In this document: positions 1 through 64,000 of the stretch, one piece after another
Position numbering within the stretch: the first letter of the stretch is position 1
Layout of the letters: each line of letters opens with the position of its first letter
Source of the DNA: Tahibacter amnicola
GTDB taxonomy: Bacteria; Pseudomonadota; Gammaproteobacteria; Xanthomonadales; Rhodanobacteraceae
Direction of reading: 5' to 3'
DNA length: 64,000 nt
Assembly (NCBI RefSeq): GCF_025398735.1
Contig: NZ_CP104694.1
Span: 4,739,465 to 4,803,464, forward strand
Position numbers and translations under genes: made by a program
The notes under the pieces: model-generated
What the model was told of the DNA's origin: nothing
What the model saw: only the letters and a program-made list of their open reading frames with translations
The model's database searches: none

Positions 1-618
1 CTGTACGACCTGCTCAGCACGGCGCTGGCCAGCCCGTCCGGCACCATTTCGACGGCCTTTCCGGCAAACTCCTTCGCCGACCAGCTCAAGATGGTCGCGC
101 GGATGATCAAGCTCTCGCGCGATACCGCCGTCAACGTTCAGCACACGCGCCAGGTCTATTTCGTGCGCATCGGCGGCTTCGACCTGCACGACCGGCTGAT
201 GGCCACCGACACCAGTGGCCACGCCTTCCTGCTCAATCGCCTGTCGACCGGCCTTGCCGCGTTCTACACCGCGCTGGGCGAAATCGGCGCGCAGAACGAC
301 GTGACCACCTTTACCGCCAGCGAATTCGCCCGCACGCTCAGCTCCAACGGCAACGGTTCCGACCACGCCTGGGGCGGCGTGCAGCTGGTGATGGGCGGCG
401 CCGTCAATGGCGGGCGCCTCTATGGCAGCTATCCGGACCTGGTCAACAACGGCGCGATCAGTTTCAGCCGCGGCCAGATGATTCCGTCCACCAGCGTCGA
501 CCAGATGGCCGCAACGCTGGCGCGCTGGATGGGCGTGACCACGACCAACGATCTCAACGCGATTTTCCCGAACCTGCCCAATTTCGCCAGTTCCAACCTC
601 GGCTTCATGGCAGCCTGA
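1..618 (+). CDS. DUF1501 family protein, C-terminal part (cut by window start)
   Basis: The frame is open from base 1, so the N-terminus lies outside the window; 205 residues remain. The sequence closely parallels the C-terminal half of the complete DUF1501 protein at 2505-3986 (by eye roughly three quarters identical), including the ASEFARTLSSNGNGSDHAWG stretch, which fits the metal-site end of this alkaline-phosphatase-like family. DUF1501 proteins are exported, usually by Tat, and are commonly encoded next to a DUF1800 protein; their substrate is unknown. Its position upstream of a second DUF1800/DUF1501 pair suggests tandem duplication of the unit. A terminator follows 30 bases after the stop. 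Confidence 0.9.
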   Translation: MYDLLSTALASPSGTISTAFPANSFADQLKMVARMIKLSRDTAVNVQHTRQVYFVRIGGFDLHDRLMATDTSGHAFLLNRLSTGLAAFYTALGEIGAQNDVTTFTASEFARTLSSNGNGSDHAWGGVQLVMGGAVNGGRLYGSYPDLVNNGAISFSRGQMIPSTSVDQMAATLARWMGVTTTNDLNAIFPNLPNFASSNLGFMAA

Positions 619-647
619 TCCCTTTTCGCGATTCTTAGCGGCGAGCT

Positions 648-677
648 GGCAGGCACTTCCGTGCCTGCCATTTTTTT
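648..677 (+). terminator. Rho-independent terminator after the partial DUF1501 gene
   Basis: An 8-bp perfect stem (GGCAGGCA / TGCCTGCC) with a 6-base loop is followed by a run of seven T. It separates the first DUF1501 copy from the next DUF1800/DUF1501 unit. Confidence 0.85.
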
Positions 678-841
678 GTCGATCTGATACGTATTCGATA
701 GCACGCCTGGCAACCGCCCGCGCGCCGTTGCCGGGCACGTCAACCACGTCCCTCCTGCCGCGTTGAACGAAGCGGGGTGCATGATGCTCGCCATGCATGC
801 ACGCCAGGTCGTTCCACTCTGCCAGCCTGGGGATACCCGCC

Positions 842-2494
842 ATGAAACACCACGTGCTCGCCGGATTCACGGCGCTCCTGTGCACCGCCGTCTTATCCAC
901 TCCCGTAACCGCCCGGACGATCTTTCGCTCGGGGTTTGAAGCCCCCACAGACATTCCGGCTACCGACGCCCAGGCCGCCCGTTTCCTGACGCAGGCGACA
1001 TTCGGGCCGACTACTGCCGACATCGCCCGCGTCCGGACGATCGGCTTCAGCCGCTGGATCGACGAACAATTCGCTATCGCACCGACCTCGGCAAGAACCT
1101 ACATGCAGGCCGTCGATGCCGCCAACGGCAACGACAGCGTCACGCACGAAACCCGCTACGACCGCTGGTTCCACACCGCGGCCTATGGCCCCGACCAGCT
1201 GCGCCAGCGCATGGCCTGGGCGCTGTCACAGATCTTCGTCATCTCCGACCAGAACGGCACGCTCAAGAACGAGTCGCTGTATGTTGCCGAATATGCCGAC
1301 CTGCTGGCGCGCAATGCCTTCGGCTTCTATCGCCCGCTGCTCGAAGAGGTGACCTTCAACCAGTCGATGGGCAAGTACCTGAGCCATTTCCGCAATCGAA
1401 AGGCCGGGCCTGGCATCGAGCCGGACGAGAACTATGCACGCGAAATCATGCAGCTGTTCTCGATCGGGCTGGTGGAGCGCGACCTGAACTTCGAGCCGGT
1501 GCTCGGCGACGACGGGCTGCCCGTTCCCACCTACGATCAGGAAGTCATCACCAACTTCGCCAAGCTGTTTACCGGCTTCAACTACGCGAACGCGACCAAC
1601 ATCTTCAACGGCTCCAACTCGCTCCAGCCGATGACCTGCATTGCGGCCGAGCACGATTTCAGCGAGAAGAAAGTGCTGGGAGGCATCGTGCTTCCGGCCA
1701 ATGCCCCCAGCTGCGTCGCCGACGTGCGCGCCGGTCTCGACGTGATCGCCAGCCATCCCAATGTCGCCCCGTTCATCGCGCGCCAGCTGATCCAGCGTTT
1801 CGTGACGAGCAACCCGTCGGGCGCCTACATCCGGCGCGTTGCCCGGGTATTCCGCGATAACGGCGACGGCGAGGCCGGCGACCTGCAGGCCGTGATCAAG
1901 GCCATCCTGCTTGATCCGGAGGCGCGCAACGACGCGCCGCCGGCGAATTTCGGCAAGCTGCGCGAGCCGCTGCTGCGGCTGACGGCCCTGTGGCGTGCCT
2001 GGGATGCGCAACCGCCGCCGACCAGCCCCACAGGCGAGATCGACATGGGCATCAAGTTCAACGCGGTGTATGACTACGCACAGCGCCCCCTGTCGGCACC
2101 GACGGTGTTCAATTTCTACGAACCCGATTACCAGCCGCCCGGCGCCATGGCCGGGGCCGGCCTGTATTCGCCGGAACTTCAGATCATCAGCGAATCGACG
2201 GCTTACTCAATCTCCAGCAGCCTGTCGAAGTATTCCTTCGATGCCTACGTCGGCATGAACTCGCCGCCGAACAATCGTCCACTGCTCAACCTGACCGCCC
2301 TGGCGGCCATGAGCTCGCCGGCCGCCATGGTGGATCACGTCAATCAACGCATGCTGTACGGCGCCATGTCGACAAGCCTTCGCGACAACCTGCTGCAACT
2401 GCTCGCCGAAATGGGCAACGCCTCCAGCACTGCCAAGGCACGCGCCCTGGTGCTGATGGTCGCCATCTCTCCCGATTACGCTACGCAACGCTGA
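842..2494 (+). CDS. DUF1800 family exported protein
   Basis: Encodes about 550 residues. The ATG at 842 is preferred over the in-frame ATG at 797 because it begins directly with a good Sec signal peptide (MKHHVLAGFTALLC, cleavage near VTA). The family hallmark blocks are visible: FLTQATFGPT near the mature N-terminus and DENYAREIMQLFSIGL in the middle. DUF1800 proteins have no settled biochemical role; they are almost always paired with DUF1501 proteins, as here, with the partner starting 10 bases downstream. Immediately after the signal peptide it carries IFRSGFE, a short motif that recurs in other exported proteins of this window. Likely periplasmic or outer surface. Confidence 0.92.
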   Translation: MKHHVLAGFTALLCTAVLSTPVTARTIFRSGFEAPTDIPATDAQAARFLTQATFGPTTADIARVRTIGFSRWIDEQFAIAPTSARTYMQAVDAANGNDSVTHETRYDRWFHTAAYGPDQLRQRMAWALSQIFVISDQNGTLKNESLYVAEYADLLARNAFGFYRPLLEEVTFNQSMGKYLSHFRNRKAGPGIEPDENYAREIMQLFSIGLVERDLNFEPVLGDDGLPVPTYDQEVITNFAKLFTGFNYANATNIFNGSNSLQPMTCIAAEHDFSEKKVLGGIVLPANAPSCVADVRAGLDVIASHPNVAPFIARQLIQRFVTSNPSGAYIRRVARVFRDNGDGEAGDLQAVIKAILLDPEARNDAPPANFGKLREPLLRLTALWRAWDAQPPPTSPTGEIDMGIKFNAVYDYAQRPLSAPTVFNFYEPDYQPPGAMAGAGLYSPELQIISESTAYSISSSLSKYSFDAYVGMNSPPNNRPLLNLTALAAMSSPAAMVDHVNQRMLYGAMSTSLRDNLLQLLAEMGNASSTAKARALVLMVAISPDYATQR

Positions 2495-2504
2495 GGACGC
2501 CGCC

Positions 2505-3986
2505 ATGACTCACGACATCAAGACACGCCGGCAATTCCTCAAGCACCTGGGTGGCCTGCTCTGCGCGGGCGGCGCCAGTGCCTTCATGCCGCAGCTCCAG
2601 CTGATAGGCTCGGCGACGGCCGCCACCCGCGCCACGGTGCCCGGCTACCGCGCGCTGGTCTGCGTTTACCTCGCCGGCGGCAATGACGCCTACAACACGC
2701 TGATTCCCTACGACACGGCCCGCCACGCGGCCTATGTCAGCGCACGCGGCGGCGTCTATCACCCCAACACCAATCCCCAGGGGTTGGCGATTGCACGCGA
2801 TGCACTGACCAGTGCCGTGCAGATCACCGACTCGGCGACGGGCGCACCCTACGCACTCAATCCGGGCAATGCGAATTACCCGGCGGCAATGGCGGAACTG
2901 GCAAACCTGTTCCGCCAGAACAAACTCGCCTTCATCGCCAATGTCGGTACGCTCACCCGCCGCATCACCAAGGACGAGTACAACGCGCTGCCAGCGCTGC
3001 GTCCACCGCAGTTGTATTCGCACAACGACCAGGAAAACCTCTGGCACCTGGGCCGCACGACCAACTACGCCCAGGGCTGGGGCGGCCAGGTCGCCGATCG
3101 CGTCAGGCTGGACAATCTCAATCAGCAGCTGTCGCCCTGCATTTCGGTCTATGGCGGCACGAACCGGTTCCAGGTCGGGCTGAACACGTTCCCGTATCAC
3201 ATTGACAGTTCCGGCGTGGTGCCGCTGAGCAACATCTACAACGACCCGGACAACGTCGGCAGCCAGTTCGGCATGCAGCTGGACGGCGCGCTGGACCGCA
3301 TGCTGGCGCAGTCCTATCCGTCGCCGTTCTCGTCGGAATACGCCGGCACGTTCAAGCGCGCCCGGGCTGTGTATGACCTCCTCTACCCCGCGTTGGCGAG
3401 TGCTGCCGGACAGATCACAACAGAGTTTCCGTCCAACGACCTGGGTGAGCAGCTGAAGATGGTGGCACGCATGATCCGGCTCTCGCGCGATACGTCGGTG
3501 AACGTGCAGCACAAGCGCCAAATCTACTTTGTGCGCCTTGCCGGTTTTGACATGCACGACAAACTGATGAACGGCGACACGGCCGGTCATGCCTACCTGC
3601 TCAACGCGCTCTCCAAGAGCCTCAGCGCGTTCTGGCAGGCGATGAACGAAATCGGGGCGCAGAACGAAGTCACCGCCTTCACCATGAGCGAATTCGCGCG
3701 CACGCTCAGTTCCAACGGCAACGGCAGCGACCATGCCTGGGGCGGCGTGCAACTGGTGATGGGTGGCGCAGTCAACGGCGGCCGAATCTACGGCACCTAT
3801 CCGGAGCTGGTGCTCAACGGGCCGATGAGCCTGAGTCGCGGGCAGATGATTCCGACCACCAGCGTCGACCAGATGGCGGCCACGCTGGCCCGCTGGATGG
3901 GCGTGACAGGAACCAATGACCTGCGCACCATCTTCCCCAACCTGATCAATTTCGATACCGACAACCTGGGTTTCATGACCGCCTGA
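2505..3986 (+). CDS. DUF1501 family Tat-exported protein
   Basis: 493 residues. The N-terminus has a twin-arginine motif (TRRQFLKHLGG) followed by a hydrophobic, alanine-rich stretch, so the folded protein is expected to be exported by Tat. The body contains VYLAGGNDAYNTLIPYD and, near the C-terminus, SEFARTLSSNGNGSDHAWGG, typical of DUF1501 proteins of the alkaline-phosphatase-like superfamily. A GAGG Shine-Dalgarno sequence lies just before the ATG. It is co-transcribed with the DUF1800 gene and is a close paralogue of the truncated gene at the window start. Enzymatic activity is not known. Confidence 0.93.
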   Translation: MTHDIKTRRQFLKHLGGLLCAGGASAFMPQLQLIGSATAATRATVPGYRALVCVYLAGGNDAYNTLIPYDTARHAAYVSARGGVYHPNTNPQGLAIARDALTSAVQITDSATGAPYALNPGNANYPAAMAELANLFRQNKLAFIANVGTLTRRITKDEYNALPALRPPQLYSHNDQENLWHLGRTTNYAQGWGGQVADRVRLDNLNQQLSPCISVYGGTNRFQVGLNTFPYHIDSSGVVPLSNIYNDPDNVGSQFGMQLDGALDRMLAQSYPSPFSSEYAGTFKRARAVYDLLYPALASAAGQITTEFPSNDLGEQLKMVARMIRLSRDTSVNVQHKRQIYFVRLAGFDMHDKLMNGDTAGHAYLLNALSKSLSAFWQAMNEIGAQNEVTAFTMSEFARTLSSNGNGSDHAWGGVQLVMGGAVNGGRIYGTYPELVLNGPMSLSRGQMIPTTSVDQMAATLARWMGVTGTNDLRTIFPNLINFDTDNLGFMTA

Positions 3987-3994
3987 TGCACGAA

Positions 3995-4023
3995 GGGCCG
4001 TGGACGAGGTACGTCCACGGCCC
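3995..4023. terminator. Bidirectional terminator between convergent genes
   Basis: A perfect 12-bp stem (GGGCCGTGGACG / CGTCCACGGCCC) with a 5-base loop lies in the 52-base gap between the convergent stops of the DUF1501 gene and the dipeptidase gene. Confidence 0.75.
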
Positions 4024-4038
4024 TGTTTGCGCTTGTCG

Positions 4039-5169
4039 TCACGCCGTCCAGATGCGCGCGAAAGCGTCCCGGAAGTTGGTGCCCAGGACTTTCTCGGCAA
4101 TGCGCGGACTGTAGCCGCGCCTGAGCAGTGCGTCTGTCACGGTCTCCAGTTTGCGCGCACTGTTGAGTTCGGGAATGTAGGGTGGACGATCTTCGCCGGG
4201 TGCGGAAATGCCCTTGGCCTTGCGTTCGGCGACAGCGGCCCGGATTCCGGCGATGTCCGCCTCGGTGAGCGCGTCAAACGGCACGTCCGAACCGATGCCA
4301 ACGTGATCCTCGCCGCACACTTTCAGTGCATGGGCCACGTGGGCGATGTAATCCTCGAGCGAGGGCTGGCGACTTTCCTCCGTCAGGAACGGCAGCATAT
4401 AGATGCCCATCACACCGCCCTTCTCTGCCATCGCCCGCATCTCGCGGTCGAACTTGTTGCGCGGGTGATCGTGCAGGGCGCGACAACCGCCGTGGGTAAT
4501 CAGGACGGGCTTGGTCGATGCCGCAATCCCCTGCGCAGTCGACGCGGCGTTAGTGTGACTCAGGTCGACGGCCACGCCCAGGCTGTTCATCCGCTCGATT
4601 GCCTGGCGACCCAGCGGCGTGAGGCCCTTCTCGTCACCATCCAGGCAACCGACGGCCAGGGGCGAAGTGCGGTTGTAGCTCAGCTGCATGATGCGCACCC
4701 CCATCTGGCGGAACAGATCGATGCGATCGAGCTTGTCCTCCAGCGGCGTGGCCGCTTCGAATGAGAAGATGATGCCCAGCTTGCGTTCGCGACGGGCACG
4801 ATCGAGGTCTTCGGCGCGCAGGATTTTCAGAAATCGATCCGGATGTGCATCGATCAGCCCCTGTGCAGCGGCAATATCCGCCACGGCGGCTTCGAAGTCG
4901 CCGTCGGCATTGCCCAGCGTGGCTTTCACCACAGTGACGCCCGAGGCGGCGATGGCTTTGTTCAAGAGGGCGATGTCGTCGCCCACATAGGCCTGCCCGA
5001 TGGATGCCAGCGCGTTCGCGTCGACGACGAGCGCATTCCGGTAGAGCGCGGCCGCGGCGGAGGCTTCCGGTGCAGCCACTGACCTGGCCAGGACGGTGGG
5101 CGCAGAAGCGGCAAACAGGCCCGCACCAAGGAGCTGCGTGAACTGGCGACGGCTGATCAGGGTAGTCAC
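4039..5169 (-). CDS. Exported M19-like (membrane dipeptidase family) protein
   Basis: 376 residues from a GTG at 5169, chosen because AAGGAA lies 6 bases upstream and the product starts with a twin-arginine-like signal (SRRQFTQLLGAGLFAAS). A longer open frame to 5406 would run through the divergent tetR gene and its operators. The renal-dipeptidase fold is recognisable: FSFEA (bridging Glu), VDLSH and ITHGG (His ligands), GIGSD near the C-terminus. The usual N-terminal His-x-Asp metal site is absent; the aligned stretch reads VVDANALAS. Substrate and activity are therefore uncertain. The intergenic tetO-like sites suggest control by the neighbouring TetR protein. Confidence 0.85.
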   Translation of the reverse strand: MTTLISRRQFTQLLGAGLFAASAPTVLARSVAAPEASAAAALYRNALVVDANALASIGQAYVGDDIALLNKAIAASGVTVVKATLGNADGDFEAAVADIAAAQGLIDAHPDRFLKILRAEDLDRARRERKLGIIFSFEAATPLEDKLDRIDLFRQMGVRIMQLSYNRTSPLAVGCLDGDEKGLTPLGRQAIERMNSLGVAVDLSHTNAASTAQGIAASTKPVLITHGGCRALHDHPRNKFDREMRAMAEKGGVMGIYMLPFLTEESRQPSLEDYIAHVAHALKVCGEDHVGIGSDVPFDALTEADIAGIRAAVAERKAKGISAPGEDRPPYIPELNSARKLETVTDALLRRGYSPRIAEKVLGTNFRDAFARIWTA

Positions 5170-5225
5170 GGGTGATTCCTTGTACGGGCGGAGAAAGGCG
5201 TGGAAACGCGGTTGTGCCGGCTTCC

Positions 5226-5252
5226 CTATCAGCGATAGACTATCACCGATAG
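5226..5252. promoter_or_regulatory. Twin tetO-like operators between the dipeptidase and tetR genes
   Basis: Two adjacent 13-bp interrupted palindromes, CTATCAGCGATAG (5226-5238) and CTATCACCGATAG (5240-5252), are 14 bp apart centre to centre. Both have the half-sites CTATC/GATAG of classical tet operators (TCCCTATCAGTGATAGAGA). They sit 17 bases before the tetR ATG and about 60 bases before the divergent GTG, where a TetR dimer could repress both genes. Confidence 0.75.
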
Positions 5253-5268
5253 ATTCGGAGTCAACCGG

Positions 5269-5991
5269 ATGGCGACCCAACGAAAGACACAGTCCCGAAG
5301 CACCACCGCGGCAGCATCCCGGCCGCGCATCGATCGCGAACAGGTCGTCCATGCCGCGCTGCAACTGCTGGGTGAAGGCGGCATAGCGGCACTGAGCACG
5401 CGGCAACTGGCGCAGCGGCTGGGCGTCAAATCACCCTCGCTGTACTGGCATTTCCGCGACAAGGATGAGCTGCTCGACCTGGTCGCCGACGCGATCTGTG
5501 CCGAGGCCCAGCTGCCCGCCAGCGATCTTTCGTTTCGCCAGCGCCTGGAGCAGATCAGCTGGGAGTACCGCCGCATCCTCCTGCGGTACCGCGATGCCCC
5601 GGCGCTGTTTGCGGAGCGCCCACCGACCGGCCCGCATCGTCTGCGCCTCTACGATGCCGCCCTCGGGCCGTTTCTCGACAACGGCTTCTCCGCCACCGAA
5701 TCAGTAGCGATGGCCGCCTTCTTCCGTAACTACCTGCTCGGCATGATTGCCGAGGAAGCCCGTCAGGCTGCGCTGTCGCGGGCACAGCAACAGCGCCTTC
5801 CGCAGGCGCTGGCGGCGCAGCTGAAAATGATTCCCGGCAGCGCGGCGCTCTACCCCAACCTCAGCCGTGTGGCCGGTGAGCTGGTGCGTGTCGACCCGGA
5901 AGCGCTTTTCGCCATTGGACTGAAAGTCCAGCTCGACGGCATGGAAGCGCGCATGCGTCGCCGAGGAGCCCGTGGTGCACTGACACGCTAG
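5269..5991 (+). CDS. TetR-family repressor with tetracycline-repressor-type C-terminal domain
   Basis: 240 residues. The HTH runs from about residue 20 to 66 (STRQLAQRLGVKSPSLYWHFRDKDELLDLV), the YWHF-K-L block being typical of the TetR class. The rest resembles the TetR_C ligand-binding/dimerisation domain. A CGGAG Shine-Dalgarno sequence precedes the ATG. It is divergent from the M19-like gene, and the shared spacer holds two tetO-like sites. No efflux pump is adjacent, so the effector is probably not tetracycline itself (inference). Its stop codon overlaps that of lpxK on the other strand. Confidence 0.9.
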   Translation: MATQRKTQSRSTTAAASRPRIDREQVVHAALQLLGEGGIAALSTRQLAQRLGVKSPSLYWHFRDKDELLDLVADAICAEAQLPASDLSFRQRLEQISWEYRRILLRYRDAPALFAERPPTGPHRLRLYDAALGPFLDNGFSATESVAMAAFFRNYLLGMIAEEARQAALSRAQQQRLPQALAAQLKMIPGSAALYPNLSRVAGELVRVDPEALFAIGLKVQLDGMEARMRRRGARGALTR

Positions 5992-6977
5992 CGGTGTGCA
6001 GCGTTCCGCACACGCGCCGCCAGGGCGTCAAGAAAGGCGTCGGGCAATTGCGACAGCACCGGGATCGTCCAATGGTCGTCCGTCGCGAACGGGCGCACCT
6101 TCACCGCATCCTTGTCGGTCATCAGCACAGGCATGCCGGGCTCGAAAACGACGTCGGCAGCCGTGAACGCGTGATGATCGGGAAACGGATGGGCGATGAC
6201 CGCCATGCCCTGCGCGCGAAGCATGTCAAAGAAGCGCGCCGGATTTCCGATACCGGCGACCGCGTGCACCGTAACTCCGGCGAAGGCCGCCAATGGCTGC
6301 CGGCGCACCGGTTCCCGCAACGACACGGCCTCGGATGGCACCAGGTGCAGGGCGATTTCGTCGCCGCGCGGCGCGGCACCGTTGCAGATCACGAAGTCGC
6401 ATTCGGATGCCCGGCTGGCCGGCTCCCGCAAAGGACCCGCTGGCAGCAGGCGGCCATTGCCGAACCTCCGCACGCCGTCGACGACGCAGATCTCGATGTC
6501 GCGCGCCAGCCGGTAGTGCTGCAGCCCATCGTCGGCAATCACGACATCGACGTCGTCCGTTCGCAGGAGATACTCGCCCGCGGCCACACGGTCACGTCCG
6601 ACAACCACCGGCACGCCCGTGCGCTGGTGAATCAGAAAGGGTTCGTCACCAACGAGGGCCGGCGTCGACCCGGCATCAACGCGCTGCACCGATTCGACCG
6701 CGCCACCGTAGCCGCGGCTGATCACGCCGGGCCGCAGACCGCGCGCGCACAAGCCCTCGATCAGGCCGATGGTGACGGGAGTCTTGCCAGTTCCCCCCAC
6801 ACTCACATTGCCGACCACGATGACCGGCACCGGCAATCGCCGCGGCTTGAGCCAACGTCGATAACTCCAGCGTCTCAGTGCGCTAACCTGCGCAAAGAGC
6901 GTCTCCAGCAGGCGCCAGGCCAGGGGAACCGGTTGATGGCCATACCACACCGCTTCGCGCCGGGTCGCGTCGCGCAC
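5988..6977 (-). CDS. lpxK: Tetraacyldisaccharide 4'-kinase LpxK
   Basis: 329 residues from a GTG at 6977, one base after the msbA stop codon. The Walker-type P-loop VGNVSVGGTGKTPV lies at about residues 48-61, followed by SRGYGG, VVIADDGLQHY and the C-terminal FPDHHAF and LMTDKDAVK blocks, all typical of LpxK. It phosphorylates the 4' position of the lipid A precursor at the inner face of the inner membrane. Last gene of the exbB-exbD-msbA-lpxK operon. The stop overlaps the convergent tetR stop in the tetranucleotide CTAG. Confidence 0.96.
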   Translation of the reverse strand: MRDATRREAVWYGHQPVPLAWRLLETLFAQVSALRRWSYRRWLKPRRLPVPVIVVGNVSVGGTGKTPVTIGLIEGLCARGLRPGVISRGYGGAVESVQRVDAGSTPALVGDEPFLIHQRTGVPVVVGRDRVAAGEYLLRTDDVDVVIADDGLQHYRLARDIEICVVDGVRRFGNGRLLPAGPLREPASRASECDFVICNGAAPRGDEIALHLVPSEAVSLREPVRRQPLAAFAGVTVHAVAGIGNPARFFDMLRAQGMAVIAHPFPDHHAFTAADVVFEPGMPVLMTDKDAVKVRPFATDDHWTIPVLSQLPDAFLDALAARVRNAAHR

Positions 6978-6978
6978 G

Positions 6979-8736
6979 TCAGCTGCCGATATCGTGGAAC
7001 TGCATGCGGTGCAGCGCGGCGTAATGGCCGCCACGCGCCAGGAGCTCGGCATGACGACCTGTTTCCAGCACACGGCCCTGGTCCAGCACGACGATCTGGT
7101 CAGCATGCTCGATCGTGGACAGGCGATGCGCGATCACCAGCGTCGTGCGCTCGCGCATCAGGCGAGACAATGCGTCCTGGATCAGGCGTTCGGACTCCGA
7201 ATCGAGCGCACTGGTCGCCTCGTCCAGAATCAGGATCGGCGCGTTCTTGAGGATCGCCCGGGCAATCGCGATGCGCTGGCGCTGGCCGCCGGACAGCAGC
7301 GCACCGCCCTCGCCCACGGCGCTGTGGATGCCGTCAGGCAGACGCCGGATGAATTCCAGGGCGTTCGCCGCTTCCGCCGCGGCCACGATTTCCGCCTCGC
7401 TCGCATCGCCCAGTGCACCATAGGCGATATTGCGCGCAATGGAATCGTTGAACAAAACCACACTCTGGCCGACCAGCGCGATCTGCCGGCGCAGGCTTTC
7501 CAGGGTCCAGTCCTGCAACGGCCGGCCATCGAGCAGGATGCTGCCCGACGTCGGTTCGTAGAATCGTGGAATGAGGCTGACCAGGCTGGACTTGCCGCCA
7601 CCCGACCGGCCGACGAATGCCGTGACGCTGCCCGCGGGGCAATCCAGGTTGACGCCACGCAGCGCGTCTGTGGCAGCGCCCGGGTAGCGCAGGCCCACGT
7701 CCTTGAGCACCAGATCGCCCTGGCACCGCGCCGCGGCGAAGCTGCCCTGGTCCGGTTCCGGTTTCGCGTCGATCAGGCTGAAGATGTCCTGTGCCGCGGC
7801 GACGCCGCGCTGCATCATGGCTTGTACGGTGGTCAACCGCTTGAGCGAGGGCAGAATCACCAGCATGGCGGTGATCAGCGACATGAAGGCTCCGGCGCTC
7901 ATCTGCGCCAGGGTCTCCGGCCGCGTCGCAAAGAAGATCACGCCCGCCAGCGCGGTGGCGGCAACCACCTGCACCAGTGAGGTGGACATGGCGTTGGTGG
8001 CGGCGACTTTCAGGTTGAGGCGGCGGTTCTGCTCGTTGATCTCGGCAAAGCGGTCCAGCTCGTAGCGTTTGCCGCCATAGATCTTCACTTCGCGGTGACC
8101 GCCCACGACCTCCTCGACGATACCCGTCACCGAGCCGACCGACTGCTGGATCCGATGACTGATGCGGCGATAGCGCCGTCCCACGAACCACACGACCACG
8201 GCAATCACCGGCGCCATCATGAACAGGGCGAGCGTCAGGCGCGCACTGTGCCAGAGCATCACGCAGATCATGCCGAACACGGTGAGGCTGTCGAGCACCA
8301 TGACCTTGACTGCCTCGGTGCTGGCGTGTGCGACCTGTTCGACGGTGAAGCTGGCACGGGAGATCAGCTGGCCCGAGGCTTCCCGGTCAAAAAAGGCCGC
8401 AGGCATGTCGAGGTAGCGTCCGAACACTTCCTGGCGCAGGCGATGCACCACGCCGCGGCCGACCCGCGCGACACCGTAGTCTGTCAGCCAGGTGGCGACG
8501 CCGCGCACCAGGAAAAGCACGACGATGATGATCGGCATCCAGAAGATGACGTCCGGATCGCGCTTGTCGAACAGCTCGTCCAGCATCGGCCGGATCAGGT
8601 ACGCAAATGACGCTGCCGCCCCGGCGTCCACCACCATGCCGCCAAGCGCCAGCGATCCGATCGGCCAGTGCCGTGCGGAATACCCCAATAGCCGGCGATA
8701 CGTGACAGCGGCGGTTGCCGCGGCAGCGGTGCTCAC
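6979..8736 (-). CDS. msbA: Lipid A ABC transporter MsbA
   Basis: 585 residues. An N-terminal ABC exporter membrane domain of about six helices is followed by a nucleotide-binding domain with Walker A (GRSGGGKSS), signature LSGGQRQR, Walker B LILDEATSALD and the switch His in IAHRLST. MsbA flips core-lipid A across the inner membrane. The GTG start overlaps the exbD stop (GTGA), implying translational coupling. Its neighbour lpxK works on the same molecule, which supports assignment to MsbA rather than a drug exporter. Confidence 0.95.
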   Translation of the reverse strand: MSTAAAATAAVTYRRLLGYSARHWPIGSLALGGMVVDAGAAASFAYLIRPMLDELFDKRDPDVIFWMPIIIVVLFLVRGVATWLTDYGVARVGRGVVHRLRQEVFGRYLDMPAAFFDREASGQLISRASFTVEQVAHASTEAVKVMVLDSLTVFGMICVMLWHSARLTLALFMMAPVIAVVVWFVGRRYRRISHRIQQSVGSVTGIVEEVVGGHREVKIYGGKRYELDRFAEINEQNRRLNLKVAATNAMSTSLVQVVAATALAGVIFFATRPETLAQMSAGAFMSLITAMLVILPSLKRLTTVQAMMQRGVAAAQDIFSLIDAKPEPDQGSFAAARCQGDLVLKDVGLRYPGAATDALRGVNLDCPAGSVTAFVGRSGGGKSSLVSLIPRFYEPTSGSILLDGRPLQDWTLESLRRQIALVGQSVVLFNDSIARNIAYGALGDASEAEIVAAAEAANALEFIRRLPDGIHSAVGEGGALLSGGQRQRIAIARAILKNAPILILDEATSALDSESERLIQDALSRLMRERTTLVIAHRLSTIEHADQIVVLDQGRVLETGRHAELLARGGHYAALHRMQFHDIGS

Positions 8737-9176
8737 TTTTTCGGCGCGCCCTTGGCAGGATCTGTCGACGGCGTGGTCGCGATCGACATGCGCGTGAAGC
8801 CGGTCTGGCCCAGGGCGTCCATCACGGTTACCACCGACTGGTGCGGCGTCCGCGCGTCGGCCCGGATCGTCACCGGGCGCGAGCGGTCGTCGCCGGCAAC
8901 CTGCTGCAGTGCGTCCTTGAGCGTGTCGACGCTGGCGTTGAGCACTTCGTTGTTATCGATGTAGTAGCGGCCGTCGGCGTCGATCTGGATCGTCAGCGAC
9001 AGATCCTGGCTGGCCTCGACCGGTTCGCTGGCCTGCGGCAAGGTCACTTTCAACCGCGCCCGCTGTTCGAACGTGGCGGTCAGCACGAAAAACATGAGCA
9101 AGGTGAGCATGACGTCGATCAACGGGATCACGTTGATCTCGAACTCGTCCTCGCGGCGCGAAGCACCCAGTCTCAT
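8733..9176 (-). CDS. exbD: ExbD/TolR family biopolymer transport protein
   Basis: 147 residues. It has a short cytoplasmic N-terminus, a single membrane segment with the conserved Asp (VIPLIDVMLTLLMFFVLTA) and a periplasmic domain, the ExbD/TolR layout. It partners the ExbB-like protein encoded 10 bases upstream to form a proton-driven energiser for TonB- or Tol-type systems. In Xanthomonas relatives this pair also precedes msbA. Confidence 0.94.
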   Translation of the reverse strand: MRLGASRREDEFEINVIPLIDVMLTLLMFFVLTATFEQRARLKVTLPQASEPVEASQDLSLTIQIDADGRYYIDNNEVLNASVDTLKDALQQVAGDDRSRPVTIRADARTPHQSVVTVMDALGQTGFTRMSIATTPSTDPAKGAPKK

Positions 9177-9186
9177 CCGTCAGGCC

Positions 9187-9831
9187 TCAGCGCACGACGC
9201 GCACGTTCGCCGCGGCGCCGGCGGGATCGGTCTGCGCAGCCAGCTCGTCCAGCAGTGCCGTGGCTTCCTTCTCCATCTGCACCACCAGCCCCGCCACGCG
9301 GGAACGGAAGAAGCGGTGGAACACGTATGCCGGCACGGCTACGACCAGTCCCAGCGCGGTACACACCAGCGCCTCGCCGATACCGCCCGCCATCTGCTGC
9401 GCATCGCCGATACCGTGCACCATGACCGCCAGGAACATGCGGATCAGGCCGATGACCGTGCCCAGCAGGCCCAGCAGCGGCGAAATCAGGGCGATGGTGC
9501 CCAGGGTGTTGAGGAAGCGTTCGAGCCGGTGGACCAGGTGGCGCCCGGTATCCTCGATACGCTCCTTGATGATGTCGCGGGGCCGGTTGCGCACGTTCAG
9601 CGCGGCGGCGAGCAGCTCGCCCAACGGGGAATTCTTCGCCAGCGTGTCGATATGCGCCGGGTCCAGCTTGCGGGTGCGCGCCCAGGTGCGGACCTGTTCG
9701 CCCAGTTCCGGCGGCACGACCGCCTTGTAGCGCAGCGACCAGAACCGCTCCAGGATGATGGCCAGGGCCACCGCAGAACACACCAGGATTGGCGCCAGGG
9801 CCCATCCGCCGGCCATCAGAATTTCAAGCAC
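9187..9831 (-). CDS. exbB: ExbB/TolQ/MotA family proton channel protein
   Basis: 214 residues from a GTG at 9831, preferred over the TTG at 9837 because GGAG then lies 9 bases upstream. Three membrane segments are visible: near the N-terminus, around residues 112-135 (LGTIALISPLLGLLGTVIGLIRMF), and around 155-175 (GGIGEALVCTALGLVVAVPAY). The last two are the MotA/TolQ/ExbB proton-channel signature. It forms the inner-membrane motor with ExbD and is the first gene of this envelope operon. No separate TonB or tol-pal genes are present here. Confidence 0.94.
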   Translation of the reverse strand: MLEILMAGGWALAPILVCSAVALAIILERFWSLRYKAVVPPELGEQVRTWARTRKLDPAHIDTLAKNSPLGELLAAALNVRNRPRDIIKERIEDTGRHLVHRLERFLNTLGTIALISPLLGLLGTVIGLIRMFLAVMVHGIGDAQQMAGGIGEALVCTALGLVVAVPAYVFHRFFRSRVAGLVVQMEKEATALLDELAAQTDPAGAAANVRVVR

Positions 9832-10135
9832 GAGCAATCACTCCGCAGGTAGTGCAAATCGTAAGCAGGGCTGGGACGCGGCCGGACCGCGTCGATCAGG
9901 CGGATCATACCAGCGAATCCGGCGCGGCTTGTGCGTTCCATTGCACGCCTTCGCTTGCCGCCGGAGGGCTCGCAGGTCGCTGTCCTCGCGGGCCATCGCG
10001 GCCGATTTTGCTGCATTGCAGCGACATCTGGGCGGGTCTTGTCCCGCCTGTACGGGACTTCCGTCCTACGCAGGCCGGCGCCGGAGGCGGTAGGATCGCC
10101 GCCCTGGTTTGCCATTCCACAGAGGTCCAAAGGCC

Positions 10136-12298
10136 ATGAATCACCGTCTCGCGCTCGCCCTGGCGCTCGCCCTGGGCCTGTCGGCCCCCGTCTTCGCCAC
10201 AGAAAAGGCGGGTGCCACCGCCTCCGCCACTGCCTCCGCCATGGCCACCAATCCGTTCGCAAAACCCAGCACGCTGCCCTTCTTCTACCCGGCCTTCGAC
10301 AAGATCAAGAACGAGCACTTCGCCCCGGCGTTTGAAGCCGGCATGGCCGAGCAGCGCAAGGAAGTCGATGCCATCGCCGATGCGAAGGACGCGCCGACCT
10401 TCGACAACACCATCGTCGCCCTGGAGCGTTCCGGCCAGCTGCTCAACCGCGTCAGCGTCGTCTTCTACAACCTCACCGGCGCGAACACCAATGACGAACT
10501 GGAGAAAGTCCAGTCCGACATGGCGCCCAAGCTGTCGGCGCACTCCGATGCCATCACCCTCAACAGCAAGCTGTTCGAGCGCATCAACACCCTTCATTCC
10601 CAGCGCGACAAACTGGGCCTGGATGCCGAATCCAAGCGCCTGATCGAACGCTATTACACCGATTTCGTGCGCGCCGGCGCCAAGCTCAACGACGCCGACA
10701 AGGCCAAGCTCAAGGTCATGAATGCCGAGCTCGCCGCGCTGCAGACGCAGTTCGGCCAGAACCTCCTCAAGGAGAACAACGCCTCCGCGCTCGTGGTCGA
10801 TTCGAAGGACGAGCTCAAGGGGCTGTCCGCCGACAGCATTGCCGCCGCCGCTGAAGCCGCCAAGCAGCGGAAGCTCGAAGGCAAGTACGTGATCGCCCTG
10901 CAGAACACGAGCGGCCAGCCGGCCCTGGCGGAGCTGGAAAACCGCGCCCTGCGCGAAAAGCTGCTGAAGGCGTCGCTCTCGCGCGCCAGCCACGGCGGCG
11001 AGTTCGACAACCGCGCCATCCTGGCCAAGGTCTCCAAGCTCCGCGCCGAGCGCGCCGCGCTGCTGGGCTACCCGGATCACGCCACGTACACGCTGGAAGA
11101 CGAGACCGCGCAGACGGTGAAGGCTGTCAACGACCGCCTCGCGCAGCTCGCCCCGGCCGCCGTCGCCAACGCCAAGAAGGAAGCCGCCGACATGCAGGCG
11201 GTGATCGACCGCGAAAAGGGTGGCTTCCAGCTGGCCGCCTGGGATTGGGCGTACTACGCCGAGAAGGTGCGCAAAGAAAAGTTCGACCTCGACGAATCGC
11301 AGCTGCGTCCGTACTTCGAGATGGACAACGTCCTCAAGAACGGCGTCTTCTTTGCGGCGAACAAACTGTATGGCCTGAGCTTCAAGGAACGCACCGACCT
11401 GCCGGTGTACAACCCGGACGTCCGCGTGTTCGACGTGATGGATGCCGACGGCACCCAGCTGGCGATCTTCCTCGTCGACTGGTATGCCCGCGACAACAAG
11501 CGCGGCGGCGCGTGGATGAACGAGTACGTGTCGCAGAACACCTTGTTCGGCACCAAGCCCGTGGTGGCCAATCACCTCAACATTCCCAAGCCGCCCAAGG
11601 GCGAGCCGACGCTGATGACCTATGACGAGGTCAACACCGCGTTCCATGAATTCGGCCATGCGCTGCACGGCATGTTCTCGAACGTGAAGTATCCGCGCTT
11701 CTCCGGCACCAACGTGCCGCGTGACTTCGTCGAGTACCCCTCGCAGGTCAACGAGATGTGGATGACCTGGCCGGAAGTGCTGAAGAACTACGCCAAGCAC
11801 TACAAGACGGGCGAGCCGATTCCGCAGGCACTGGTCGACAAGGTCGTCGCGAGCCAGAAGTTCAACCAGGGCTTCACCACGACCGAATACCTGGGCGCCG
11901 CGCTGCTCGACCAGGTCTGGCACCAGATCAAGCCGGCCCAGGCTCCCACCGCGGACGGCGTGCTCGCCTTCGAAGCCGAAGCGCTCAAGAAGGCCGGCGT
12001 GGACTTCGCCCCGGTGCCGCCGCGTTACCGCAGCGCCTACTTCTCGCACATCATGGGCGGCTATTCGGCCGGCTACTACGCCTACATCTGGAGCGAAGTG
12101 CTGGACGCGGACAGCGTCGAGTGGTTCCGTGAGAATGGCGGTCTCAAGCGCGAGAATGGCGACCACTTCCGCAAGACCTTGCTTTCGCAGGGTGGCGCGA
12201 CGGACGCGATGAAGCTCTTCAAGGACTTCCGCGGCCGCGAACCCGACGTCAAGCCGCTGCTGGTGCGTCGTGGCCTGACCGGCGCCGCCGGCCAGTAA
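10136..12298 (+). CDS. dcp: M3 family peptidyl-dipeptidase (Dcp-like), exported
   Basis: 720 residues. The ATG at 10136 begins a clear signal peptide (MNHRLALALALALGLSAPVFA), so the in-frame ATG at 10109 is rejected. The zinc motif HEFGH starts at about residue 504, followed by the expected downstream Glu in FVEYPSQVNE; the thimet-oligopeptidase/Dcp fold is evident to the C-terminus (PPRYRSAYFSHIMGGYSAGYY). Dcp removes C-terminal dipeptides from oligopeptides; the signal peptide places this copy in the periplasm. A strong terminator follows. Confidence 0.95.
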   Translation: MNHRLALALALALGLSAPVFATEKAGATASATASAMATNPFAKPSTLPFFYPAFDKIKNEHFAPAFEAGMAEQRKEVDAIADAKDAPTFDNTIVALERSGQLLNRVSVVFYNLTGANTNDELEKVQSDMAPKLSAHSDAITLNSKLFERINTLHSQRDKLGLDAESKRLIERYYTDFVRAGAKLNDADKAKLKVMNAELAALQTQFGQNLLKENNASALVVDSKDELKGLSADSIAAAAEAAKQRKLEGKYVIALQNTSGQPALAELENRALREKLLKASLSRASHGGEFDNRAILAKVSKLRAERAALLGYPDHATYTLEDETAQTVKAVNDRLAQLAPAAVANAKKEAADMQAVIDREKGGFQLAAWDWAYYAEKVRKEKFDLDESQLRPYFEMDNVLKNGVFFAANKLYGLSFKERTDLPVYNPDVRVFDVMDADGTQLAIFLVDWYARDNKRGGAWMNEYVSQNTLFGTKPVVANHLNIPKPPKGEPTLMTYDEVNTAFHEFGHALHGMFSNVKYPRFSGTNVPRDFVEYPSQVNEMWMTWPEVLKNYAKHYKTGEPIPQALVDKVVASQKFNQGFTTTEYLGAALLDQVWHQIKPAQAPTADGVLAFEAEALKKAGVDFAPVPPRYRSAYFSHIMGGYSAGYYAYIWSEVLDADSVEWFRENGGLKRENGDHFRKTLLSQGGATDAMKLFKDFRGREPDVKPLLVRRGLTGAAGQ

Positions 12299-12319
12299 GC
12301 GGACAGAACGCGCAAAACA

Positions 12320-12349
12320 AAGCCCTCCCGGCAACGGGAGGGCTTTTCT
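12320..12349 (+). terminator. Rho-independent terminator of the M3 peptidase gene
   Basis: An 11-bp stem (AAGCCCTCCCG / CGGGAGGGCTT) with a GCAA tetraloop is followed by a short T-rich tract. Confidence 0.9.
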
Positions 12350-12399
12350 GTTTCACGTACCCGCGAACCAGTGCACCTGCCGTCGCAAGACAGTTACCG

Positions 12400-12885
12400 T
12401 CAGGCCCCCGGCGAGCGGTTCGGCACCTTGTCCGAATTGAGCAGCCGCTCGATACGCATGAAAACCTCGGCGCGCGAGAAGGGCTTTTTCATGAAATCGT
12501 CAGCGCCGATGCGCTGGGCGTAGAACTGCTCCGTCGCCTGCTCGTTTCCGCTGATCATGATGATCGGAATGTGCTTGGTGCGGGCCTCGCGCCGCAACTG
12601 GCGCAGGGCGGCAAAGCCGTTCATGCCGGGCAGCACGATATCCAGGAAGATCAGATCCGGCAGCTCGGCAGTGGCGATCTTGATGCCCTGCTCAGCGTTT
12701 TCCGCTTCCAGCGTGACGTAGCCGTTCTGCTGCAAGAGCTTCTTGAGCAGTGCGACGATGGTGGGCGAATCGTCGACGATCAGCACGCGCGTGCCTTCGC
12801 GGGCACTCATGCGCGGCTTGTCGCGACGCTCCACCGGCTTCGGCTCGCTGCCGAACCATCGACCCAGAAAATCAAACACTCCCAC
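12400..12885 (-). CDS. Single-domain response regulator (PilG/PilH-like)
   Basis: 161 residues from a GTG with GGGGAG upstream. A short amphipathic lead (MGVFDFLGRWFG) precedes one CheY-type receiver domain: acidic pair VDDSPT, phospho-acceptor Asp in FLDIVLPGMNG, the MISG Ser and the KKPF Lys. There is no output domain. The sequence resembles regulators of twitching or chemosensory pathways, but no pil/che genes are adjacent, so the partner kinase is unknown. Confidence 0.88.
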   Translation of the reverse strand: MGVFDFLGRWFGSEPKPVERRDKPRMSAREGTRVLIVDDSPTIVALLKKLLQQNGYVTLEAENAEQGIKIATAELPDLIFLDIVLPGMNGFAALRQLRREARTKHIPIIMISGNEQATEQFYAQRIGADDFMKKPFSRAEVFMRIERLLNSDKVPNRSPGA

Positions 12886-13028
12886 GTGTCAGCTCCCCAC
12901 CCAGACCACTCCCTCGCCAAGTGTCGGTGTTCTGACGGCAGCCGGTCAAACCCTGGCTTGCCGGAGTGCCCACTGCGTGGCGCTTCCGGCCGGGAAACCG
13001 GGGCGACACGCCGGGTCGGGGGCGCCTT

Positions 13029-13661
13029 CTAGCCGCCGAACAATCTCGACAGGAAGATGGGCAGTACCCGCGGCTCCATTACCAGCATGAACAGCACGCC
13101 GTAGGCCGCGCCCCACAGATGGGCGCCATGATTGATGTTGTCCTGCCCGTGTTTGTCCATGTAGATCGAATAGGCGACGTACAGCACGCCAAAGACGATC
13201 GCCGGGATCGGCACGGGAATCAGCAGGAAGTACAGCGATTGCCATGGACTGAGCAGGATGAACGCGAAAAGCACCGCCGAGACCGCCCCGGACGCGCCAA
13301 GGCTGACGTAGCCGGCATCGTTCCGGTGCTTGCGGTAGCTTGGAATGATCGAGGCCACGATCGCGCTGGTGTAGAAGATCATCAGGGCATAGGGCCCCAG
13401 GTGCGCGGCCAGGAACCGTTCCAGATGCGGGCCGAAGAAGAACAGCGTCAGCATGTTCAACAACAGGTGCAGGAAATCCGCGTGGACCAACCCGTAGGTG
13501 AACAGGCGCCAGTATTCGCGTTTTCGGGTGATCGCCGGCGGCCACAGGACGAGCTGCTGTTTCAGCGGTTCACTGGTCAATGCCAGGCCCGAAACGATGA
13601 CGGTGACAGCCAGGATGATGAACGTACTGCTCACGGAAAGGGCCCTACGCCAGACGAGCAC
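13029..13661 (-). CDS. Rhomboid family intramembrane serine protease
   Basis: 210 residues with about six hydrophobic segments. The catalytic serine motif GASG (Ser about 124) and a partner His in NHGAHLWGAAYG (about 178/181) are both present, along with the HxxxxHLLLNM block. Rhomboids cleave transmembrane substrates within the bilayer. No clear Shine-Dalgarno sequence precedes the GTG at 13661; a GTG at 13634 is an alternative start that would still keep the first helix. Confidence 0.9.
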   Translation of the reverse strand: MLVWRRALSVSSTFIILAVTVIVSGLALTSEPLKQQLVLWPPAITRKREYWRLFTYGLVHADFLHLLLNMLTLFFFGPHLERFLAAHLGPYALMIFYTSAIVASIIPSYRKHRNDAGYVSLGASGAVSAVLFAFILLSPWQSLYFLLIPVPIPAIVFGVLYVAYSIYMDKHGQDNINHGAHLWGAAYGVLFMLVMEPRVLPIFLSRLFGG

Positions 13662-13758
13662 GACAAGCTATGGGCAGATGCGTCGTTCGCAACACCCCCG
13701 GAATTCACAACATGGTCCCGCGCACGCCGGCGGACGACCACCCCGCCGGCAACCCTGC

Positions 13759-13965
13759 TCAGCCCTTGGGCTTGAACAGCGCAGCGTCAATCGTCGACCA
13801 CAGGCTGATGACCCAGCCCAGAAGGAAGAACCACAGGACGCCAGCCAGCACGAAATGGACAGCTGCCGCCAGCAACCGTCCCTGCAGCAGCTGTCCCAGC
13901 CCCGGAATGAAGAAACTGCAAAGCGCGGCAATGACGTTGCCGGCCGATCCCTGTCCCGTACTCAT
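13759..13965 (-). CDS. Small TM2-like membrane protein
   Basis: 68 residues from the ATG at 13965, with AAGG upstream; an open frame continues to 14052 but its extension is charged and unconvincing. Two hydrophobic segments flank a short turn, and FIPGLGQLLQGR resembles the conserved start of TM2-type domains. It lies between the rhomboid gene (same strand) and the divergent M2 peptidase. Function unknown. Confidence 0.65.
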   Translation of the reverse strand: MSTGQGSAGNVIAALCSFFIPGLGQLLQGRLLAAAVHFVLAGVLWFFLLGWVISLWSTIDAALFKPKG

Positions 13966-14121
13966 GCGTCGTGTGACCTTCTCGTTTTCGCCTTCTGGAT
14001 CCGGATGTTGCCGCAGACCGCCATGCCCGCGCCGCCGGTTGATTTCGCGCAACCGCGATACTAGCCTGCCGCCTCTTCAACCTGACTCGCTCAGGCCGTT
14101 TCACACTAGGAGGAAGTCGCC

Positions 14122-15936
14122 GTGTCGTCCATCCGTTGCACACTTGCCCTTGCTGTCGGCCTGGCCGTCGGCCATTCCTGTGCGCAGGCAGCCACTCCGG
14201 CTGATGCCGATCGTTTCGTCAACGCCATCAACGCGGAAGTGCGTGACTATTACGCCGAAATCACGGCGGCGCAATGGGTATCGGAAACCTACATCAACGC
14301 CGATACGGAACTGCTGGTCTCCAAGGCGAACGAGCGCGCGCTTTCGCGCTTGTCCACCAATGTGGAAAAGGCCAAAGAATACGGCGGCATTCCGGGATTG
14401 AGCCCGGCCACGGCACGTTCGATCGGCCTGCTGAAACTGCAGACGCCGATGCCGGCGCCGGCCAATCCGGCCAAGATCGCCGAGCTCACCCAGATCGCGT
14501 CGCGCCTCAACGCGGCCTACGGCGCCGGCAAGTCCTGCACGGATGAATCCAGGCCCGAAACCTGCCGCAACCTCGACCAGCTTTCGCGCACCATGGCCGA
14601 CGACCGCGACTGGGACAAGGACCTCGACGCCTGGCTGTCCTGGCACAACGTGGCCCGCGGCATGCGCAAGGACTACGTGCGCTTCACCGAGCTGGTCAAT
14701 GAAGGCGCACGCGAAATGGGTTACGGCAACGCCGGCGACATGTGGCGCGCCGCCTATGACATGGACGCCGCCGACTTCCGCAAGGAAACGGACCGCCTGT
14801 GGAAACAGGTCAAGCCGCTGTACCAGGAACTGCAGTGCTATGCGCGCACGAAGCTGGACCAGCGCTACCCCGGCAAGATGCCCAAGGACGGCACCATTCC
14901 GGCGCACATCACCGGCAACATGTGGGCCCAGGACTGGGTGGCCCTGTATCCCCTGCTCCAGCCCTTCCCCGGCGTGTCCAACCTGGATGTCGACGCGGCA
15001 CTCAAGAAGGAAGGCTATACGCCGGAGAAAATGACCCGCCGCGCGGAAGACTTCTACACCTCGATCGGCTTCCCGGCACTGCCAGCCTCGTTCTACGAAC
15101 GCTCGCAGCTCAACCGTCCGCGCGACCGCGATGTCGTCTGCCATGCCAGCGCCTGGGACATGAATCTCACCGGCGATGTGCGCATCAAGATGTGCATCAA
15201 CATCAACGAGGAAGACTTCCGCACGATCTACCACGAGCTTGGCCACGTCTACTACTACCTGGCCTACAACAACCTGCCCCCGCTCTTCCAGACCGGCGCG
15301 CACGACGGTTTTCACGAGGCCATCGGCGACACCATCCAGCTGAGCCTGACGCCGGCCTACCTCAACAAGATCGGGCTTTCCGGTGAATCCCGCGAAAGCA
15401 AGGAAGCCGTACTCAATGCGCAGATGAAACAGGCACTGGAGAAAATCGCTTTCCTGCCCTTCGGCAAGCTGATCGACGAATGGCGGTGGGGCGTGTTTGA
15501 CGGCTCGATCAAGCCGGACAACTACAACACCGCCTGGTGGACGCTGCGCCGCCAGTACCAGGGTGTCGCCCCCGTTGTCCCGCGCAATGAAGGCGACTTC
15601 GACCCGGGCGCCAAGTACCACGTGCCCGCCAACACGCCGTACATGCGCTATTTCCTCGCGCACATCCTGCAGTTCCAGTTCCAGCGTTCGCTCTGCCAGG
15701 CGGCCGGCCACAAGGGACCGCTGCACGAGTGCTCGATCTACGGCAACAAGGAAGCCGGCGCGCGCTACTGGGCGATGCTGCAAAAGGGAACGAGCCAGAA
15801 CTGGCAGGCGACCCTCAAGGAACTGACCGGCAAGGGCGAGATGGACGCCAGCGCCATCCTCGACTATTTCGCCCCTCTGCACAGCTGGCTCAAGCAACAG
15901 AACAAGGGCCGTCGTTGCGGCTGGGAAGGCGCCTGA
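14122..15936 (+). CDS. M2 family peptidase (angiotensin-converting-enzyme-like), exported
   Basis: 604 residues. GTG start with an excellent AGGAGG 8 bases upstream and a signal peptide (MSSIRCTLALAVGLAVGHSCAQA). The zinc motif HELGH starts at about residue 371, with the third ligand in GFHEAIGD downstream, as in peptidase family M2. Other ACE-like stretches are visible (MCININEEDFRTIYHELGH, and MRYFLAHILQFQFQRSLC near the C-terminus). These enzymes remove C-terminal dipeptides; this one should act in the periplasm or be released. Confidence 0.96.
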   Translation: MSSIRCTLALAVGLAVGHSCAQAATPADADRFVNAINAEVRDYYAEITAAQWVSETYINADTELLVSKANERALSRLSTNVEKAKEYGGIPGLSPATARSIGLLKLQTPMPAPANPAKIAELTQIASRLNAAYGAGKSCTDESRPETCRNLDQLSRTMADDRDWDKDLDAWLSWHNVARGMRKDYVRFTELVNEGAREMGYGNAGDMWRAAYDMDAADFRKETDRLWKQVKPLYQELQCYARTKLDQRYPGKMPKDGTIPAHITGNMWAQDWVALYPLLQPFPGVSNLDVDAALKKEGYTPEKMTRRAEDFYTSIGFPALPASFYERSQLNRPRDRDVVCHASAWDMNLTGDVRIKMCININEEDFRTIYHELGHVYYYLAYNNLPPLFQTGAHDGFHEAIGDTIQLSLTPAYLNKIGLSGESRESKEAVLNAQMKQALEKIAFLPFGKLIDEWRWGVFDGSIKPDNYNTAWWTLRRQYQGVAPVVPRNEGDFDPGAKYHVPANTPYMRYFLAHILQFQFQRSLCQAAGHKGPLHECSIYGNKEAGARYWAMLQKGTSQNWQATLKELTGKGEMDASAILDYFAPLHSWLKQQNKGRRCGWEGA

Positions 15937-16020
15937 TAATTCGGTAGGGTGTGCATGCCCTCGTCCGCCGGCCCCGGCCGGCGGACTCGCCCGAAAGCCA
16001 CGCAGCCAAAGGACTCTGAC

Positions 16021-16260
16021 ATGCAACGCTGGATCAAACTTCCCGACGGCCGCTTCATCGACGCGCACAAGATCATGTACATCGGCAAGGTTGAGACCTT
16101 CCCGCGCATCGACGAGGACGGCAACGATATGGGACAGGGCTACGCCGTCCATATCGGCACCGACATCCCCCGCGAAAACCTCACCACCGTCATGGGCAGC
16201 AAGGAAGAAGTCCTGGGCGTGCTCAAGCAGCTGCTGGGCGGCAACAGCCCCACCGCCTGA
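16021..16260 (+). CDS. Small hypothetical protein
   Basis: 79 residues from an ATG with AAAGGA upstream. Soluble, with no signal peptide or membrane segment. It starts MQRWIKLPDGRFIDAHKIMYIG and ends in a short helical region. I do not recognise a family. It lies 84 bases after the M2 peptidase on the same strand and could be co-transcribed. Confidence 0.7.
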   Translation: MQRWIKLPDGRFIDAHKIMYIGKVETFPRIDEDGNDMGQGYAVHIGTDIPRENLTTVMGSKEEVLGVLKQLLGGNSPTA

Positions 16261-16328
16261 ATGCCTTCACGCGATTCCGATGCCGGGAGCGATCGCTCCC
16301 GCGCGGCGCCGTGCGTTATCCCGCCCGC

Positions 16329-16991
16329 TCAGGAAGGACGCGGCCGAACGGCCACCTCGGTCAGGTCGAAATGCACATACGTGCCGTCGGGAAGATCCTT
16401 GATCTGCGAGGCGATCCAGCCCCGGTAGCCCATGACCTTGCGTGGGTCCGCCACCCAGAGGTTGGCCGTTTCATAGTCTCCGCCCAGAACGAACGGGATC
16501 TTCGGGAACAGGCGGCAATCGACGGGCAACGGTCCCTTGTCGGCGATCCACTCCTGCAGAAGACTGGCGCCGGTGTAGTAGTCGTAGTCACCCAGCAGTA
16601 CGCCGATCATTTCATCCAGAGCATCGGCAATCTTTTCGCGTTCGCCCGTGTCGGCATCGAACGTCCAGAATCCTTCCCCGTCGCACGCGAACTGGTTTCC
16701 GAACAGGTCCTGTGCAAAAAAGAACAGGTCGCGCGCGAGTTCGCCGTAGTCGGCGATCCAGCCATCGGCACGATTCCAGGACACCGCGTCCAATCCGCCC
16801 GCATCAGCTTCGCCGGGAAGCCATAGCAGCGCGCCGCCAAACGCCGCAAAGCCATTCCTGATCCGCAGCAGGTCTTCCACTTGCCTGACCTGTTTCTGGC
16901 CGAGCCGGTAGAACGCGGTCAGATCAGCGGCTCGGTGGCTTGATGGGCCAGAAGCGTACCGAAGCAAGGTGTCGACACGTTTCCGGGTCAT
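16329..16991 (-). CDS. SMI1/KNR4-like (SUKH superfamily) protein
   Basis: 220 residues from the ATG at 16991; the open frame upstream would run into the MFS gene. The early block VEDLLRIRNGFAAFGGALLWLP, the central FFFAQDLFGNQF and the late LFPKIPFVLGGDYETANLWV resemble SMI1/KNR4 proteins. This superfamily includes immunity proteins of contact-dependent toxin systems, but no toxin gene is adjacent, so that role cannot be claimed. Its start is 4 bases from the stop of the MFS gene, suggesting co-transcription. Confidence 0.7.
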   Translation of the reverse strand: MTRKRVDTLLRYASGPSSHRAADLTAFYRLGQKQVRQVEDLLRIRNGFAAFGGALLWLPGEADAGGLDAVSWNRADGWIADYGELARDLFFFAQDLFGNQFACDGEGFWTFDADTGEREKIADALDEMIGVLLGDYDYYTGASLLQEWIADKGPLPVDCRLFPKIPFVLGGDYETANLWVADPRKVMGYRGWIASQIKDLPDGTYVHFDLTEVAVRPRPS

Positions 16992-16995
16992 GGCG

Positions 16996-18234
16996 TTACA
17001 TCGGCCGCGGAACGCCGACATCCGCGGCACGCGCCTGCGCCAGTTCGCGCTTGGCCAGGGCGCGGTAAATCCGCCACCCGGCAAAACCCGTCACCGTCAA
17101 GGTGGCTGCGGCCACCGCGAGGTACAGCGCGCTGTGCGAGAAATGGATCACGATCACGCCCGCCAGCACCGCGTTGAATACCAGGCTCACAAAAGACTGC
17201 ATGGACGACGCCCCGCCCCGGTGCTGCGGAAACCGGTCGAGGAGCAGCAGCGTGATCGTCGGAAACGTCATCGAAATCCCGATCGCATGCACGGCGATGG
17301 GCAATACCGTCCAGGGCACGGCCGGTTTCGGCAGCAACAGGCAGGTGACGAGGTTGGCGGCCGATGCGGCCAGCATGATGGCGTAGCCCATCCCCACGGT
17401 ATGCGCCGCTGACAGGCGTCCGGCCATGCGACTGGACGCGAGCGCGCCGACGAACATGCCACTCACGGCCGGCACGAACAACCAGGCAAATTCCTGCGGC
17501 CCCAGCTGGAGCAGGTCCAGGATGAAACGCGGCGCCGAGGCGATGTACACGAACAGCGCGCTGAAATTCCCCGTACTGGCAATCACCAACGGCCAGAAAT
17601 GCGCGTCGCGGGCCATGCCACTGTAGCCGGCATAGAGCGAGCCCAACGACAGCTCCAGGCGCTTCTCGCGCGGATGCGTCTCCGGCAGCAACAGCATCGA
17701 GGCCACCAGCAACACCGCGGCCCAGGCAGCCAGGAAATAGAAGATCAGGCGCCATTGCCCCAATCCCAGCAGCCAGCCACCAATGATGGGCGCCACCGCC
17801 GGCGCGATGGTGAACATCATCGAGATGTTCGACATCAGGCGCTGCGCCGACGGCCCTTCGTACAGGTCGCGGATGATCGCCCGTCCGACGATCAGGCCGG
17901 ATCCGGCGGAAACGCCCTGGATGGCGCGGAAGAACAGCAGGCTCGGCAGCGACCATGCCATGGCGCAACCGATAGAGGCCAGCATGAAGATCGCAACACC
18001 CCAGAGGATGACGGGCCGACGACCGCGCGCGTCCGACAGCGGCCCGTGGAACAGCGACACCAGGGCATAGGCCATCAGGTAGACCGACAAGGTCTGCTGG
18101 ACGGCGAATTCATCCACCTGGAACTGGGCGCGGATGGCCGGAAAGGCCGGGAACATCGTATCGATCGAGAACGGGCCGAACATTGCCAGCCCGGCAAGCA
18201 GTGGCGTCAGTCCGCGCCGGATCGTCCTGTTCAC
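16996..18234 (-). CDS. MFS multidrug transporter, Bcr/CflA type
   Basis: 412 residues from a GTG at 18234, chosen because AGGAAGCG precedes it; the frame is open to 18294 but the extension overlaps the upstream gene. Twelve hydrophobic segments are expected; the loop 2-3 motif appears as GPLSDARGRRPVILWG and the helix 5 proline region as APAVAPIIGGWLLG, as in DHA1 drug exporters. Likely a proton-coupled inner-membrane exporter of unknown substrate. Confidence 0.92.
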   Translation of the reverse strand: MNRTIRRGLTPLLAGLAMFGPFSIDTMFPAFPAIRAQFQVDEFAVQQTLSVYLMAYALVSLFHGPLSDARGRRPVILWGVAIFMLASIGCAMAWSLPSLLFFRAIQGVSAGSGLIVGRAIIRDLYEGPSAQRLMSNISMMFTIAPAVAPIIGGWLLGLGQWRLIFYFLAAWAAVLLVASMLLLPETHPREKRLELSLGSLYAGYSGMARDAHFWPLVIASTGNFSALFVYIASAPRFILDLLQLGPQEFAWLFVPAVSGMFVGALASSRMAGRLSAAHTVGMGYAIMLAASAANLVTCLLLPKPAVPWTVLPIAVHAIGISMTFPTITLLLLDRFPQHRGGASSMQSFVSLVFNAVLAGVIVIHFSHSALYLAVAAATLTVTGFAGWRIYRALAKRELAQARAADVGVPRPM

Positions 18235-18247
18235 ATCGCTTCCTGGA

Positions 18248-18952
18248 TCAGCCGGCGGCACCGCAGCAATTCTTGTACTTCTTTCCACTTCCACAACGAC
18301 ACAGGTCGTTGCGGCCCTGCTTGGGTTCGGCGCGCCGCTGCGTCTTGGGCGTCAGGCGGGCCTCCAGCCAGAAATCGTGGGCATCCAGCGCGAAATTAGC
18401 CATCTGGTCGATCAATTCGTCGCGCTGTTCCTGCGTTTCCACCTCGCTGCCGGTGGATTCGTCGTCCGGCCCGCAGGCCAGCACCTCGACGGCGCGCCAG
18501 TCGTCCTGCCATTCCGGATCGTCCAGCAGCGGCAGCCACAGATCCTGGCGCAGGCCGACGCCACGCAGGTAGCCCAGCGCCCAGTCCTGCCCGTAGGACA
18601 CCACATCGTCATCGAGCTCGAATTCGGTGATCCAGGGGGAAAATTCGGCTCCGCCCTGGGCGAGCACGCCGGCAATGGCGTTGTAGTGCCGGATGACCAG
18701 GCCGATGATGTTGTTTGCCTCGCCTTCATCGGCAAAGAGGCTCGCTGCCTCGTCCGGCAGTTCGCTCCAGACGTGTGGCAACCATTCCGAAGGCAGGATC
18801 GCCTCCGGGCCGGAAATAAGCGCGGTGGCGAAGCCATCCAGCATTTCCAGGCTCATTCCGTCACGGACAACAGCGCGCTCGTCCAGGAACCGCATCAGTT
18901 GTTCGACTTCATCGTCGGTGAGCGGGGACATCAGGCTGGTGGGCTGATTCAT
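18248..18952 (-). CDS. UPF0149/YecA-like protein with C-terminal SEC-C motif
   Basis: 234 residues from an ATG with AGGAAGAG upstream. The body contains LDGFATALISGP and YGQDWALGYLRG, typical of YecA/YgfB-like proteins. The C-terminus is a zinc-binding SEC-C motif (GRNDLCRCGSGKKYKNCCG), also seen at the end of SecA. YecA proteins bind ribosomes and can associate with SecA; the role here is inferred from family only. It ends 13 bases before the MFS start on the same strand. Confidence 0.9.
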   Translation of the reverse strand: MNQPTSLMSPLTDDEVEQLMRFLDERAVVRDGMSLEMLDGFATALISGPEAILPSEWLPHVWSELPDEAASLFADEGEANNIIGLVIRHYNAIAGVLAQGGAEFSPWITEFELDDDVVSYGQDWALGYLRGVGLRQDLWLPLLDDPEWQDDWRAVEVLACGPDDESTGSEVETQEQRDELIDQMANFALDAHDFWLEARLTPKTQRRAEPKQGRNDLCRCGSGKKYKNCCGAAG

Positions 18953-19064
18953 GGACTCTTCCTGAGTGCGCCTGCGACGGGGCGTCGCGGGACAGAAGCA
19001 CATGATGCCCGAATCCTTCGCGTGGCGCCCGCGACCATGGTCGGATCTGGCGTCGCGGGGCGAC

Positions 19065-21380
19065 CTACAGCCTGGCCAGCGCGGCCTCTGCCTGCTGGAC
19101 CTGTTCAGACCGGCAGGTTGGCGTGCGCCGCACTTCCTCGATCGCACCCCGCAGCAATCCGAACCCCTCGTCGCGGCCCGGGCCATGAATCAGGCTCAGC
19201 CCGAGGCTGATGCGGATCTGCGCGAGCTTGGGGTTGCGCGTGTCGTAGATTTCGTTGGAGATAGCCAGCGACTTGCGGAAATCGCGCTCGGCCTCTTCGT
19301 AACGGCCTTGCCGAAGACGCAAGTCGCCGCGGCTGCGCAGAACCGACACATGCACGAACGCATCGCCGACGGGGTCATGCTGCACCGTCGTCTCCGCATC
19401 GGCCAGCAGCCGCTCGGCCTCGCCCTCCACGCCCGTCTGCCCCAGCGCCATCGCCAGCAACGCCTGCGTGTTGGCGACCCACAGGTGTTTCACGCCGTAC
19501 ACGCTGATGCGCCCCTCCAGCGCACGTCGCAACCATTCCGCGCCGTCCTCGGGCTTGCCGGCGCAGACCAGCGAGATGCCCAGGTCATGCGCGATGGTCA
19601 GCGTGGTCGGATGGCGTTCGCCGTTGCGCTGGCGTGACTTGCGATACGTTTCCATCCCGGTCGCCGCAGCATCGTCGAAGCGCCCCATGCCCAGCTGAAC
19701 GTTGGCCAGCAGCAATTCCGATTCCAGCGACAACGGGTGGTCCTTGCCCAGGCGCCGGTAGCGCAGCGCAAGCGCCTGCTCGGCGTGGACCAGCGACTCG
19801 TCGTTGAGCCCCAGCCGCGCCTCACACAAGCCCAGGCCAGAGAGGATCTCCGATTCAATCTCCTCGTCCTGTCCGCCACCACTGTCGCGCAGCGCGCTGT
19901 AGGCATCGCGGCAGCCGCGGAAATTCCCGCGCTGCAGGAGGCTCCAGGCCAGGCGTGCATCGATGCGCTCGATCAGGCCACGGTCACCCAGCGGCACTGC
20001 ATCGGCGCGCAGCCGCGAGAACAGCAACTCCGCCAGGTTGATGTCACCCGCGTTCTGGGCGACGTCGGCGCGCAGGAAACGCGCTTCGAGTGTCGTGGCG
20101 TGGCGCGGTCCGCGCGTGCGGGACAATCGCGGCAGCGCGCGTTCAAGAGTTGCTGCCGCCAGATCAAAGCGACCGAGATTGTTGAGGATGCGCCCCAGCT
20201 CCAGATCCAGCGCGCCGGCGACTTCGGGGTGATTGGCGAAACGTCGCTCAACCTTCTCCACCGCGCCTTCGACGACGGTGGAAACCAGCACCGAATCGTT
20301 GCCGCCCGACCACGGATCGGCCGCGCTCAACAAGTCGCGGCTGATAAAACGATTGACCGTCTCGGTTACCTCGCGCGCCCGCTCCGCCGCGTCGCGCTGC
20401 CCGGCAAGCTTGAAGGCAAAGGCCGCGACCACCGCAACAAAGGCGACCACGACCATCGCGCTCGCCGCAAACGCAAACGGATTTCTGCGGACCATCAGGT
20501 GCAGGCGGTGCGGCACCCCGCCATGGCGCGCGGTCACCGGCCGATAGGCGAGAAAACGTTCCAGATCCACCTGCATCCCGGCGACCGTCGTGTAGCGATC
20601 GCGCGGATCGTCGGCACAGGCCTTGTCGATGACGGCTTTCAGGTCAGACGGCAGACTACCGGGATCCCGCGGCGGATCCCCTGCGCACAGGACGATTTCG
20701 CACAACCGCCCCAGCTGCCAGATGTCCGACGATACGCCCACTTCCCCGCCGGCCAGCTGCTCGGGACTGGCGAAGCCCGGCGAGTAGGCCTTGGGCATCT
20801 CCGGATCGTCCAACAGGGCCGCGATCCCGAAATCCAGCAGCTTGGGATCTCCGTCGTTGTCGATCAGCACATTGCTGGGCTTGAGATCCCGGTGAATGAG
20901 CAGGCGCCCATGCGCGAACTTCACCGCGTCGAGCACGGCCACCAGCAGCGCGACGCGCGCCCGTACACCCAGCTTGCGGCTGGCCACGTGCTGGTCGACC
21001 GGCAGGCCGTCGACATACTCCATCGCGAACCACAGGTGGCCACTGGCCGCACGACCGCCATCCACGAGGCGGGCGATGTGCGGATGCTTCAGATTGGCCA
21101 GGATCTGCCGCTCGTGCCGGAAGAGCTCGGCGCCCGTACTGTTCGGGGCAGGATCCGGCAGCCATTTGAGGGCCACCGTCTGTTCGTATTCGCCGTCGGC
21201 ACGCTCCGCGCTATAGACGATGCCCATCCCGCCGCGAGCGATTTCACGATCAATACGGAAGACGCCGACCAGCGTGCCCGGTTGCAACTCGGTGATGGAA
21301 AGGCGATCCCGCAGAAGGGTGCGGAACAACGGTCCGCCGAACAGGCTTCCGGGTTCGAGCAGGCGCATGCGGCCGCTCAT
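19065..21380 (-). CDS. Membrane Ser/Thr protein kinase with C-terminal TPR region
   Basis: 771 residues from the ATG at 21380. The kinase domain spans about residues 35-300: glycine loop IARGGMGIVY, catalytic Lys in VALKWL, HRDLKPSNVLI, DFGIA and ASPEQL. A single membrane segment follows (FAFAASAMVVVAFVAVVAAFAF) and then about 350 residues of TPR-like helical repeats, expected in the periplasm. It lies downstream of an ECF sigma gene on the same strand, a common pairing in this bacterial group. The longer open frame to 21626 would overlap the sigma gene and is rejected. Confidence 0.92.
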   Translation of the reverse strand: MSGRMRLLEPGSLFGGPLFRTLLRDRLSITELQPGTLVGVFRIDREIARGGMGIVYSAERADGEYEQTVALKWLPDPAPNSTGAELFRHERQILANLKHPHIARLVDGGRAASGHLWFAMEYVDGLPVDQHVASRKLGVRARVALLVAVLDAVKFAHGRLLIHRDLKPSNVLIDNDGDPKLLDFGIAALLDDPEMPKAYSPGFASPEQLAGGEVGVSSDIWQLGRLCEIVLCAGDPPRDPGSLPSDLKAVIDKACADDPRDRYTTVAGMQVDLERFLAYRPVTARHGGVPHRLHLMVRRNPFAFAASAMVVVAFVAVVAAFAFKLAGQRDAAERAREVTETVNRFISRDLLSAADPWSGGNDSVLVSTVVEGAVEKVERRFANHPEVAGALDLELGRILNNLGRFDLAAATLERALPRLSRTRGPRHATTLEARFLRADVAQNAGDINLAELLFSRLRADAVPLGDRGLIERIDARLAWSLLQRGNFRGCRDAYSALRDSGGGQDEEIESEILSGLGLCEARLGLNDESLVHAEQALALRYRRLGKDHPLSLESELLLANVQLGMGRFDDAAATGMETYRKSRQRNGERHPTTLTIAHDLGISLVCAGKPEDGAEWLRRALEGRISVYGVKHLWVANTQALLAMALGQTGVEGEAERLLADAETTVQHDPVGDAFVHVSVLRSRGDLRLRQGRYEEAERDFRKSLAISNEIYDTRNPKLAQIRISLGLSLIHGPGRDEGFGLLRGAIEEVRRTPTCRSEQVQQAEAALARL

Positions 21381-21478
21381 CGCCGCCCCCCGCCGATGCC
21401 CACGACCCGCAGAAGGAAGGACACCTGGCACCGGCGCCCGAGGCGCTCGTCGTGGTTCGCATTCGCCCAGTGCCGCAT
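21377..21478 (-). CDS. Possible 33-codon ORF between sigma and kinase genes
   Basis: An ATG at 21478 sits just after GGGGGAG and opens a 33-residue frame (MRHWANANHDERLGRRCQ...) whose TGA overlaps the kinase ATG as ATGA. The peptide has no recognisable domain. It may serve only to couple translation of the kinase to the upstream message. Too short to be certain. Confidence 0.3.
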   Translation of the reverse strand: MRHWANANHDERLGRRCQVSFLLRVVGIGGGRR

Positions 21479-21496
21479 GACTCCCCCGGTACTTCC

Positions 21497-22051
21497 CTAT
21501 TCCGGCTCGCCGAGCACGATCTTCAGGCGATCGCGCGCGCTCTGCCAGAGCCGCTGCGCCGTGCGTAGCGACAAATTCAATGCTTCCGCCGTTTCCGCGT
21601 CGTTGAGACCCGCAAAGACGCGACACTCCACGATGCGCACCAATCGTTCATCCGATTGAGCCAGCTCGCGCAAGGCGTCATCAATGGCCAGCAAGTCTTC
21701 CGCTTCGCGGTCCGCCGCAAGATCGACATGCCCGAGTGTCGTGTGCTGCGCGCCGCCGCCGCGCTTTGCGGCGACCCGGTCGCGCGCATGATTGATCAAA
21801 AGCTGGCGCATTGCCTGCGCTGCCAGTGCAAAAAAATGTGAACGGTTGGTTACGCCGCCGGCGCCGGCGCGTGCGAGACGCTCGTAGCACTCATGCACCA
21901 GCCCGGTTGGACTGAGTGTGTTCGGCCCCGCTGCTGTCATCGCGCCCCGCGCAAGCCGCTTCAAGTCGGCGTACAACAAACCGACGACTTCATCCCATGC
22001 GCCGTCATCACCCGAACGCGCCCGCTCCAGCAGAACCGTGATTTCGCTCAT
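21497..22051 (-). CDS. ECF-type RNA polymerase sigma factor
   Basis: 184 residues from the ATG at 22051. Region 2 spans about residues 5-95 (LLYADLKRLARGAM, LVHECYERL, ANHARDR-like block AMRQLLINHARDRVAAKRGG), and region 4 ends in FAGLNDAETAEALNLSLRTAQRLWQSARDRL. The pattern matches the ECF group commonly linked to Ser/Thr kinases rather than to anti-sigma factors. No anti-sigma gene is adjacent; the kinase 117 bases downstream is the likely regulatory partner. Confidence 0.92.
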   Translation of the reverse strand: MSEITVLLERARSGDDGAWDEVVGLLYADLKRLARGAMTAAGPNTLSPTGLVHECYERLARAGAGGVTNRSHFFALAAQAMRQLLINHARDRVAAKRGGGAQHTTLGHVDLAADREAEDLLAIDDALRELAQSDERLVRIVECRVFAGLNDAETAEALNLSLRTAQRLWQSARDRLKIVLGEPE

Positions 22052-22228
22052 CGCCCGCCCCTTGGTCGATGTCGAGTCTAGCGCATGGCGGAAACCGGCA
22101 CTGTCTCGTGTTGTTAATCCAAGTGCCGCGATAACTGTTGATTTTTTGCGACGCACGTCACGTTGCACTGCACCATCGACGGGCCCGTTGGTCAGCGCAA
22201 AACCTAGAAAACTCCGGGGAGGGAGCAA

Positions 22229-24133
22229 ATGTTTTTTCGTTCCATGATGTACGTCGCAGTTGCCGCTGCGGGCCTGACAGCGACGCAACAGGCCGCCGCA
22301 CTGAACCTGTATGTCGATAATGTTTACATCACACAGGCCACCCAGCGTTATGACCGTTCGGTACAGCTGGTTGCCGATCGCCAGGGATTGCTGCGCGTGT
22401 TCGTCCTGGCTGATCAGGCCAATACCGCGCGCCCTGACGTAGTCGTCAAGCTCTATTACGCCAATGCCAGCGGCCAGATCTACCTGGGCAAGACCCTCAC
22501 GATCAAACCCAACGCCAATATGCGCGGCGTTCTGACGGCGCCGAAGTCGACCGCCACGGAAAACGACTACGTCAACAACTACCAGGTAAAACTGTCGGCG
22601 GCCGATATCAAGAAGACCGTTCGCATCTGGGCGGAAGTCGATCCCGCAACGGTTTATACCCAGTCCACCTACGCCGACGATATCTGGCCGCGCAATTCAC
22701 GCGACGCTAACAACAACGTCATCACCTCGCGGCTCGTGGCCGAAAATGTCTGGAACGTGCCGGACTTCAAGGCCAATTTCGTACCGGTGCGCGTCAACGC
22801 CACCGGACGCACGGGCATGTCAGTCGACGCCTCGACCGTTGACACCTTTTTTACGTGGTTGCGCCGCGTGCTGCCGGTCAAAGATCAGCTTTACTACAAT
22901 GCGCATGCCCCGTACACGACATACAACTACCCCGCCGCGAACTACAACGGCTGGGGCGCCATTCTCAGCGAAATGGGCGCGCTGGCCCGCGCCGAGAACA
23001 ACGACAAGTGGCACTACTACGGCGTGATCAATCCGGACTACGCCAGCGGCGGCACCGGCATGGCCAATATCGGCGGCTGGGCAGCGCTGGGCATACAGTC
23101 CACGTCCACCTCGTGGTTGCAAAACGATAATAATGTCAATTGGCGCAGCGGCACGTTCGCCCACGAGATTGGCCACAACCTGGGGCTCTATCACGCCCCC
23201 TGCGGAGGTGCGGCTGGTGCTGACCAGAACTTTCCGTATTCGGGCGGCCGCATCGGCTGGCCGGGCTACGACCTGTACACCGGCAAGATCTATCTGCCGC
23301 AGAGCGTCGATGCCACGGGCAATTACTGGACCGACCTCATGGGCTATTGCGGCTATGACTGGATCAGCGATTACCAGTACAAGCGCGCCCTCAGCTGGCG
23401 TGACGCCAACGACTGGCCGCGCGCGGCGGGTGCCAAAACCGAAGCGGTGCTGACCGGCGGCGAATCGGTGACCGTCGTCAGCGAAGCGCCGACGACCGTC
23501 GCCGCATTTGCCGAGAAACCCGGCGGCGCCGCGCCGCAGAAGCCGACGCAGCGTCCGGGCAAGGTCGAAGACTGCCTGCTGGTGTGGGGGCGCGTCGAAA
23601 ACGGCCAGATGATTCTTGAGCCCGCCTTCGAAGTCCAGGGCGTGCCGGATACCGACAACGCGTCCGGCTCCTACCGCGTCGTTCTTTCCGACATGAAGGG
23701 CAAGACGATCCGCTCTATCGGCTTCAATGCGAACGAAGGTTCCGAAGGCAACGTGGAGCTGTTCTCCCTCCTGGTACCGCGCAGCAGCGTGGCTGGCGGA
23801 CGCAGCGGCAAGATCGCCCAGATCCGCATCAGCGATCGCAAGGGCAGCGAGCTGGCGACCGATTACTCGCGTACGGCCACCGCCAGCACGTTCAGCCGTG
23901 GCACGGCCCCGACGATCACGCGCAAGGCCGGCGAAGGCGTACGCCTGCGCTGGAACGCGGCCAACCATCCCATGGCCATGGTGCGTGATGCGGACACGGG
24001 TGAAATCCTGAGTTTTGCGCGTGGTGGCGATTTTGATGTCGCCACCTCCGCCAAGCGTCTGGACGTCCAATTCAGCGACGGCACCAGCGCCGTCTCTCAG
24101 CAGGTCGCAGTCGATAGCTTGCAGGTGCAGTAA
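22229..24133 (+). CDS. Exported metzincin metallopeptidase (M66-like)
   Basis: 634 residues. A strong GGAGGGAG precedes the ATG, and a signal peptide follows (cleavage near QQAAA). The extended zinc motif HEIGHNLGLYH begins at about residue 312, with a Met-turn candidate in TDLMGYC, defining a metzincin. GGRIGWPGYDLYTGKIYLP between them resembles M66 (StcE-like) enzymes. The C-terminal third is beta-rich and may be an accessory or substrate-binding domain. Probably secreted. Adjacent to a second exported metzincin of a different family, and divergent from the sigma/kinase pair. Confidence 0.88.
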   Translation: MFFRSMMYVAVAAAGLTATQQAAALNLYVDNVYITQATQRYDRSVQLVADRQGLLRVFVLADQANTARPDVVVKLYYANASGQIYLGKTLTIKPNANMRGVLTAPKSTATENDYVNNYQVKLSAADIKKTVRIWAEVDPATVYTQSTYADDIWPRNSRDANNNVITSRLVAENVWNVPDFKANFVPVRVNATGRTGMSVDASTVDTFFTWLRRVLPVKDQLYYNAHAPYTTYNYPAANYNGWGAILSEMGALARAENNDKWHYYGVINPDYASGGTGMANIGGWAALGIQSTSTSWLQNDNNVNWRSGTFAHEIGHNLGLYHAPCGGAAGADQNFPYSGGRIGWPGYDLYTGKIYLPQSVDATGNYWTDLMGYCGYDWISDYQYKRALSWRDANDWPRAAGAKTEAVLTGGESVTVVSEAPTTVAAFAEKPGGAAPQKPTQRPGKVEDCLLVWGRVENGQMILEPAFEVQGVPDTDNASGSYRVVLSDMKGKTIRSIGFNANEGSEGNVELFSLLVPRSSVAGGRSGKIAQIRISDRKGSELATDYSRTATASTFSRGTAPTITRKAGEGVRLRWNAANHPMAMVRDADTGEILSFARGGDFDVATSAKRLDVQFSDGTSAVSQQVAVDSLQVQ

Positions 24134-24140
24134 GCCCTTT

Positions 24141-24175
24141 GATTGCGCCATCCCCCGTGAAGGGATGGCGCAATC
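24141..24175 (+). terminator. Hairpin after the first metzincin gene
   Basis: A perfect 14-bp stem (GATTGCGCCATCCC / GGGATGGCGCAATC) with a 7-base loop starts 7 bases after the stop. No T-tract follows, so it may act as a transcript-end stabiliser or a weak terminator. The remaining bases to 24420 hold no gene that I can see. Confidence 0.6.
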
Positions 24176-24420
24176 AATCCGGTCGCAGTTCGCACTGAAC
24201 CGCAGTCCAGAACCAGCCTTCAAATCACGTATTCGATTTTCGTGCGCATTATGTGCGTCGAATAACTTTTTCAGCCGTCTGATTTTTGCAATCTAGGTTT
24301 CTGAAAAACGCATTCACGCTCCAGACGCCGTTGCGGGATCAACGGCGTGCCGACGTCGGGGGCGCCGGCGCTCCTAAGGGACGTAGCTCGCTAGCACACA
24401 CAAGAAACATCGGAGGGAAC

Positions 24421-26463
24421 ATGAAATCCAATCACCATAACGCCGCGCTGAAAAGCGTCGGTGCGGGTCTGGCTGTCGCCATTTTTCTGGCCCTGAGCAC
24501 ACCGGCTTCCGCCGGAGGCGTCGTCGACGTTGCAACCAAAAGCCGTGTCGCGGCGGAAGTCGATGCCATGCGCGACAAGAGCCGCGCGTATGAATCGGTG
24601 TCGCTGTTCGGCAAGCAGGCGCCGGTCACGGCGGACCGCTCCGCCGCCGAAGGCGTCTTCAGTGGCGCGATCGTCGATCTCGACCTCAACGCCGTTGCCG
24701 CCCTCAAGCGCGGCAGCCCGCGCACCCTGACGCTGCGCCTGCCGACGCACGAGCGCGGCATGGTCGAACTGGAACTGATCGCAAATGATATTTTTGCGCC
24801 GAATTTCCAGGTGGAAACCAGCAGCGGCAAGTTCGTCGACGTGCCGCGCGGCATGCACTACCGCGGCATCATCAAGGGCGATCCCACCTCGGTCGCCGCG
24901 ATCAGCATCTTCGACAACGAAGTGACCGGCACCTTCTCCGCCAGTGGTGACGGCAATTACGTCGTGGGCCGCCTGGAAGGCAAGAACAGCACCAACCGCC
25001 ACATCGTGTATGCCGAGCGCAACCTGAAGGACTTCAAGAACGCGCCCCAGTGCGGCATGGACAAGGTGAAGGGCAGCCAGTTCGAGGACCAGACCACGGA
25101 GTCCTTCGCGGACTTCGGCAAGACGCCGGGCACCGACAACACGCTGGCCACCAAGTGCGCCACGCAGTGGCTGGAAGCCGAGTACGACGTGTTCCAGAAC
25201 AAGGGCTCGGTCGCTGCGGTGACGAGCTACCTGACCGGCGTGTTCAACAATTCCAACACGTTGTATGCGAACGATGGCATCAGCATGAAGCTCGAACGCA
25301 TCTTCGTGTGGGATACGCCAGATCCGTACAGCGGCAGCAACTCCACGGCGACGCTTTCGTCGTTCCAGAACAGCCGCGCCGGCTCGTTCACCGGCACCAT
25401 CGCCCAGCTCGTCACCTTCCGCGGTATCGGCGGTGGCGTGGCTGCCGGCTTCACCGGCGTGTGCAATTCCAACCGCAACTACAGCATGGCGGTCAGCGGC
25501 ATCAACAGCTCGTACAGCAACGTGCCGACCTACTCGTGGACAGTCAACGTCGTGACCCATGAAGCCGGTCACCTGCTCGGCTCGCGGCACACGCATGCCT
25601 GCGTGTGGAACGGCAACAGCACGGCGATCGACAGCTGCTCCGGCTTTGTCGAGGGCAACTGCGCGATGCCGGGCAACCCGTCCGATGGCGGCACGATCAT
25701 GAGCTACTGCCATCTGGCCAATGTCGGCATGAACTTCAACAAGGGCTTCGGCCCGCAGCCGGCAGCGCGCATCTCCAGCGCCATCAACAACGGCTCGTGC
25801 CTGTCGTCGACCTGCGGCACCGACACGGGCGCCACGGCGCTGACCAACCACAACCCCAATACCTTCTCGATCGGCCAGGGCACCAAGAAGTACTTCAAGA
25901 TTGACGTCCCGGCCGGCACGCAGGCGATCGCATTCCGCACCTGGGGCGGCACGGGCGATGCAGACATCTACGTCAAGCAGGGCTCCAACCCGACCACGAC
26001 GGACAATGTCTGCAAAGGCACTGGCCCGAACTCGACGGAAGTCTGCCGCATCAACAACCCGGCCGCGGGCACCTGGTATGTGATGGTCGATGCCTATTCG
26101 GCATTGAGCAACGTCGTGACGGCCGCGAGCTTCGCGGGCGGCTGCTCCGGCACGCTGGAGCTGGGCTACCTCACCGGCACCAACAACCAGAACTACCTGC
26201 CACTGTCGTCGGGTTCCTACACCAGCTCCACCAGCGGCACGCACCGCGGCGTGGCGGCCGGGCCCTCCGCCGGCGCTGACTTCGACATGGAACTGCAGAA
26301 GCAGAACGGCACGTCCTGGGCCAAGGTGAACACCAGCGGCGGCACCGGCCCGACCACGGCGGAAGATGTCAGCTACAGCGGCACGGCGGGAACCTATCGC
26401 TGGCGCCATTACTCCTACAGCGGCGCGGGCGGCTATAGCCTGTGCATCACCAAGCCGAATTGA
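24421..26463 (+). CDS. Exported reprolysin-like (M12B) metallopeptidase with PPC domain
   Basis: 680 residues from the ATG at 24421 (GGAGG 5 bases upstream); the in-frame ATG at 24286 is not used because the signal peptide begins at 24421 (cleavage near TPASA). A propeptide-like region of about 190 residues precedes the catalytic domain. Zinc motif HEAGHLLGSRH is at about 380-390 and the Met-turn is IMSYC. A bacterial pre-peptidase C-terminal (PPC) beta-sandwich follows (YFKIDVPAGTQAIAFRTWGG ... GTWYVMVDAYS). Such proteases are secreted, with the propeptide and PPC trimmed during maturation. Confidence 0.95.
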   Translation: MKSNHHNAALKSVGAGLAVAIFLALSTPASAGGVVDVATKSRVAAEVDAMRDKSRAYESVSLFGKQAPVTADRSAAEGVFSGAIVDLDLNAVAALKRGSPRTLTLRLPTHERGMVELELIANDIFAPNFQVETSSGKFVDVPRGMHYRGIIKGDPTSVAAISIFDNEVTGTFSASGDGNYVVGRLEGKNSTNRHIVYAERNLKDFKNAPQCGMDKVKGSQFEDQTTESFADFGKTPGTDNTLATKCATQWLEAEYDVFQNKGSVAAVTSYLTGVFNNSNTLYANDGISMKLERIFVWDTPDPYSGSNSTATLSSFQNSRAGSFTGTIAQLVTFRGIGGGVAAGFTGVCNSNRNYSMAVSGINSSYSNVPTYSWTVNVVTHEAGHLLGSRHTHACVWNGNSTAIDSCSGFVEGNCAMPGNPSDGGTIMSYCHLANVGMNFNKGFGPQPAARISSAINNGSCLSSTCGTDTGATALTNHNPNTFSIGQGTKKYFKIDVPAGTQAIAFRTWGGTGDADIYVKQGSNPTTTDNVCKGTGPNSTEVCRINNPAAGTWYVMVDAYSALSNVVTAASFAGGCSGTLELGYLTGTNNQNYLPLSSGSYTSSTSGTHRGVAAGPSAGADFDMELQKQNGTSWAKVNTSGGTGPTTAEDVSYSGTAGTYRWRHYSYSGAGGYSLCITKPN

Positions 26464-26520
26464 TCGACCTGTTCGGGGCTGGCGTCCGCAGGGAAGCGGA
26501 CGCTCACACGTGAACCACGA

Positions 26521-26547
26521 GGGCCAGGGAAACCTGGCCCTTTTTTT
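26521..26547 (+). terminator. Rho-independent terminator after the M12B peptidase
   Basis: A perfect 8-bp stem (GGGCCAGG / CCTGGCCC) with a GAAA tetraloop is followed by seven T. A second small hairpin (GCGTCCGC / GCGGACGC) lies just upstream. Confidence 0.92.
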
Positions 26548-26682
26548 GTGCGCGACGATCCGCCGGGACAGACCGTCCGGTGTCGACGGACGGCGCTTGG
26601 GTTCGGTTTCCGTGGCGCCATATCGGCTGTCCGCGCCGGATGCCCGGCGTGCCGTTGCAACTCAACAACAAGGAAGGCGATC

Positions 26683-27516
26683 GTGGACGTACTTCGTATT
26701 GCGGCTTTCTCCGACGGCGACACGGGCGGCAATCCCGCCGGCGTCGTGATCGGTCCCCACCTGCCGGACGCCGCCATCATGCAGGCCAAGGCAGCCGAAG
26801 TCGGATTCTCGGAAACCGCCTTCGCGGCGCCCGACGCGGACGGCTGGCGCGTGCGCTATTTCTCACCCGAGTCGGAAGTGCCCTTCTGCGGCCACGCCAC
26901 CATCGCACTGGGTGCCGCACTGGCGTTGCAACAGGGCGACGGGGTGTTCCCGCTGACCCTCAACGCGGCCCGCATTACGGTCGAAGGCCAGCGCCAGGGC
27001 GCCACTGTCGCCGCTGCACTGCAGTCGCCGCCGACACACAGCCGCCCCGCCGATGAAGGCACTGTCCGCGAGGCCTTGTCACTGTTCGGCTACAACCGCG
27101 AAGACCTCGACCCGCGCATTCCGCCGGCCATAGCCCATGCCGGCGCCAATCACCTGGTACTCACCCTGCGCACCCGCGAAGCGCTACGCCATATGCAGTA
27201 CGACCTGGCCCGCGGGCGCGATTTCATGAACTCGCTCGGTCTGGTCACCATCACGCTGGCCTATGCGGAAACACCGCAGCGCTTCCACACGCGCAATCCG
27301 TTCGCTTCCGGCGGGGTCTACGAGGACCCGGCCACCGGTGCCGCAACCGCGGCCCTGGCGGGGTACCTGCGCGACATCAGCTGGCCGCACGGCGGTGCCA
27401 TCGACATCGTGCAGGGCGAGGACATGGGCATGCGTTCCCGCCTTCGCGCCGAAATTCCGCCCGAACGCGGCAGTTCCATCCGCGTCTCCGGCACGGCACG
27501 CATCATGGCGTCGTAA
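26683..27516 (+). CDS. PhzF family isomerase-like protein
   Basis: 277 residues from a GTG at 26683 preceded by AAGGAAGG; the frame is open to 26548 but that part overlaps the terminator. The PhzF signatures are present: FSDGDTGGNPAGVV at the N-terminus, the catalytic Glu in FSETAF (about 44), FCGHATIALG, and VYEDPATGAATAALAGYL. PhzF acts as an isomerase in phenazine synthesis, but no other phz genes are here, so this is probably a housekeeping or unrelated member. Confidence 0.93.
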   Translation: MDVLRIAAFSDGDTGGNPAGVVIGPHLPDAAIMQAKAAEVGFSETAFAAPDADGWRVRYFSPESEVPFCGHATIALGAALALQQGDGVFPLTLNAARITVEGQRQGATVAAALQSPPTHSRPADEGTVREALSLFGYNREDLDPRIPPAIAHAGANHLVLTLRTREALRHMQYDLARGRDFMNSLGLVTITLAYAETPQRFHTRNPFASGGVYEDPATGAATAALAGYLRDISWPHGGAIDIVQGEDMGMRSRLRAEIPPERGSSIRVSGTARIMAS

Positions 27517-27526
27517 ATCATGACCG

Positions 27527-28735
27527 TCAGGCGGATTTGGCCACGTCATGGCCAAATTCCGCCATGACGCGATCACGCCCGAGCGCCTTGGCACTGTAGA
27601 GCGCCTGGTCAGCGCGGCGCAGGAGATCATCGAACTGCTTGTCGGCGGGCGTCAGCGTGGCTATGCCGATGGACACACAGATCGTCAGATCAGTGCCATT
27701 GGCCGGGAAGGGCGCCGAACGCACCGACTGCCGCACCTTCTCGCCGAATGCCAGCACCTGGGTGATGTCGTCGCGCGTGAGCAGCACCACGAATTCCTCA
27801 CCGCCCTGGCGGCCAGCCAGGTCTTCCGCCTTGCAGCTACGCTCGATGCGCGCGGCGACATGCTTGAGCGCCAGGTCGCCGATGTCATGCCCATAGCGAT
27901 CATTGATCGTCTTGAAATAGTCGATGTCAACGAGGGCGACGCCGAAGACCTTCCCGTGCTCGCGTGCCTGCGATACGCGCTGGCTGCCGGTCGTCGCGAT
28001 GATCCGGCGATTCACCAGGCCGGTGAGATAGTCCGTGGTCGCCGCGTGCTCCCACTGGCGCCGGATTCGCTCGGAACACAGCAACAGGTACGCGGTGGTG
28101 CCGGTCACCGGCAAGATCGACGCCACCATCGGCGTGATCATGTTCAGCCAGGTGTGGTCGATGATGGAACTACCCGGGCTGGGCGACAGCATGAACAGCA
28201 CCGCGCGCAGTACCATGAACGCCGCCACGACCGTGAAAATGGCGATCAGCACCCGGCGGCTGACCGCCCGATCAATGCGCGGGGAGATCCGCAGCACCTG
28301 GCTGCAATTGAACATGATGACCGCCCACACGATGGCGGCGATCCATAGTCGCGCGGACAGGCTCGGCGTCACCGCCACGAACCACCACATGCCTGGCACG
28401 GCAACGACCAGGGGCAGGTAAATCAAAGGCTTGTCGGGCAGTCCATAGAATTGGCGCAAGGCACGCCAATAGCAGGTGATGCCCAGGATCAGGAAGAAGT
28501 TGGCCACCGGCAGCAGAAACGCCGGCGGCAGCTGGCGCTGGACCGTCAGCAGGACGCACCCGCCTGCCTGCAACAGCGTGCCGATGCGCCAGCTGACCGC
28601 ACTGGGCCTCAGGGCCTCCGGCAGATCCCGGTGCAGGATGCCCAGGACGCCGCCGTTAAGCAGCATCATCAGGGCGGCAATGGCAAAGGCAGTCAGCGGA
28701 TCCACAGGTATCGCCGGGGCAAGGCCACCACCCAC
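27527..28735 (-). CDS. Membrane-bound diguanylate cyclase (GGDEF)
   Basis: 402 residues. The N-terminal half has about six to seven hydrophobic segments; the C-terminal half is a GGDEF domain with the active-site variant GGEEF in GRQGGEEFVVLL, plus VDIDYFKTINDRYGHDIGD. It should make cyclic di-GMP at the inner membrane in response to an unknown signal. An RxxD inhibitory site is not obvious. The GTG at 28735 has a weak ribosome binding site; 28705 is an alternative. Confidence 0.92.
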   Translation of the reverse strand: MGGGLAPAIPVDPLTAFAIAALMMLLNGGVLGILHRDLPEALRPSAVSWRIGTLLQAGGCVLLTVQRQLPPAFLLPVANFFLILGITCYWRALRQFYGLPDKPLIYLPLVVAVPGMWWFVAVTPSLSARLWIAAIVWAVIMFNCSQVLRISPRIDRAVSRRVLIAIFTVVAAFMVLRAVLFMLSPSPGSSIIDHTWLNMITPMVASILPVTGTTAYLLLCSERIRRQWEHAATTDYLTGLVNRRIIATTGSQRVSQAREHGKVFGVALVDIDYFKTINDRYGHDIGDLALKHVAARIERSCKAEDLAGRQGGEEFVVLLTRDDITQVLAFGEKVRQSVRSAPFPANGTDLTICVSIGIATLTPADKQFDDLLRRADQALYSAKALGRDRVMAEFGHDVAKSA

Positions 28736-29046
28736 CCGGGCGGCAGCGAAACGGCACGACTACGGCGATGGCGTGTCCACGGCATGGGGCAATCCGTCGA
28801 CTTCCGGCGGGTCTCTCGCGGGCCGGACCGGCGCATTACGCGCGGTTTCCCCCGCCGGCCCAGGATAAAAGCTTGCCCGGCGCCTTTCACTGATCCTGCA
28901 CACCCTCGGGTAACGCCGACGCAAGAATTCACGGTTCCGCAACGATTTCCGGGGCCCGGCCGGTACGTTTCCGCCCGCCGGGCCGGATGCGGCACAATAG
29001 CCGTCCTTGCGCCCGCATGAGGCCGGCGCTGCCTGTGATGCCAACG
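28736..29046. other. Intergenic region between the diguanylate cyclase and parC genes
   Basis: A 311-base divergent spacer. It must hold the promoters of both genes, but I see no clear operator, repeat or RNA gene in it. A GAGG at 29019 is the best candidate ribosome binding site for parC. Confidence 0.5.
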
Positions 29047-31287
29047 ATGAGCCTGCAAGCCAACTACGAACAGATTCCGCTCAAGGAATACGCCGAACGC
29101 GCCTACCTCGATTACTCGATGTATGTCGTGCTCGACCGCGCCCTGCCCTTCGTGGGCGACGGCCTGAAGCCGGTCCAGCGGCGCATCGTGTATGCGATGA
29201 GCGAGCTCGGCCTGGACGCCACGTCCAAGCCCAAGAAGTCCGCCCGCACCATCGGTGACGTGATCGGCAAGTTCCATCCCCACGGCGACAGCGCCTGCTA
29301 CGAGGCACTGGTGCTGATGGCCCAGCCGTTCTCGTACCGGTATCCATTGATCGATGGCCAGGGTAACTTCGGTTCGGCGGACGATCCCAAATCGTTCGCG
29401 GCCATGCGCTACACCGAGTCCAAGCTCACGCCAATGGCCGAGCTGCTGCTCGCCGAGATCGCCCAGGGCACGGTGGACTTCACTCCCAATTTCGACGGAA
29501 CGCTGCAGGAGCCTTCGTGGCTGCCCTCGCGCGTTCCACACGTGCTGCTCAACGGCTCGATGGGCATTGCGGTCGGCATGGCCACCGACATCCCGCCGCA
29601 CAACCTGCGCGAACTGGCCAGCGCCTGCATCCGGCTGCTCGATGATCCGGATGCCACCGTGCGTGACCTGTGCGAACACGTGCGTGGCCCCGACTACCCC
29701 AGCCGCGCGGAAATCATCACGCCGTCGGCCGAGCTCCAGGCCATGTACGAAACCGGCACCGGCAGCGTGCGTTGCCGTGGCGTGTACGCCAAGGAAGACG
29801 GCAACGTCGTCATCACGGCCCTGCCTTACCAGGTTTCGCCGTCGAAGATCATCGAGCAGATCGCCAACCAGATGCGGGCCAAGAAATTGCCCATGCTGGA
29901 AGACCTGCGCGACGAATCTGACCACGAAAACCCGATCCGGCTGGTGCTCATTCCGCGCTCCAACCGCATCGACGCCGACGAGATGATGCAGCACCTCTTC
30001 GCCACGACGGACCTGGAAAAGAGCTACCGCGTCAACCTCAACATCATCGGGCTCAATGGCCGCCCGCAGGTCAAGAATCTCAAGCAGATCCTGACCGAAT
30101 GGCTGCGCTTCCGCACCGACACGGTGACGCGCCGCCTGAATCATCGCCTGGCCAAGGTCGAGCGCCGCCTGCACCTGCTCGAAGCGCTGCGCATTGCCTA
30201 TCTCAACCTGGATGAAGTGATCCGCATCGTCCGTACCGAGGACGAGCCCAAGCCCGTCCTGATCAAGCGCTTCAAGCTCAGCGACGAGCAGGCTGACTAC
30301 ATCCTCGAAACCAAATTGCGCCAATTGGCGCGTTTGGAAGAAATGAAGATCAACAACGAGCGCGACCAGCTGGAAGAAGAACGCGCCCGCATCAACGTCA
30401 TCCTCAATTCCAAGCAACGCCTGAAGACCCTGATCAAGGACGAACTCAAGGAAGACGCCAAGAAATACGGCGACGACCGCCGCTCGCCGATCATCGAGCG
30501 CCAGGTCGCCCAGGCGCTGGACGAAGCCGCCCTGGTCGCGAGCGAGCCCACCACCGTCGTGCTGTCGCAGAAAGGCTGGGTACGCGCGGCCAAGGGCCAC
30601 GATGTGGATCCGACCGGTCTCAACTACCGCGAGGGCGATGCCTGCGAGGCGTTCGCCCGCGGCCGCACGACCCAACAGGTAGCCTTTATCGACTCCACCG
30701 GCCGCAGCTATTCCACGCCTGCACACACCCTGCCCTCGGCGCGCGGCAATGGCGAACCTCTTACCGGCCGCTTCGCTCCGCCGGCCGGCGCCCGGTTTGA
30801 AGCAGTCGCCATGACCGACCCCGCCACGCGCATCGTGCTGGCCTCGGATTTCGGCTACGGCTTCGTGATCAAGTTCGGCAACCTGCTCGGCAACAAGAAG
30901 TCCGGCAAGCAGATCCTCAACATCGACGACAACGCCAAGGTGCTGGTGCCGGGCTACGTCAACGATCCCGCACGCGATCGCATTGTCGTGGCCACCAATG
31001 CCGGCCATCTGCTGATGTTCTCCGTGGCCGAACTGCCGGAACTGGAGAACGGCGGCAAGGGCAACAAGCTGATCGAAATCCCCAAGGCCAAGCTCAGCGC
31101 CGGCGAACGCGTCGCCGGTATCACCGTCGTCACCGAAGGCTCCGGCGAAGTCACTCTCTACGCCGGCGCCCGCAAGCTCACCCTGCGGTGGGCCGACCTC
31201 GTCGAATACGGCGGTAACCGCGCCGGGCGTGGTGGGTTGCTGCCGCGTGGTCTGCAGCGTGTGGAGAGGCTGGAAACGACGGGTTGA
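29047..31287 (+). CDS. parC: DNA topoisomerase IV subunit A (ParC)
   Basis: 746 residues. The core is unmistakable: [51 protein letters not shown] and the active-site Tyr in [10 protein letters not shown] (about 122, matching Y120 of E. coli ParC, which favours the ATG at 29047 over 29038). The QRDR positions read GDSACYEAL, with Ser and Glu present as in quinolone-sensitive enzymes. ParC with ParE decatenates replicated chromosomes; parE is not in this window. Confidence 0.97.
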
Positions 31288-31351
31288 TAGGCAACATTGT
31301 GGAAGGTGACGCAGAGCTTGTGGCACCTTCCCGAACTCTTGGTACAGCGCC

Positions 31352-32194
31352 ATGGGGCTTGATGCCTTTGTCCGTTGCAACTGCATTCCGCGCGACGTGG
31401 TCGTCCCGGAACCGTTTCGTCCCTACGCGCATTGGGATGACTACGACGACAAACTAGCTATCGATTGCCTGGCACCTGCCGTCGACCACGCCATGGTGCA
31501 AGCGTTCGTCGAATGGCTGGCTACGAAATGTCCGCACGAGGACCGGGATCTCGCTACCGCTGGTTGGAGCTGGGGCGGTGTTGGTGCCTTTCGGGCGGCC
31601 TTGCAGCACGTCGGAACAGATCGATTTCCCACACTGGCTACAGAAATTCCTGACACCAACGGCGGCCGGACTGACGCCGCGGCGGCTCGGCGCATACAGG
31701 AGGAAATCCGCGCGTTCGAGCAGGTAAAGATCATCTGTGACCGCTATCTATTGGTCGACAGCGACACCCAGGAAGAAATCTGGGAGTCCTCAGGTTCAGC
31801 GGGACGAGTCATTCTGGTAACTCCCAGCGCGAACGCCGGCGTCGACCAGAACGGATACTTCGTGACGCGCGACGGCCAGGTAGTCTTTCAGAGCCGGCGC
31901 TTCGTACACATTCCCTATCCGGCGTGGCGTATCGACAAGCGCGGACATGCTCTGGTCCGCGACATAGGTACAGGCGTGACGTACCGAAACAGCCCCATCA
32001 TCCAAAGCCACCCGAAACCCTGGCCAAATGGCCGACTGCAGGACACCAAAGGACGTTTCAATCAACGAACACCCCGCTATGTTCATCTGGAACGTCGGCC
32101 TCAGAGCGCAGCAGAGTTCACCTACTTTACGGACGACCTGAAGCGTCTATGCAGCGCCGCCATTGAAACGGGCAATCCCATTCAATGGTGCTGA
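31352..32194 (+). CDS. Hypothetical protein, unknown function
   Basis: 280 residues, soluble, with no signal peptide or membrane segment. It begins MGLDAFVRCNC, an opening I associate loosely with small accessory or immunity-type proteins, but no domain is certain. Cys and Trp are frequent. It starts the accessory stretch after parC and lacks a clear Shine-Dalgarno sequence. Confidence 0.7.
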   Translation: MGLDAFVRCNCIPRDVVVPEPFRPYAHWDDYDDKLAIDCLAPAVDHAMVQAFVEWLATKCPHEDRDLATAGWSWGGVGAFRAALQHVGTDRFPTLATEIPDTNGGRTDAAAARRIQEEIRAFEQVKIICDRYLLVDSDTQEEIWESSGSAGRVILVTPSANAGVDQNGYFVTRDGQVVFQSRRFVHIPYPAWRIDKRGHALVRDIGTGVTYRNSPIIQSHPKPWPNGRLQDTKGRFNQRTPRYVHLERRPQSAAEFTYFTDDLKRLCSAAIETGNPIQWC

Positions 32195-32494
32195 GACAGC
32201 CCGCCCGGATGAACCGGGCAGGTTAACCTGGGCTACGTAAGCAGCACTTCGTATGGCTCGGTCGTGCGGTCACCTGCGGCGCCACATGCCACGCGCGGAA
32301 TCTTTCGTAGCGTGCGGTCACGAATGCGACCGCGCGGTAGAGCGGTAACGGATCGATAAGGTCAGACTGCGCAGTCACGCGTGCGCGCACCACGCACTGG
32401 TGGGACAGTGTGACCAGTGACGCGTGTCTGTCCCAAAAATTCCGGCGATCCGCACTCTGCCGGTTGCGGACCCAGGCGTAGCAATGAGTGAGCA
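32195..32494. other. Intergenic region between convergent genes
   Basis: A 300-base gap between the hypothetical gene and the broken TonB-dependent receptor. It contains a small hairpin just after the first stop (CCCGG at 32204, CCGGG at 32214) and little else. A 94-codon minus-strand frame here lacks a domain or start signal and is not called. Confidence 0.4.
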
Positions 32495-34440
32495 CTACCA
32501 CCGCCACTCCACATCAATCATCGCCGTCCGCCCAAATTCCGTCTGCTTAGCCAGGGCGCCAGCCTCGAACTCCGGGTGGCGCGCATCACCGATGTTTCGC
32601 ACCGTCAGGGCGGCGGTAAGGTGGTCATTGGGGCGCCATCCCCATCGGACATCCGCGACGGCATAACCCGGGATACGGGGCGCCGGCAATTGGCTGGCCC
32701 CACGCAGCGTGATATCCAGCTCGTGGTGTTCACCGAAATTGTGCTGCGAGCGGACCAGTGCCTGGTGCTTCGGGTCATTGCCCAGGTCCGTGGTGCCCTC
32801 CGGGTCGCGACCAGGATATTTCTCCCGCAGGTGCTTGCGCAGTTCGACAAAGCCCGCATGGATGCGCCAATCGGGCGTGATCTGCAACGTCGTCCAGGCT
32901 TCGAGGCCGTGAGTCGGTCCTTCGTTGTTGTTCGTCACCACGAATCCACCGCCGGGATTGGGTGCGCCGCTGCGTAGGTCGTAGTAGCGATGGCGGAACG
33001 CTGTCACCGACACCGTGATTCGATCGCTGATATCACCGCGGTATCCCAGCTCGAAGACATTGGCGATCTCCGATTCGAAGTCCGGCCCTCCGCGGATCAG
33101 AAATGGCGGATTACCGGGAAAGAAGAACTCCTTGTCGATGCGCGACGGAGCACGGACGGCGCGCGAGACGGCACCCCAGACCAGATGCGTGCTGGCCGGC
33201 TTCCAGGCCATCCGAACCGTTGGCAATACCTCATTCCCGGTGAAGGTGTTCCGGTCGATCTTCAACCCCAGCGTCGTTGTCAGTGCATCCGTCAGCGTCA
33301 TTTCGTCCTGCACGAACAGATTGCTTCGCCGCAACGTACGCTGGTTGGGCAGGAACGTGGCCAGCAAACCTTTCTGTACCCGGTCGCGTGCCTGCCGATA
33401 TCCGCCCCCCAGACGATGTGATGCCGATGGAACGGCACGTCATGCTGGAACTCCAGGTCGGCGATCGTCATGCGGTCGTGGAACAGGAGTGGATCGTCAC
33501 GTTCAATCCGGTCGACATAGCCCTGGACCCGCCAGCGTGCACCCGATGCTGTCTCGCGCGACCAGCGCGCGAGCACATTGGCGCCCGCCACTTCGATCGG
33601 TCCCAGGGTTCGCATTTCCGACTGCCCGCGATACACATCGCCCTGCAGGGTCATCTCCGCTTCAGCCCCACGCCAATCGGCACGGAATCCCGCAGCCACG
33701 CTGTCCCAGGCATCCGGCTGAGGCGCGTGGCGCGCGTCAGTAGTGTTGTCCAGACGGATGCCCTTTGCATATAGGCGCACATCCACGCCCTTGACCTGGC
33801 CGCCATACCGAACGGCAACCGCGCGCTGCGCATTTCCTGCGGCGACGGAGACCATTCCTCCTTGCGTCTGGGCCGCCGGACGCGTGATTACATTGATGAC
33901 GCCGTTGACCGCGTTGGCGCCCCACAGCGTCGCACCCGGTCCACTGATGACTTCGATCCGCTCGATGTCCTGTAACAGCACTTCCTGCGAATCCCAGAAC
34001 ACACCGGAAAAAAGCGGCGTGTAGACGATGCGCCCGTCAATCAGCACCAGCAGCTTGTTGCCGAGCGAATTGTTGAAGCCGCGCGCGGAAATCGCATAGC
34101 TCGCTGCGTTGACGCGGGCGACCTGGAGATTGGGCGCCAGGCGCAAGGCTTCCGGCAGTGTCTTCGCCGACGAACGACGGATGTCCTCGTGCGTAATGAC
34201 GAAGATGGAAGCGGCCGCGTCCACCAGCCGTTCCGCGCGACGGGATACGGACATCACCTGGATCTGCGTCAGCTCCTCCAGGGACAGGTCCGCCAGCTCG
34301 GCAGTCTGGGGAGTCAGGGCACGTGCCGACGGCGCGAGGCCGGCCGCCAGAAGTACAACGCACAGGCAAGCACGCTGCGCCGGGGGGCTGTCGCCTGGAA
34401 AGCGAGCAATACGACCACCAATCCGGGCAAGGTCATGCAT
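32495..34440 (-). pseudogene. TonB-dependent receptor, frameshifted
   Basis: The N-terminal part (34440 to about 33410) has a signal peptide, then LSLEELTQIQVMSVSRR and a complete plug domain (TLPEALRLAPNLQVARVN, ARGFNNSLGNKLLVLIDGR, IERIEVISGPGATLWGANAV). The C-terminal part (about 33410 to 32495) supplies the barrel and ends in the aromatic residues of an outer-membrane strand (DVEWRW). The two lie in different frames. The switch falls at a run of six C on the plus strand (33405-33410): a seventh would read VWGGGYRQARDRVQKG straight through to give about 640 residues. The break may be a real mutation, phase variation or a sequencing error. The plug resembles receptors for metal chelates or vitamin-like ligands, but the ligand is unknown. 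Confidence 0.9.
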
Positions 34441-34579
34441 GACATTCCCCCTAGAGGCCCTGTGTCCATCCCTGGCAATCCAGGCGCGCAGAACATTACG
34501 GCTTTGGCGTCATTGGGGATATTCGGTGTGCTATGGAGAAAAAGCAATAAATGAATACAGCAGTTTCCGATAGCGCCTG

Positions 34580-35254
34580 CTACGGCCCGGCTCGCCAGCA
34601 TCGCAGCTTCAGCGCCACAGACGCGAGACCCGTATTCCACCAACGCCGGACCCACCTCCGGCCACGGCGGAATCGCGTCGGGTCCGCAACCGTCATCCAG
34701 AGAAGAACAACCGCCCACACGGGTAGCAGCACGATTGAAACGGGGATGCCAAGCAACACCCCCAAGCCCCGAACCGTCTTGCGGGCCAGCAACCGCATTC
34801 GTGTCACAGGCCGTTTCAGCCACCTGCGAAACTCCGCTGGAAGGGGAACGTGTGGCGAACCGCCCAGCGACTCCAGCGCGATGCACGCCGCCGCGAACAG
34901 AATAGGGTCTTCGTCCGCTGGCACTACTAACTGAATTGTCCGCTCGCAGAACGAACAACTGCGGTCGATCAGATCATGGACCTCAGCGTGTGAGTATCCT
35001 GAAAAGTTGGCAGCATTCTTCAACAGCGAATTGCGTAGGGCTTCCGCGCAATCGATCGTGACATCGACGTGATTCGGTACAACAAAGTTGAAACGTAATA
35101 CACCATGCAGGACGTATGACGCTTCTGAATCACTGATAGGCGTAACCGTAACCGGGAGCGCGACGAACTGACGTATCGCAGCCAGGACCTGCGTCATGTC
35201 GGGAGGCACGTCCTCGAAGACAAAGTCTCGCCCCGACGAAAGCTGAATCGTCAC
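34580..35254 (-). CDS. Hypothetical protein with C-terminal membrane segments (module gene 3)
   Basis: 224 residues from a GTG at 35254 whose GTGA overlaps the stop of the upstream gene, implying translational coupling. The soluble N-terminal two thirds have no recognised domain. A hydrophobic stretch (LGVLLGIPVSIVLLPVWAVVLLWMT) lies near the C-terminus, then a very basic tail. The block AACIALESLGGS and the following membrane segment match the protein encoded at 36828-37418, so the two are paralogues. Third gene of a three-gene unit of unknown role. Confidence 0.75.
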   Translation of the reverse strand: MTIQLSSGRDFVFEDVPPDMTQVLAAIRQFVALPVTVTPISDSEASYVLHGVLRFNFVVPNHVDVTIDCAEALRNSLLKNAANFSGYSHAEVHDLIDRSCSFCERTIQLVVPADEDPILFAAACIALESLGGSPHVPLPAEFRRWLKRPVTRMRLLARKTVRGLGVLLGIPVSIVLLPVWAVVLLWMTVADPTRFRRGRRWVRRWWNTGLASVALKLRCWRAGP

Positions 35255-36738
35255 CAGCGCCCCGTCCGCAAGTACCCACGACCTTCGCGTTCGCGTACAA
35301 ACGCATAGACATGCCGGGTGACGGAGGCATCGCGCGCCGAAAACATGGCGTGATGCTCGCCCGGGCCACCGCCAAAGCAATGGCAATAAACCCAACCGCA
35401 GCGATCAGCCATCGTGTCGACGCTCTGGAACGTGACCCGATCGCCGGAGCCCCTGATTGCACCCGCCAACCGGCTTACACTAACCCTGCCCGAAACGGTC
35501 ATGAACGCGACGTTCGAAACGCGATCGAAGTTACGCCACAGCTCAAGATAGCTGCTCCGATCAGTCGCCCTGTAGGCGATCAGCACACGTCCATCATTGC
35601 CACCGTCACGCCCGAGGATCGCTGGCGCACCCAATCCGGCGGCCGCACTTCGCCACCAGTGGCCCGAGTGCTCGCTCACGGAAATCACCAGCCACGGTGC
35701 TATGCCATCTCGCTCAGCGGCCACCAGCGCCGCTTCTCCGTAGGGCACGGATTCGCAGAACTGGGCACCACGCGCGCTCCATTCCAAAGATGTCACGTCG
35801 CTATAGGTTGCAATGCGCGATCGACACGATAGCGCCAAGGCATTGAACGCCCCGACATACTTCGGGTGCTTGCTGATCCAGATCGCGGCGGACTGTTGCA
35901 TCGTGTTGGGATAGTCGGCCACTACCCAACTGTAGCAATTCACCAGTTCCCGCAACGTGTGGTCAAGCTCCCGCTGAAATGCGTTTCCACCGGGTCGAAT
36001 AGCGAGGTTGCCACCATGCGCGATACCAATGAGGCCCGATTCGGGCAGCGCCCGTGAGAAATGGTCCCGGACTACACGCTCTACTCTCACGGGCATCCCG
36101 GATCCGTAGCGAAATGCAGCGCCAGACACTTTCAGCCAGTCATCCATCATCCGCGCGAACGCTTCGTTCTGCTCAAACACGTGGACGGTATAGGGTGTCC
36201 CGCTCGACGACAGTTGATCGCGATCATGGGTGCTCCGCGGCGTATCCAGCACCTGTATTGGTTCCGGCGACCGGTCCGGGATGGGCGTATTCCATGCCCT
36301 TACATCCTTCCGATGCGTCTGCAGGTACCGCCAGAGCTTTGTCTGCAATTCCACGACTCCGTCACTGGCAAGCCGCCACAGCAACCTGTGATAGGCGCGC
36401 TCGTGGCTATTGAACCAGTTCAGCAAGTCGACACCGTCCGGCATCGACAGGCACAAGCCCAACCACCGCCTCACGCGCCACGCGCCAATGACTTCCAACG
36501 AGTAGTTTGTCCCGGCGACATGATCCGCGCTCTCTTCGGATGCCAGTCTTTCCAGAAGGGGGAATGGCTCCTCGTCAGCCGGATATTCCAGCACCGCGAG
36601 TAGCCGGAGAATGGTTTTCGCATTGCGTTCCGCTTCGGAAATCTGGTCGTAACGCATGCGCGTCAGCCGGAAGTCCGGATGCTCGGACAGCAACACCAGG
36701 TCGGCGATCATCGTTCGGTCGTCAGGAAGTACAGTCAC
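35251..36738 (-). CDS. Hypothetical 495-residue protein (module gene 2)
   Basis: 495 residues from a GTG at 36738; an ATG at 36711 is an alternative. Soluble, with no signal peptide or membrane segment. The first 170 residues look helical, with many Leu/Arg (AKTILRLLAVLEYPADEEPF, WLGLCLSMPDGVDLLNWF); the remainder is mixed, with CGWVYCHCFGGG near the end. I do not recognise a family. It is flanked on the same strand by two paralogous membrane-anchored proteins and overlaps the downstream one by 4 bases. Confidence 0.75.
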   Translation of the reverse strand: MTVLPDDRTMIADLVLLSEHPDFRLTRMRYDQISEAERNAKTILRLLAVLEYPADEEPFPLLERLASEESADHVAGTNYSLEVIGAWRVRRWLGLCLSMPDGVDLLNWFNSHERAYHRLLWRLASDGVVELQTKLWRYLQTHRKDVRAWNTPIPDRSPEPIQVLDTPRSTHDRDQLSSSGTPYTVHVFEQNEAFARMMDDWLKVSGAAFRYGSGMPVRVERVVRDHFSRALPESGLIGIAHGGNLAIRPGGNAFQRELDHTLRELVNCYSWVVADYPNTMQQSAAIWISKHPKYVGAFNALALSCRSRIATYSDVTSLEWSARGAQFCESVPYGEAALVAAERDGIAPWLVISVSEHSGHWWRSAAAGLGAPAILGRDGGNDGRVLIAYRATDRSSYLELWRNFDRVSNVAFMTVSGRVSVSRLAGAIRGSGDRVTFQSVDTMADRCGWVYCHCFGGGPGEHHAMFSARDASVTRHVYAFVREREGRGYLRTGRW

Positions 36739-36827
36739 TGGACTTGATCACTTATCTCGAGCACATGACATACCAGCGCATCCTGCAGTACGCATCGACA
36801 CTCGGCGCCCCTGAGACCTTTGGCAGC

Positions 36828-37418
36828 TCATTTCTTCGGTCCGTCCCGATCACCGGACGCATCGCCAAAAGGGTCCGAGACTCGCTTCCGGAAAGATCGG
36901 ATCTCAAACAGTGTCGCTATGAGCGCCCACCCCACCCACACTGGCAGCATTACCAGGACATAGGGGATAGTCAGCCAAGCAAGCGCTGCTCTCATTCTCG
37001 CTCGGCGTCGCAGAATGCCGACAGTCAGTGTTCCGCTGACGAGACGGCGCGCGCTATGAGGAATCGCGTGACGCGTTGAGCCGCCCAGTGACTCCAGCGC
37101 GAGGCAGACGGCAGCCAGTATGGTGGGCTCCTGCCCATTCAACATGCTCAGGCGCACTGTTCGAATGCCGGTCTTGTCGGCGACCTGCTGGTGATACGGG
37201 TCCCGGCCAAGGCGGCGGTCGTACACGGCAATTTCCACGCAATTGCTCGGCGTGCAGTCAAAACTTATCTCGCCGTAGAGCGAGTCAGGTTCGAGACAGT
37301 GTTCGCGCAGACCTACAGATACACGCAGTCCGGCAATCTGGCTGGCCGTCGCTTCGATCGCCGCCGCGTCCGGTGCAGACCCGGCAAACTGGTACTCGAG
37401 GAAACACATTCCCATCAT
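36828..37418 (-). CDS. Hypothetical protein with C-terminal membrane segments (module gene 1)
   Basis: 196 residues. The N-terminal part is soluble; AAVCLALESLGGSTRHAIP is followed by a basic stretch and a hydrophobic hairpin (AWLTIPYVLVMLPVWVGWALIATLF), then a charged tail. It is paralogous to the product of 34580-35254 over this region. First gene of the apparent three-gene unit, 89 bases before gene 2. No function assigned. Confidence 0.75.
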   Translation of the reverse strand: MMGMCFLEYQFAGSAPDAAAIEATASQIAGLRVSVGLREHCLEPDSLYGEISFDCTPSNCVEIAVYDRRLGRDPYHQQVADKTGIRTVRLSMLNGQEPTILAAVCLALESLGGSTRHAIPHSARRLVSGTLTVGILRRRARMRAALAWLTIPYVLVMLPVWVGWALIATLFEIRSFRKRVSDPFGDASGDRDGPKK

Positions 37419-37662
37419 GGCTGGCTCGCCGATGTACGGCCATCAAACGCGTGGAGCGACTCGGCCCTTCGCATGGCCAAGCGGCCGACTCTTCACACAG
37501 GCTATGGCGTCCGCCGCACCGGAGCAAGTGAATCGTGATGGCGACGTTGCCGCATGGCCGAATACTCCGACCCTCCTACCAGCAGCGGGTACTCCGCACC
37601 GTGTCGCACGGCCGCCAGGATCCGCTACTGTTGGCGGGTCTGTTGTCCGAGAGGCATTTTTC

Positions 37663-38072
37663 ATGTCGCTACTGTATCGATCAACCGCCGCGTCGCTGCT
37701 AGCCATCCTGACCGTGGCACACGCTTTCGCAGTCCCCCTTCCCGCCCCGAATCCATCCTCCTCGGTGAATGGCTCGGCACTAGCGAGAACGCCCGGGGCA
37801 CGCGCTTCGTGTTCCGCGATGACGGCACGGCAACCTGGGTGATCGGTACGCCGTTCGAGATCGGTTTCTCGGCCAGTCCGCATGGGGATGGCCAGATCGC
37901 AGTGGATCTGAATGGATTTACGCAGGGGCCGCTGCAAGGAAAGACGTTGTACTGCCTGGCGCAGGTGACACCGGAGACCACGTTGCGCCTGGATTGCGAG
38001 CCGGGGAGCACAGCGGATGCGCGTCCGACGGACTACGATCCGAAGCAGACCCAAGAATTCCGCCGACCCTGA
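37663..38072 (+). pseudogene. Small exported protein, frameshifted near the signal peptide
   Basis: An ATG at 37663 opens a good signal peptide (MSLLYRSTAASLLAILTVAHAFA). The frame then runs on uselessly, while another frame carries a coherent mature region (LLGEWLGTSENARGTRFVF ... LYCLAQVTPETTLRLDCEPG) to the stop at 38070-38072. One extra C in the run of five at 37734-37738 would join the two into about 136 residues, with AVPPSRPESILLGEWLG at the junction. The mature part resembles a small lipocalin-like beta protein in style, but no family is certain. Confidence 0.7.
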
Positions 38073-38084
38073 GTACTGCACGAC

Positions 38085-38498
38085 ATGCCTGTTGCCCTGA
38101 GCTCAAAACCTGTCCTGACCCTCGCAGCAGCCCGCCAGATCAGCGACGCCGCGGAGGCCGAAGCACTTCGTAACGAGTGGCATGTATCGATTGCCATTGT
38201 CGACGACGCCGGTCGCCTGCTGCATTTCTCACGCATGGACGGCAGCACGAACGCCAGCGTGGACATCGCTATTGCGAAGGCTCAGCACGCGGCGAATTAT
38301 CGGCGCGACACGCGTTTTCACGAGGACGTGCTGCGCGATGGCGGCCTGCCGCTGCTGCGCCTTCCCGGCACCTTGCCGCTGGAAGGCGGATTGCGGCTGC
38401 TTGTCGGCGGGATCGTCGTGGGCGGCATCGGTGTTTCAGGCGTGCAAGCCGTCCAGGACGGACTGATTGCGCAGGCCGGGCTTTCGGTACTGATGTAG
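38085..38498 (+). CDS. GlcG/HbpS family protein
   Basis: 137 residues. The fold signature is visible from start to end: LTLAAARQISDAAEAEA, VSIAIVDDAGRLLHFSRMDG, ASVDIAIAKAQHAA, GGLRLLVGGIVVGGIGVSG and ending in AQAGLSVL. The family includes heme-binding HbpS and GlcG of glycolate operons. No signal peptide. It starts 12 bases after the broken small gene on the same strand. The actual ligand here is unknown. Confidence 0.9.
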   Translation: MPVALSSKPVLTLAAARQISDAAEAEALRNEWHVSIAIVDDAGRLLHFSRMDGSTNASVDIAIAKAQHAANYRRDTRFHEDVLRDGGLPLLRLPGTLPLEGGLRLLVGGIVVGGIGVSGVQAVQDGLIAQAGLSVLM

Positions 38499-38557
38499 CG
38501 CCACGGTTACGGGCGGGCATGCGCCCGCCCGTCTGTCGCCACGGGAAGGCGCTATGG

Positions 38558-38968
38558 TTACTGCAGGTCGATCGTCACTTCCTTGCCCGGCTCGGCCATC
38601 TCGAAGCGGGCTTCCTCGAAATACGGACGACGCATGACGTGCGGATTGTTGCTCGAACCATAGCCTTCGGTCGGCATGCCCCACATGTTCTTGTCGAACT
38701 TGCCGTTGCCGTTCTCGTCGTGAATGACAGATACCGCGTAAGAACCCGCTTTCAGTCCCGGAAACTTCACGGTGGCGGTCTTCGCATCGGGCGTCAGGCT
38801 GGTCTTGGCCACGGGTTCCGCCTTGCGATCCCAGCCGTCCGCCGAATCCACCACCATCACACTGAGTTTGCCCTCCTGGGCGCGGATGGCGGAAATGGTC
38901 ACGGTGAGGTCTGCCGCAGCCGCCGTGGCCGCGCCAAACAGAAACGCCAGTGCAGAAACGAGTTTCAT
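38558..38968 (-). CDS. DUF2141 exported protein
   Basis: 136 residues with a clean signal peptide (MKLVSALAFLFGAATAAAA) and AGGAGT before the ATG. The mature part is the DUF2141 beta domain: SVMVVDSADGWDRK, LKAGSYAVSVIHDENGNGKFDKNMWGMPTEGYG. The DENGNGKFD loop looks like a calcium-binding loop. Probably periplasmic; function unknown. Confidence 0.93.
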   Translation of the reverse strand: MKLVSALAFLFGAATAAAADLTVTISAIRAQEGKLSVMVVDSADGWDRKAEPVAKTSLTPDAKTATVKFPGLKAGSYAVSVIHDENGNGKFDKNMWGMPTEGYGSSNNPHVMRRPYFEEARFEMAEPGKEVTIDLQ

Positions 38969-39067
38969 CGGTGGACTCCTGGGGATGGATCAATCAGTGG
39001 CGCACAGTGTGCGCATTCCCCAGGGCTCGCACAGTTGTGGCGGATCACGACTTGCGCGTGATGATTG

Positions 39068-39496
39068 TCATCCGGGATTTTCCGCCTCTGCGGGTCGTTC
39101 TTGTTGGGTTGAACGCCCGGCTCGTTGATAGGTGAGCGCTGATTTCAAAGAGTCGGGCACCAACGCCACGAGCGCGTCGATCAGCGCCAACATCGCGACG
39201 TCATGGTTCCGCCTGCCCTTCTGACAGGCGTTCGCATAGATCTGCGCCTGCGTATTGAGCCAATAGACGTCGTGCACATCGACCTCGCCAATACGCAGCA
39301 GAGGCGGAATATTGTGGACAAGTTCCAATTCAGGATAGCGATCGATGCGCAGCCGCTGCCACCAGGGCATTGTCTGCACGTTTCGGGCATCCGGCAGCAG
39401 CCACCAGAGGATTTCGGTGTAGATCGCCTGCTTTGGCGTTTGAACGGGCGGCACGATCGACGTCATGTGTACGAGACGCCAATCGTTTTCGGCCAT
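39068..39496 (-). CDS. Hypothetical protein
   Basis: 142 residues from the ATG at 39496, chosen because the longer open frame to 39973 overlaps a better-supported gene. Rich in Trp and Leu (IYTEILWWLLPDARNVQTMPWW), with no signal peptide. It overlaps the upstream gene by 34 bases on the same strand, so the two are probably translated together. No family recognised. Confidence 0.6.
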   Translation of the reverse strand: MAENDWRLVHMTSIVPPVQTPKQAIYTEILWWLLPDARNVQTMPWWQRLRIDRYPELELVHNIPPLLRIGEVDVHDVYWLNTQAQIYANACQKGRRNHDVAMLALIDALVALVPDSLKSALTYQRAGRSTQQERPAEAENPG

Positions 39497-39807
39497 GCCA
39501 GCCGCCCGGTCTTCTTCATGTACTGGCGATGGATGTGCCGCGACAGGTGCGCACCACACCAGGGACAATGACGAATGCGCATCCGGCTCTCGAACCTGAG
39601 GCAGGGCTTCTTTTCGAGATCCTTCAGCGCCTCGACGACGAGCGGATGCGAATGGTCGTGGCGATACCGAAATACCATGCGATAGTGCCGATCTTCGTCG
39701 CAATCGTTCAATTCCACCGAAAATCCCTTTTTGCACGCGTAACCCCGATGGATTCTCATGCCCGAACAACAGGGGTCGATCTCGGGAAATTCGGTCGTCT
39801 CCATCAC
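39463..39807 (-). CDS. Hypothetical protein with CxxC motif
   Basis: 114 residues from an ATG at 39807. It contains PCCSG near the N-terminus and RIRHCPWCGAHLSRHIHRQY near the C-terminus, which suggests a zinc-ribbon-like metal site. YRMVFRYRHDHSHP adds several His. It overlaps the next gene by 34 bases. No family recognised. Confidence 0.6.
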   Translation of the reverse strand: MMETTEFPEIDPCCSGMRIHRGYACKKGFSVELNDCDEDRHYRMVFRYRHDHSHPLVVEALKDLEKKPCLRFESRMRIRHCPWCGAHLSRHIHRQYMKKTGRLAWPKTIGVSYT

Positions 39808-39875
39808 GCCCCCTTGCCAGTAGAGGTGCCGTGATGGCGACAGTCCGTTGCGGATTCAAGCCCCGCTCCCCGTCG

Positions 39876-41249
39876 TCAATCAAACCCATCCTGAAACAGG
39901 TACCCCGTATCGATACGACCGACGACGTAGTCTTCTGCAGCCGTTTCGCAGGCGGCATCGACGTGGCCGGCAAGCAGCACGCCGCCGTGCCACGGCGTCA
40001 GGGTAGACAGGCGGATCTTCGCGGGATCGGCTGAACACCCGGCTGTCGTCGGTCGATAGACGACAGCGGTGCTGCCGTTGTTGCCAAACGGTGTTTCGAT
40101 GCGATCTTCCGCCGGCGTGTCGCCGACGTACGCCAGGCTCAGGTGTACTGCGACATCCGGCGTCGTTCCCACGAACGCCGTGGCACCGTGCAGGACGCGC
40201 CTGCCGGGAAGCAGCGCCAGATGCTGGCGTCCGTAGTCCACCTGGAGCGGCGTGGGCATACCACTGACCGTGGCATGCGGCATCATCAGGTAGTTGCTGC
40301 CGGACGCTCTGCACACCATGAGCACAGGTACGTAGCCATCGGGTTCATGGCGCAGCGCGGCAACCGCCAGCACACCGGGACGTACCAATTGCCCGCCGGA
40401 ACCAAAGTACGATGCGCTGCCCGCAGGGGGCGTACTGAACGTCGACACCCGCTCCAGCGACGAGCGCTGCAGGCTACCGCAGAAGGGCACGATACGCGAC
40501 GTGCCGACGATATCGGCATCACCGGCAATCCAGATGCTGCCATCGGGCGCCTCTACGGCTGCGTTGATACTGCGCGTGGCTGCGTCGCTGTCATACAGCT
40601 TTCCGGCCAGTAGCGTGCCCGTTGCACTCAGGCGCAGCGCGAAACCGCGATCCCGTTGCGCTGGATAGGCCATCCCGGCGACAAAGACGTTGCCGTCTGA
40701 CAATACGCTGATCACCATCGGTCGCTCCCGCCGGGCGGCGTAGCCGATGAAGCTGTCCAGGTCGATCGTCACAATGCCGCCCGAGCCGAAGGTGGTGTCC
40801 AGGTCTCCGGTCGCGCGGTTCAGGCGCACGATCTGGATCGCCTCTCCGCCGTTGGCATCCGTCGGTACCGTGCGTGCAATGAGCATGCGCCCCTGGTTAT
40901 CACACGCGCCCGGCGCCATCCGCAGCTTACCGTTTGGTTCAACCGCCGACGCTGCCGGCAGCATGGCGGTGGCCTTGCCGTCGTCGCTGAAGGTCGTGTC
41001 GTAATTGCCGTTCTCCAGCAGCCGGATCGTGACGATGCGATGCCCGTCCGAGGCGAGCCCCGCAATCGTCACGCGGCCGTTCGCCTCGACACAGGCCACG
41101 GAGGCTTCATCACGTTGACCGCTGCCGTTGACGGACTGAAAACCGTAGTGACGCAGCCCGGCATCGCCAAACCGCGTGTCCAGTGGCCCGTCGTGTGCCA
41201 GGACGGCAGCGCTGGAAAGCAGGGCGAACAGTGCGACGGTCAGTTTCAT
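39876..41249 (-). CDS. Exported delta-60-like repeat protein
   Basis: 457 residues with a signal peptide (MKLTVALFALLSSAAVLA). It contains repeats of the delta-60 type, each with a D-x-x-F-G/S-x-x-G pattern (LDTRFGDAGL, YDTTFSDDGKA, LDTTFGSGGI), expected to build a beta-propeller-like exported domain. It ends in LFQDGFD, a variant of the short terminal motif shared with other exported proteins in this window. Function unknown; likely surface or secreted. Confidence 0.75.
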   Translation of the reverse strand: MKLTVALFALLSSAAVLAHDGPLDTRFGDAGLRHYGFQSVNGSGQRDEASVACVEANGRVTIAGLASDGHRIVTIRLLENGNYDTTFSDDGKATAMLPAASAVEPNGKLRMAPGACDNQGRMLIARTVPTDANGGEAIQIVRLNRATGDLDTTFGSGGIVTIDLDSFIGYAARRERPMVISVLSDGNVFVAGMAYPAQRDRGFALRLSATGTLLAGKLYDSDAATRSINAAVEAPDGSIWIAGDADIVGTSRIVPFCGSLQRSSLERVSTFSTPPAGSASYFGSGGQLVRPGVLAVAALRHEPDGYVPVLMVCRASGSNYLMMPHATVSGMPTPLQVDYGRQHLALLPGRRVLHGATAFVGTTPDVAVHLSLAYVGDTPAEDRIETPFGNNGSTAVVYRPTTAGCSADPAKIRLSTLTPWHGGVLLAGHVDAACETAAEDYVVGRIDTGYLFQDGFD

Positions 41250-41459
41250 GTCGTAGCGCCAGAAAGCGGAGTCACCCTGCAGTACGCAGGACTCGCCGCT
41301 TTTCTCCGGGGAACCAGCAACGCTGGCGAAACTGCAAACGCCGTCACACGTTTTCGACGATGGGCGCCAGCGGCGCCCACTACACCGGTATTGGAGGCAC
41401 TTTGCGCGCTGCTCCTGCGAATGTGGAAGCCAGGGGATCCTCTTGCCTAGGAATCAGCC

Positions 41460-42986
41460 ATGCTGACCAGCTCTCCTCTCGCACGCCCGTGGTGGACGCT
41501 CGCACTGCCGATCGCACTGCTTGTCACTTCTGCGTTCGGAACCGCCCCCGTCCTGGCCGGCATGGACCGGTACGAGGATCCCCTGCTCCTGGAGCCCGAC
41601 CGGGTCGCGGATCCGGTTTTTCCCGATGGTTTTGAAGCGATACCCGGTTGCAGTGAGTCAGTCAGCGGTGGCGGATGGAGCAACTATCCCGTTGCCACGC
41701 AGACCGGCAGTTTCACGGCGCGTTTCAACGCGACGCCCTCCCAGAACGGCATCGACGCGCTGGTCGGTCTTTCCAACGGCGCACAGACCGCGTTCACCGG
41801 ATTGGCGGCGATTGTTGCATTCGACAGCACCGGCCATATCACGGCACGCAACGGCGGCGTCTATCCGGCATCCACCATCCCCTATTCCGCGGGATCGACG
41901 TACTACTTCCGCCTGGATGTTCATGTTTCCACAAAGACCTATTCCGTCTACGTCACATCGCCAGGTGGAAGCGAGCAACTGGTGGGCGCCAATTACGCCT
42001 TCCGTACCGAGCAGGCCAACGTTTCCCAGCTGACGAATCGCGCTTCCGTTGTCGCCGGCACAGCGGGGCGCCTGCGGGTGTGCAACTTCACGGTTTCCAC
42101 GCTGCCTGTGACGCACGTCCAATACGGTTACCTGCCGCCCATCCAATACGTGGGTGGCGGCATGCAGACCTCGCCCGTTCCCGCAGGCCGCATCCACCAG
42201 ACTGCCTGGGACCAGAGCGGCGGTCCGGACATCGTCGGCGTCTACACGCACGACTACAACGGCTGGAAATCACTGGTGTGGCGTTGGGCGGATACGATGC
42301 GTTCCGATGCCATCCGTCCCGTGTCACCTGCGCCCGGAACCACCTATCCGGCCTACCGGTTTGAACTGGCGCCCTGGGACCATGCCTCGCCCGGCACCGC
42401 CGGCGACCATCCGCGCGCCGAGTTCTTTTCCGTCGATCCTGCCGAGGACCGGCGCCAACGTGTGCCGCCGCGCGAGAACATCATCCGGCAGGGCGATGAG
42501 TACTGGGCCACGTTCGCGCTGTATCTGGCACCGGATTTCCCGCTCAACCACCGCTGGGCCACCCTGGTGCAGCGCAAATTCCAGAACGGCCTGAGCAATC
42601 CCAGCCAGTGGTTCAGCGTGAATGCGCACATGAACAAGCTCGACTACCAGTTCCCGCGCGGTATCTCCGGCGATTACAAAGTGGTCGCGAATATCTCGGA
42701 TGTGCGGGGCCGCTGGATCCAGTTCACCATCCATGAGAAGGCCTCGTCCAATTCAGACGGTCTCTTCGAGGTGTACGTGAATGGGCAGCTGCACGGCCGC
42801 AAGACAGGCCCGACGCTGGATCCGGGCGATATCAACTACAACTTCCATCTCGGCTACTACCGCGCCAATGAGCCGGCCAACGGCCAGACCAGCGGCCCCG
42901 GCGTCGGCGTGGTGTATGAAACACCGCTGCTGATCTGGCGCGGACCCAATCCCGGCGGTATCGCCACCGTCCCGGCGCTACCCTAG
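41460..42986 (+). CDS. Exported heparin-lyase-I-like polysaccharide lyase
   Basis: 508 residues with an N-terminal signal peptide, then VFPDGFEA, the short motif also found in other exported proteins here. Residues from about 65 to 215 form a separate beta-rich domain. The C-terminal half has features of the heparin lyase I type of polysaccharide lyases: HPRAEFFSVD, EYWATFALYLAPDFPLNHRW, RGRWIQFTIHEK, GLFEVYVNGQLHGRKTG and FHLGYYR. Substrate is unknown. It could degrade extracellular polysaccharide. Confidence 0.82.
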   Translation: MLTSSPLARPWWTLALPIALLVTSAFGTAPVLAGMDRYEDPLLLEPDRVADPVFPDGFEAIPGCSESVSGGGWSNYPVATQTGSFTARFNATPSQNGIDALVGLSNGAQTAFTGLAAIVAFDSTGHITARNGGVYPASTIPYSAGSTYYFRLDVHVSTKTYSVYVTSPGGSEQLVGANYAFRTEQANVSQLTNRASVVAGTAGRLRVCNFTVSTLPVTHVQYGYLPPIQYVGGGMQTSPVPAGRIHQTAWDQSGGPDIVGVYTHDYNGWKSLVWRWADTMRSDAIRPVSPAPGTTYPAYRFELAPWDHASPGTAGDHPRAEFFSVDPAEDRRQRVPPRENIIRQGDEYWATFALYLAPDFPLNHRWATLVQRKFQNGLSNPSQWFSVNAHMNKLDYQFPRGISGDYKVVANISDVRGRWIQFTIHEKASSNSDGLFEVYVNGQLHGRKTGPTLDPGDINYNFHLGYYRANEPANGQTSGPGVGVVYETPLLIWRGPNPGGIATVPALP

Positions 42987-43142
42987 GGATAGCTGCAACG
43001 GCGCGGGGTTCCCTGCCTCGCGTCGTTGCTGTTTTCGCCACGCCACGACGGAACGACGACTTACGCCAGCCGCCTGCTGCTAACACTTGTCGAGGCAACG
43101 GAACCTGCCAAGCTATCGTGGAGACCTGACAGGACTTCGACG

Positions 43143-43769
43143 ATGGCCCGCTGGTGGAAATGGACGTGGAGCAATGCCTGCTGTCGCCTCGCTGGCGCGG
43201 GGGTCATCTTATGGAGCTACTTGTCCGAGGTGTGGGACTGCCAGCATGGCACCTACTACCGCGAAGTCGCGCTCATCGTCGCGGTAGCCTGTACCACCTT
43301 GTGGGTAAACCATGTATCGGCCGGCGCGCGGTGGCATGGGCGCTGTCTGAGAACCACGGTATTCGGCGCATTCACCGACATCGGAATAGCGCTCGTACTT
43401 GGCGTTTCCGCCTCCCTGCTGGCAAATTCTTTCATGACGGTAAATTGCCCGGGCGCGATGAGCCGCTTCATCCAAGTCCGCCAGGATGCAGAACGAGTAC
43501 CTCATGCCTGGCCTCACGCGGGCCGGTCGAACGACGCATTGCAACCCCGGGCCGGCTATCTTACGGAGGACGGTTCTTTTCCACTGGTGGCCGACAACGC
43601 GCACGGAGTTTTTGTGTGGCAGGCCGACGGGGCCATTATTTTCGCCACTCGAGATCCCTTCGCCATTGCACTCCTTCGGCCAACCGTGGTGAACGGCACA
43701 TGGTCGTGGACTTGCAGCGGATTTCCACCGCGCTATCTGTATTCATCGTGCCTGCCACTTGTTCATTAG
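43143..43769 (+). CDS. Membrane protein with pilin-like C-terminal region
   Basis: 208 residues from the ATG at 43143, with AGGA upstream. Two or three hydrophobic segments occupy the first 100 residues. The rest, including GVFVWQADGAIIFAT and ending NGTWSWTCSGFPPRYLYSSCLPLVH, resembles the C-terminal head of type IV pilins, with Trp-x-Cys and a second Cys near the end. A prepilin leader is absent. It converges on the CHAT gene. Function unknown; the pilin resemblance is by eye. Confidence 0.65.
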   Translation: MARWWKWTWSNACCRLAGAGVILWSYLSEVWDCQHGTYYREVALIVAVACTTLWVNHVSAGARWHGRCLRTTVFGAFTDIGIALVLGVSASLLANSFMTVNCPGAMSRFIQVRQDAERVPHAWPHAGRSNDALQPRAGYLTEDGSFPLVADNAHGVFVWQADGAIIFATRDPFAIALLRPTVVNGTWSWTCSGFPPRYLYSSCLPLVH

Positions 43770-43802
43770 ACACGGCTGACAGCATCGGATGCTGCCGTTT
43801 CC

Positions 43803-46800
43803 TCACCGCCAATCCCCGCTCGCCACAAACCCCGCCCAGTAGAACGGATGCGTCGACTCGCCCTGCTCGCGTCGCTGGGCAATGACGGTAAGGCTGGCCT
43901 TGGCCATCGCATCGGGTGTTTCCTGCTTGTCTGCCAGGCGCGCCGAGTACAGCGCTTCCATCCACTGCGCGGTGGCCACATCGTCGACTGGCCACAGGCT
44001 CATGATCACCGTGCGGGCGCCGGCGAGGCGGAAGGCGCGGCGCAGGCCGAACACGCCCTCGTCGCTGAAGCGCTGGCCCAGTCCTGTGTCACAGGCGGAA
44101 AGAACGACCCAGCGCGCGTGATCCATGGACAAGGTGCTGACGTCAGCGCCCAGCAGCAGGCCGTTGTCGCCGGACTCGCCACTCAGCAGCAGGCCGGCCT
44201 CGCGCGCGAGCGCCTGGCGCGCCGTGCCGGCCGGGTCGGTGTCGCCGCGACGCAAGCCGACGCCACGTCGACCGGCGATCAACTGCGGTGCGCAGGAGGC
44301 GCCCAGTTCGAACGCGTGCGTGGCGAAGTGCACCACATCCGACTGGGGGAGTTCGCGCGCCACCGCCGTCGCGGTGGCGCGTGTGCCGCTGAGCGTTGTC
44401 ACTTGCGCATAGCCGGCAGCACGGGCAATGCGTGACAGCGCGTTGATCTCACGCTCCGCACCTGGCAGCGGCGCAAATGCGTTGGCCACTTCCGGGCACC
44501 CGCTGCGCAGCCGTCCGAGGGACTCCGTGTCTTTCTTGCCCAGGCGCGACACGCCGACCAGAAGCAATCCGTTACGCGATGCCGCAGTCGCCGGCGCCGA
44601 CAGCGCCAGGTCGTGCTCGGTTTCCAGCAGGTGCACGCGCACACCGCGTTCGAGCAGGAAGCCATCGCCATCGGGCAACGCCGCGAGATTCAGGCGGTGC
44701 AGTCCCGCGTCGGGCACGACGAAGACGCGCTGGTTCGCCGTGGCCAGCCGGAGCGGGTCGTAGACGCGCTTGCGCAGGGCAAATCCGGCATCGCGCAATT
44801 CCGTGTCCGAGGTCCGTGGTTGCAGCAACGTGCGATACCAGCGGCCAGCAACCGCATCAATGGCGGCAGCCTCACCCAGGTCCAGCAGGACCGGATCCGC
44901 CGAATCCCGCGCAACAAAGGCGTATACGTGCGCTTTTCCGCGCACGGATTCGTCTGTCGCGTCAAAGGCGTCGCCGACGGCAAAGGCCACCAGCGCGGCG
45001 CCTGCGGGCCGTGCACCGAGCAGCGACTGCACTGGTGGACGCTGCGTCACAGCGAGCGCAGTGCCCAATTGCTCCACCGCTTTGTCAACCTCCACGCGCA
45101 GCGCCGACAGCTGTTCCGGCGGCGCACCCGTCCGTAGCGCCAGCGCATAGGCCGACGCGGCCTTTGTCCATTTTTCCCATTTCTCGCGATCGGCCGGCGC
45201 CGCCGCCTGACGCGCGGCGGCCAGGCGCGCCGCGCCGATATGCGTGGCAAGACCACGCGCCGCGGCAATCGCCGACCAGGCCGTGATCACGCGCTCGGCA
45301 TCCCCTTCCCGCGCGGCTGCCAGCATCCGGCCGCTGCACCGCGACAGCGCGCGTTTGAAATCCAGGGACTGGGTTTCGCCCAGCGCGGGCGCGACGCTCG
45401 CGACCAGCGCCGTGCGTTGCTGCTCGACGGCCAGTGCCGTCTGGAAGGCGGCAGCCGTATCGCCCTTGCGCGCTTGCGCTTCGGCCAGCTCGCAGCGCCA
45501 CTCAAGCAGTTGTGGATGGCGCGGACCCACGCTGCTCTGGCGTTGCGCCAATGCGCCTTCCAGCATCTGTTGAGCCGCCACGGCGTCACCACGCTGCAAC
45601 TTGACCCGCGCCAGGCCGCGCAGGGCCGGCGCCCCCTCGGGATGCTCCGGTCCGAGTTCGGTGGCAACGATGGCCAATGCGCGACGAAACAGGGCTTCTG
45701 CTTCGTCGAGCAGGCCGCGCCGCAGCGCAACCTCGCCGCTGTCCGTCAGCGGGGGTACGACACGCACGCTGTTCGGGCCGAACTGCTTTTCGAGCATGCC
45801 CAGGTTTTGCGCCAGCGCCACGTTCGCTTCGTCGTAGTGCCCGGTTTCGAAGGCGAGCGTTCCCAGGTTGCCCAGGATGGCGGCGTAGCTGCCGGACGCG
45901 ACCAGCGCTTCGTCCTTTTCCGCCGCCGCCGCGGACTCGCGGTACAGCTGTAAGGCGATGTCGGGGTTGCCGAGCTGGCGTTCAGCCTCGGCAAGGTGTC
46001 CCAGGGTGTAGGCCAGGTCGCGATTGGACGGATTGGCGAGGCCCCGCAGGCGCTCGAGTTCCGGGCGCATCAGGTCGCGCACCGTGGTGAACTCGCCCTG
46101 GGAAATCAGCGATTCGCTCAGGATGCCGAGCATGCGCCGGCGATAGCCGTTCTGCGGAATGCCGATCGCCTCGGCCAGTTTCAGGCCTTCACGTGCCGTC
46201 GCGGCCGCCGCGTCGATATGGCCCTGGCGATCCTGCGCCATGGCCGAAAAATAGTAGGCACGCAGCCGACGTACCTGCTCCAGGCCGGTGTGCGGTACGC
46301 GTACCGCGTCGATCGCCTGCGTCGCCAGCACAGCCGCGTCGTCAAAACCACCTTGCATGGCGGTCAGCTGCGCCGCCGTCGCGAGCACGTAGGCGCGTTC
46401 GGCGGGGCTGATTTCACCCTGGCCGTCCTGCAAGGACGCGCGTGCATCGGCCAGCGCCGCATTGGCGGCTTCCATGTTGCGGGCACGCCAGGCGACTTCA
46501 GCACGCCAGGCCGCCACCGTAGCGAGCGAGCGTGCCTGGTCGCCGTCGCGTTCACGGCGCGCGGTGGTCAGGGCATCCACCCACGCGGTCCACTCGGCTT
46601 CGGTGACGTCCCTGGGGCTTTCCAGCAGCAGGTTGAACAGGGCATCCAATGCCTGCTCGCGGTGCGCGGGATCAGCCAGCGCAGCGGTGGCGATATCGCG
46701 TCCCTGGGCGTAGGACTCGGTCAGGTAGGTGGCGTCCACCTGTGCCGCCCAGTCCGGCGGGGTGGCACCCACCGGCATCAGGGCGCCTGCGCCGATCACG

Positions 46801-46928
46801 ATGGCGCACGCCAGGCCGCGGAGGCGTTGCGCGACGCTTCGTCCCTTCCACGTGTCTGGCCGCAGCACCGCCAGAGAGGTGGAAAACATCAACAACGAGG
46901 CAGAGAAGAAGTCGCGCAATGTAGTCAT
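43803..46928 (-). CDS. TPR-CHAT domain protein (caspase-like peptidase)
   Basis: 1041 residues. An N-terminal hydrophobic segment (about 38-55) may anchor or export it. Residues of about 60-560 are helical TPR-type repeats. The C-terminal 350 residues are a CHAT caspase-like domain with the catalytic His in VVHFATHA (about 871) and Cys in VLSACDTG (about 946), and the late SLWPVDD and PFYWAGFV blocks. CHAT proteases act in stress, defence and programmed-death pathways in other bacteria. It lies 57 bases after the kinase gene on the same strand, with a sigma factor upstream. Confidence 0.94.
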   Translation of the reverse strand: MTTLRDFFSASLLMFSTSLAVLRPDTWKGRSVAQRLRGLACAIVIGAGALMPVGATPPDWAAQVDATYLTESYAQGRDIATAALADPAHREQALDALFNLLLESPRDVTEAEWTAWVDALTTARRERDGDQARSLATVAAWRAEVAWRARNMEAANAALADARASLQDGQGEISPAERAYVLATAAQLTAMQGGFDDAAVLATQAIDAVRVPHTGLEQVRRLRAYYFSAMAQDRQGHIDAAAATAREGLKLAEAIGIPQNGYRRRMLGILSESLISQGEFTTVRDLMRPELERLRGLANPSNRDLAYTLGHLAEAERQLGNPDIALQLYRESAAAAEKDEALVASGSYAAILGNLGTLAFETGHYDEANVALAQNLGMLEKQFGPNSVRVVPPLTDSGEVALRRGLLDEAEALFRRALAIVATELGPEHPEGAPALRGLARVKLQRGDAVAAQQMLEGALAQRQSSVGPRHPQLLEWRCELAEAQARKGDTAAAFQTALAVEQQRTALVASVAPALGETQSLDFKRALSRCSGRMLAAAREGDAERVITAWSAIAAARGLATHIGAARLAAARQAAAPADREKWEKWTKAASAYALALRTGAPPEQLSALRVEVDKAVEQLGTALAVTQRPPVQSLLGARPAGAALVAFAVGDAFDATDESVRGKAHVYAFVARDSADPVLLDLGEAAAIDAVAGRWYRTLLQPRTSDTELRDAGFALRKRVYDPLRLATANQRVFVVPDAGLHRLNLAALPDGDGFLLERGVRVHLLETEHDLALSAPATAASRNGLLLVGVSRLGKKDTESLGRLRSGCPEVANAFAPLPGAEREINALSRIARAAGYAQVTTLSGTRATATAVARELPQSDVVHFATHAFELGASCAPQLIAGRRGVGLRRGDTDPAGTARQALAREAGLLLSGESGDNGLLLGADVSTLSMDHARWVVLSACDTGLGQRFSDEGVFGLRRAFRLAGARTVIMSLWPVDDVATAQWMEALYSARLADKQETPDAMAKASLTVIAQRREQGESTHPFYWAGFVASGDWR

Positions 46929-46985
46929 TCCACCGGTCGTCCGCGTGAGAGTTCACCCTGCTACGCCGACGCCGACCTCACACAA

Positions 46986-48602
46986 TCAGGATCGTCGGTG
47001 CGGAAACACGTATCGAAGACAGCGCACCTGGGCCGACGCATCGTCGCAACCGATACGCCGCAACAGGTCAGCGAGACTTTCCCCCTCGCTCGGCTTGGCC
47101 GCCTCCACCGGTACCAGGCGCGATACTCCGCGCGCGACCAGCGCCGACTCCGGGCTGGCGGCGTACTGCCATTGGGCCATACGGGTCTCGATCAACGGCA
47201 GGGGCATGGTAGAGGCAATCACGACGAAAGTGTCGCGATCGGCTTCGCTATCCACCTGCCAACTGAGTCCGGTAACGCCGTCGTGGCCGGGCAGTTGCCA
47301 GCGCGTACCCGGTGTCAGCGGGTTAGTCGGATTGAGCCCCGGCAAGGGAAACAGGACCGTCGGCTCCGGCGCGCCATCATCGTTGAAGACATAGACCCAG
47401 GTCGGCTGGGCGGCGGTCAATTCCAGCCGCAGGCGATCGCCCAGTGCAATCGTCGCACCGTCGTGCAGTTGCTCCCGAGTGCCTTGCGACTGCCGGTAGA
47501 ACGCCGTATCCACCGCCACGCCCGGGGCCGGTGCGCGCAGCAGCATTGCCGTGGTAAGGGCCAGCACCAGCAACGCTGCTGCGGCAATCCAGTGCGCTGC
47601 GTGCGGGCGCCACGGCCGCATGGCCGATTCAATCGCCACCAGCATTGCCAGCACGCCCGGATGGCGCTTGGCCGGCTGGGGCAGCAATGCACGATCAATC
47701 GCGCGGGCCAGGGCCCGGGGGATCTCCGGACGCGCCTGGCACAACGGCTTGCGGGCCTGGGTCATGACGCGTTCGCGCAATGCATCCAGGTCGTCCGCCA
47801 CATAGGGGTAGGTGCCGGTCAGGAGCCGGTAGAGCAGCACGCCCAGCGCGTACTGGTCCGAAGCGGCGCCGGGCTCGTCGCCATCGAGCACTTCCGGGGC
47901 CAGGTAATGGCGTGTGCCTGCAATGGTGCTGAAAGAGACATTTCCACTGATTTCCCGTGCACAGCCGAAGTCGGCCAGCACGATGCGGCCGCTGACGTCA
48001 CGCAGCACATTCTCGGCCTTCACATCCCCATGGCTGAGTCCGTGGCGATGCACCGCGGCCAGTGCGCGGCACAACTGGATGCCAATCTGCGCCACCTCTT
48101 CCACTGGCATCGGGCCGTCGGATGCGAGCACTTCGGCGAGCGACTGGCCGCGCACCAGCTCGGTCCAGAGGCCAACGCGGCCGTCCTGCTCGGCGGCGCC
48201 GTAGACGCTGACGATATTGGACTGGCGCACCTTCGCCAGCCGGCGCGCCTCGGCCAGGAACTGGTGGGTCAGCGCATCGGAATCGAGCCGGCGCAGCTTG
48301 AGTGCGACATCCTGGTCGAGCATGGGATCGTAGGCGCGCCACACTTCGCCGTTGGCGCCCTCGGCCAGCTTTTCCAGGACGTCCAGGCCGGCGAACTGGA
48401 ATTGCCGGCGCGGCGAGTCGTCGGCGCGATCCGGACGAATCTGCAGGCCGCGGAAGACCTGGGCCAACTGCGACAGTTCGCGCAGTCCGTCCGCGGTTTC
48501 GCCGGCCTCGCCGTCGAGCCGGGCAAGGAGTCTCCAGTCCAGCGCGGCATCGTCGGCGATCCCCGCCGCGATGCGTTCTAGGTCGTTTTTGTCGCCTGAC
48601 AT
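46986..48602 (-). CDS. Membrane Ser/Thr kinase with DUF4384-like C-terminal domain
   Basis: 538 residues. The kinase domain spans about residues 70-330: LAEGANGEVWRAYD loop, catalytic Lys in VALKLR, HGDVKAENVL in place of the usual HRD, DFG and APEVL. The HGD makes it a non-RD kinase, so activation-loop phosphorylation may not be needed. A membrane segment (HWIAAAALLVLALTTAMLL) follows. The periplasmic part (GDRLRLELTAAQPTWVYVFN ... LFPLPGLNPTNPL) matches DUF4384-type domains. Encoded just before the CHAT gene. Confidence 0.92.
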   Translation of the reverse strand: MSGDKNDLERIAAGIADDAALDWRLLARLDGEAGETADGLRELSQLAQVFRGLQIRPDRADDSPRRQFQFAGLDVLEKLAEGANGEVWRAYDPMLDQDVALKLRRLDSDALTHQFLAEARRLAKVRQSNIVSVYGAAEQDGRVGLWTELVRGQSLAEVLASDGPMPVEEVAQIGIQLCRALAAVHRHGLSHGDVKAENVLRDVSGRIVLADFGCAREISGNVSFSTIAGTRHYLAPEVLDGDEPGAASDQYALGVLLYRLLTGTYPYVADDLDALRERVMTQARKPLCQARPEIPRALARAIDRALLPQPAKRHPGVLAMLVAIESAMRPWRPHAAHWIAAAALLVLALTTAMLLRAPAPGVAVDTAFYRQSQGTREQLHDGATIALGDRLRLELTAAQPTWVYVFNDDGAPEPTVLFPLPGLNPTNPLTPGTRWQLPGHDGVTGLSWQVDSEADRDTFVVIASTMPLPLIETRMAQWQYAASPESALVARGVSRLVPVEAAKPSEGESLADLLRRIGCDDASAQVRCLRYVFPHRRS

Positions 48603-48752
48603 GCCAATCCCCTGCCCGTGCTGGTCGGGCGTCTGCTAAGGAAACGACGGCGAGACGCCCATCAGAACATCCATGCGTCGTCGGGAAGATCGCGCAACAC
48701 GCGCAGGGGTTCAAGCGCAGCGCGGGGCGGCTGGCTGAGGCCGCCGGGCCTG

Positions 48753-48780
48753 AAAAAAACAAAGCCCGCACACGGCGGGC
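48753..48780 (-). terminator. Terminator between sigma and kinase genes
   Basis: On the minus strand, a 6-bp stem (GCCCGC / GCGGGC) with a 5-base loop is followed by TTTGTTTTTTT. It lies between the sigma gene stop and the kinase start, so the kinase probably needs read-through or its own promoter. Confidence 0.75.
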
Positions 48781-48796
48781 CAGTCGTCACGCCAAA

Positions 48797-49435
48797 TTAC
48801 GGCTGACTGTAAGGTTTCAGCGCTGCCGCCAGCTGGACCAGGGCGCGCGCCACCATGACACGGACCGCATCCGGTGAGCTGCCGACTTCAGCGGCAATCT
48901 CCGGGTAGCTCATGCCGAATTCCAGCCGCATGACGATGATGCCCTGCTGACGCTTGGGCAGGCTGGCCAGCGCCGCCTCATAGGCGCGCAGGCGTTCGTG
49001 GCCGACCAGTTGCTCGACCGGCGAGGGCAATTCGGTGTCGGCCAGTTCCGGATCGATTTCCGCGGACTCGGGGCGACGCATCAGGCGACGCACTTCGTCG
49101 CGTACCTGGTTGAGGAGAATCTGGCGCAGGTAGGCCAGGAAGCTGCCCGGGCCTTCACATTCAAAGTGATCGATCTGCTTGAGCGCCCGCATCAGGGCCA
49201 GCTGGACCAGATCTTCGGTTTCGTGCAGGTCGCGGGCGGCGCGCGGAAGGCGGCCGTGGGCCCATTGGCGGAGAAGTGGCAGGAATCGACGCACAAGCGC
49301 ATCGCGGGCCGGGCGTTCGCCGGCGCGGACACGACGGATGAGGACTTCAGTCGGCTCGGCCACTGGCGTAAGTGTACGCCGAGGCAGCTCCCGCTGAACA
49401 AATGGCAGAACCCTTGCCACACTGGAGACAGACAT
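48797..49435 (-). CDS. ECF-type sigma factor (kinase/CHAT-linked)
   Basis: 212 residues from the ATG at 49435, with GGAAGAGGG upstream; the frame is open to 49528. Region 2 is seen at LVRRFLPLLRQWAHGRLP and the following ETEDLVQLALMRALKQIDHFE; region 4 at LPKRQQGIIVMRLEFGMSYPEIAAEVGSSPDAVRVMVARALVQL. No anti-sigma gene is adjacent. It is the upstream member of the sigma/kinase/CHAT cluster and the second sigma/kinase pair in the window. Confidence 0.92.
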   Translation of the reverse strand: MSVSSVARVLPFVQRELPRRTLTPVAEPTEVLIRRVRAGERPARDALVRRFLPLLRQWAHGRLPRAARDLHETEDLVQLALMRALKQIDHFECEGPGSFLAYLRQILLNQVRDEVRRLMRRPESAEIDPELADTELPSPVEQLVGHERLRAYEAALASLPKRQQGIIVMRLEFGMSYPEIAAEVGSSPDAVRVMVARALVQLAAALKPYSQP

Positions 49436-49568
49436 TGCGCCCTCTTCCCGTTCCCGTTGTGGGGCGGCAAGGTACTCGCGGGCCTGGCGCCTGACCAATG
49501 AAAGGTATATATCCGGCGATAACCCCAAGTTATAGTGTGCGGAACTTCATGCTGAGGCCGCCAACTGC

Positions 49569-50525
49569 ATGCGACTTCCGCTGTCCTCTCCCCTGCTCGA
49601 ATCCTTCCTGGTGCTGGCGCGGGAATTGAACTTCTCCCGCGCGGCGGACCTGCTGCATATCACCCAGCCTGCGCTGACCAAGCGCATCCAGAACCTGGAA
49701 TCCCTGCTAGGGCATGCGCTCCTGATCCGCCACCATAACGGACTGGAGCTGACCGAGTCCGGCCGCATCCTGCAGCGCTACGGCTCCGCGCTGGAGCATC
49801 AGGAAACCGAACTGCTGCAAAGCCTCGTGGGCGAGAAGACCGGCCAGCTGGGCGGCTTCTTCCGCATCGTCACCTACTCCTCGGCCCTGCGCTCGGTGGT
49901 CCTGCCGGCCATCGGGCACCTGCTGCGTGCGAATCCGAAGCTGTCCTGCCAGGCCTCCAAGGCGGAGGTGGAGGTGCTGCACGACATCCTGATCGACGGC
50001 CAGGTCGACTTCTGCGTCTCGCTATCTGAATGCGAACGGGCCGGCATCGAGAACGTGCAGCTGGGCGTCGAACGCGATGTCCTGATTGAATCCTCGCGCT
50101 ACACGGGCCGGGAGCACTGCTACATCGACCACGACCCGCGCGACAACTTCACCGAGAAGTTCTTCCTGAGCCAGACCGGCAGCACTGTGCCGCGCATGGG
50201 ACGTGCCTACTTCGACGACATCTACGGGCTGATCGACGCCGTGGCCGAAGGCGTCGGCCGCGCCGTCGTGCCGGTGCACCTGCTCGATCCGTCGATGCCG
50301 GTGCGCTTGGTCGAGGGCTTTCGCTGCTACGACGTCCCGGTATTCCTGCACTACCACCGGCAGCCGTACTACACGCGCCTGCAGCAGGCCGTGATCGACA
50401 CCCTGGTGCAACAGTGTGCACCGCTGCTGCGCACCAACCGGATCGGCGTGAGCGTCGAATCGCCGGTGGAGGACGATGCGTTGGTCGCCGCCCGCCGCCG
50501 CAAGCGGCAGCAGCTGCCGCGCTGA
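49569..50525 (+). CDS. LysR family transcriptional regulator
   Basis: 318 residues. The N-terminal HTH (LNFSRAADLLHITQPALTKRIQNLESLLGHALL) is standard LysR; the rest is an effector domain. The C-terminus is basic (ARRRKRQQLPR). It lies between the divergent sigma gene and the same-strand hydrolase gene at 50740, which it may regulate. The effector is unknown. Confidence 0.93.
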   Translation: MRLPLSSPLLESFLVLARELNFSRAADLLHITQPALTKRIQNLESLLGHALLIRHHNGLELTESGRILQRYGSALEHQETELLQSLVGEKTGQLGGFFRIVTYSSALRSVVLPAIGHLLRANPKLSCQASKAEVEVLHDILIDGQVDFCVSLSECERAGIENVQLGVERDVLIESSRYTGREHCYIDHDPRDNFTEKFFLSQTGSTVPRMGRAYFDDIYGLIDAVAEGVGRAVVPVHLLDPSMPVRLVEGFRCYDVPVFLHYHRQPYYTRLQQAVIDTLVQQCAPLLRTNRIGVSVESPVEDDALVAARRRKRQQLPR

Positions 50526-50626
50526 GACGGATCGTCGGGCCGCCTGGGCGGTGCGGGTACATTAGATATGTCACGCGAAGGCTCAGCGTGTCGACAGCGC
50601 GCGCTCCCGACGCTAGGTACCCGCAA

Positions 50627-50643
50627 CCCCTTGACTCAAGGGG
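50627..50643. promoter_or_regulatory. Perfect palindrome upstream of the penicillin-acylase-like gene
   Basis: CCCCTTGACTCAAGGGG has 8-bp arms around one central base and lies 97 bases before the ATG. It could be an operator or the hairpin of a short terminator, but no T-run follows. Confidence 0.4.
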
Positions 50644-50739
50644 GCTTCCAAAGCCACAAACACGTCGCCTTGTTGCGACATTCCCTCAGCGGCCGCAGGC
50701 AATGACGCCTGCGGCTTCCATTCCCGGGTGAGGTTTTGC

Positions 50740-53130
50740 ATGCGGATTCTGCGTCGTCTGCTCCTGGTTGTTGCGATTCTCGGACTGGGCCTCTTTGGCG
50801 CGGCCTGGTGGCTGTTGCGCGGCAGCCTGCCGCAGCTGGACGGGGAGATCACCGCGCCGCTAAAGGCAGCGGTCACGGTCGAACGGGATGCACTCGGGTC
50901 GGCGACGATCGCTGCTGCCAACCGGTCTGACCTGGCCTGGTCGCTGGGCTATGTGCACGCGCAGGAGCGCTACTTCCAGATGGACCTTTTGCGCCGCGCG
51001 GCCGCCGGCGAGCTCTCCGCGCTGCTCGGCGGCGCCCTGCTCGACGTCGATCGCGCGCGACGGCCACACCGTTTCCGCGTGCGCGCCGGTGAGGCACTGG
51101 CGGCAATGGCGCCGGAACAGCGGCAACTCATCGACACCTATCGGGATGGGGTCAATGCCGGGCTGGCCGCCCTGTCCGTGCGCCCCTGGGAATATCTGTT
51201 GTTGCGCGAAACGCCGGCGCCGTGGCGCAGTGAAGACACGGCACTGGTGATCTACGCCATGTTCTTCGATCTCAACAGCGACGGTGCGAACGAGCGCGAG
51301 TTGCACCTGGCGCAGATGAAATCGAGCTTGCCGGAGGCCGTGTTCCGCTTCCTGGTGCAGCCGGGCAGCGAGTGGGACGCCCCGCTACGCGGTGAACCGT
51401 TCGCGGCGACGCAGCCGCCGGACGCCAGCGTGCTGGATTTTTCCAACATCGCCGATGGAAAGAACAATGCCGCGCCGACCCTGGCGACACTCGCCCCGGA
51501 AGATCTCGGGCACAAACCCGGCAGCAACAATTTCGCCGTCGGCGGCGCGCTGACGACCACTGGCGCGGCGCTCGTGGCCGACGACATGCATCTGACCCTG
51601 CGCGTTCCCAACATCTGGTATCGCGCCAACCTGAAGTATCCGGATCCGGCCGACGCCAGCAGAACGATCGAACTGCACGGCGTCTCGCTGCCCGGCACAC
51701 CGGCGGTACTGGCCGGATCCAACGGCCATATCGCCTGGGGCTACACCAACAGTTACGGTGACTGGACCGACTGGGTGCGCGTCCAGCGTGATCCAGCCAA
51801 TCCCTCGCGCTATCGCGTGCCAGAGGGCTGGGACACCATCGCCGTCGACGAGGAGGTCATTGCCATCAAGGGCAGCGGCAGCGAAACGGTACGCGTTGAG
51901 AACACGCGCTGGGGTCCGATCCTGGCCAAGGACACCGACGGCACGCCGCTGGCACTGGCCTGGACCGCGCATCAACCGCGCGTGCTGAACCTGGAACTGC
52001 TAGAACTGGAACGAACCCGCGATGCCGCCAGCGCGCTGGCGCTGGCGCCACGCATGGGCATGCCGGTGCAGAACTTCGTGGTCGGCGACCGCGACGGCCA
52101 TATCGGGTGGACCCTGACCGGCAACGGCATTCCGCGTCGCAAGGGTTTCGATCCGCAGCTGCCCGCCGACTGGAGCCAGCCGGGCACCGGATGGGTCGGA
52201 TGGCTGGAACCGACGGAATTCCCGCAGATTCTCGACCCGCCGGAGCACCGCCTGTGGACGGCCAACGCGCGCACGATCGACAGCGACTGGCTCGCCATCG
52301 TCGGCGACGGTGGCTACGACCTGGGCGCGCGGTCGCGCCAGATCCGTGACGGACTGCGCGCGCAGAATTCTTTTACACCGGCCGACCTGCTCGCCATCCA
52401 GCTGGACAACCGCGCCCTGTTCCTTGAGCGCTGGCGCGAGCTGCTGCAAAAGTCCCTGGAAACCTCGACGCACCCCAAGGCCGCCGCGCTCAAGGCGCAG
52501 CTCGCCCGCTGGGATGGTGAAGCCGGGAAAACATCGAGTGCCTACGGGCTGGTCCGCCAGTTCCGCAAGAATGTCATTGCCACCACCCTGGCACCGTTCC
52601 AGCTGATGGTGACGCGCCACCACCCGGGTTTCGAGATGCCTTCCGCACAAGGGTACGAAGCGGCAGTGTGGAAATTGCTGGAGGAGCGGCCGCGCCATCT
52701 GCTCGACCCGCGCCACGCCGATTGGGACGCCCTGCTGCAGGCCAGCGTAACGCAGCTGGCCGAGGCCCAGGCACAACCGCGCAATGACCCGTCCAAACCC
52801 TGGGGCGACAACAACCGCGCTGCCATCCGGCACCCGTTGTCGAGCGCACTGCCCGGCTTTCTGGCACGCCACCTCGACATGCCGATGCAGCCCTTGTCCG
52901 GCGACCACAACATGCCGCACGTGCAGACACCGTCATTTGGTGCATCGGAACGGTTCGCGATTTCGCCGGGGCATGAAAAGGACGCGTATCTGATGATGCC
53001 GGGCGGTCAGAGCAGCCACCCGTTGTCGCCCTTTCACGGCGCGGGTCACTCGGACTGGGTGGAAGGCCGGCCGACGCCCCTGCTGCCGGGACCGACGCAC
53101 TATCGCCTCATGCTGACGCCATCGACGTAA
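50740..53130 (+). CDS. Penicillin acylase family (Ntn hydrolase) protein
   Basis: 796 residues from the ATG at 50740 (GTGAGG upstream). A single N-terminal membrane segment (LLLVVAILGLGLFGAAWWLL) targets it to the periplasm. The autoprocessing site is visible as GSNNFAVG, the Ser (about 262) being the predicted N-terminal nucleophile of the beta chain. The family includes penicillin G acylase and acyl-homoserine-lactone acylases; which substrate applies cannot be told from sequence. A large inverted repeat follows. Confidence 0.93.
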   Translation: MRILRRLLLVVAILGLGLFGAAWWLLRGSLPQLDGEITAPLKAAVTVERDALGSATIAAANRSDLAWSLGYVHAQERYFQMDLLRRAAAGELSALLGGALLDVDRARRPHRFRVRAGEALAAMAPEQRQLIDTYRDGVNAGLAALSVRPWEYLLLRETPAPWRSEDTALVIYAMFFDLNSDGANERELHLAQMKSSLPEAVFRFLVQPGSEWDAPLRGEPFAATQPPDASVLDFSNIADGKNNAAPTLATLAPEDLGHKPGSNNFAVGGALTTTGAALVADDMHLTLRVPNIWYRANLKYPDPADASRTIELHGVSLPGTPAVLAGSNGHIAWGYTNSYGDWTDWVRVQRDPANPSRYRVPEGWDTIAVDEEVIAIKGSGSETVRVENTRWGPILAKDTDGTPLALAWTAHQPRVLNLELLELERTRDAASALALAPRMGMPVQNFVVGDRDGHIGWTLTGNGIPRRKGFDPQLPADWSQPGTGWVGWLEPTEFPQILDPPEHRLWTANARTIDSDWLAIVGDGGYDLGARSRQIRDGLRAQNSFTPADLLAIQLDNRALFLERWRELLQKSLETSTHPKAAALKAQLARWDGEAGKTSSAYGLVRQFRKNVIATTLAPFQLMVTRHHPGFEMPSAQGYEAAVWKLLEERPRHLLDPRHADWDALLQASVTQLAEAQAQPRNDPSKPWGDNNRAAIRHPLSSALPGFLARHLDMPMQPLSGDHNMPHVQTPSFGASERFAISPGHEKDAYLMMPGGQSSHPLSPFHGAGHSDWVEGRPTPLLPGPTHYRLMLTPST

Positions 53131-53172
53131 GCGCTGTCGGTGACGCAGCAGGCCTGGTTACCGCGGAGTCGC

Positions 53173-53208
53173 GTCACGAAGGGAACCGGATCCGGTTCCC
53201 TCCGTGAC
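53173..53208. terminator. Long inverted repeat between convergent genes
   Basis: GTCACG, 2 unpaired bases, then GGGAACCGGA / TCCGGTTCCC, 2 unpaired bases, then CGTGAC. It is almost perfectly self-complementary over 36 bases and sits between the convergent hydrolase and secreted-protein genes, as expected for a bidirectional terminator. Confidence 0.8.
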
Positions 53209-53224
53209 AGCCGTGGACGATGGC

Positions 53225-55279
53225 TTAGTTGGCGGGAGCTTCTTCGAAGTTGTCGGCGAAGATCGCGTCGACAACCGCTACCTGCGGGACCAGCGTTTCG
53301 GCGCTGTACGCCGCAGGCTCGCCCTGCTCGGCCACGTGCAGGTCGAAGTTGGCGGCCGTCGGGGCGGAATCAGCTTCGAACGAGAACGTGAACATCGTGC
53401 CCCAGTTGAGCGGGTTGAGCACCGGCGGGACCTGCGCGATCGGCGTGGGGTTTTCCGGCGCCGTCCAGGTGATGCGACCGTCGGCCACTTCGGCAGTCCA
53501 GTCGTTGGCGGTATCCACGTCACCATCGTCGAAGCGGAGGTTCGTCGCGGTGACGTTTTCCATCAGCGGCAGCGAGAAGGCGTCAAATCCGAAATTGTGG
53601 ATCACGCGATACCGCTTGGATTCATCCGCATCGTCCGAGTAAGCAGGCGTCCCCTGGGTGAGGCCGCGGGAGTAGTCGAAATTCGCCACCGCGTAGTCGT
53701 AGCGCCAGCGGCCATTCGGCAGCGCGGTGACTTTCACGGCCACGCGGGTGTGACCGCCCTCGCCCGCCACTTCCACATTGCGCTGGCTGTCACTGGAGAC
53801 GCTCGGATCGACCCAGCGGTTGATCGCCGGGCCCAGGCGCAGCGGCGACAGGTTGGCCACATTCCACTGGCTGCCGTAGGTGAACGACACCGGGCGGGTC
53901 GCCATGGTGTTGTAGATGTTGATGTCGTCGCGAACGATGTACCAGGACTCGAACAGGTAGGAAGCCGACGGATCGAGCTTGGATTCCTTCACGATCAGGC
54001 GCTGGCTGTACGCCGTGTTGCCCGGCGCATCTTCCGCGCCGTCGCAGTTGCGGTCGTAGATGGAGCCGCAGCGTCCCCACAGTGACTTGGACGGGATGAT
54101 CTCGCTGCGCGGGCCCAGGTCGCCGCTGCTGTCGTTGTTGCCGGTGCCGTAGGTGTCGCCGCAGGACCGGCCCAGCACGTGGCTGCCGTTGGAGCGGTCG
54201 CAATCGGCACCGGTATTGACGGTAAGAAAGGCATGCTTCACGCCGGACCGGCCGATCTGCTGGATGCGGCCGTCGCTGTCGATGCGATACAGGTTCCAGA
54301 TCAGGTAGGGATGCTGGTCGTTGTCGTAGGGCGCCTGGATACCGGTGAATTTCTCGTGCCAGGCGACATCGGCGGTATACAACGCCGCACTCTTGCCGAG
54401 TGGGTCGCCGGGGATCGTCTCGGCCGAAGTGCCGTTGTTGACGTTGTTCTTCAGCGTGGACGACGGAGTGAACACGATGTTGCCGTCGGTATTCGTGTTC
54501 GGGCCATCGCAGGTGCAGCCGGAGGTGCAGCCGAGCTGGTTGGTGCAGCGTGAATACTGTGCCGAGAAGGTCTGCATGAAGACGTCGGCCTGGTACTGCC
54601 CCGTGCCCGGCGCCGGCACGTCCTTGCCCGGCCAGTTGGGATTGCCAGCATCGCGCAGCGTCAGGCGCTGGCCGTCGGCACCGACGACATTCAGATTCAT
54701 GCGCAGCTGGGCGATTTCCAGATCCGCCAGCGCGCGGTCGCCCAGGCGGGCGGCGAGATCCGGATGAATGCGCAGATCCATCGTGCGGATTTCCAGGCGG
54801 GCGCCCTTGTCGGCGAGCTTGTACATCAGGCGATCGAGGTAGAACCAGGTCTTGCCGTCGGCGCCGACCAGGTCCAGCTCCTGCAGGCTGCCCTTGCGCG
54901 GACGCAGGCTGGCGTCAACGAGGGAGATCTGGCCATCCGGGAGATTCAGCCGGAAGCCGCCACGCAGCGTCAGGGTGCCGTCGACAAAGTGTTCAAAGTT
55001 GTAGCGGTCGACCTTGAACCGGACGCCGCCGAGATCGCGAATGGGTACCGCGATGAATCCCTTGCGATCCGGATCGCTGGTCTGGAAGCCAGCTTCCAGC
55101 GTGACGCCGGCATCGCGCAGGAGATCTTCGTTCCAGATGAAACCCAGCTCACCGCCGAATGCAGTCCAGACACCCGTTTCGGGCGAGCTGGCGGGCGGGG
55201 TGGTCTGCGCCAGGAGCGGTGCCCATGGCAAAGAAAGCAAAAGTGATAACGCAGCAATCCGTAAACGCGGTGCAAGCAT
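53225..55279 (-). CDS. Large exported protein, paralogue A of a three-member cluster
   Basis: 684 residues from the ATG at 55279, where a signal peptide begins (MLAPRLRIAALSLLLSLP); GGGGG lies upstream. It shares with paralogues B and C the core APYDNDQHPYLIWNLYRIDS, GRIQQIGRSGVKHAF, a Cys-rich DTYG/PRSEIIP stretch, LWGRCGSIYDRNCDG, SWYIVRDDINIYNTM and GPAINRWVDP. This core resembles an uncharacterised exported family with the pattern NLYR..GR..QIG.S..KH.F. It ends with IFADNFE five residues before its C-terminus. Function unknown. Confidence 0.85.
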   Translation of the reverse strand: MLAPRLRIAALSLLLSLPWAPLLAQTTPPASSPETGVWTAFGGELGFIWNEDLLRDAGVTLEAGFQTSDPDRKGFIAVPIRDLGGVRFKVDRYNFEHFVDGTLTLRGGFRLNLPDGQISLVDASLRPRKGSLQELDLVGADGKTWFYLDRLMYKLADKGARLEIRTMDLRIHPDLAARLGDRALADLEIAQLRMNLNVVGADGQRLTLRDAGNPNWPGKDVPAPGTGQYQADVFMQTFSAQYSRCTNQLGCTSGCTCDGPNTNTDGNIVFTPSSTLKNNVNNGTSAETIPGDPLGKSAALYTADVAWHEKFTGIQAPYDNDQHPYLIWNLYRIDSDGRIQQIGRSGVKHAFLTVNTGADCDRSNGSHVLGRSCGDTYGTGNNDSSGDLGPRSEIIPSKSLWGRCGSIYDRNCDGAEDAPGNTAYSQRLIVKESKLDPSASYLFESWYIVRDDINIYNTMATRPVSFTYGSQWNVANLSPLRLGPAINRWVDPSVSSDSQRNVEVAGEGGHTRVAVKVTALPNGRWRYDYAVANFDYSRGLTQGTPAYSDDADESKRYRVIHNFGFDAFSLPLMENVTATNLRFDDGDVDTANDWTAEVADGRITWTAPENPTPIAQVPPVLNPLNWGTMFTFSFEADSAPTAANFDLHVAEQGEPAAYSAETLVPQVAVVDAIFADNFEEAPAN

Positions 55280-55518
55280 GCGGAAAAACCCCCTTGATAA
55301 TGCGGTGCAAAAAACCGGGCTCGCCCGGTTCCTCGGGAAATCGACTCTGCAACAACCTGTGCTTCGCGCAACCGCCCTGCGCGTCGGCCCGGTTGACACC
55401 GAGAGACGCCGATTGCCACTGCACCAAACTTCACGAAATAACACCGACGCCCGTCACAAAGCAATGGCCGGTCCGGCCACCCGTCGCGCAAAATGGAACG
55501 TCTGACAACCTGTTGCGT

Positions 55519-57546
55519 TTACTCAAAATCGTCCGCAAAAAGCGCGTCAGGCACTCCCGGGGCCGGTCCCGGCACGACGGCGGAATGCGCCACGGGCGTT
55601 CCGGCCTGGGCAATGTGCAGGCCCACGCCGGTGTCAGCCGGACCGGTATTGGCGATAAACGAGAAACGGAACAAAACCCCCCAGTCCAGCGAGTGACTGA
55701 CCGGAGGCGTCATTGGCGGCGGCGAGGGATTGGCCGGCGCACTCCAGCGGACCTCGAAGCTGGCCGCCGTGGAGGTCCAGTCGTTGGCGGGATCGGTGTC
55801 GCCATCGGAAAAGCTGATGGCGGTCGGCACCACACCGGCCGGCAGGGAAACCGCAAAGGCGTCGTAGCCGAAGTTGTGAACCACACGCAGGCGCATGGCT
55901 GGATCAGCGTCGTCCACATGGCCGGGCGTGCCCGTGGTGACGGCACGGGCAAAATCCAGGTTCATGACAGCGTAGTCGTAGCGCCATTGCCCACCGCCCA
56001 GGCTCGTGACCTTCGCGGCAATCCGGCTGCGTCCTTCGGCCGTCGCGATGGCGACATTGCGCAGGTTGGGACCCGCGGCGGACGGATCGACCCAGCGGTT
56101 GATGGCCGGCCCGAGCCGGTAATTGGAACCGTTGACGACCGACCAGGGCCCGGGCGGATTCCATTGGAAGAACACCGGCGTCGAACCCATGGTGTTTTCC
56201 ACGTCCACGTCATCGCGGACGAGGTACCACGACTCCAGGAAGAACAAGGCACCCGCCGTGGCCGCGCCGGAACACTGCGACTCCCTCACCGTCAGCCGGT
56301 AGGCTGGGGACGGATTTGATGGCGCGTTGTTCACATTGTCGCAATCCGGATCATCCGTGGCGCCGCAACGCCCCCACAGCACCTGCGCCGGGACAATTTC
56401 GCTGCGCGGCGACAGCGCATAGGGGTAGTCATTGTTGCTGACGGAATAGGTGTCGTTGCAGCCCCGGTTGAGAATGTGATTGTCGGTGCCGCCCTCCAGG
56501 CAGCCGCTGTTGACCGTGAAGAAGGCGTGCTTGGTGCCGGAGCGGCCGATCTGGTCAATCCGGCCGGCAGCATCGACGCGGTAGAGGTTCCAGATCAGTA
56601 GCGGGTGCTGGTCGTTGTCGTAGGGCGCGAAGCTGCCGGAAAACTCCGCGTACCAGGGAATGTCGGCGGCATACAGGGCCTGGCTGGTGCCGTCCGGATC
56701 GCCCGATACCGTGGGCAGAAAGGCCCCGTCATTGACGTTGTTGCGCAGGCTTGAGGACGGCGTCACCACGACGGTGCCATCGTTCTCGCCGTCAGGTCCG
56801 TCGCAGAGGCCATGGCATTGGCGGTATTGGCCCAGCACGGCCGTCATGAAGACATCCGCCTGGTACACATTGCCGCCCGGCGCCGGCGTTCCCGGCCATT
56901 TCGGCTCGCCCGCGGGAACTGCCCAGTCCGACGCGTCGACGCCCTCCACGGCGACGTCCAGCCGAGCATCGGCGACCGACCACCCCGCCACGAAGGGCCG
57001 TCCCAGCCGCCGCGCCAGCGCGTCGCTTATCCGCACATCCATCGTGCTGGCACGCAAGCGGCGTCCGGCATCAGTGAGGCCCTGCATAAGATTGTCCACG
57101 TAGAACCAGACGATGCCGTCTGCATCCACCAGCATCAGCGACGGCGCACTGGCAGCGCGCGGCCGGATAACGATGTTCGACAGAACCAGCTGCGTATCGG
57201 GTAGCGCCAGCACGAGGCTGCCCTGGAAGCGCAGCTCGCCGTCGAGAAAGCCGCTGACCTGCCGCCGCACGACCGTGAACCGAAGGTTACCCCCGTCGGC
57301 GAGATCCAAGGCCACGAAGCCTTGCGCATCGGCGACACGCACCGGGCGCGTGCTGATGGCGCGGACGCCCAGCTCCGCCATCAGCTCCCGATTCCATAGC
57401 AGCGACACCGTGCCGCCGCGGGCGCTGGCGAGGGTCGCCGGCACGGCCGGGGGATCGGCCCCGGGCGTCGATGCCCACGAGTCAAGCGCAAGCAGGCAGA
57501 GCAGGATGAATCCTGCACCTGCCCTGCTTCGCCATCGGATACCCAT
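55519..57546 (-). CDS. Large exported protein, paralogue B
   Basis: 675 residues from the ATG at 57546; a GTG at 57573 is an alternative. A signal peptide is present (AGAGFILLCLLALDSWA). The same core as paralogue A is present: APYDNDQHPLLIWNLYRVDA, GRIDQIGRSGTKHAFFTVN, PRSEIVP, LWGRCGATDDPDC, SWYLVRDDVDVENTM and GPAINRWVDPS. It ends exactly with LFADDFE. It lies between the cytochrome gene and paralogue A on the same strand. Function unknown. Confidence 0.85.
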   Translation of the reverse strand: MGIRWRSRAGAGFILLCLLALDSWASTPGADPPAVPATLASARGGTVSLLWNRELMAELGVRAISTRPVRVADAQGFVALDLADGGNLRFTVVRRQVSGFLDGELRFQGSLVLALPDTQLVLSNIVIRPRAASAPSLMLVDADGIVWFYVDNLMQGLTDAGRRLRASTMDVRISDALARRLGRPFVAGWSVADARLDVAVEGVDASDWAVPAGEPKWPGTPAPGGNVYQADVFMTAVLGQYRQCHGLCDGPDGENDGTVVVTPSSSLRNNVNDGAFLPTVSGDPDGTSQALYAADIPWYAEFSGSFAPYDNDQHPLLIWNLYRVDAAGRIDQIGRSGTKHAFFTVNSGCLEGGTDNHILNRGCNDTYSVSNNDYPYALSPRSEIVPAQVLWGRCGATDDPDCDNVNNAPSNPSPAYRLTVRESQCSGAATAGALFFLESWYLVRDDVDVENTMGSTPVFFQWNPPGPWSVVNGSNYRLGPAINRWVDPSAAGPNLRNVAIATAEGRSRIAAKVTSLGGGQWRYDYAVMNLDFARAVTTGTPGHVDDADPAMRLRVVHNFGYDAFAVSLPAGVVPTAISFSDGDTDPANDWTSTAASFEVRWSAPANPSPPPMTPPVSHSLDWGVLFRFSFIANTGPADTGVGLHIAQAGTPVAHSAVVPGPAPGVPDALFADDFE

Positions 57547-57645
57547 TGCCGGACATCCACCGCTGACTGACACGCCGCCAGCCTAGCAACGCAGCGACGC
57601 AGGCTCAATTCACGTGCCGAGGAATCGGCGCGTGGGTGTCGGCCT

Positions 57646-59520
57646 CTACCGGCTGGCCGTCGGCGTCGTCGCGGTACCCGTATCGATCAGCTCGGGCGGT
57701 GACTTGCCGTAGCTGGGGTTGTTCCAGAGGTTGTACAGGTACTGGCCCCGGGAGACGTCCTGCGGACCGGTGTTGATGGGCGGCCGCGTATAGGGCGTCG
57801 TCGAGCACATGGTGTTTTCGGCAGGGATCGCGTTGGCGACCGAGAAATCCCTCAGGAATTCAATGTATTCGCGGCTGGAAGTCTGGTAGTGCAGTTCCGC
57901 CGTCGCCGTGAACGGCCCCACCGCGCCAGCGGGCAGGGCGACGGCATACTCGGTCACGTCGTAGTTCACCAGGCGCCCCGGCGATCCCTGGGCCGGGTAG
58001 GTGTAACCCACCGGCCGGGTTTCCAGGTCGTTGCCGCCCGAGAAGCCCAGCGGCGGGATGCGGTTGTCCTTGGCGATGCAGTTGTCCAGGACGAAATGGA
58101 ATTCGCGCGCACCACCGGCATTGCTGTGCTTGCAGGTCTGCGTGGCGTTGTCCCAGATACCGTGGATCGCCTCGTAGACCTTGGTTTGTGCGTCCGTGGT
58201 CAAGGTCGCTGTTGCGGGGTCGTAGGCACCTTTCTCGAACACGGTCGCGCCGTTGGTGTCGGCCACCTTTACGTGCAGCCACATCCGGCGCCCTTCCGAG
58301 TACCCCGTCGGCAGCTTGTGCCCGCTGAGATTGGTCACCTTGACGCGAAGACCCAGGCTGCCGGCGATGGACGCCGTGGGCGCCACATAGCTGGTGACGG
58401 TCGTATCGACCTGCGCACTGGACTGCAACAGGGCGCGGGCCCAGCCGATGGTGCGATCGAAATCCGCGCCGCGATTGAGGCCGGGATACTGCCCCTTGAG
58501 GAGGCCGGGTACCCAGGTGTTGCCGCCGACGAACTGGTGCGTGGCCAGATTGCCGGTGCGCGTGCCGGGCGGATCGTAGATACAGGCACGGGCTGCCGCG
58601 TCGGTGCTGTTGGGCATGTGGCAATGCTGGCAATTCTGTGCGCGGTGGATCTGCGGCAACTCCGTCGGAGTACCGCCGAAATTGTCGCGGAACAGCAGGT
58701 CGGAGAAATCACTCTGCTGCCATTCGCGGTAGGTCCGTTCCAGCGGAAATGCAAGTCCGGTGTCGGTGCCATCGGCCGTACGCAGGGTACGCAGCGGACC
58801 GTTGCTGCTGTCGGGGCTGCTGACGTTGTGGCAGATCCCGCAGATTTCGCTCGACTGGTGATACGACGAATAGGCCCACTCGTGCGGCGGCCCTTCGCCA
58901 TCGGCGTAGGTGTACGGGCCGCGACGGCATGGACCGTCGACACCGCCATTGCAGTTGCTGTCGTCCACCCAGGCATTGCCGTTGTTGGTGTAGCCGGGCT
59001 GATTGGCCGGCCCGTTCGGCATCAGGCGATGGCAGAAGTGACACGAAGTGCCGCCGTAGTCATTCCCGGAAAAGTCGGCGTCGTCGTGGTCGCCGAGCAG
59101 GAGGCAACCGTTGCCGCCAGAGCGGCCGCCCACGGTGGAGGGCTTCACGCGCCCTTCCAGGAAGGCTCCGGGTGCGTGACAGCGCAAGCAATATTCACCG
59201 ACATTGGGAAAGCCATTGGCGGCGCCGTCCGCATTGGCAACATCCAGCGCCGCCCAGAACACCGGGTCACGCGTGGCATTGGCCATCATCGAGCCGGGCC
59301 AGGTGCCGCCGGGCGTATTGCTGAAATCAGCGGCCTGGGAACCGCGATGGCACCCAATGCAGGTGCCCGAACCGTACAGCTCGTGCGTCAAGGGCGGCTG
59401 GGTACCGTTGGGGGTGTAGTCCGTCGTGCCCAGCACTTTCCACCAGGCGCCGATATCGGCGTGGGCCGATCCACACAGCGCCAGGAACATCACCATCGCC
59501 ATCACTCGATACAGACGCAC
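57646..59520 (-). CDS. Exported pentaheme cytochrome c
   Basis: 624 residues from a GTG at 59520, preceded by GGGGGACGAGG; a signal peptide follows (MAMVMFLALCGSAHA). Five CxxCH heme-binding motifs are visible: CIGCH, CLRCH, CHFCH, CGICH and CQHCH, all in the N-terminal half. The C-terminal half is beta-rich without hemes and contains LSGHKLPTGYSEGRRMWLHV, as in cytochrome c554-like multiheme proteins. Likely periplasmic or exported electron-transfer protein. Flanked by paralogues B and C, which suggests a shared function. Confidence 0.93.
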   Translation of the reverse strand: MRLYRVMAMVMFLALCGSAHADIGAWWKVLGTTDYTPNGTQPPLTHELYGSGTCIGCHRGSQAADFSNTPGGTWPGSMMANATRDPVFWAALDVANADGAANGFPNVGEYCLRCHAPGAFLEGRVKPSTVGGRSGGNGCLLLGDHDDADFSGNDYGGTSCHFCHRLMPNGPANQPGYTNNGNAWVDDSNCNGGVDGPCRRGPYTYADGEGPPHEWAYSSYHQSSEICGICHNVSSPDSSNGPLRTLRTADGTDTGLAFPLERTYREWQQSDFSDLLFRDNFGGTPTELPQIHRAQNCQHCHMPNSTDAAARACIYDPPGTRTGNLATHQFVGGNTWVPGLLKGQYPGLNRGADFDRTIGWARALLQSSAQVDTTVTSYVAPTASIAGSLGLRVKVTNLSGHKLPTGYSEGRRMWLHVKVADTNGATVFEKGAYDPATATLTTDAQTKVYEAIHGIWDNATQTCKHSNAGGAREFHFVLDNCIAKDNRIPPLGFSGGNDLETRPVGYTYPAQGSPGRLVNYDVTEYAVALPAGAVGPFTATAELHYQTSSREYIEFLRDFSVANAIPAENTMCSTTPYTRPPINTGPQDVSRGQYLYNLWNNPSYGKSPPELIDTGTATTPTASR

Positions 59521-59696
59521 CCTCGTCCCCCTGCTTGATGCCGCGCGACCGCAGCCGGTCGCCTGCGGTCCTGTGCTGATAAGTACGCCAGCGCACCCAT
59601 GCGCCGGCATTAATTCCGGTCCCGGCGTTGTCCTGCCCAGCTCCGGGACAATAGCCCCGATGCCGCGTGACGGACAACCGAAGCCGACAACCCGCG

Positions 59697-61691
59697 TCAA
59701 TCGGCTGCCGGCCGGTGCCGCACCGGCAACGCGTCCCGGTAGGTTTCTGGCCGTCGACGTGGTGGCTGGACCGGAAGTACCGGCACCAGTGTCGCCACGG
59801 CCCAGCGCGCGGCACCGCTACCGACCGTCGCGGTCCCGTCCGTTGGAGGGCGGTCGGATACCAACGTAAAGGACAGGCTCTTACCCCAGTCCAGATCCGC
59901 CGTGCTGGTCTGCCAGACCGCCGCGGCCGGCTCACGCGACGCCGACCACTGGCCCGGTTCGCCGGCAACCGGCAGGAATCCCATCGCGCTGATGAAGGCC
60001 TGCGGATCCGTGGCGACCGCCAGTCGATCCAACCCCCGCATCGCTGTCACGCGCAGATTGGGCTCGGTGCCTTCGGTGGTTGCGCTCGCGAAATCCAGAT
60101 TGAACAACACGTAGTCATAGCGATAGCGGCCATCCTGCCGGACAACGCGAACGGCGAGCTCGGCACGACCGAGCGGCGTCAGTATGGGCGAGGTCATCGA
60201 CCAGCCGTCGGGTGACGCCAGGTTGCGCCAGCGATGCACCATCGCACCGTTGGTGAAATCGGTAACGTCGAATCGCCAGGCATAGGCATGCGGATCAGCG
60301 CCCTGCCCCGGTCGCTTCTGCGGACGTACCTCCATCAGGCCCATGGTGTTCCACGGATCGATGTCGTCACGCACGACGTACCAGTACTCGACGAACCAGC
60401 GTGCGCCCGGGTGCCTTGCCGGATCGATTTCCGCCTCGCGCACGGCTAGATGCTTGAGCGGGCTGTAGGCATCGTCGGGCACGATCTCGGCATCGCCGCC
60501 ATCACGCTGGCCATCGCAATTGGCGTCGTACAACGAGCCGCAGCGCCCCCAGCGGGCGGTGAAGGGAATGATCTCGGCACGCGGCGCCAATCCGCGCGAA
60601 TAATCATTGCTGAAGCCCCCGTAGGTGTCTTCGCATCCCGGATACAGGGCTTCGTCTTCCTGGCAACCGCAGGCGCCGTTGATCGTATGAAACGCATGCT
60701 TGGCCGCCGACGCCCCGACCTGCTGCAAGCGCCCATCCGGGCCCAGGCGATACAGGTTCCACACCAGGAAGGGGTGCTGGTCGTTACCATAGGGCGCCGA
60801 TGGGGGCGAGAATTTCGGATGCCAGGCCACCGTGGCCGTGCCGGTATTGCGCAGGCTCGCATCCGGCGCGAGAACGACCGTGCCGTCGGTACTGTCGGCG
60901 GTGCACGGCAACGTATGGCCGCCCTGCCCGTCCGGGCGCCCGCAGCGATACACGTTGACGCCATCCGGTTCGGATTCGTCCCAGTTGGTGGCCAGGCGGA
61001 TCATCTGCACGTCTGCAAACGCCGTCGAGGATGGCCATACGGCCTGGCAGACGCCGCCGGAGGCACCCGTCGAATCGCGTCGCGCCGGTTCACTTTTCCG
61101 GGTTTCCACCTGTGCACCACCGACCAGCTGCCCCGTCAGCTCGGCATTCCCCAGCCGCTTCGCCAGCGCAGGACCGATCCGCAGGTCCAGGTGGCGCAGC
61201 GACAGCACATTCCCGGGCCCGAGGAAGTGATGCACGTGGTCGAGGGTGAACCAGGCCTGCCCCGACGCATCGGCCAACTCCAGCGCAGCACGTCCGCCCG
61301 GCCGACGGCGAATCTGGAAGCGGCGAAGGTCAAGCGACCCGTCACGCCATTGCAGAACGAACCCGCCCTGGTGGTGAACCTGGCTTTCCTCCAGCGCACT
61401 GAACACGCCGCGCTGCTGGCGATAGGCGAACCCGGTCTGCGCATCCACGGCAAAGCGCAGGGTGATGTAATCGCCAGCGTCGGGCGAATGGCGCTGCGCG
61501 GGCTCCACGCCGGCAATACGAAGGCCCAGCGGCGTCAGCGCCCCCTGATTGAGCCACAGCGTGGTCTGCCCCCCACGCGAATACCAGACCTGCGGCGCCG
61601 CCGACTGAGGTGATGCATCGGTCGCCTCGATTGAACCGGCAAATACCAACGCCACGCCTGTCAGGAAGGCCCGCAGCCCGCAGTTGATCAT
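59697..61691 (-). CDS. Large exported protein, paralogue C
   Basis: 664 residues. The ATG at 61691 overlaps the dapE stop codon (ATGA), so its translation is probably coupled to dapE. A signal peptide is present ([16 protein letters not shown]). The shared core reads [67 protein letters not shown] and [17 protein letters not shown]. Unlike A and B it lacks the terminal motif and ends in a basic, proline-rich tail ([19 protein letters not shown]). Function unknown. Confidence 0.85.
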
Positions 61692-62830
61692 CCGATTGCG
61701 CCCGGAGCCAGCAGTCGCTCGGCGATCCGCAGATACAGCGACGGCAACCGTTCCAGATCCGCCAGGTCGACGTGTTCGTCGAGCTTGTGGATCGTGGCAT
61801 TTACCGGCCCGACTTCCACCACTTCCGCACCCAGCGGCGCGATGAAGCGGCCGTCGGAGGTGCCACCGCCCGTGCTCGGGTTGGTCTGCAGGCCGCAGAC
61901 GTCGGCGATGGCCGCCGTCACGGCGCTGCGCAGCGCCCCCTCGCGGGTGAGGAAGGGTTCGCCGGAAAGATCCCAGCGCAGATCAAATCGCAGCTCATGC
62001 CCGCGCAGCACGCTCTCCACCGCCGCCTTCAACTCTTCGGCCGTGCTTTCGGTGCAGTAGCGGAAATTGAAGACCGCGTCGAGCGAACCGGGAACGACGT
62101 TGTTCGCGCCGGTACCCGAGCCGATGTTGGACACCTGGAAGGAGGTCGGCGGGAATTCGCTGTTGCCCGAGTCCCAGCGTGTCGCTGCCAGCTGCGCCAG
62201 GGCGGGCGCGAAGCGGTGGATCGGATTGTCGGCTTTCTCCGGATACGCCACGTGCCCCTGGACGCCATGGACGGTCAGGTAGCCCGAGAGCGAACCGCGG
62301 CGGCCGACGCGGATCACGTCGCCGAGCTGCGCGGTCGACGAGGGCTCGCCGACGACACACCAGTGGATGGGCTGGCCGCGATCCCGGAACGTCTGCGCCA
62401 CCCGGCGGATACCATCTTTCGCCGCACCTTCCTCATCGCTGGTGAGCAGCAGTGCGATGGTACCGGCGTGCTGCGGGTGCGCTGCCACGAACTGCTCCAG
62501 GGCCAGCACCATCGCCGCGACAGAACCTTTCATGTCCGCGGCGCCGCGGCCGTAGAGCTTTCCGTCGCGAATCACGGGTACGAAGGGCTCGCTGGCCCAC
62601 TGCGACGGCGGGCCGCTGGGCACGACATCCGTGTGTCCCAGGAAAGCCAGCACCGGCGCCCCGGTGCCATGCGTGACCCAGATGTTGTCCACTTCGCCAA
62701 AACGCAGGTTTTCCACCTGGAAACCCGCCTGCGCCAGGCGCCCGCCGATCAGCTCCTGGCACCCGGCGTCATCCGGCGTCACGGAAGCCCGGCGGATCAG
62801 TTCACTGGTTAATTCACGTATTGCTGACAT
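61688..62830 (-). CDS. dapE: Succinyl-diaminopimelate desuccinylase
   Basis: 380 residues. The M20 metallopeptidase signatures are present: [33 protein letters not shown] and [11 protein letters not shown], with [23 protein letters not shown] in the dimerisation lid. It removes succinate from N-succinyl-LL-diaminopimelate in lysine and peptidoglycan precursor synthesis. It lies with yffB and dapD on the same strand. Confidence 0.96.
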
Positions 62831-62867
62831 GATGTCCTGCCGCCGCTCCGGCGGGCTGCCCGGAAAG

Positions 62868-63227
62868 TTACGTCGCCTTGGCGACGAAACGCTGCGCGAA
62901 TTGCTTGTCGTTGAAACCCACGCTCACTTCGCCCGCGTCCGTCACGACCACCGGCCGGCGCACCAGCGCCGGGTACTCCTTGATCAGAAGCGTCCACTCG
63001 GGTGCAGATGCCGGCGACTTGCGTGCTTCCGGCAGGCCGCGCCAGGTGGTGGAGGCCCGGTTCACCAGTTTCTCCCAGCCGCCAACGGCCATGGCCCACT
63101 GCTTGAGCGTCTCGGCCGGCACGCGGTGGTCGCGGTAATCGATGAACTCGTGCGCGAGCTGGTGGCGCGACAGCCAGTTGCGCGTCTTTTTACAGGTATC
63201 GCATTTTTCCAGACCGTAAACTTTCAC
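62868..63227 (-). CDS. yffB: ArsC/Spx-like reductase family protein YffB
   Basis: 119 residues from a GTG at 63227 preceded by AGGAAG; a longer frame to 63263 starts less well. The N-terminus [19 protein letters not shown] has the thioredoxin-fold CxxC, and RRPVVVTD is the ArsC-type end. In E. coli yffB also precedes dapE, which supports the name. Cellular role is uncertain. Confidence 0.93.
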
Positions 63228-63259
63228 GTGAGCTTCCTGGACTATCGGGGAGGCCGGCG

Positions 63260-64000
63260 TCAATCGCCGCGTAGCAGTTCATTGACCGAGGTCTTGCTGC
63301 GCGTCTTCTCGTCGACCTGCTTGACGATCACCGCGCAGTACAGGCTGTGGCTGCCGTCCTTGGCCGGCAGCGCCCCGGAAACCACGACACTGCCCGCCGG
63401 CACGCGGCCATAGCTGATCTCGCCCGATTCGCGGTGGAGGATGCGGGTGGACTGGCCGAGGAACACGCCCATGCCGATGACCGAGCCGCGCTCGACGACC
63501 ACGCCTTCGACCACTTCCGAACGCGCGCCGATGAAGCAGCCATCCTCGATGATGGTCGGGCCAGCCTGGAGCGGTTCCAGCACACCGCCGATACCGGCGC
63601 CGCCAGAAAGGTGTACCCCCTTGCCGATCTGCGCACACGATCCGACAGTGGCCCAGGTATCGACCATCGTGCCTTCGCCGACATAGGCACCGATATTGAC
63701 GAAGCTGGGCATCAGCACGACGTCGCGCCCGATATGGGCGCCGCGACGCACGACCGCGCCCGGAACCGCGCGCGCGCCAAGCTCACGGAAGGCCTTCTCG
63801 TCGAATCCTTCGAAGCGCAGCGGTACTTTGTCGTAGTACGGCGCCGGCTGCGCCGGCATCACCTGGTTGGCATTCAGGCGGAACGACAGCAGCACCGCCT
63901 TTTTCAACCACTGGTTCACCTGCCAGGTACCGTTGCCATTCGGCTCGGCCACCCGGCGCTCACCGGCTTCCAGCAGCGCCAGCGCGTGTTCCACCGCATC
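63260..64000 (-). CDS. dapD: Tetrahydrodipicolinate N-succinyltransferase (cut by window end)
   Basis: The frame is open to base 64000, so about 25-30 N-terminal residues are missing. The left-handed beta-helix hexapeptide repeats are visible ([60 protein letters not shown]), along with [10 protein letters not shown]. DapD succinylates tetrahydrodipicolinate two steps before DapE in the same pathway. Confidence 0.96.

Follow-up and report, generated by a model that had tools for sequence, protein, structure and literature searches.

A block of four same-strand genes after dapE in the Tahibacter amnicola genome encodes three paralogous exported proteins (A, B and C, which share a long core) and a cytochrome with five CXXCH motifs, and the link between this cytochrome and the core proteins is real. 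We propose that A, B and C have a middle domain remotely related to lysyl oxidases (LOX), would carry a cofactor built from a Lys and a Tyr, and would oxidize amines with delivery of electrons to the cytochrome, a reading in which the cofactor, substrate and electron path are inferred and to which we assign roughly one chance in three (about 0.35). The evidence comes from the window, which is the whole 64,000-nucleotide stretch of DNA analyzed, from a structure model of B, and from comparison with related genomes.

Organization of the locus

The features of this Tahibacter-type locus, all on the minus strand, are as follows.

61688..62830, minus: dapE (M20 peptidase family), upstream neighbor of A
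59697..61691, minus: gene A, core protein of 664 aa (ORF, genome search, pairwise identity; domains by alignment to modeled B)
60699..60701, minus: A Lys331 (alignment K311), candidate cofactor Lys (core alignments)
60621..60623, minus: A Tyr357 (alignment Y339), candidate cofactor Tyr (core alignments)
57646..59700, minus: pentaheme c-type cytochrome, family A4 (five CXXCH; five in 19/19 aligned members)
55519..57573, minus: gene B, core protein of 684 aa (ORF; structure model)
56530..56532, minus: B Lys348 (alignment K311), candidate cofactor Lys (core alignments)
56446..56448, minus: B Tyr376 (alignment Y339), candidate cofactor Tyr (core alignments)
53225..55279, minus: gene C, core protein of 684 aa (ORF, pairwise identity; a longer frame extends to 55444)
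54236..54238, minus: C Lys348 (alignment K311), candidate cofactor Lys (core alignments)
54149..54151, minus: C Tyr377 (alignment Y339), candidate cofactor Tyr (core alignments)

The cytochrome ORF sits between A and B, and the start of A overlaps the stop of dapE by 4 bases (ATGA). For B, the ORF at 55519 stands as given by the sequence-only reading, but the end that it placed at 57546 is an internal ATG, a start equally possible as 57573.

A hydrophobic N-terminal stretch can be seen by eye in each of A, B and C. B is 48% identical to C and 35% to A, and when B was searched against the 6.46-Mb genome, only A, B and C matched (E values of 0, 1.4e-193 and 1.8e-67, far beyond chance), which bears out the earlier description of three large, exported, same-strand paralogs. 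B ends in ALFADDFE and C in AIFADNFE; the motif GPAINRWVDP, previously placed in A and B, is instead found in B and C (the proteins at 55519 and 53225) and is absent from the protein at 59697. Profile searches of the shared core, which had been put forward as a check for a known enzyme, returned no fitting family from Pfam, NCBIfam or PDB sequences, in keeping with the view that this is an uncharacterized exported family with a redox partner; a match to PRP3 (E 0.44) was at the level of chance.

A predicted lysyl oxidase-like domain in the core proteins

The model of B is confident (pLDDT 88.8) and mostly beta, with an HtaA-like domain followed by a middle LOX-like domain and an Ig-like domain. 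The N-terminal domain shares the HtaA fold (6jsc_A, Z 11.8 over 146 residues at 3.3 Å; 6jsc_B by Foldseek, E 2.5e-4), and core residues 1-200 contain no invariant Tyr or His in an alignment of 32 cores with one another. The best solved match to the middle domain was the LOXL2 catalytic domain (5ze3_B, Z 8.6 over 165 residues at 4.7 Å, with B model residues 199-461 on chain residues 545-754), the sole row confined to this domain among the 50 matches listed, with a Z that barely exceeds the chance range of the tool and that is surpassed by the HtaA-like and Ig-like matches to B. The 50 Foldseek matches listed do not include LOXL2, which appeared only in a second alignment of Foldseek's candidates.

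Invariant polar residues of the core are concentrated in one stretch (D284, H286, K311, H312, C335, D337, Y339, R353 and E355). Across the 32 aligned cores, K311 is the sole invariant Lys, C335 the sole Cys, D284 and D337 the sole Asp, and H286 and H312 the sole His residues; K311, C335, D337 and Y339 are also kept in 98/98 ungapped rows of a larger core set, where H312 is replaced by Gln in two rows, and in 52/52 cores of a set with 11 divergent relatives. In the best full-domain profile alignment, K311, C335, D337 and Y339 fall on LOXL2 K653, C685, D687 and Y689. As published, LOXL2 K653 and Y689 are the precursors of lysine tyrosylquinone (LTQ), and C663 and C685 form a disulfide (PMC9180022).

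The profile comparisons themselves are less favorable. The core-to-LOX profile score was not significant with either one or five LOX sequences (E 0.17-0.18); 16/150 and 10/150 column shuffles scored as high. Segment HMMs gave LOXL2 a level that 13, 6 and 2 of 2000 shuffles, and 0, 2 and 2 of 657 native decoys, also attained; the single printed alignment was out of register, and the four bacterial LOX fared no better than 93-914 of the shuffles. None of the 32 cores matched PF01186 at E up to 10 (HMMER, filters on); this family also gave no match in 200 genomes of the phylum, where control genomes were likewise silent. The Cys pair is absent from the four bacterial LOX compared, and its first Cys lies two residues later in gene C.

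On the strength of the model, the middle domain of the core is probably related to lysyl oxidase, although this is not proven and sequence profiles give no support above shuffles. The core resembles the lysyl oxidase family (PF01186; LOXL2 and bacterial and archaeal LOX) in the predicted fold of its middle domain, in export, and in a Lys plus CxDxY pattern that the best alignment, whose score is not above shuffles, sets against the LTQ precursors. It differs from that family by having no Pfam match, by the addition of HtaA-like and Ig-like domains and a cytochrome neighbor, and by its metal site, in which the copper motif HxHxH is not kept and reads xxDxH (position 282 varies, while D284 is found in 46/52 and H286 in 51/52 cores).

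The pentaheme cytochrome

The cytochrome ORF contains exactly five CXXCH motifs. A GTG at 59520 is probably where it truly begins, which gives a signal peptide and leaves ~176 nt after A; with that start, the earlier claim of a pentaheme cytochrome with a signal peptide among the paralogs holds. Only four further His residues are invariant beyond the five CXXCH motifs, so one heme may be open. Weak matches over a GHKLPTG segment link the protein to pentaheme cytochrome c552 (5ze8, E 0.0013) and to the MccSep/ExtKL multiheme cytochromes (NF040886, E 0.0025), but it scores far under the NF040886 family cut-off (16.4 of 250 bits) and differs from both groups in forming its own subfamily, with five hemes in 19/19 members.

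Association of core and cytochrome across genomes

The co-occurrence of the core with the cytochrome was surveyed in genomes of the order and the class. With a strong cytochrome match defined by a cut-off that we set (E below 1e-100) and the core counted at E up to 0.001, the core was present in 48/49 genomes of the order sample with a strong cytochrome, but such a match was missing in 48/96 core-bearing genomes, and 30/96 had no cytochrome match of any strength. When cytochrome relatives at E up to 0.001 were considered, the core was missing in 12/78 order genomes, and among 369 genomes of the class these relatives matched in 36 and the core in 6. The two genes were 24-37 kb apart in five genomes.

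A second set, the named loci, was drawn from the best 80 of 149 matches (76 loci) and was found by peptide patterns containing DQHP and KHA, which means that these residues look conserved partly through the choice of loci; Tyr339, Asp337 and Cys335 lie outside the patterns. Within this set the cytochrome was found in 40/76 loci, with all 49 copies on the strand of the core and a gap within 300 bp in 28/40 by longest-ORF coordinates. It was missing from the other 36, of which 26 belong to the 62 loci spanning at least 14 kb; where a locus ends close to the core gene, as some do, an absent cytochrome says little. Apart from the core, 30 cytochrome-less loci had no widely shared gene cluster as partner, the largest across the Burkholderiales and the other set comprising 4 loci. 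Two cytochrome-less Tahibacter cores (L133 and L140) each lie beside a ~2000-aa protein, which in L133 is an SdrD/GEVED surface protein (Pfam).

A copper amine oxidase homolog in relatives

Many relatives carry an additional gene, c3, after the cytochrome (41-794 bp from it in 30/31 c3 genomes), which a search of the T. amnicola genome did not find. By both fold and profile, c3 is homologous to copper amine oxidase (PF01179; Foldseek E 7e-12 and Z 24 for a model with pLDDT 66.9, profile E 1.5e-15); against the Pfam gathering cut-off of 27 bits, one of three scanned sequences scored 17.1 and the other two had no match. The shared features are the fold and three elements in register, namely the residues that we take to be the base Asp, the topaquinone Tyr and the HxH copper ligands. 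Unlike copper amine oxidases, c3 (~390 aa) consists of the catalytic domain alone, the N-Y-D/E consensus around its Tyr173 (kept 11/11) reads W-Y-x-Y, and HxH is retained while c3 Asp337 replaces the third copper His (11/11). A separate lipoprotein at c3 loci weakly resembles the N-terminal part of copper amine oxidase. The earlier suggestion of a redox or polymer-modifying module is thus sharpened, with a lysyl oxidase-like middle domain in the core and a copper amine oxidase homolog in relatives.

Proposed function and alternatives

Lysyl oxidases and copper amine oxidases are both known as oxygen-reducing enzymes. The occurrence of LOX-like exported proteins with a five-heme cytochrome, often together with c3, hints at an undescribed amine-oxidizing system wired to heme carriers, and the presence of two folds of the quinone type beside a single cytochrome is suggestive of a quinoprotein amine dehydrogenase module. 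In the proposed mechanism, the middle domain of exported A, B and C would be a re-modeled domain remotely related to the catalytic domain of lysyl oxidase, in which the invariant Lys and Tyr would form an LTQ-type cofactor. The substrates would be primary amines outside the cytoplasm, either free or as lysines of surface proteins, and electrons would pass to the pentaheme cytochrome and not directly to oxygen, so that the enzyme would act as an amine dehydrogenase and not as an oxidase. The same cytochrome may, in many relatives, also serve a second quinone-type enzyme (c3 plus the lipoprotein) that is unrelated to the first. Quinohemoprotein and tryptophan tryptophylquinone amine dehydrogenases likewise combine a protein-derived quinone cofactor with electron transfer to heme c, but they have other folds and other cofactors. 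An unlikely, more ambitious extension is a new amine-dehydrogenating class in which LOX-type and copper amine oxidase-type folds were turned from oxidases to dehydrogenases by His-to-Asp changes at the metal site and feed a shared pentaheme cytochrome, possibly also the cofactor maker.

The core could alternatively be a non-catalytic surface protein of three beta domains, with a role in adhesion or the envelope, in which Lys, Tyr and Cys serve folding and the cytochrome, acting in independent extracellular electron transfer, is merely co-located. The mostly beta model with its higher-scoring HtaA-like and Ig-like matches, the non-significant LOX profile link, the lost copper motif and the named loci that lack a cytochrome (36/76 from the best 80 of 149 matches, 26 in loci of at least 14 kb) are all consistent with this explanation; against it stand the active site-like crowding of invariant polar residues and the presence of the core in all but one of the 49 strong-cytochrome genomes. 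We consider it nearly as probable as the amine dehydrogenase reading. It is also conceivable, though unlikely, that the core is an oxygen-using LOX-like cross-linker of cell-surface proteins and that the cytochrome matures its cofactor or removes peroxide, much as the diheme enzyme MauG matures tryptophan tryptophylquinone. The loss of metal ligands in a domain that retains Lys and Tyr may call for a different oxidant, and the possibly open heme and the large neighbors of the L133 and L140 cores fit such a role; the same Lys and Tyr, however, occur in cores with no cytochrome nearby, and surface-protein substrates find no support in the window.

Joint inheritance without joint function would account for the clustering of the core-cytochrome label on the tree (9 changes versus 22 in shuffles) and the dapE context shared by 11/21 neighborhoods, the window included. 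This is the least probable of the alternatives, as core and cytochrome also adjoin outside the dapE site (L046 and L047, which have both genes without dapE), and do so in both old paralog groups, and a strong cytochrome match lacked the core in only 1/49 genomes. Since the cluster is found elsewhere without dapE, a functional role for this gene was dropped, and its proximity, earlier read as coupling, probably reflects local synteny alone.

If the amine dehydrogenase reading is true, a widespread exported LOX-like family would, with a multiheme cytochrome, let bacteria draw on amines outside the cell or alter their surface proteins while passing electrons to heme, and natural His-to-Asp variants would allow a test of whether LTQ and topaquinone biogenesis need the metal. 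Published work describes what prokaryotic lysyl oxidases do as enigmatic (PMC6452851). In a plasmid search the core had no match and two Arcobacter LOX matches (E 4) were attributable to chance; further plasmid LOX sequences came from Streptomyces and one Gemmatirosa record.

The locus and its core proteins

The genome holding the window is a single contig of 6.46 Mb, and the minus-strand gene order at the locus is a dapD-like gene (called by eye), an ArsC-family gene, dapE and then the four genes listed here, with a convergent penicillin-amidase-family gene after the last of them.

59697-61691, minus strand, core protein A
57646-59700, minus strand, cytochrome
55519-57573, minus strand, core protein B
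53225-55279 (longer frame to 55444), minus strand, core protein C

As the sequence-only reading had proposed, A, B and C are paralogous and apparently exported, and the cytochrome among them contains five CXXCH motifs; a search of the 6.46-Mb genome found no further core copies. Its description of the core as an uncharacterised family was also borne out, as Pfam and NCBIfam searches with A, B and C gave no match worth naming, no family was common to more than one of 32 aligned core members, and PDB sequences gave no credible match to the core. The cytochrome matches c552/ExtKL/MccSep cytochromes weakly, over the GHKLPTG segment alone.

Likeness of the core to lysyl oxidase

The idea of a lysyl oxidase (LOX) was drawn from the pattern KHAF...GCxDTY prior to the modelling of B, so the fold comparison with human LOXL2 (structure 5ze3) was a test open to failure. 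The predicted structure of B is a confident model. Its N domain resembles the heme-uptake domains of HtaA (Z 11.8), its C domain resembles Ig-like proteins, the copper protein YcnI among them (Z ~10), and its middle domain matches LOXL2 over 165 residues with a Z of 8.6, which is near the chance range; LOXL2 was not among the best 50 Foldseek matches listed for this model.

Across the 32 cores, K311 is the sole invariant Lys and C335 the sole invariant Cys (numbered by core alignment position), and Asp 284 and 337, His 286 and 312, and Tyr 339, 413 and 497 are also invariant. K311, H312, C335, D337 and Y339 are kept in 11 divergent relatives, three of which are just 422-437 aa long. The LOXL2 quinone is made from Lys653 and Tyr689, its predicted copper site is His626-x-His628-x-His630, and Cys663 is paired with Cys685 (PMC9180022). 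B and LOXL2 have the same spacing from Lys to Cys (+10) and from Cys to Tyr (+4), whereas the first Cys of C lies at +12; in four bacterial LOX proteins K-x-x-F and D-T-Y are present but neither Cys is. In the best profile alignment of the full domain, the core was placed with K311, C335, D337 and Y339 on LOXL2 K653, C685, D687 and Y689 with a score that was not significant, reversed templates scored 14.5 versus 17.0 for the real domain and 9.1 versus 16.2 for a short segment, and a segment HMM of the core placed LOXL2 out of register.

At the copper motif the core has xxDxH where LOXL2 has HxHxH. Since a survey of LOX evolution treats the His core plus Lys/Tyr as required for activity (PMC4448552), copper use by the core, judged from its sequence, appears doubtful. 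The core was not classed as a lysyl oxidase (PF01186), as it matched neither the family profile nor its copper motif, though it may work in the manner of one.

An amine oxidase homologue in relatives

In many relatives the cytochrome gene is followed by c7, which encodes a lipoprotein-like protein of ~215 aa, and then by c3, which encodes a copper-amine-oxidase homologue. A c3 profile matched a profile of six amine-oxidase-family sequences (three full-length, three short) with an E of 1.5e-15 over 333 columns, and the c3 model, with a pLDDT of just 66.9, gave a Foldseek E of 7e-12 and a Z of 24 over 296 residues with E. coli copper amine oxidase. D86, Y173, H205 and H207 (HxH) are each kept in 11/11 aligned c3 proteins, and the third copper His position is Asp337 in 11/11; by alignment, we take D86 to be the base Asp, Y173 the topaquinone Tyr, and H205, H207 and the third position those of the copper His residues. 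c7 lies directly upstream of c3 in 23 of 26 cases and shows a weak likeness to the N-terminal part of amine oxidases (E 9e-4, probability 23%). c3 was not found in the genome holding the window, which thus contains a smaller form of the module, three cores and a cytochrome.

Another genome of the class (G133, loci L153-L159) has several amine-oxidase homologues in clusters. They are ~390-400 aa long, contain HLHNFFWRLDFDL, have His as the third copper residue and look intermediate between c3 and the classic copper amine oxidases.

Distribution and linkage to the cytochrome

At E <=0.001, the core occurs in 30 and the cytochrome in 26 of 61 relatives, and the core in 96 of the 200 genomes of an order sample. 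Of 369 genomes sampled from the class, 36 gave cytochrome profile matches (mostly weak) versus 6 with a core, so looser relatives of the cytochrome exist without the core. The coupling of core and cytochrome put forward from sequence held in one direction: strong cytochrome matches (E below 1e-100, a cut-off set by this analysis) occur in 49 genomes of the order sample, 48 of which have the core (Fisher p 4.5e-18, although these genomes are related and the test is not independent). It did not hold in the other, as 48 of the 96 core-bearing order genomes had no strong cytochrome match. No ORF with at least three CXXCH motifs was seen at 36 of 76 named core loci. At E <=0.001 for the cytochrome, the core is present in 66 of 78 order genomes; c3 is found in 31, with the core in 31/31 and the cytochrome in 30/31.

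The 76 loci, taken from the best 80 of 149 matches, represent Tahibacter, Dokdonella, Aquimonas, Luteimonas, Chiayiivirga, Pseudofulvimonas, Rubrivivax and others; 40 carry the cytochrome (36 of the 62 that span at least 14 kb) and 20 carry c3. The cytochrome was absent from 13/13 Burkholderiales or beta-proteobacterial loci. All 49 cytochrome genes at named loci are on the core's strand, with a gap to the core of <=300 bp at 28 of 40 cytochrome-bearing loci. Among 21 genomes with the core and a strong cytochrome on one contig (one pair each), the distance is <=1 kb in 11, <=6 kb in 16 and 24-37 kb in 5. On a tree of 101 cores (65 cytochrome-linked, 25 not, 11 undecided) the linkage label changes 9 times versus 22 in shuffles, so the label is inherited, though it was gained or lost several times. 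Cytochrome linkage is seen in each of the two old paralogue groups (A; B plus C).

Possible function of the module

It is difficult to account for a single cytochrome accompanied by two unrelated folds of quinone-type amine oxidases unless the module deals with both amines and electrons, and we therefore favour, with a probability of about 0.35, the reading that core and cytochrome would act together as a quinoprotein dehydrogenase. Among the three rivals, the reading of the core as a structural protein is only slightly less likely; an oxygen-using cross-linker that is matured by the cytochrome is unlikely, and hitch-hiking as the source of the core-cytochrome association is more improbable still. 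Full-text searches of open-licence PMC papers that paired multiheme cytochromes with lysyl oxidase, with copper amine oxidase, with quinoprotein and amine dehydrogenase, or with Tahibacter yielded nothing on this module.

A C-terminal tag and other observations

A C-terminal tag resembling (I/L)F-x-D-G-F-E closes many exported-looking proteins, both in the window (55519-57573, 53225-55444 and 39876-41249) and across its genome, where F-x-D-G-F-E/D gave 41 matches versus 0 in a backward control, and 24 of the 30 matches read fall within 20 residues of the stop. By a loose pattern the tag is present in 20/31 cores, 8/11 c3 proteins and 3/3 second cytochromes, and in 0/19 pentaheme cytochromes and 3/621 other predicted proteins. 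NCBIfam sorting models gave no match in six tag-bearing proteins scanned, and the tag is possibly an undescribed sorting signal.

The second cytochrome (c12; L049, L053 and L054, one genus) has five hemes and 554-582 aa, and lies between the core and the pentaheme cytochrome; a scan of the L054 copy showed a carboxypeptidase-regulatory-like domain at its N-terminus. In two Tahibacter species, cytochrome-less cores lie directly upstream of proteins of ~2000 aa (L133:12050-18046 and L140:11985-18017); the former has SdrD, GEVED and DUF11 domains, and a LOX-like enzyme might act on it. At a second site in one genome (L178, G022), the core gene is interrupted, its two frames (440 and 318 aa) overlap, and it is probably a broken copy.
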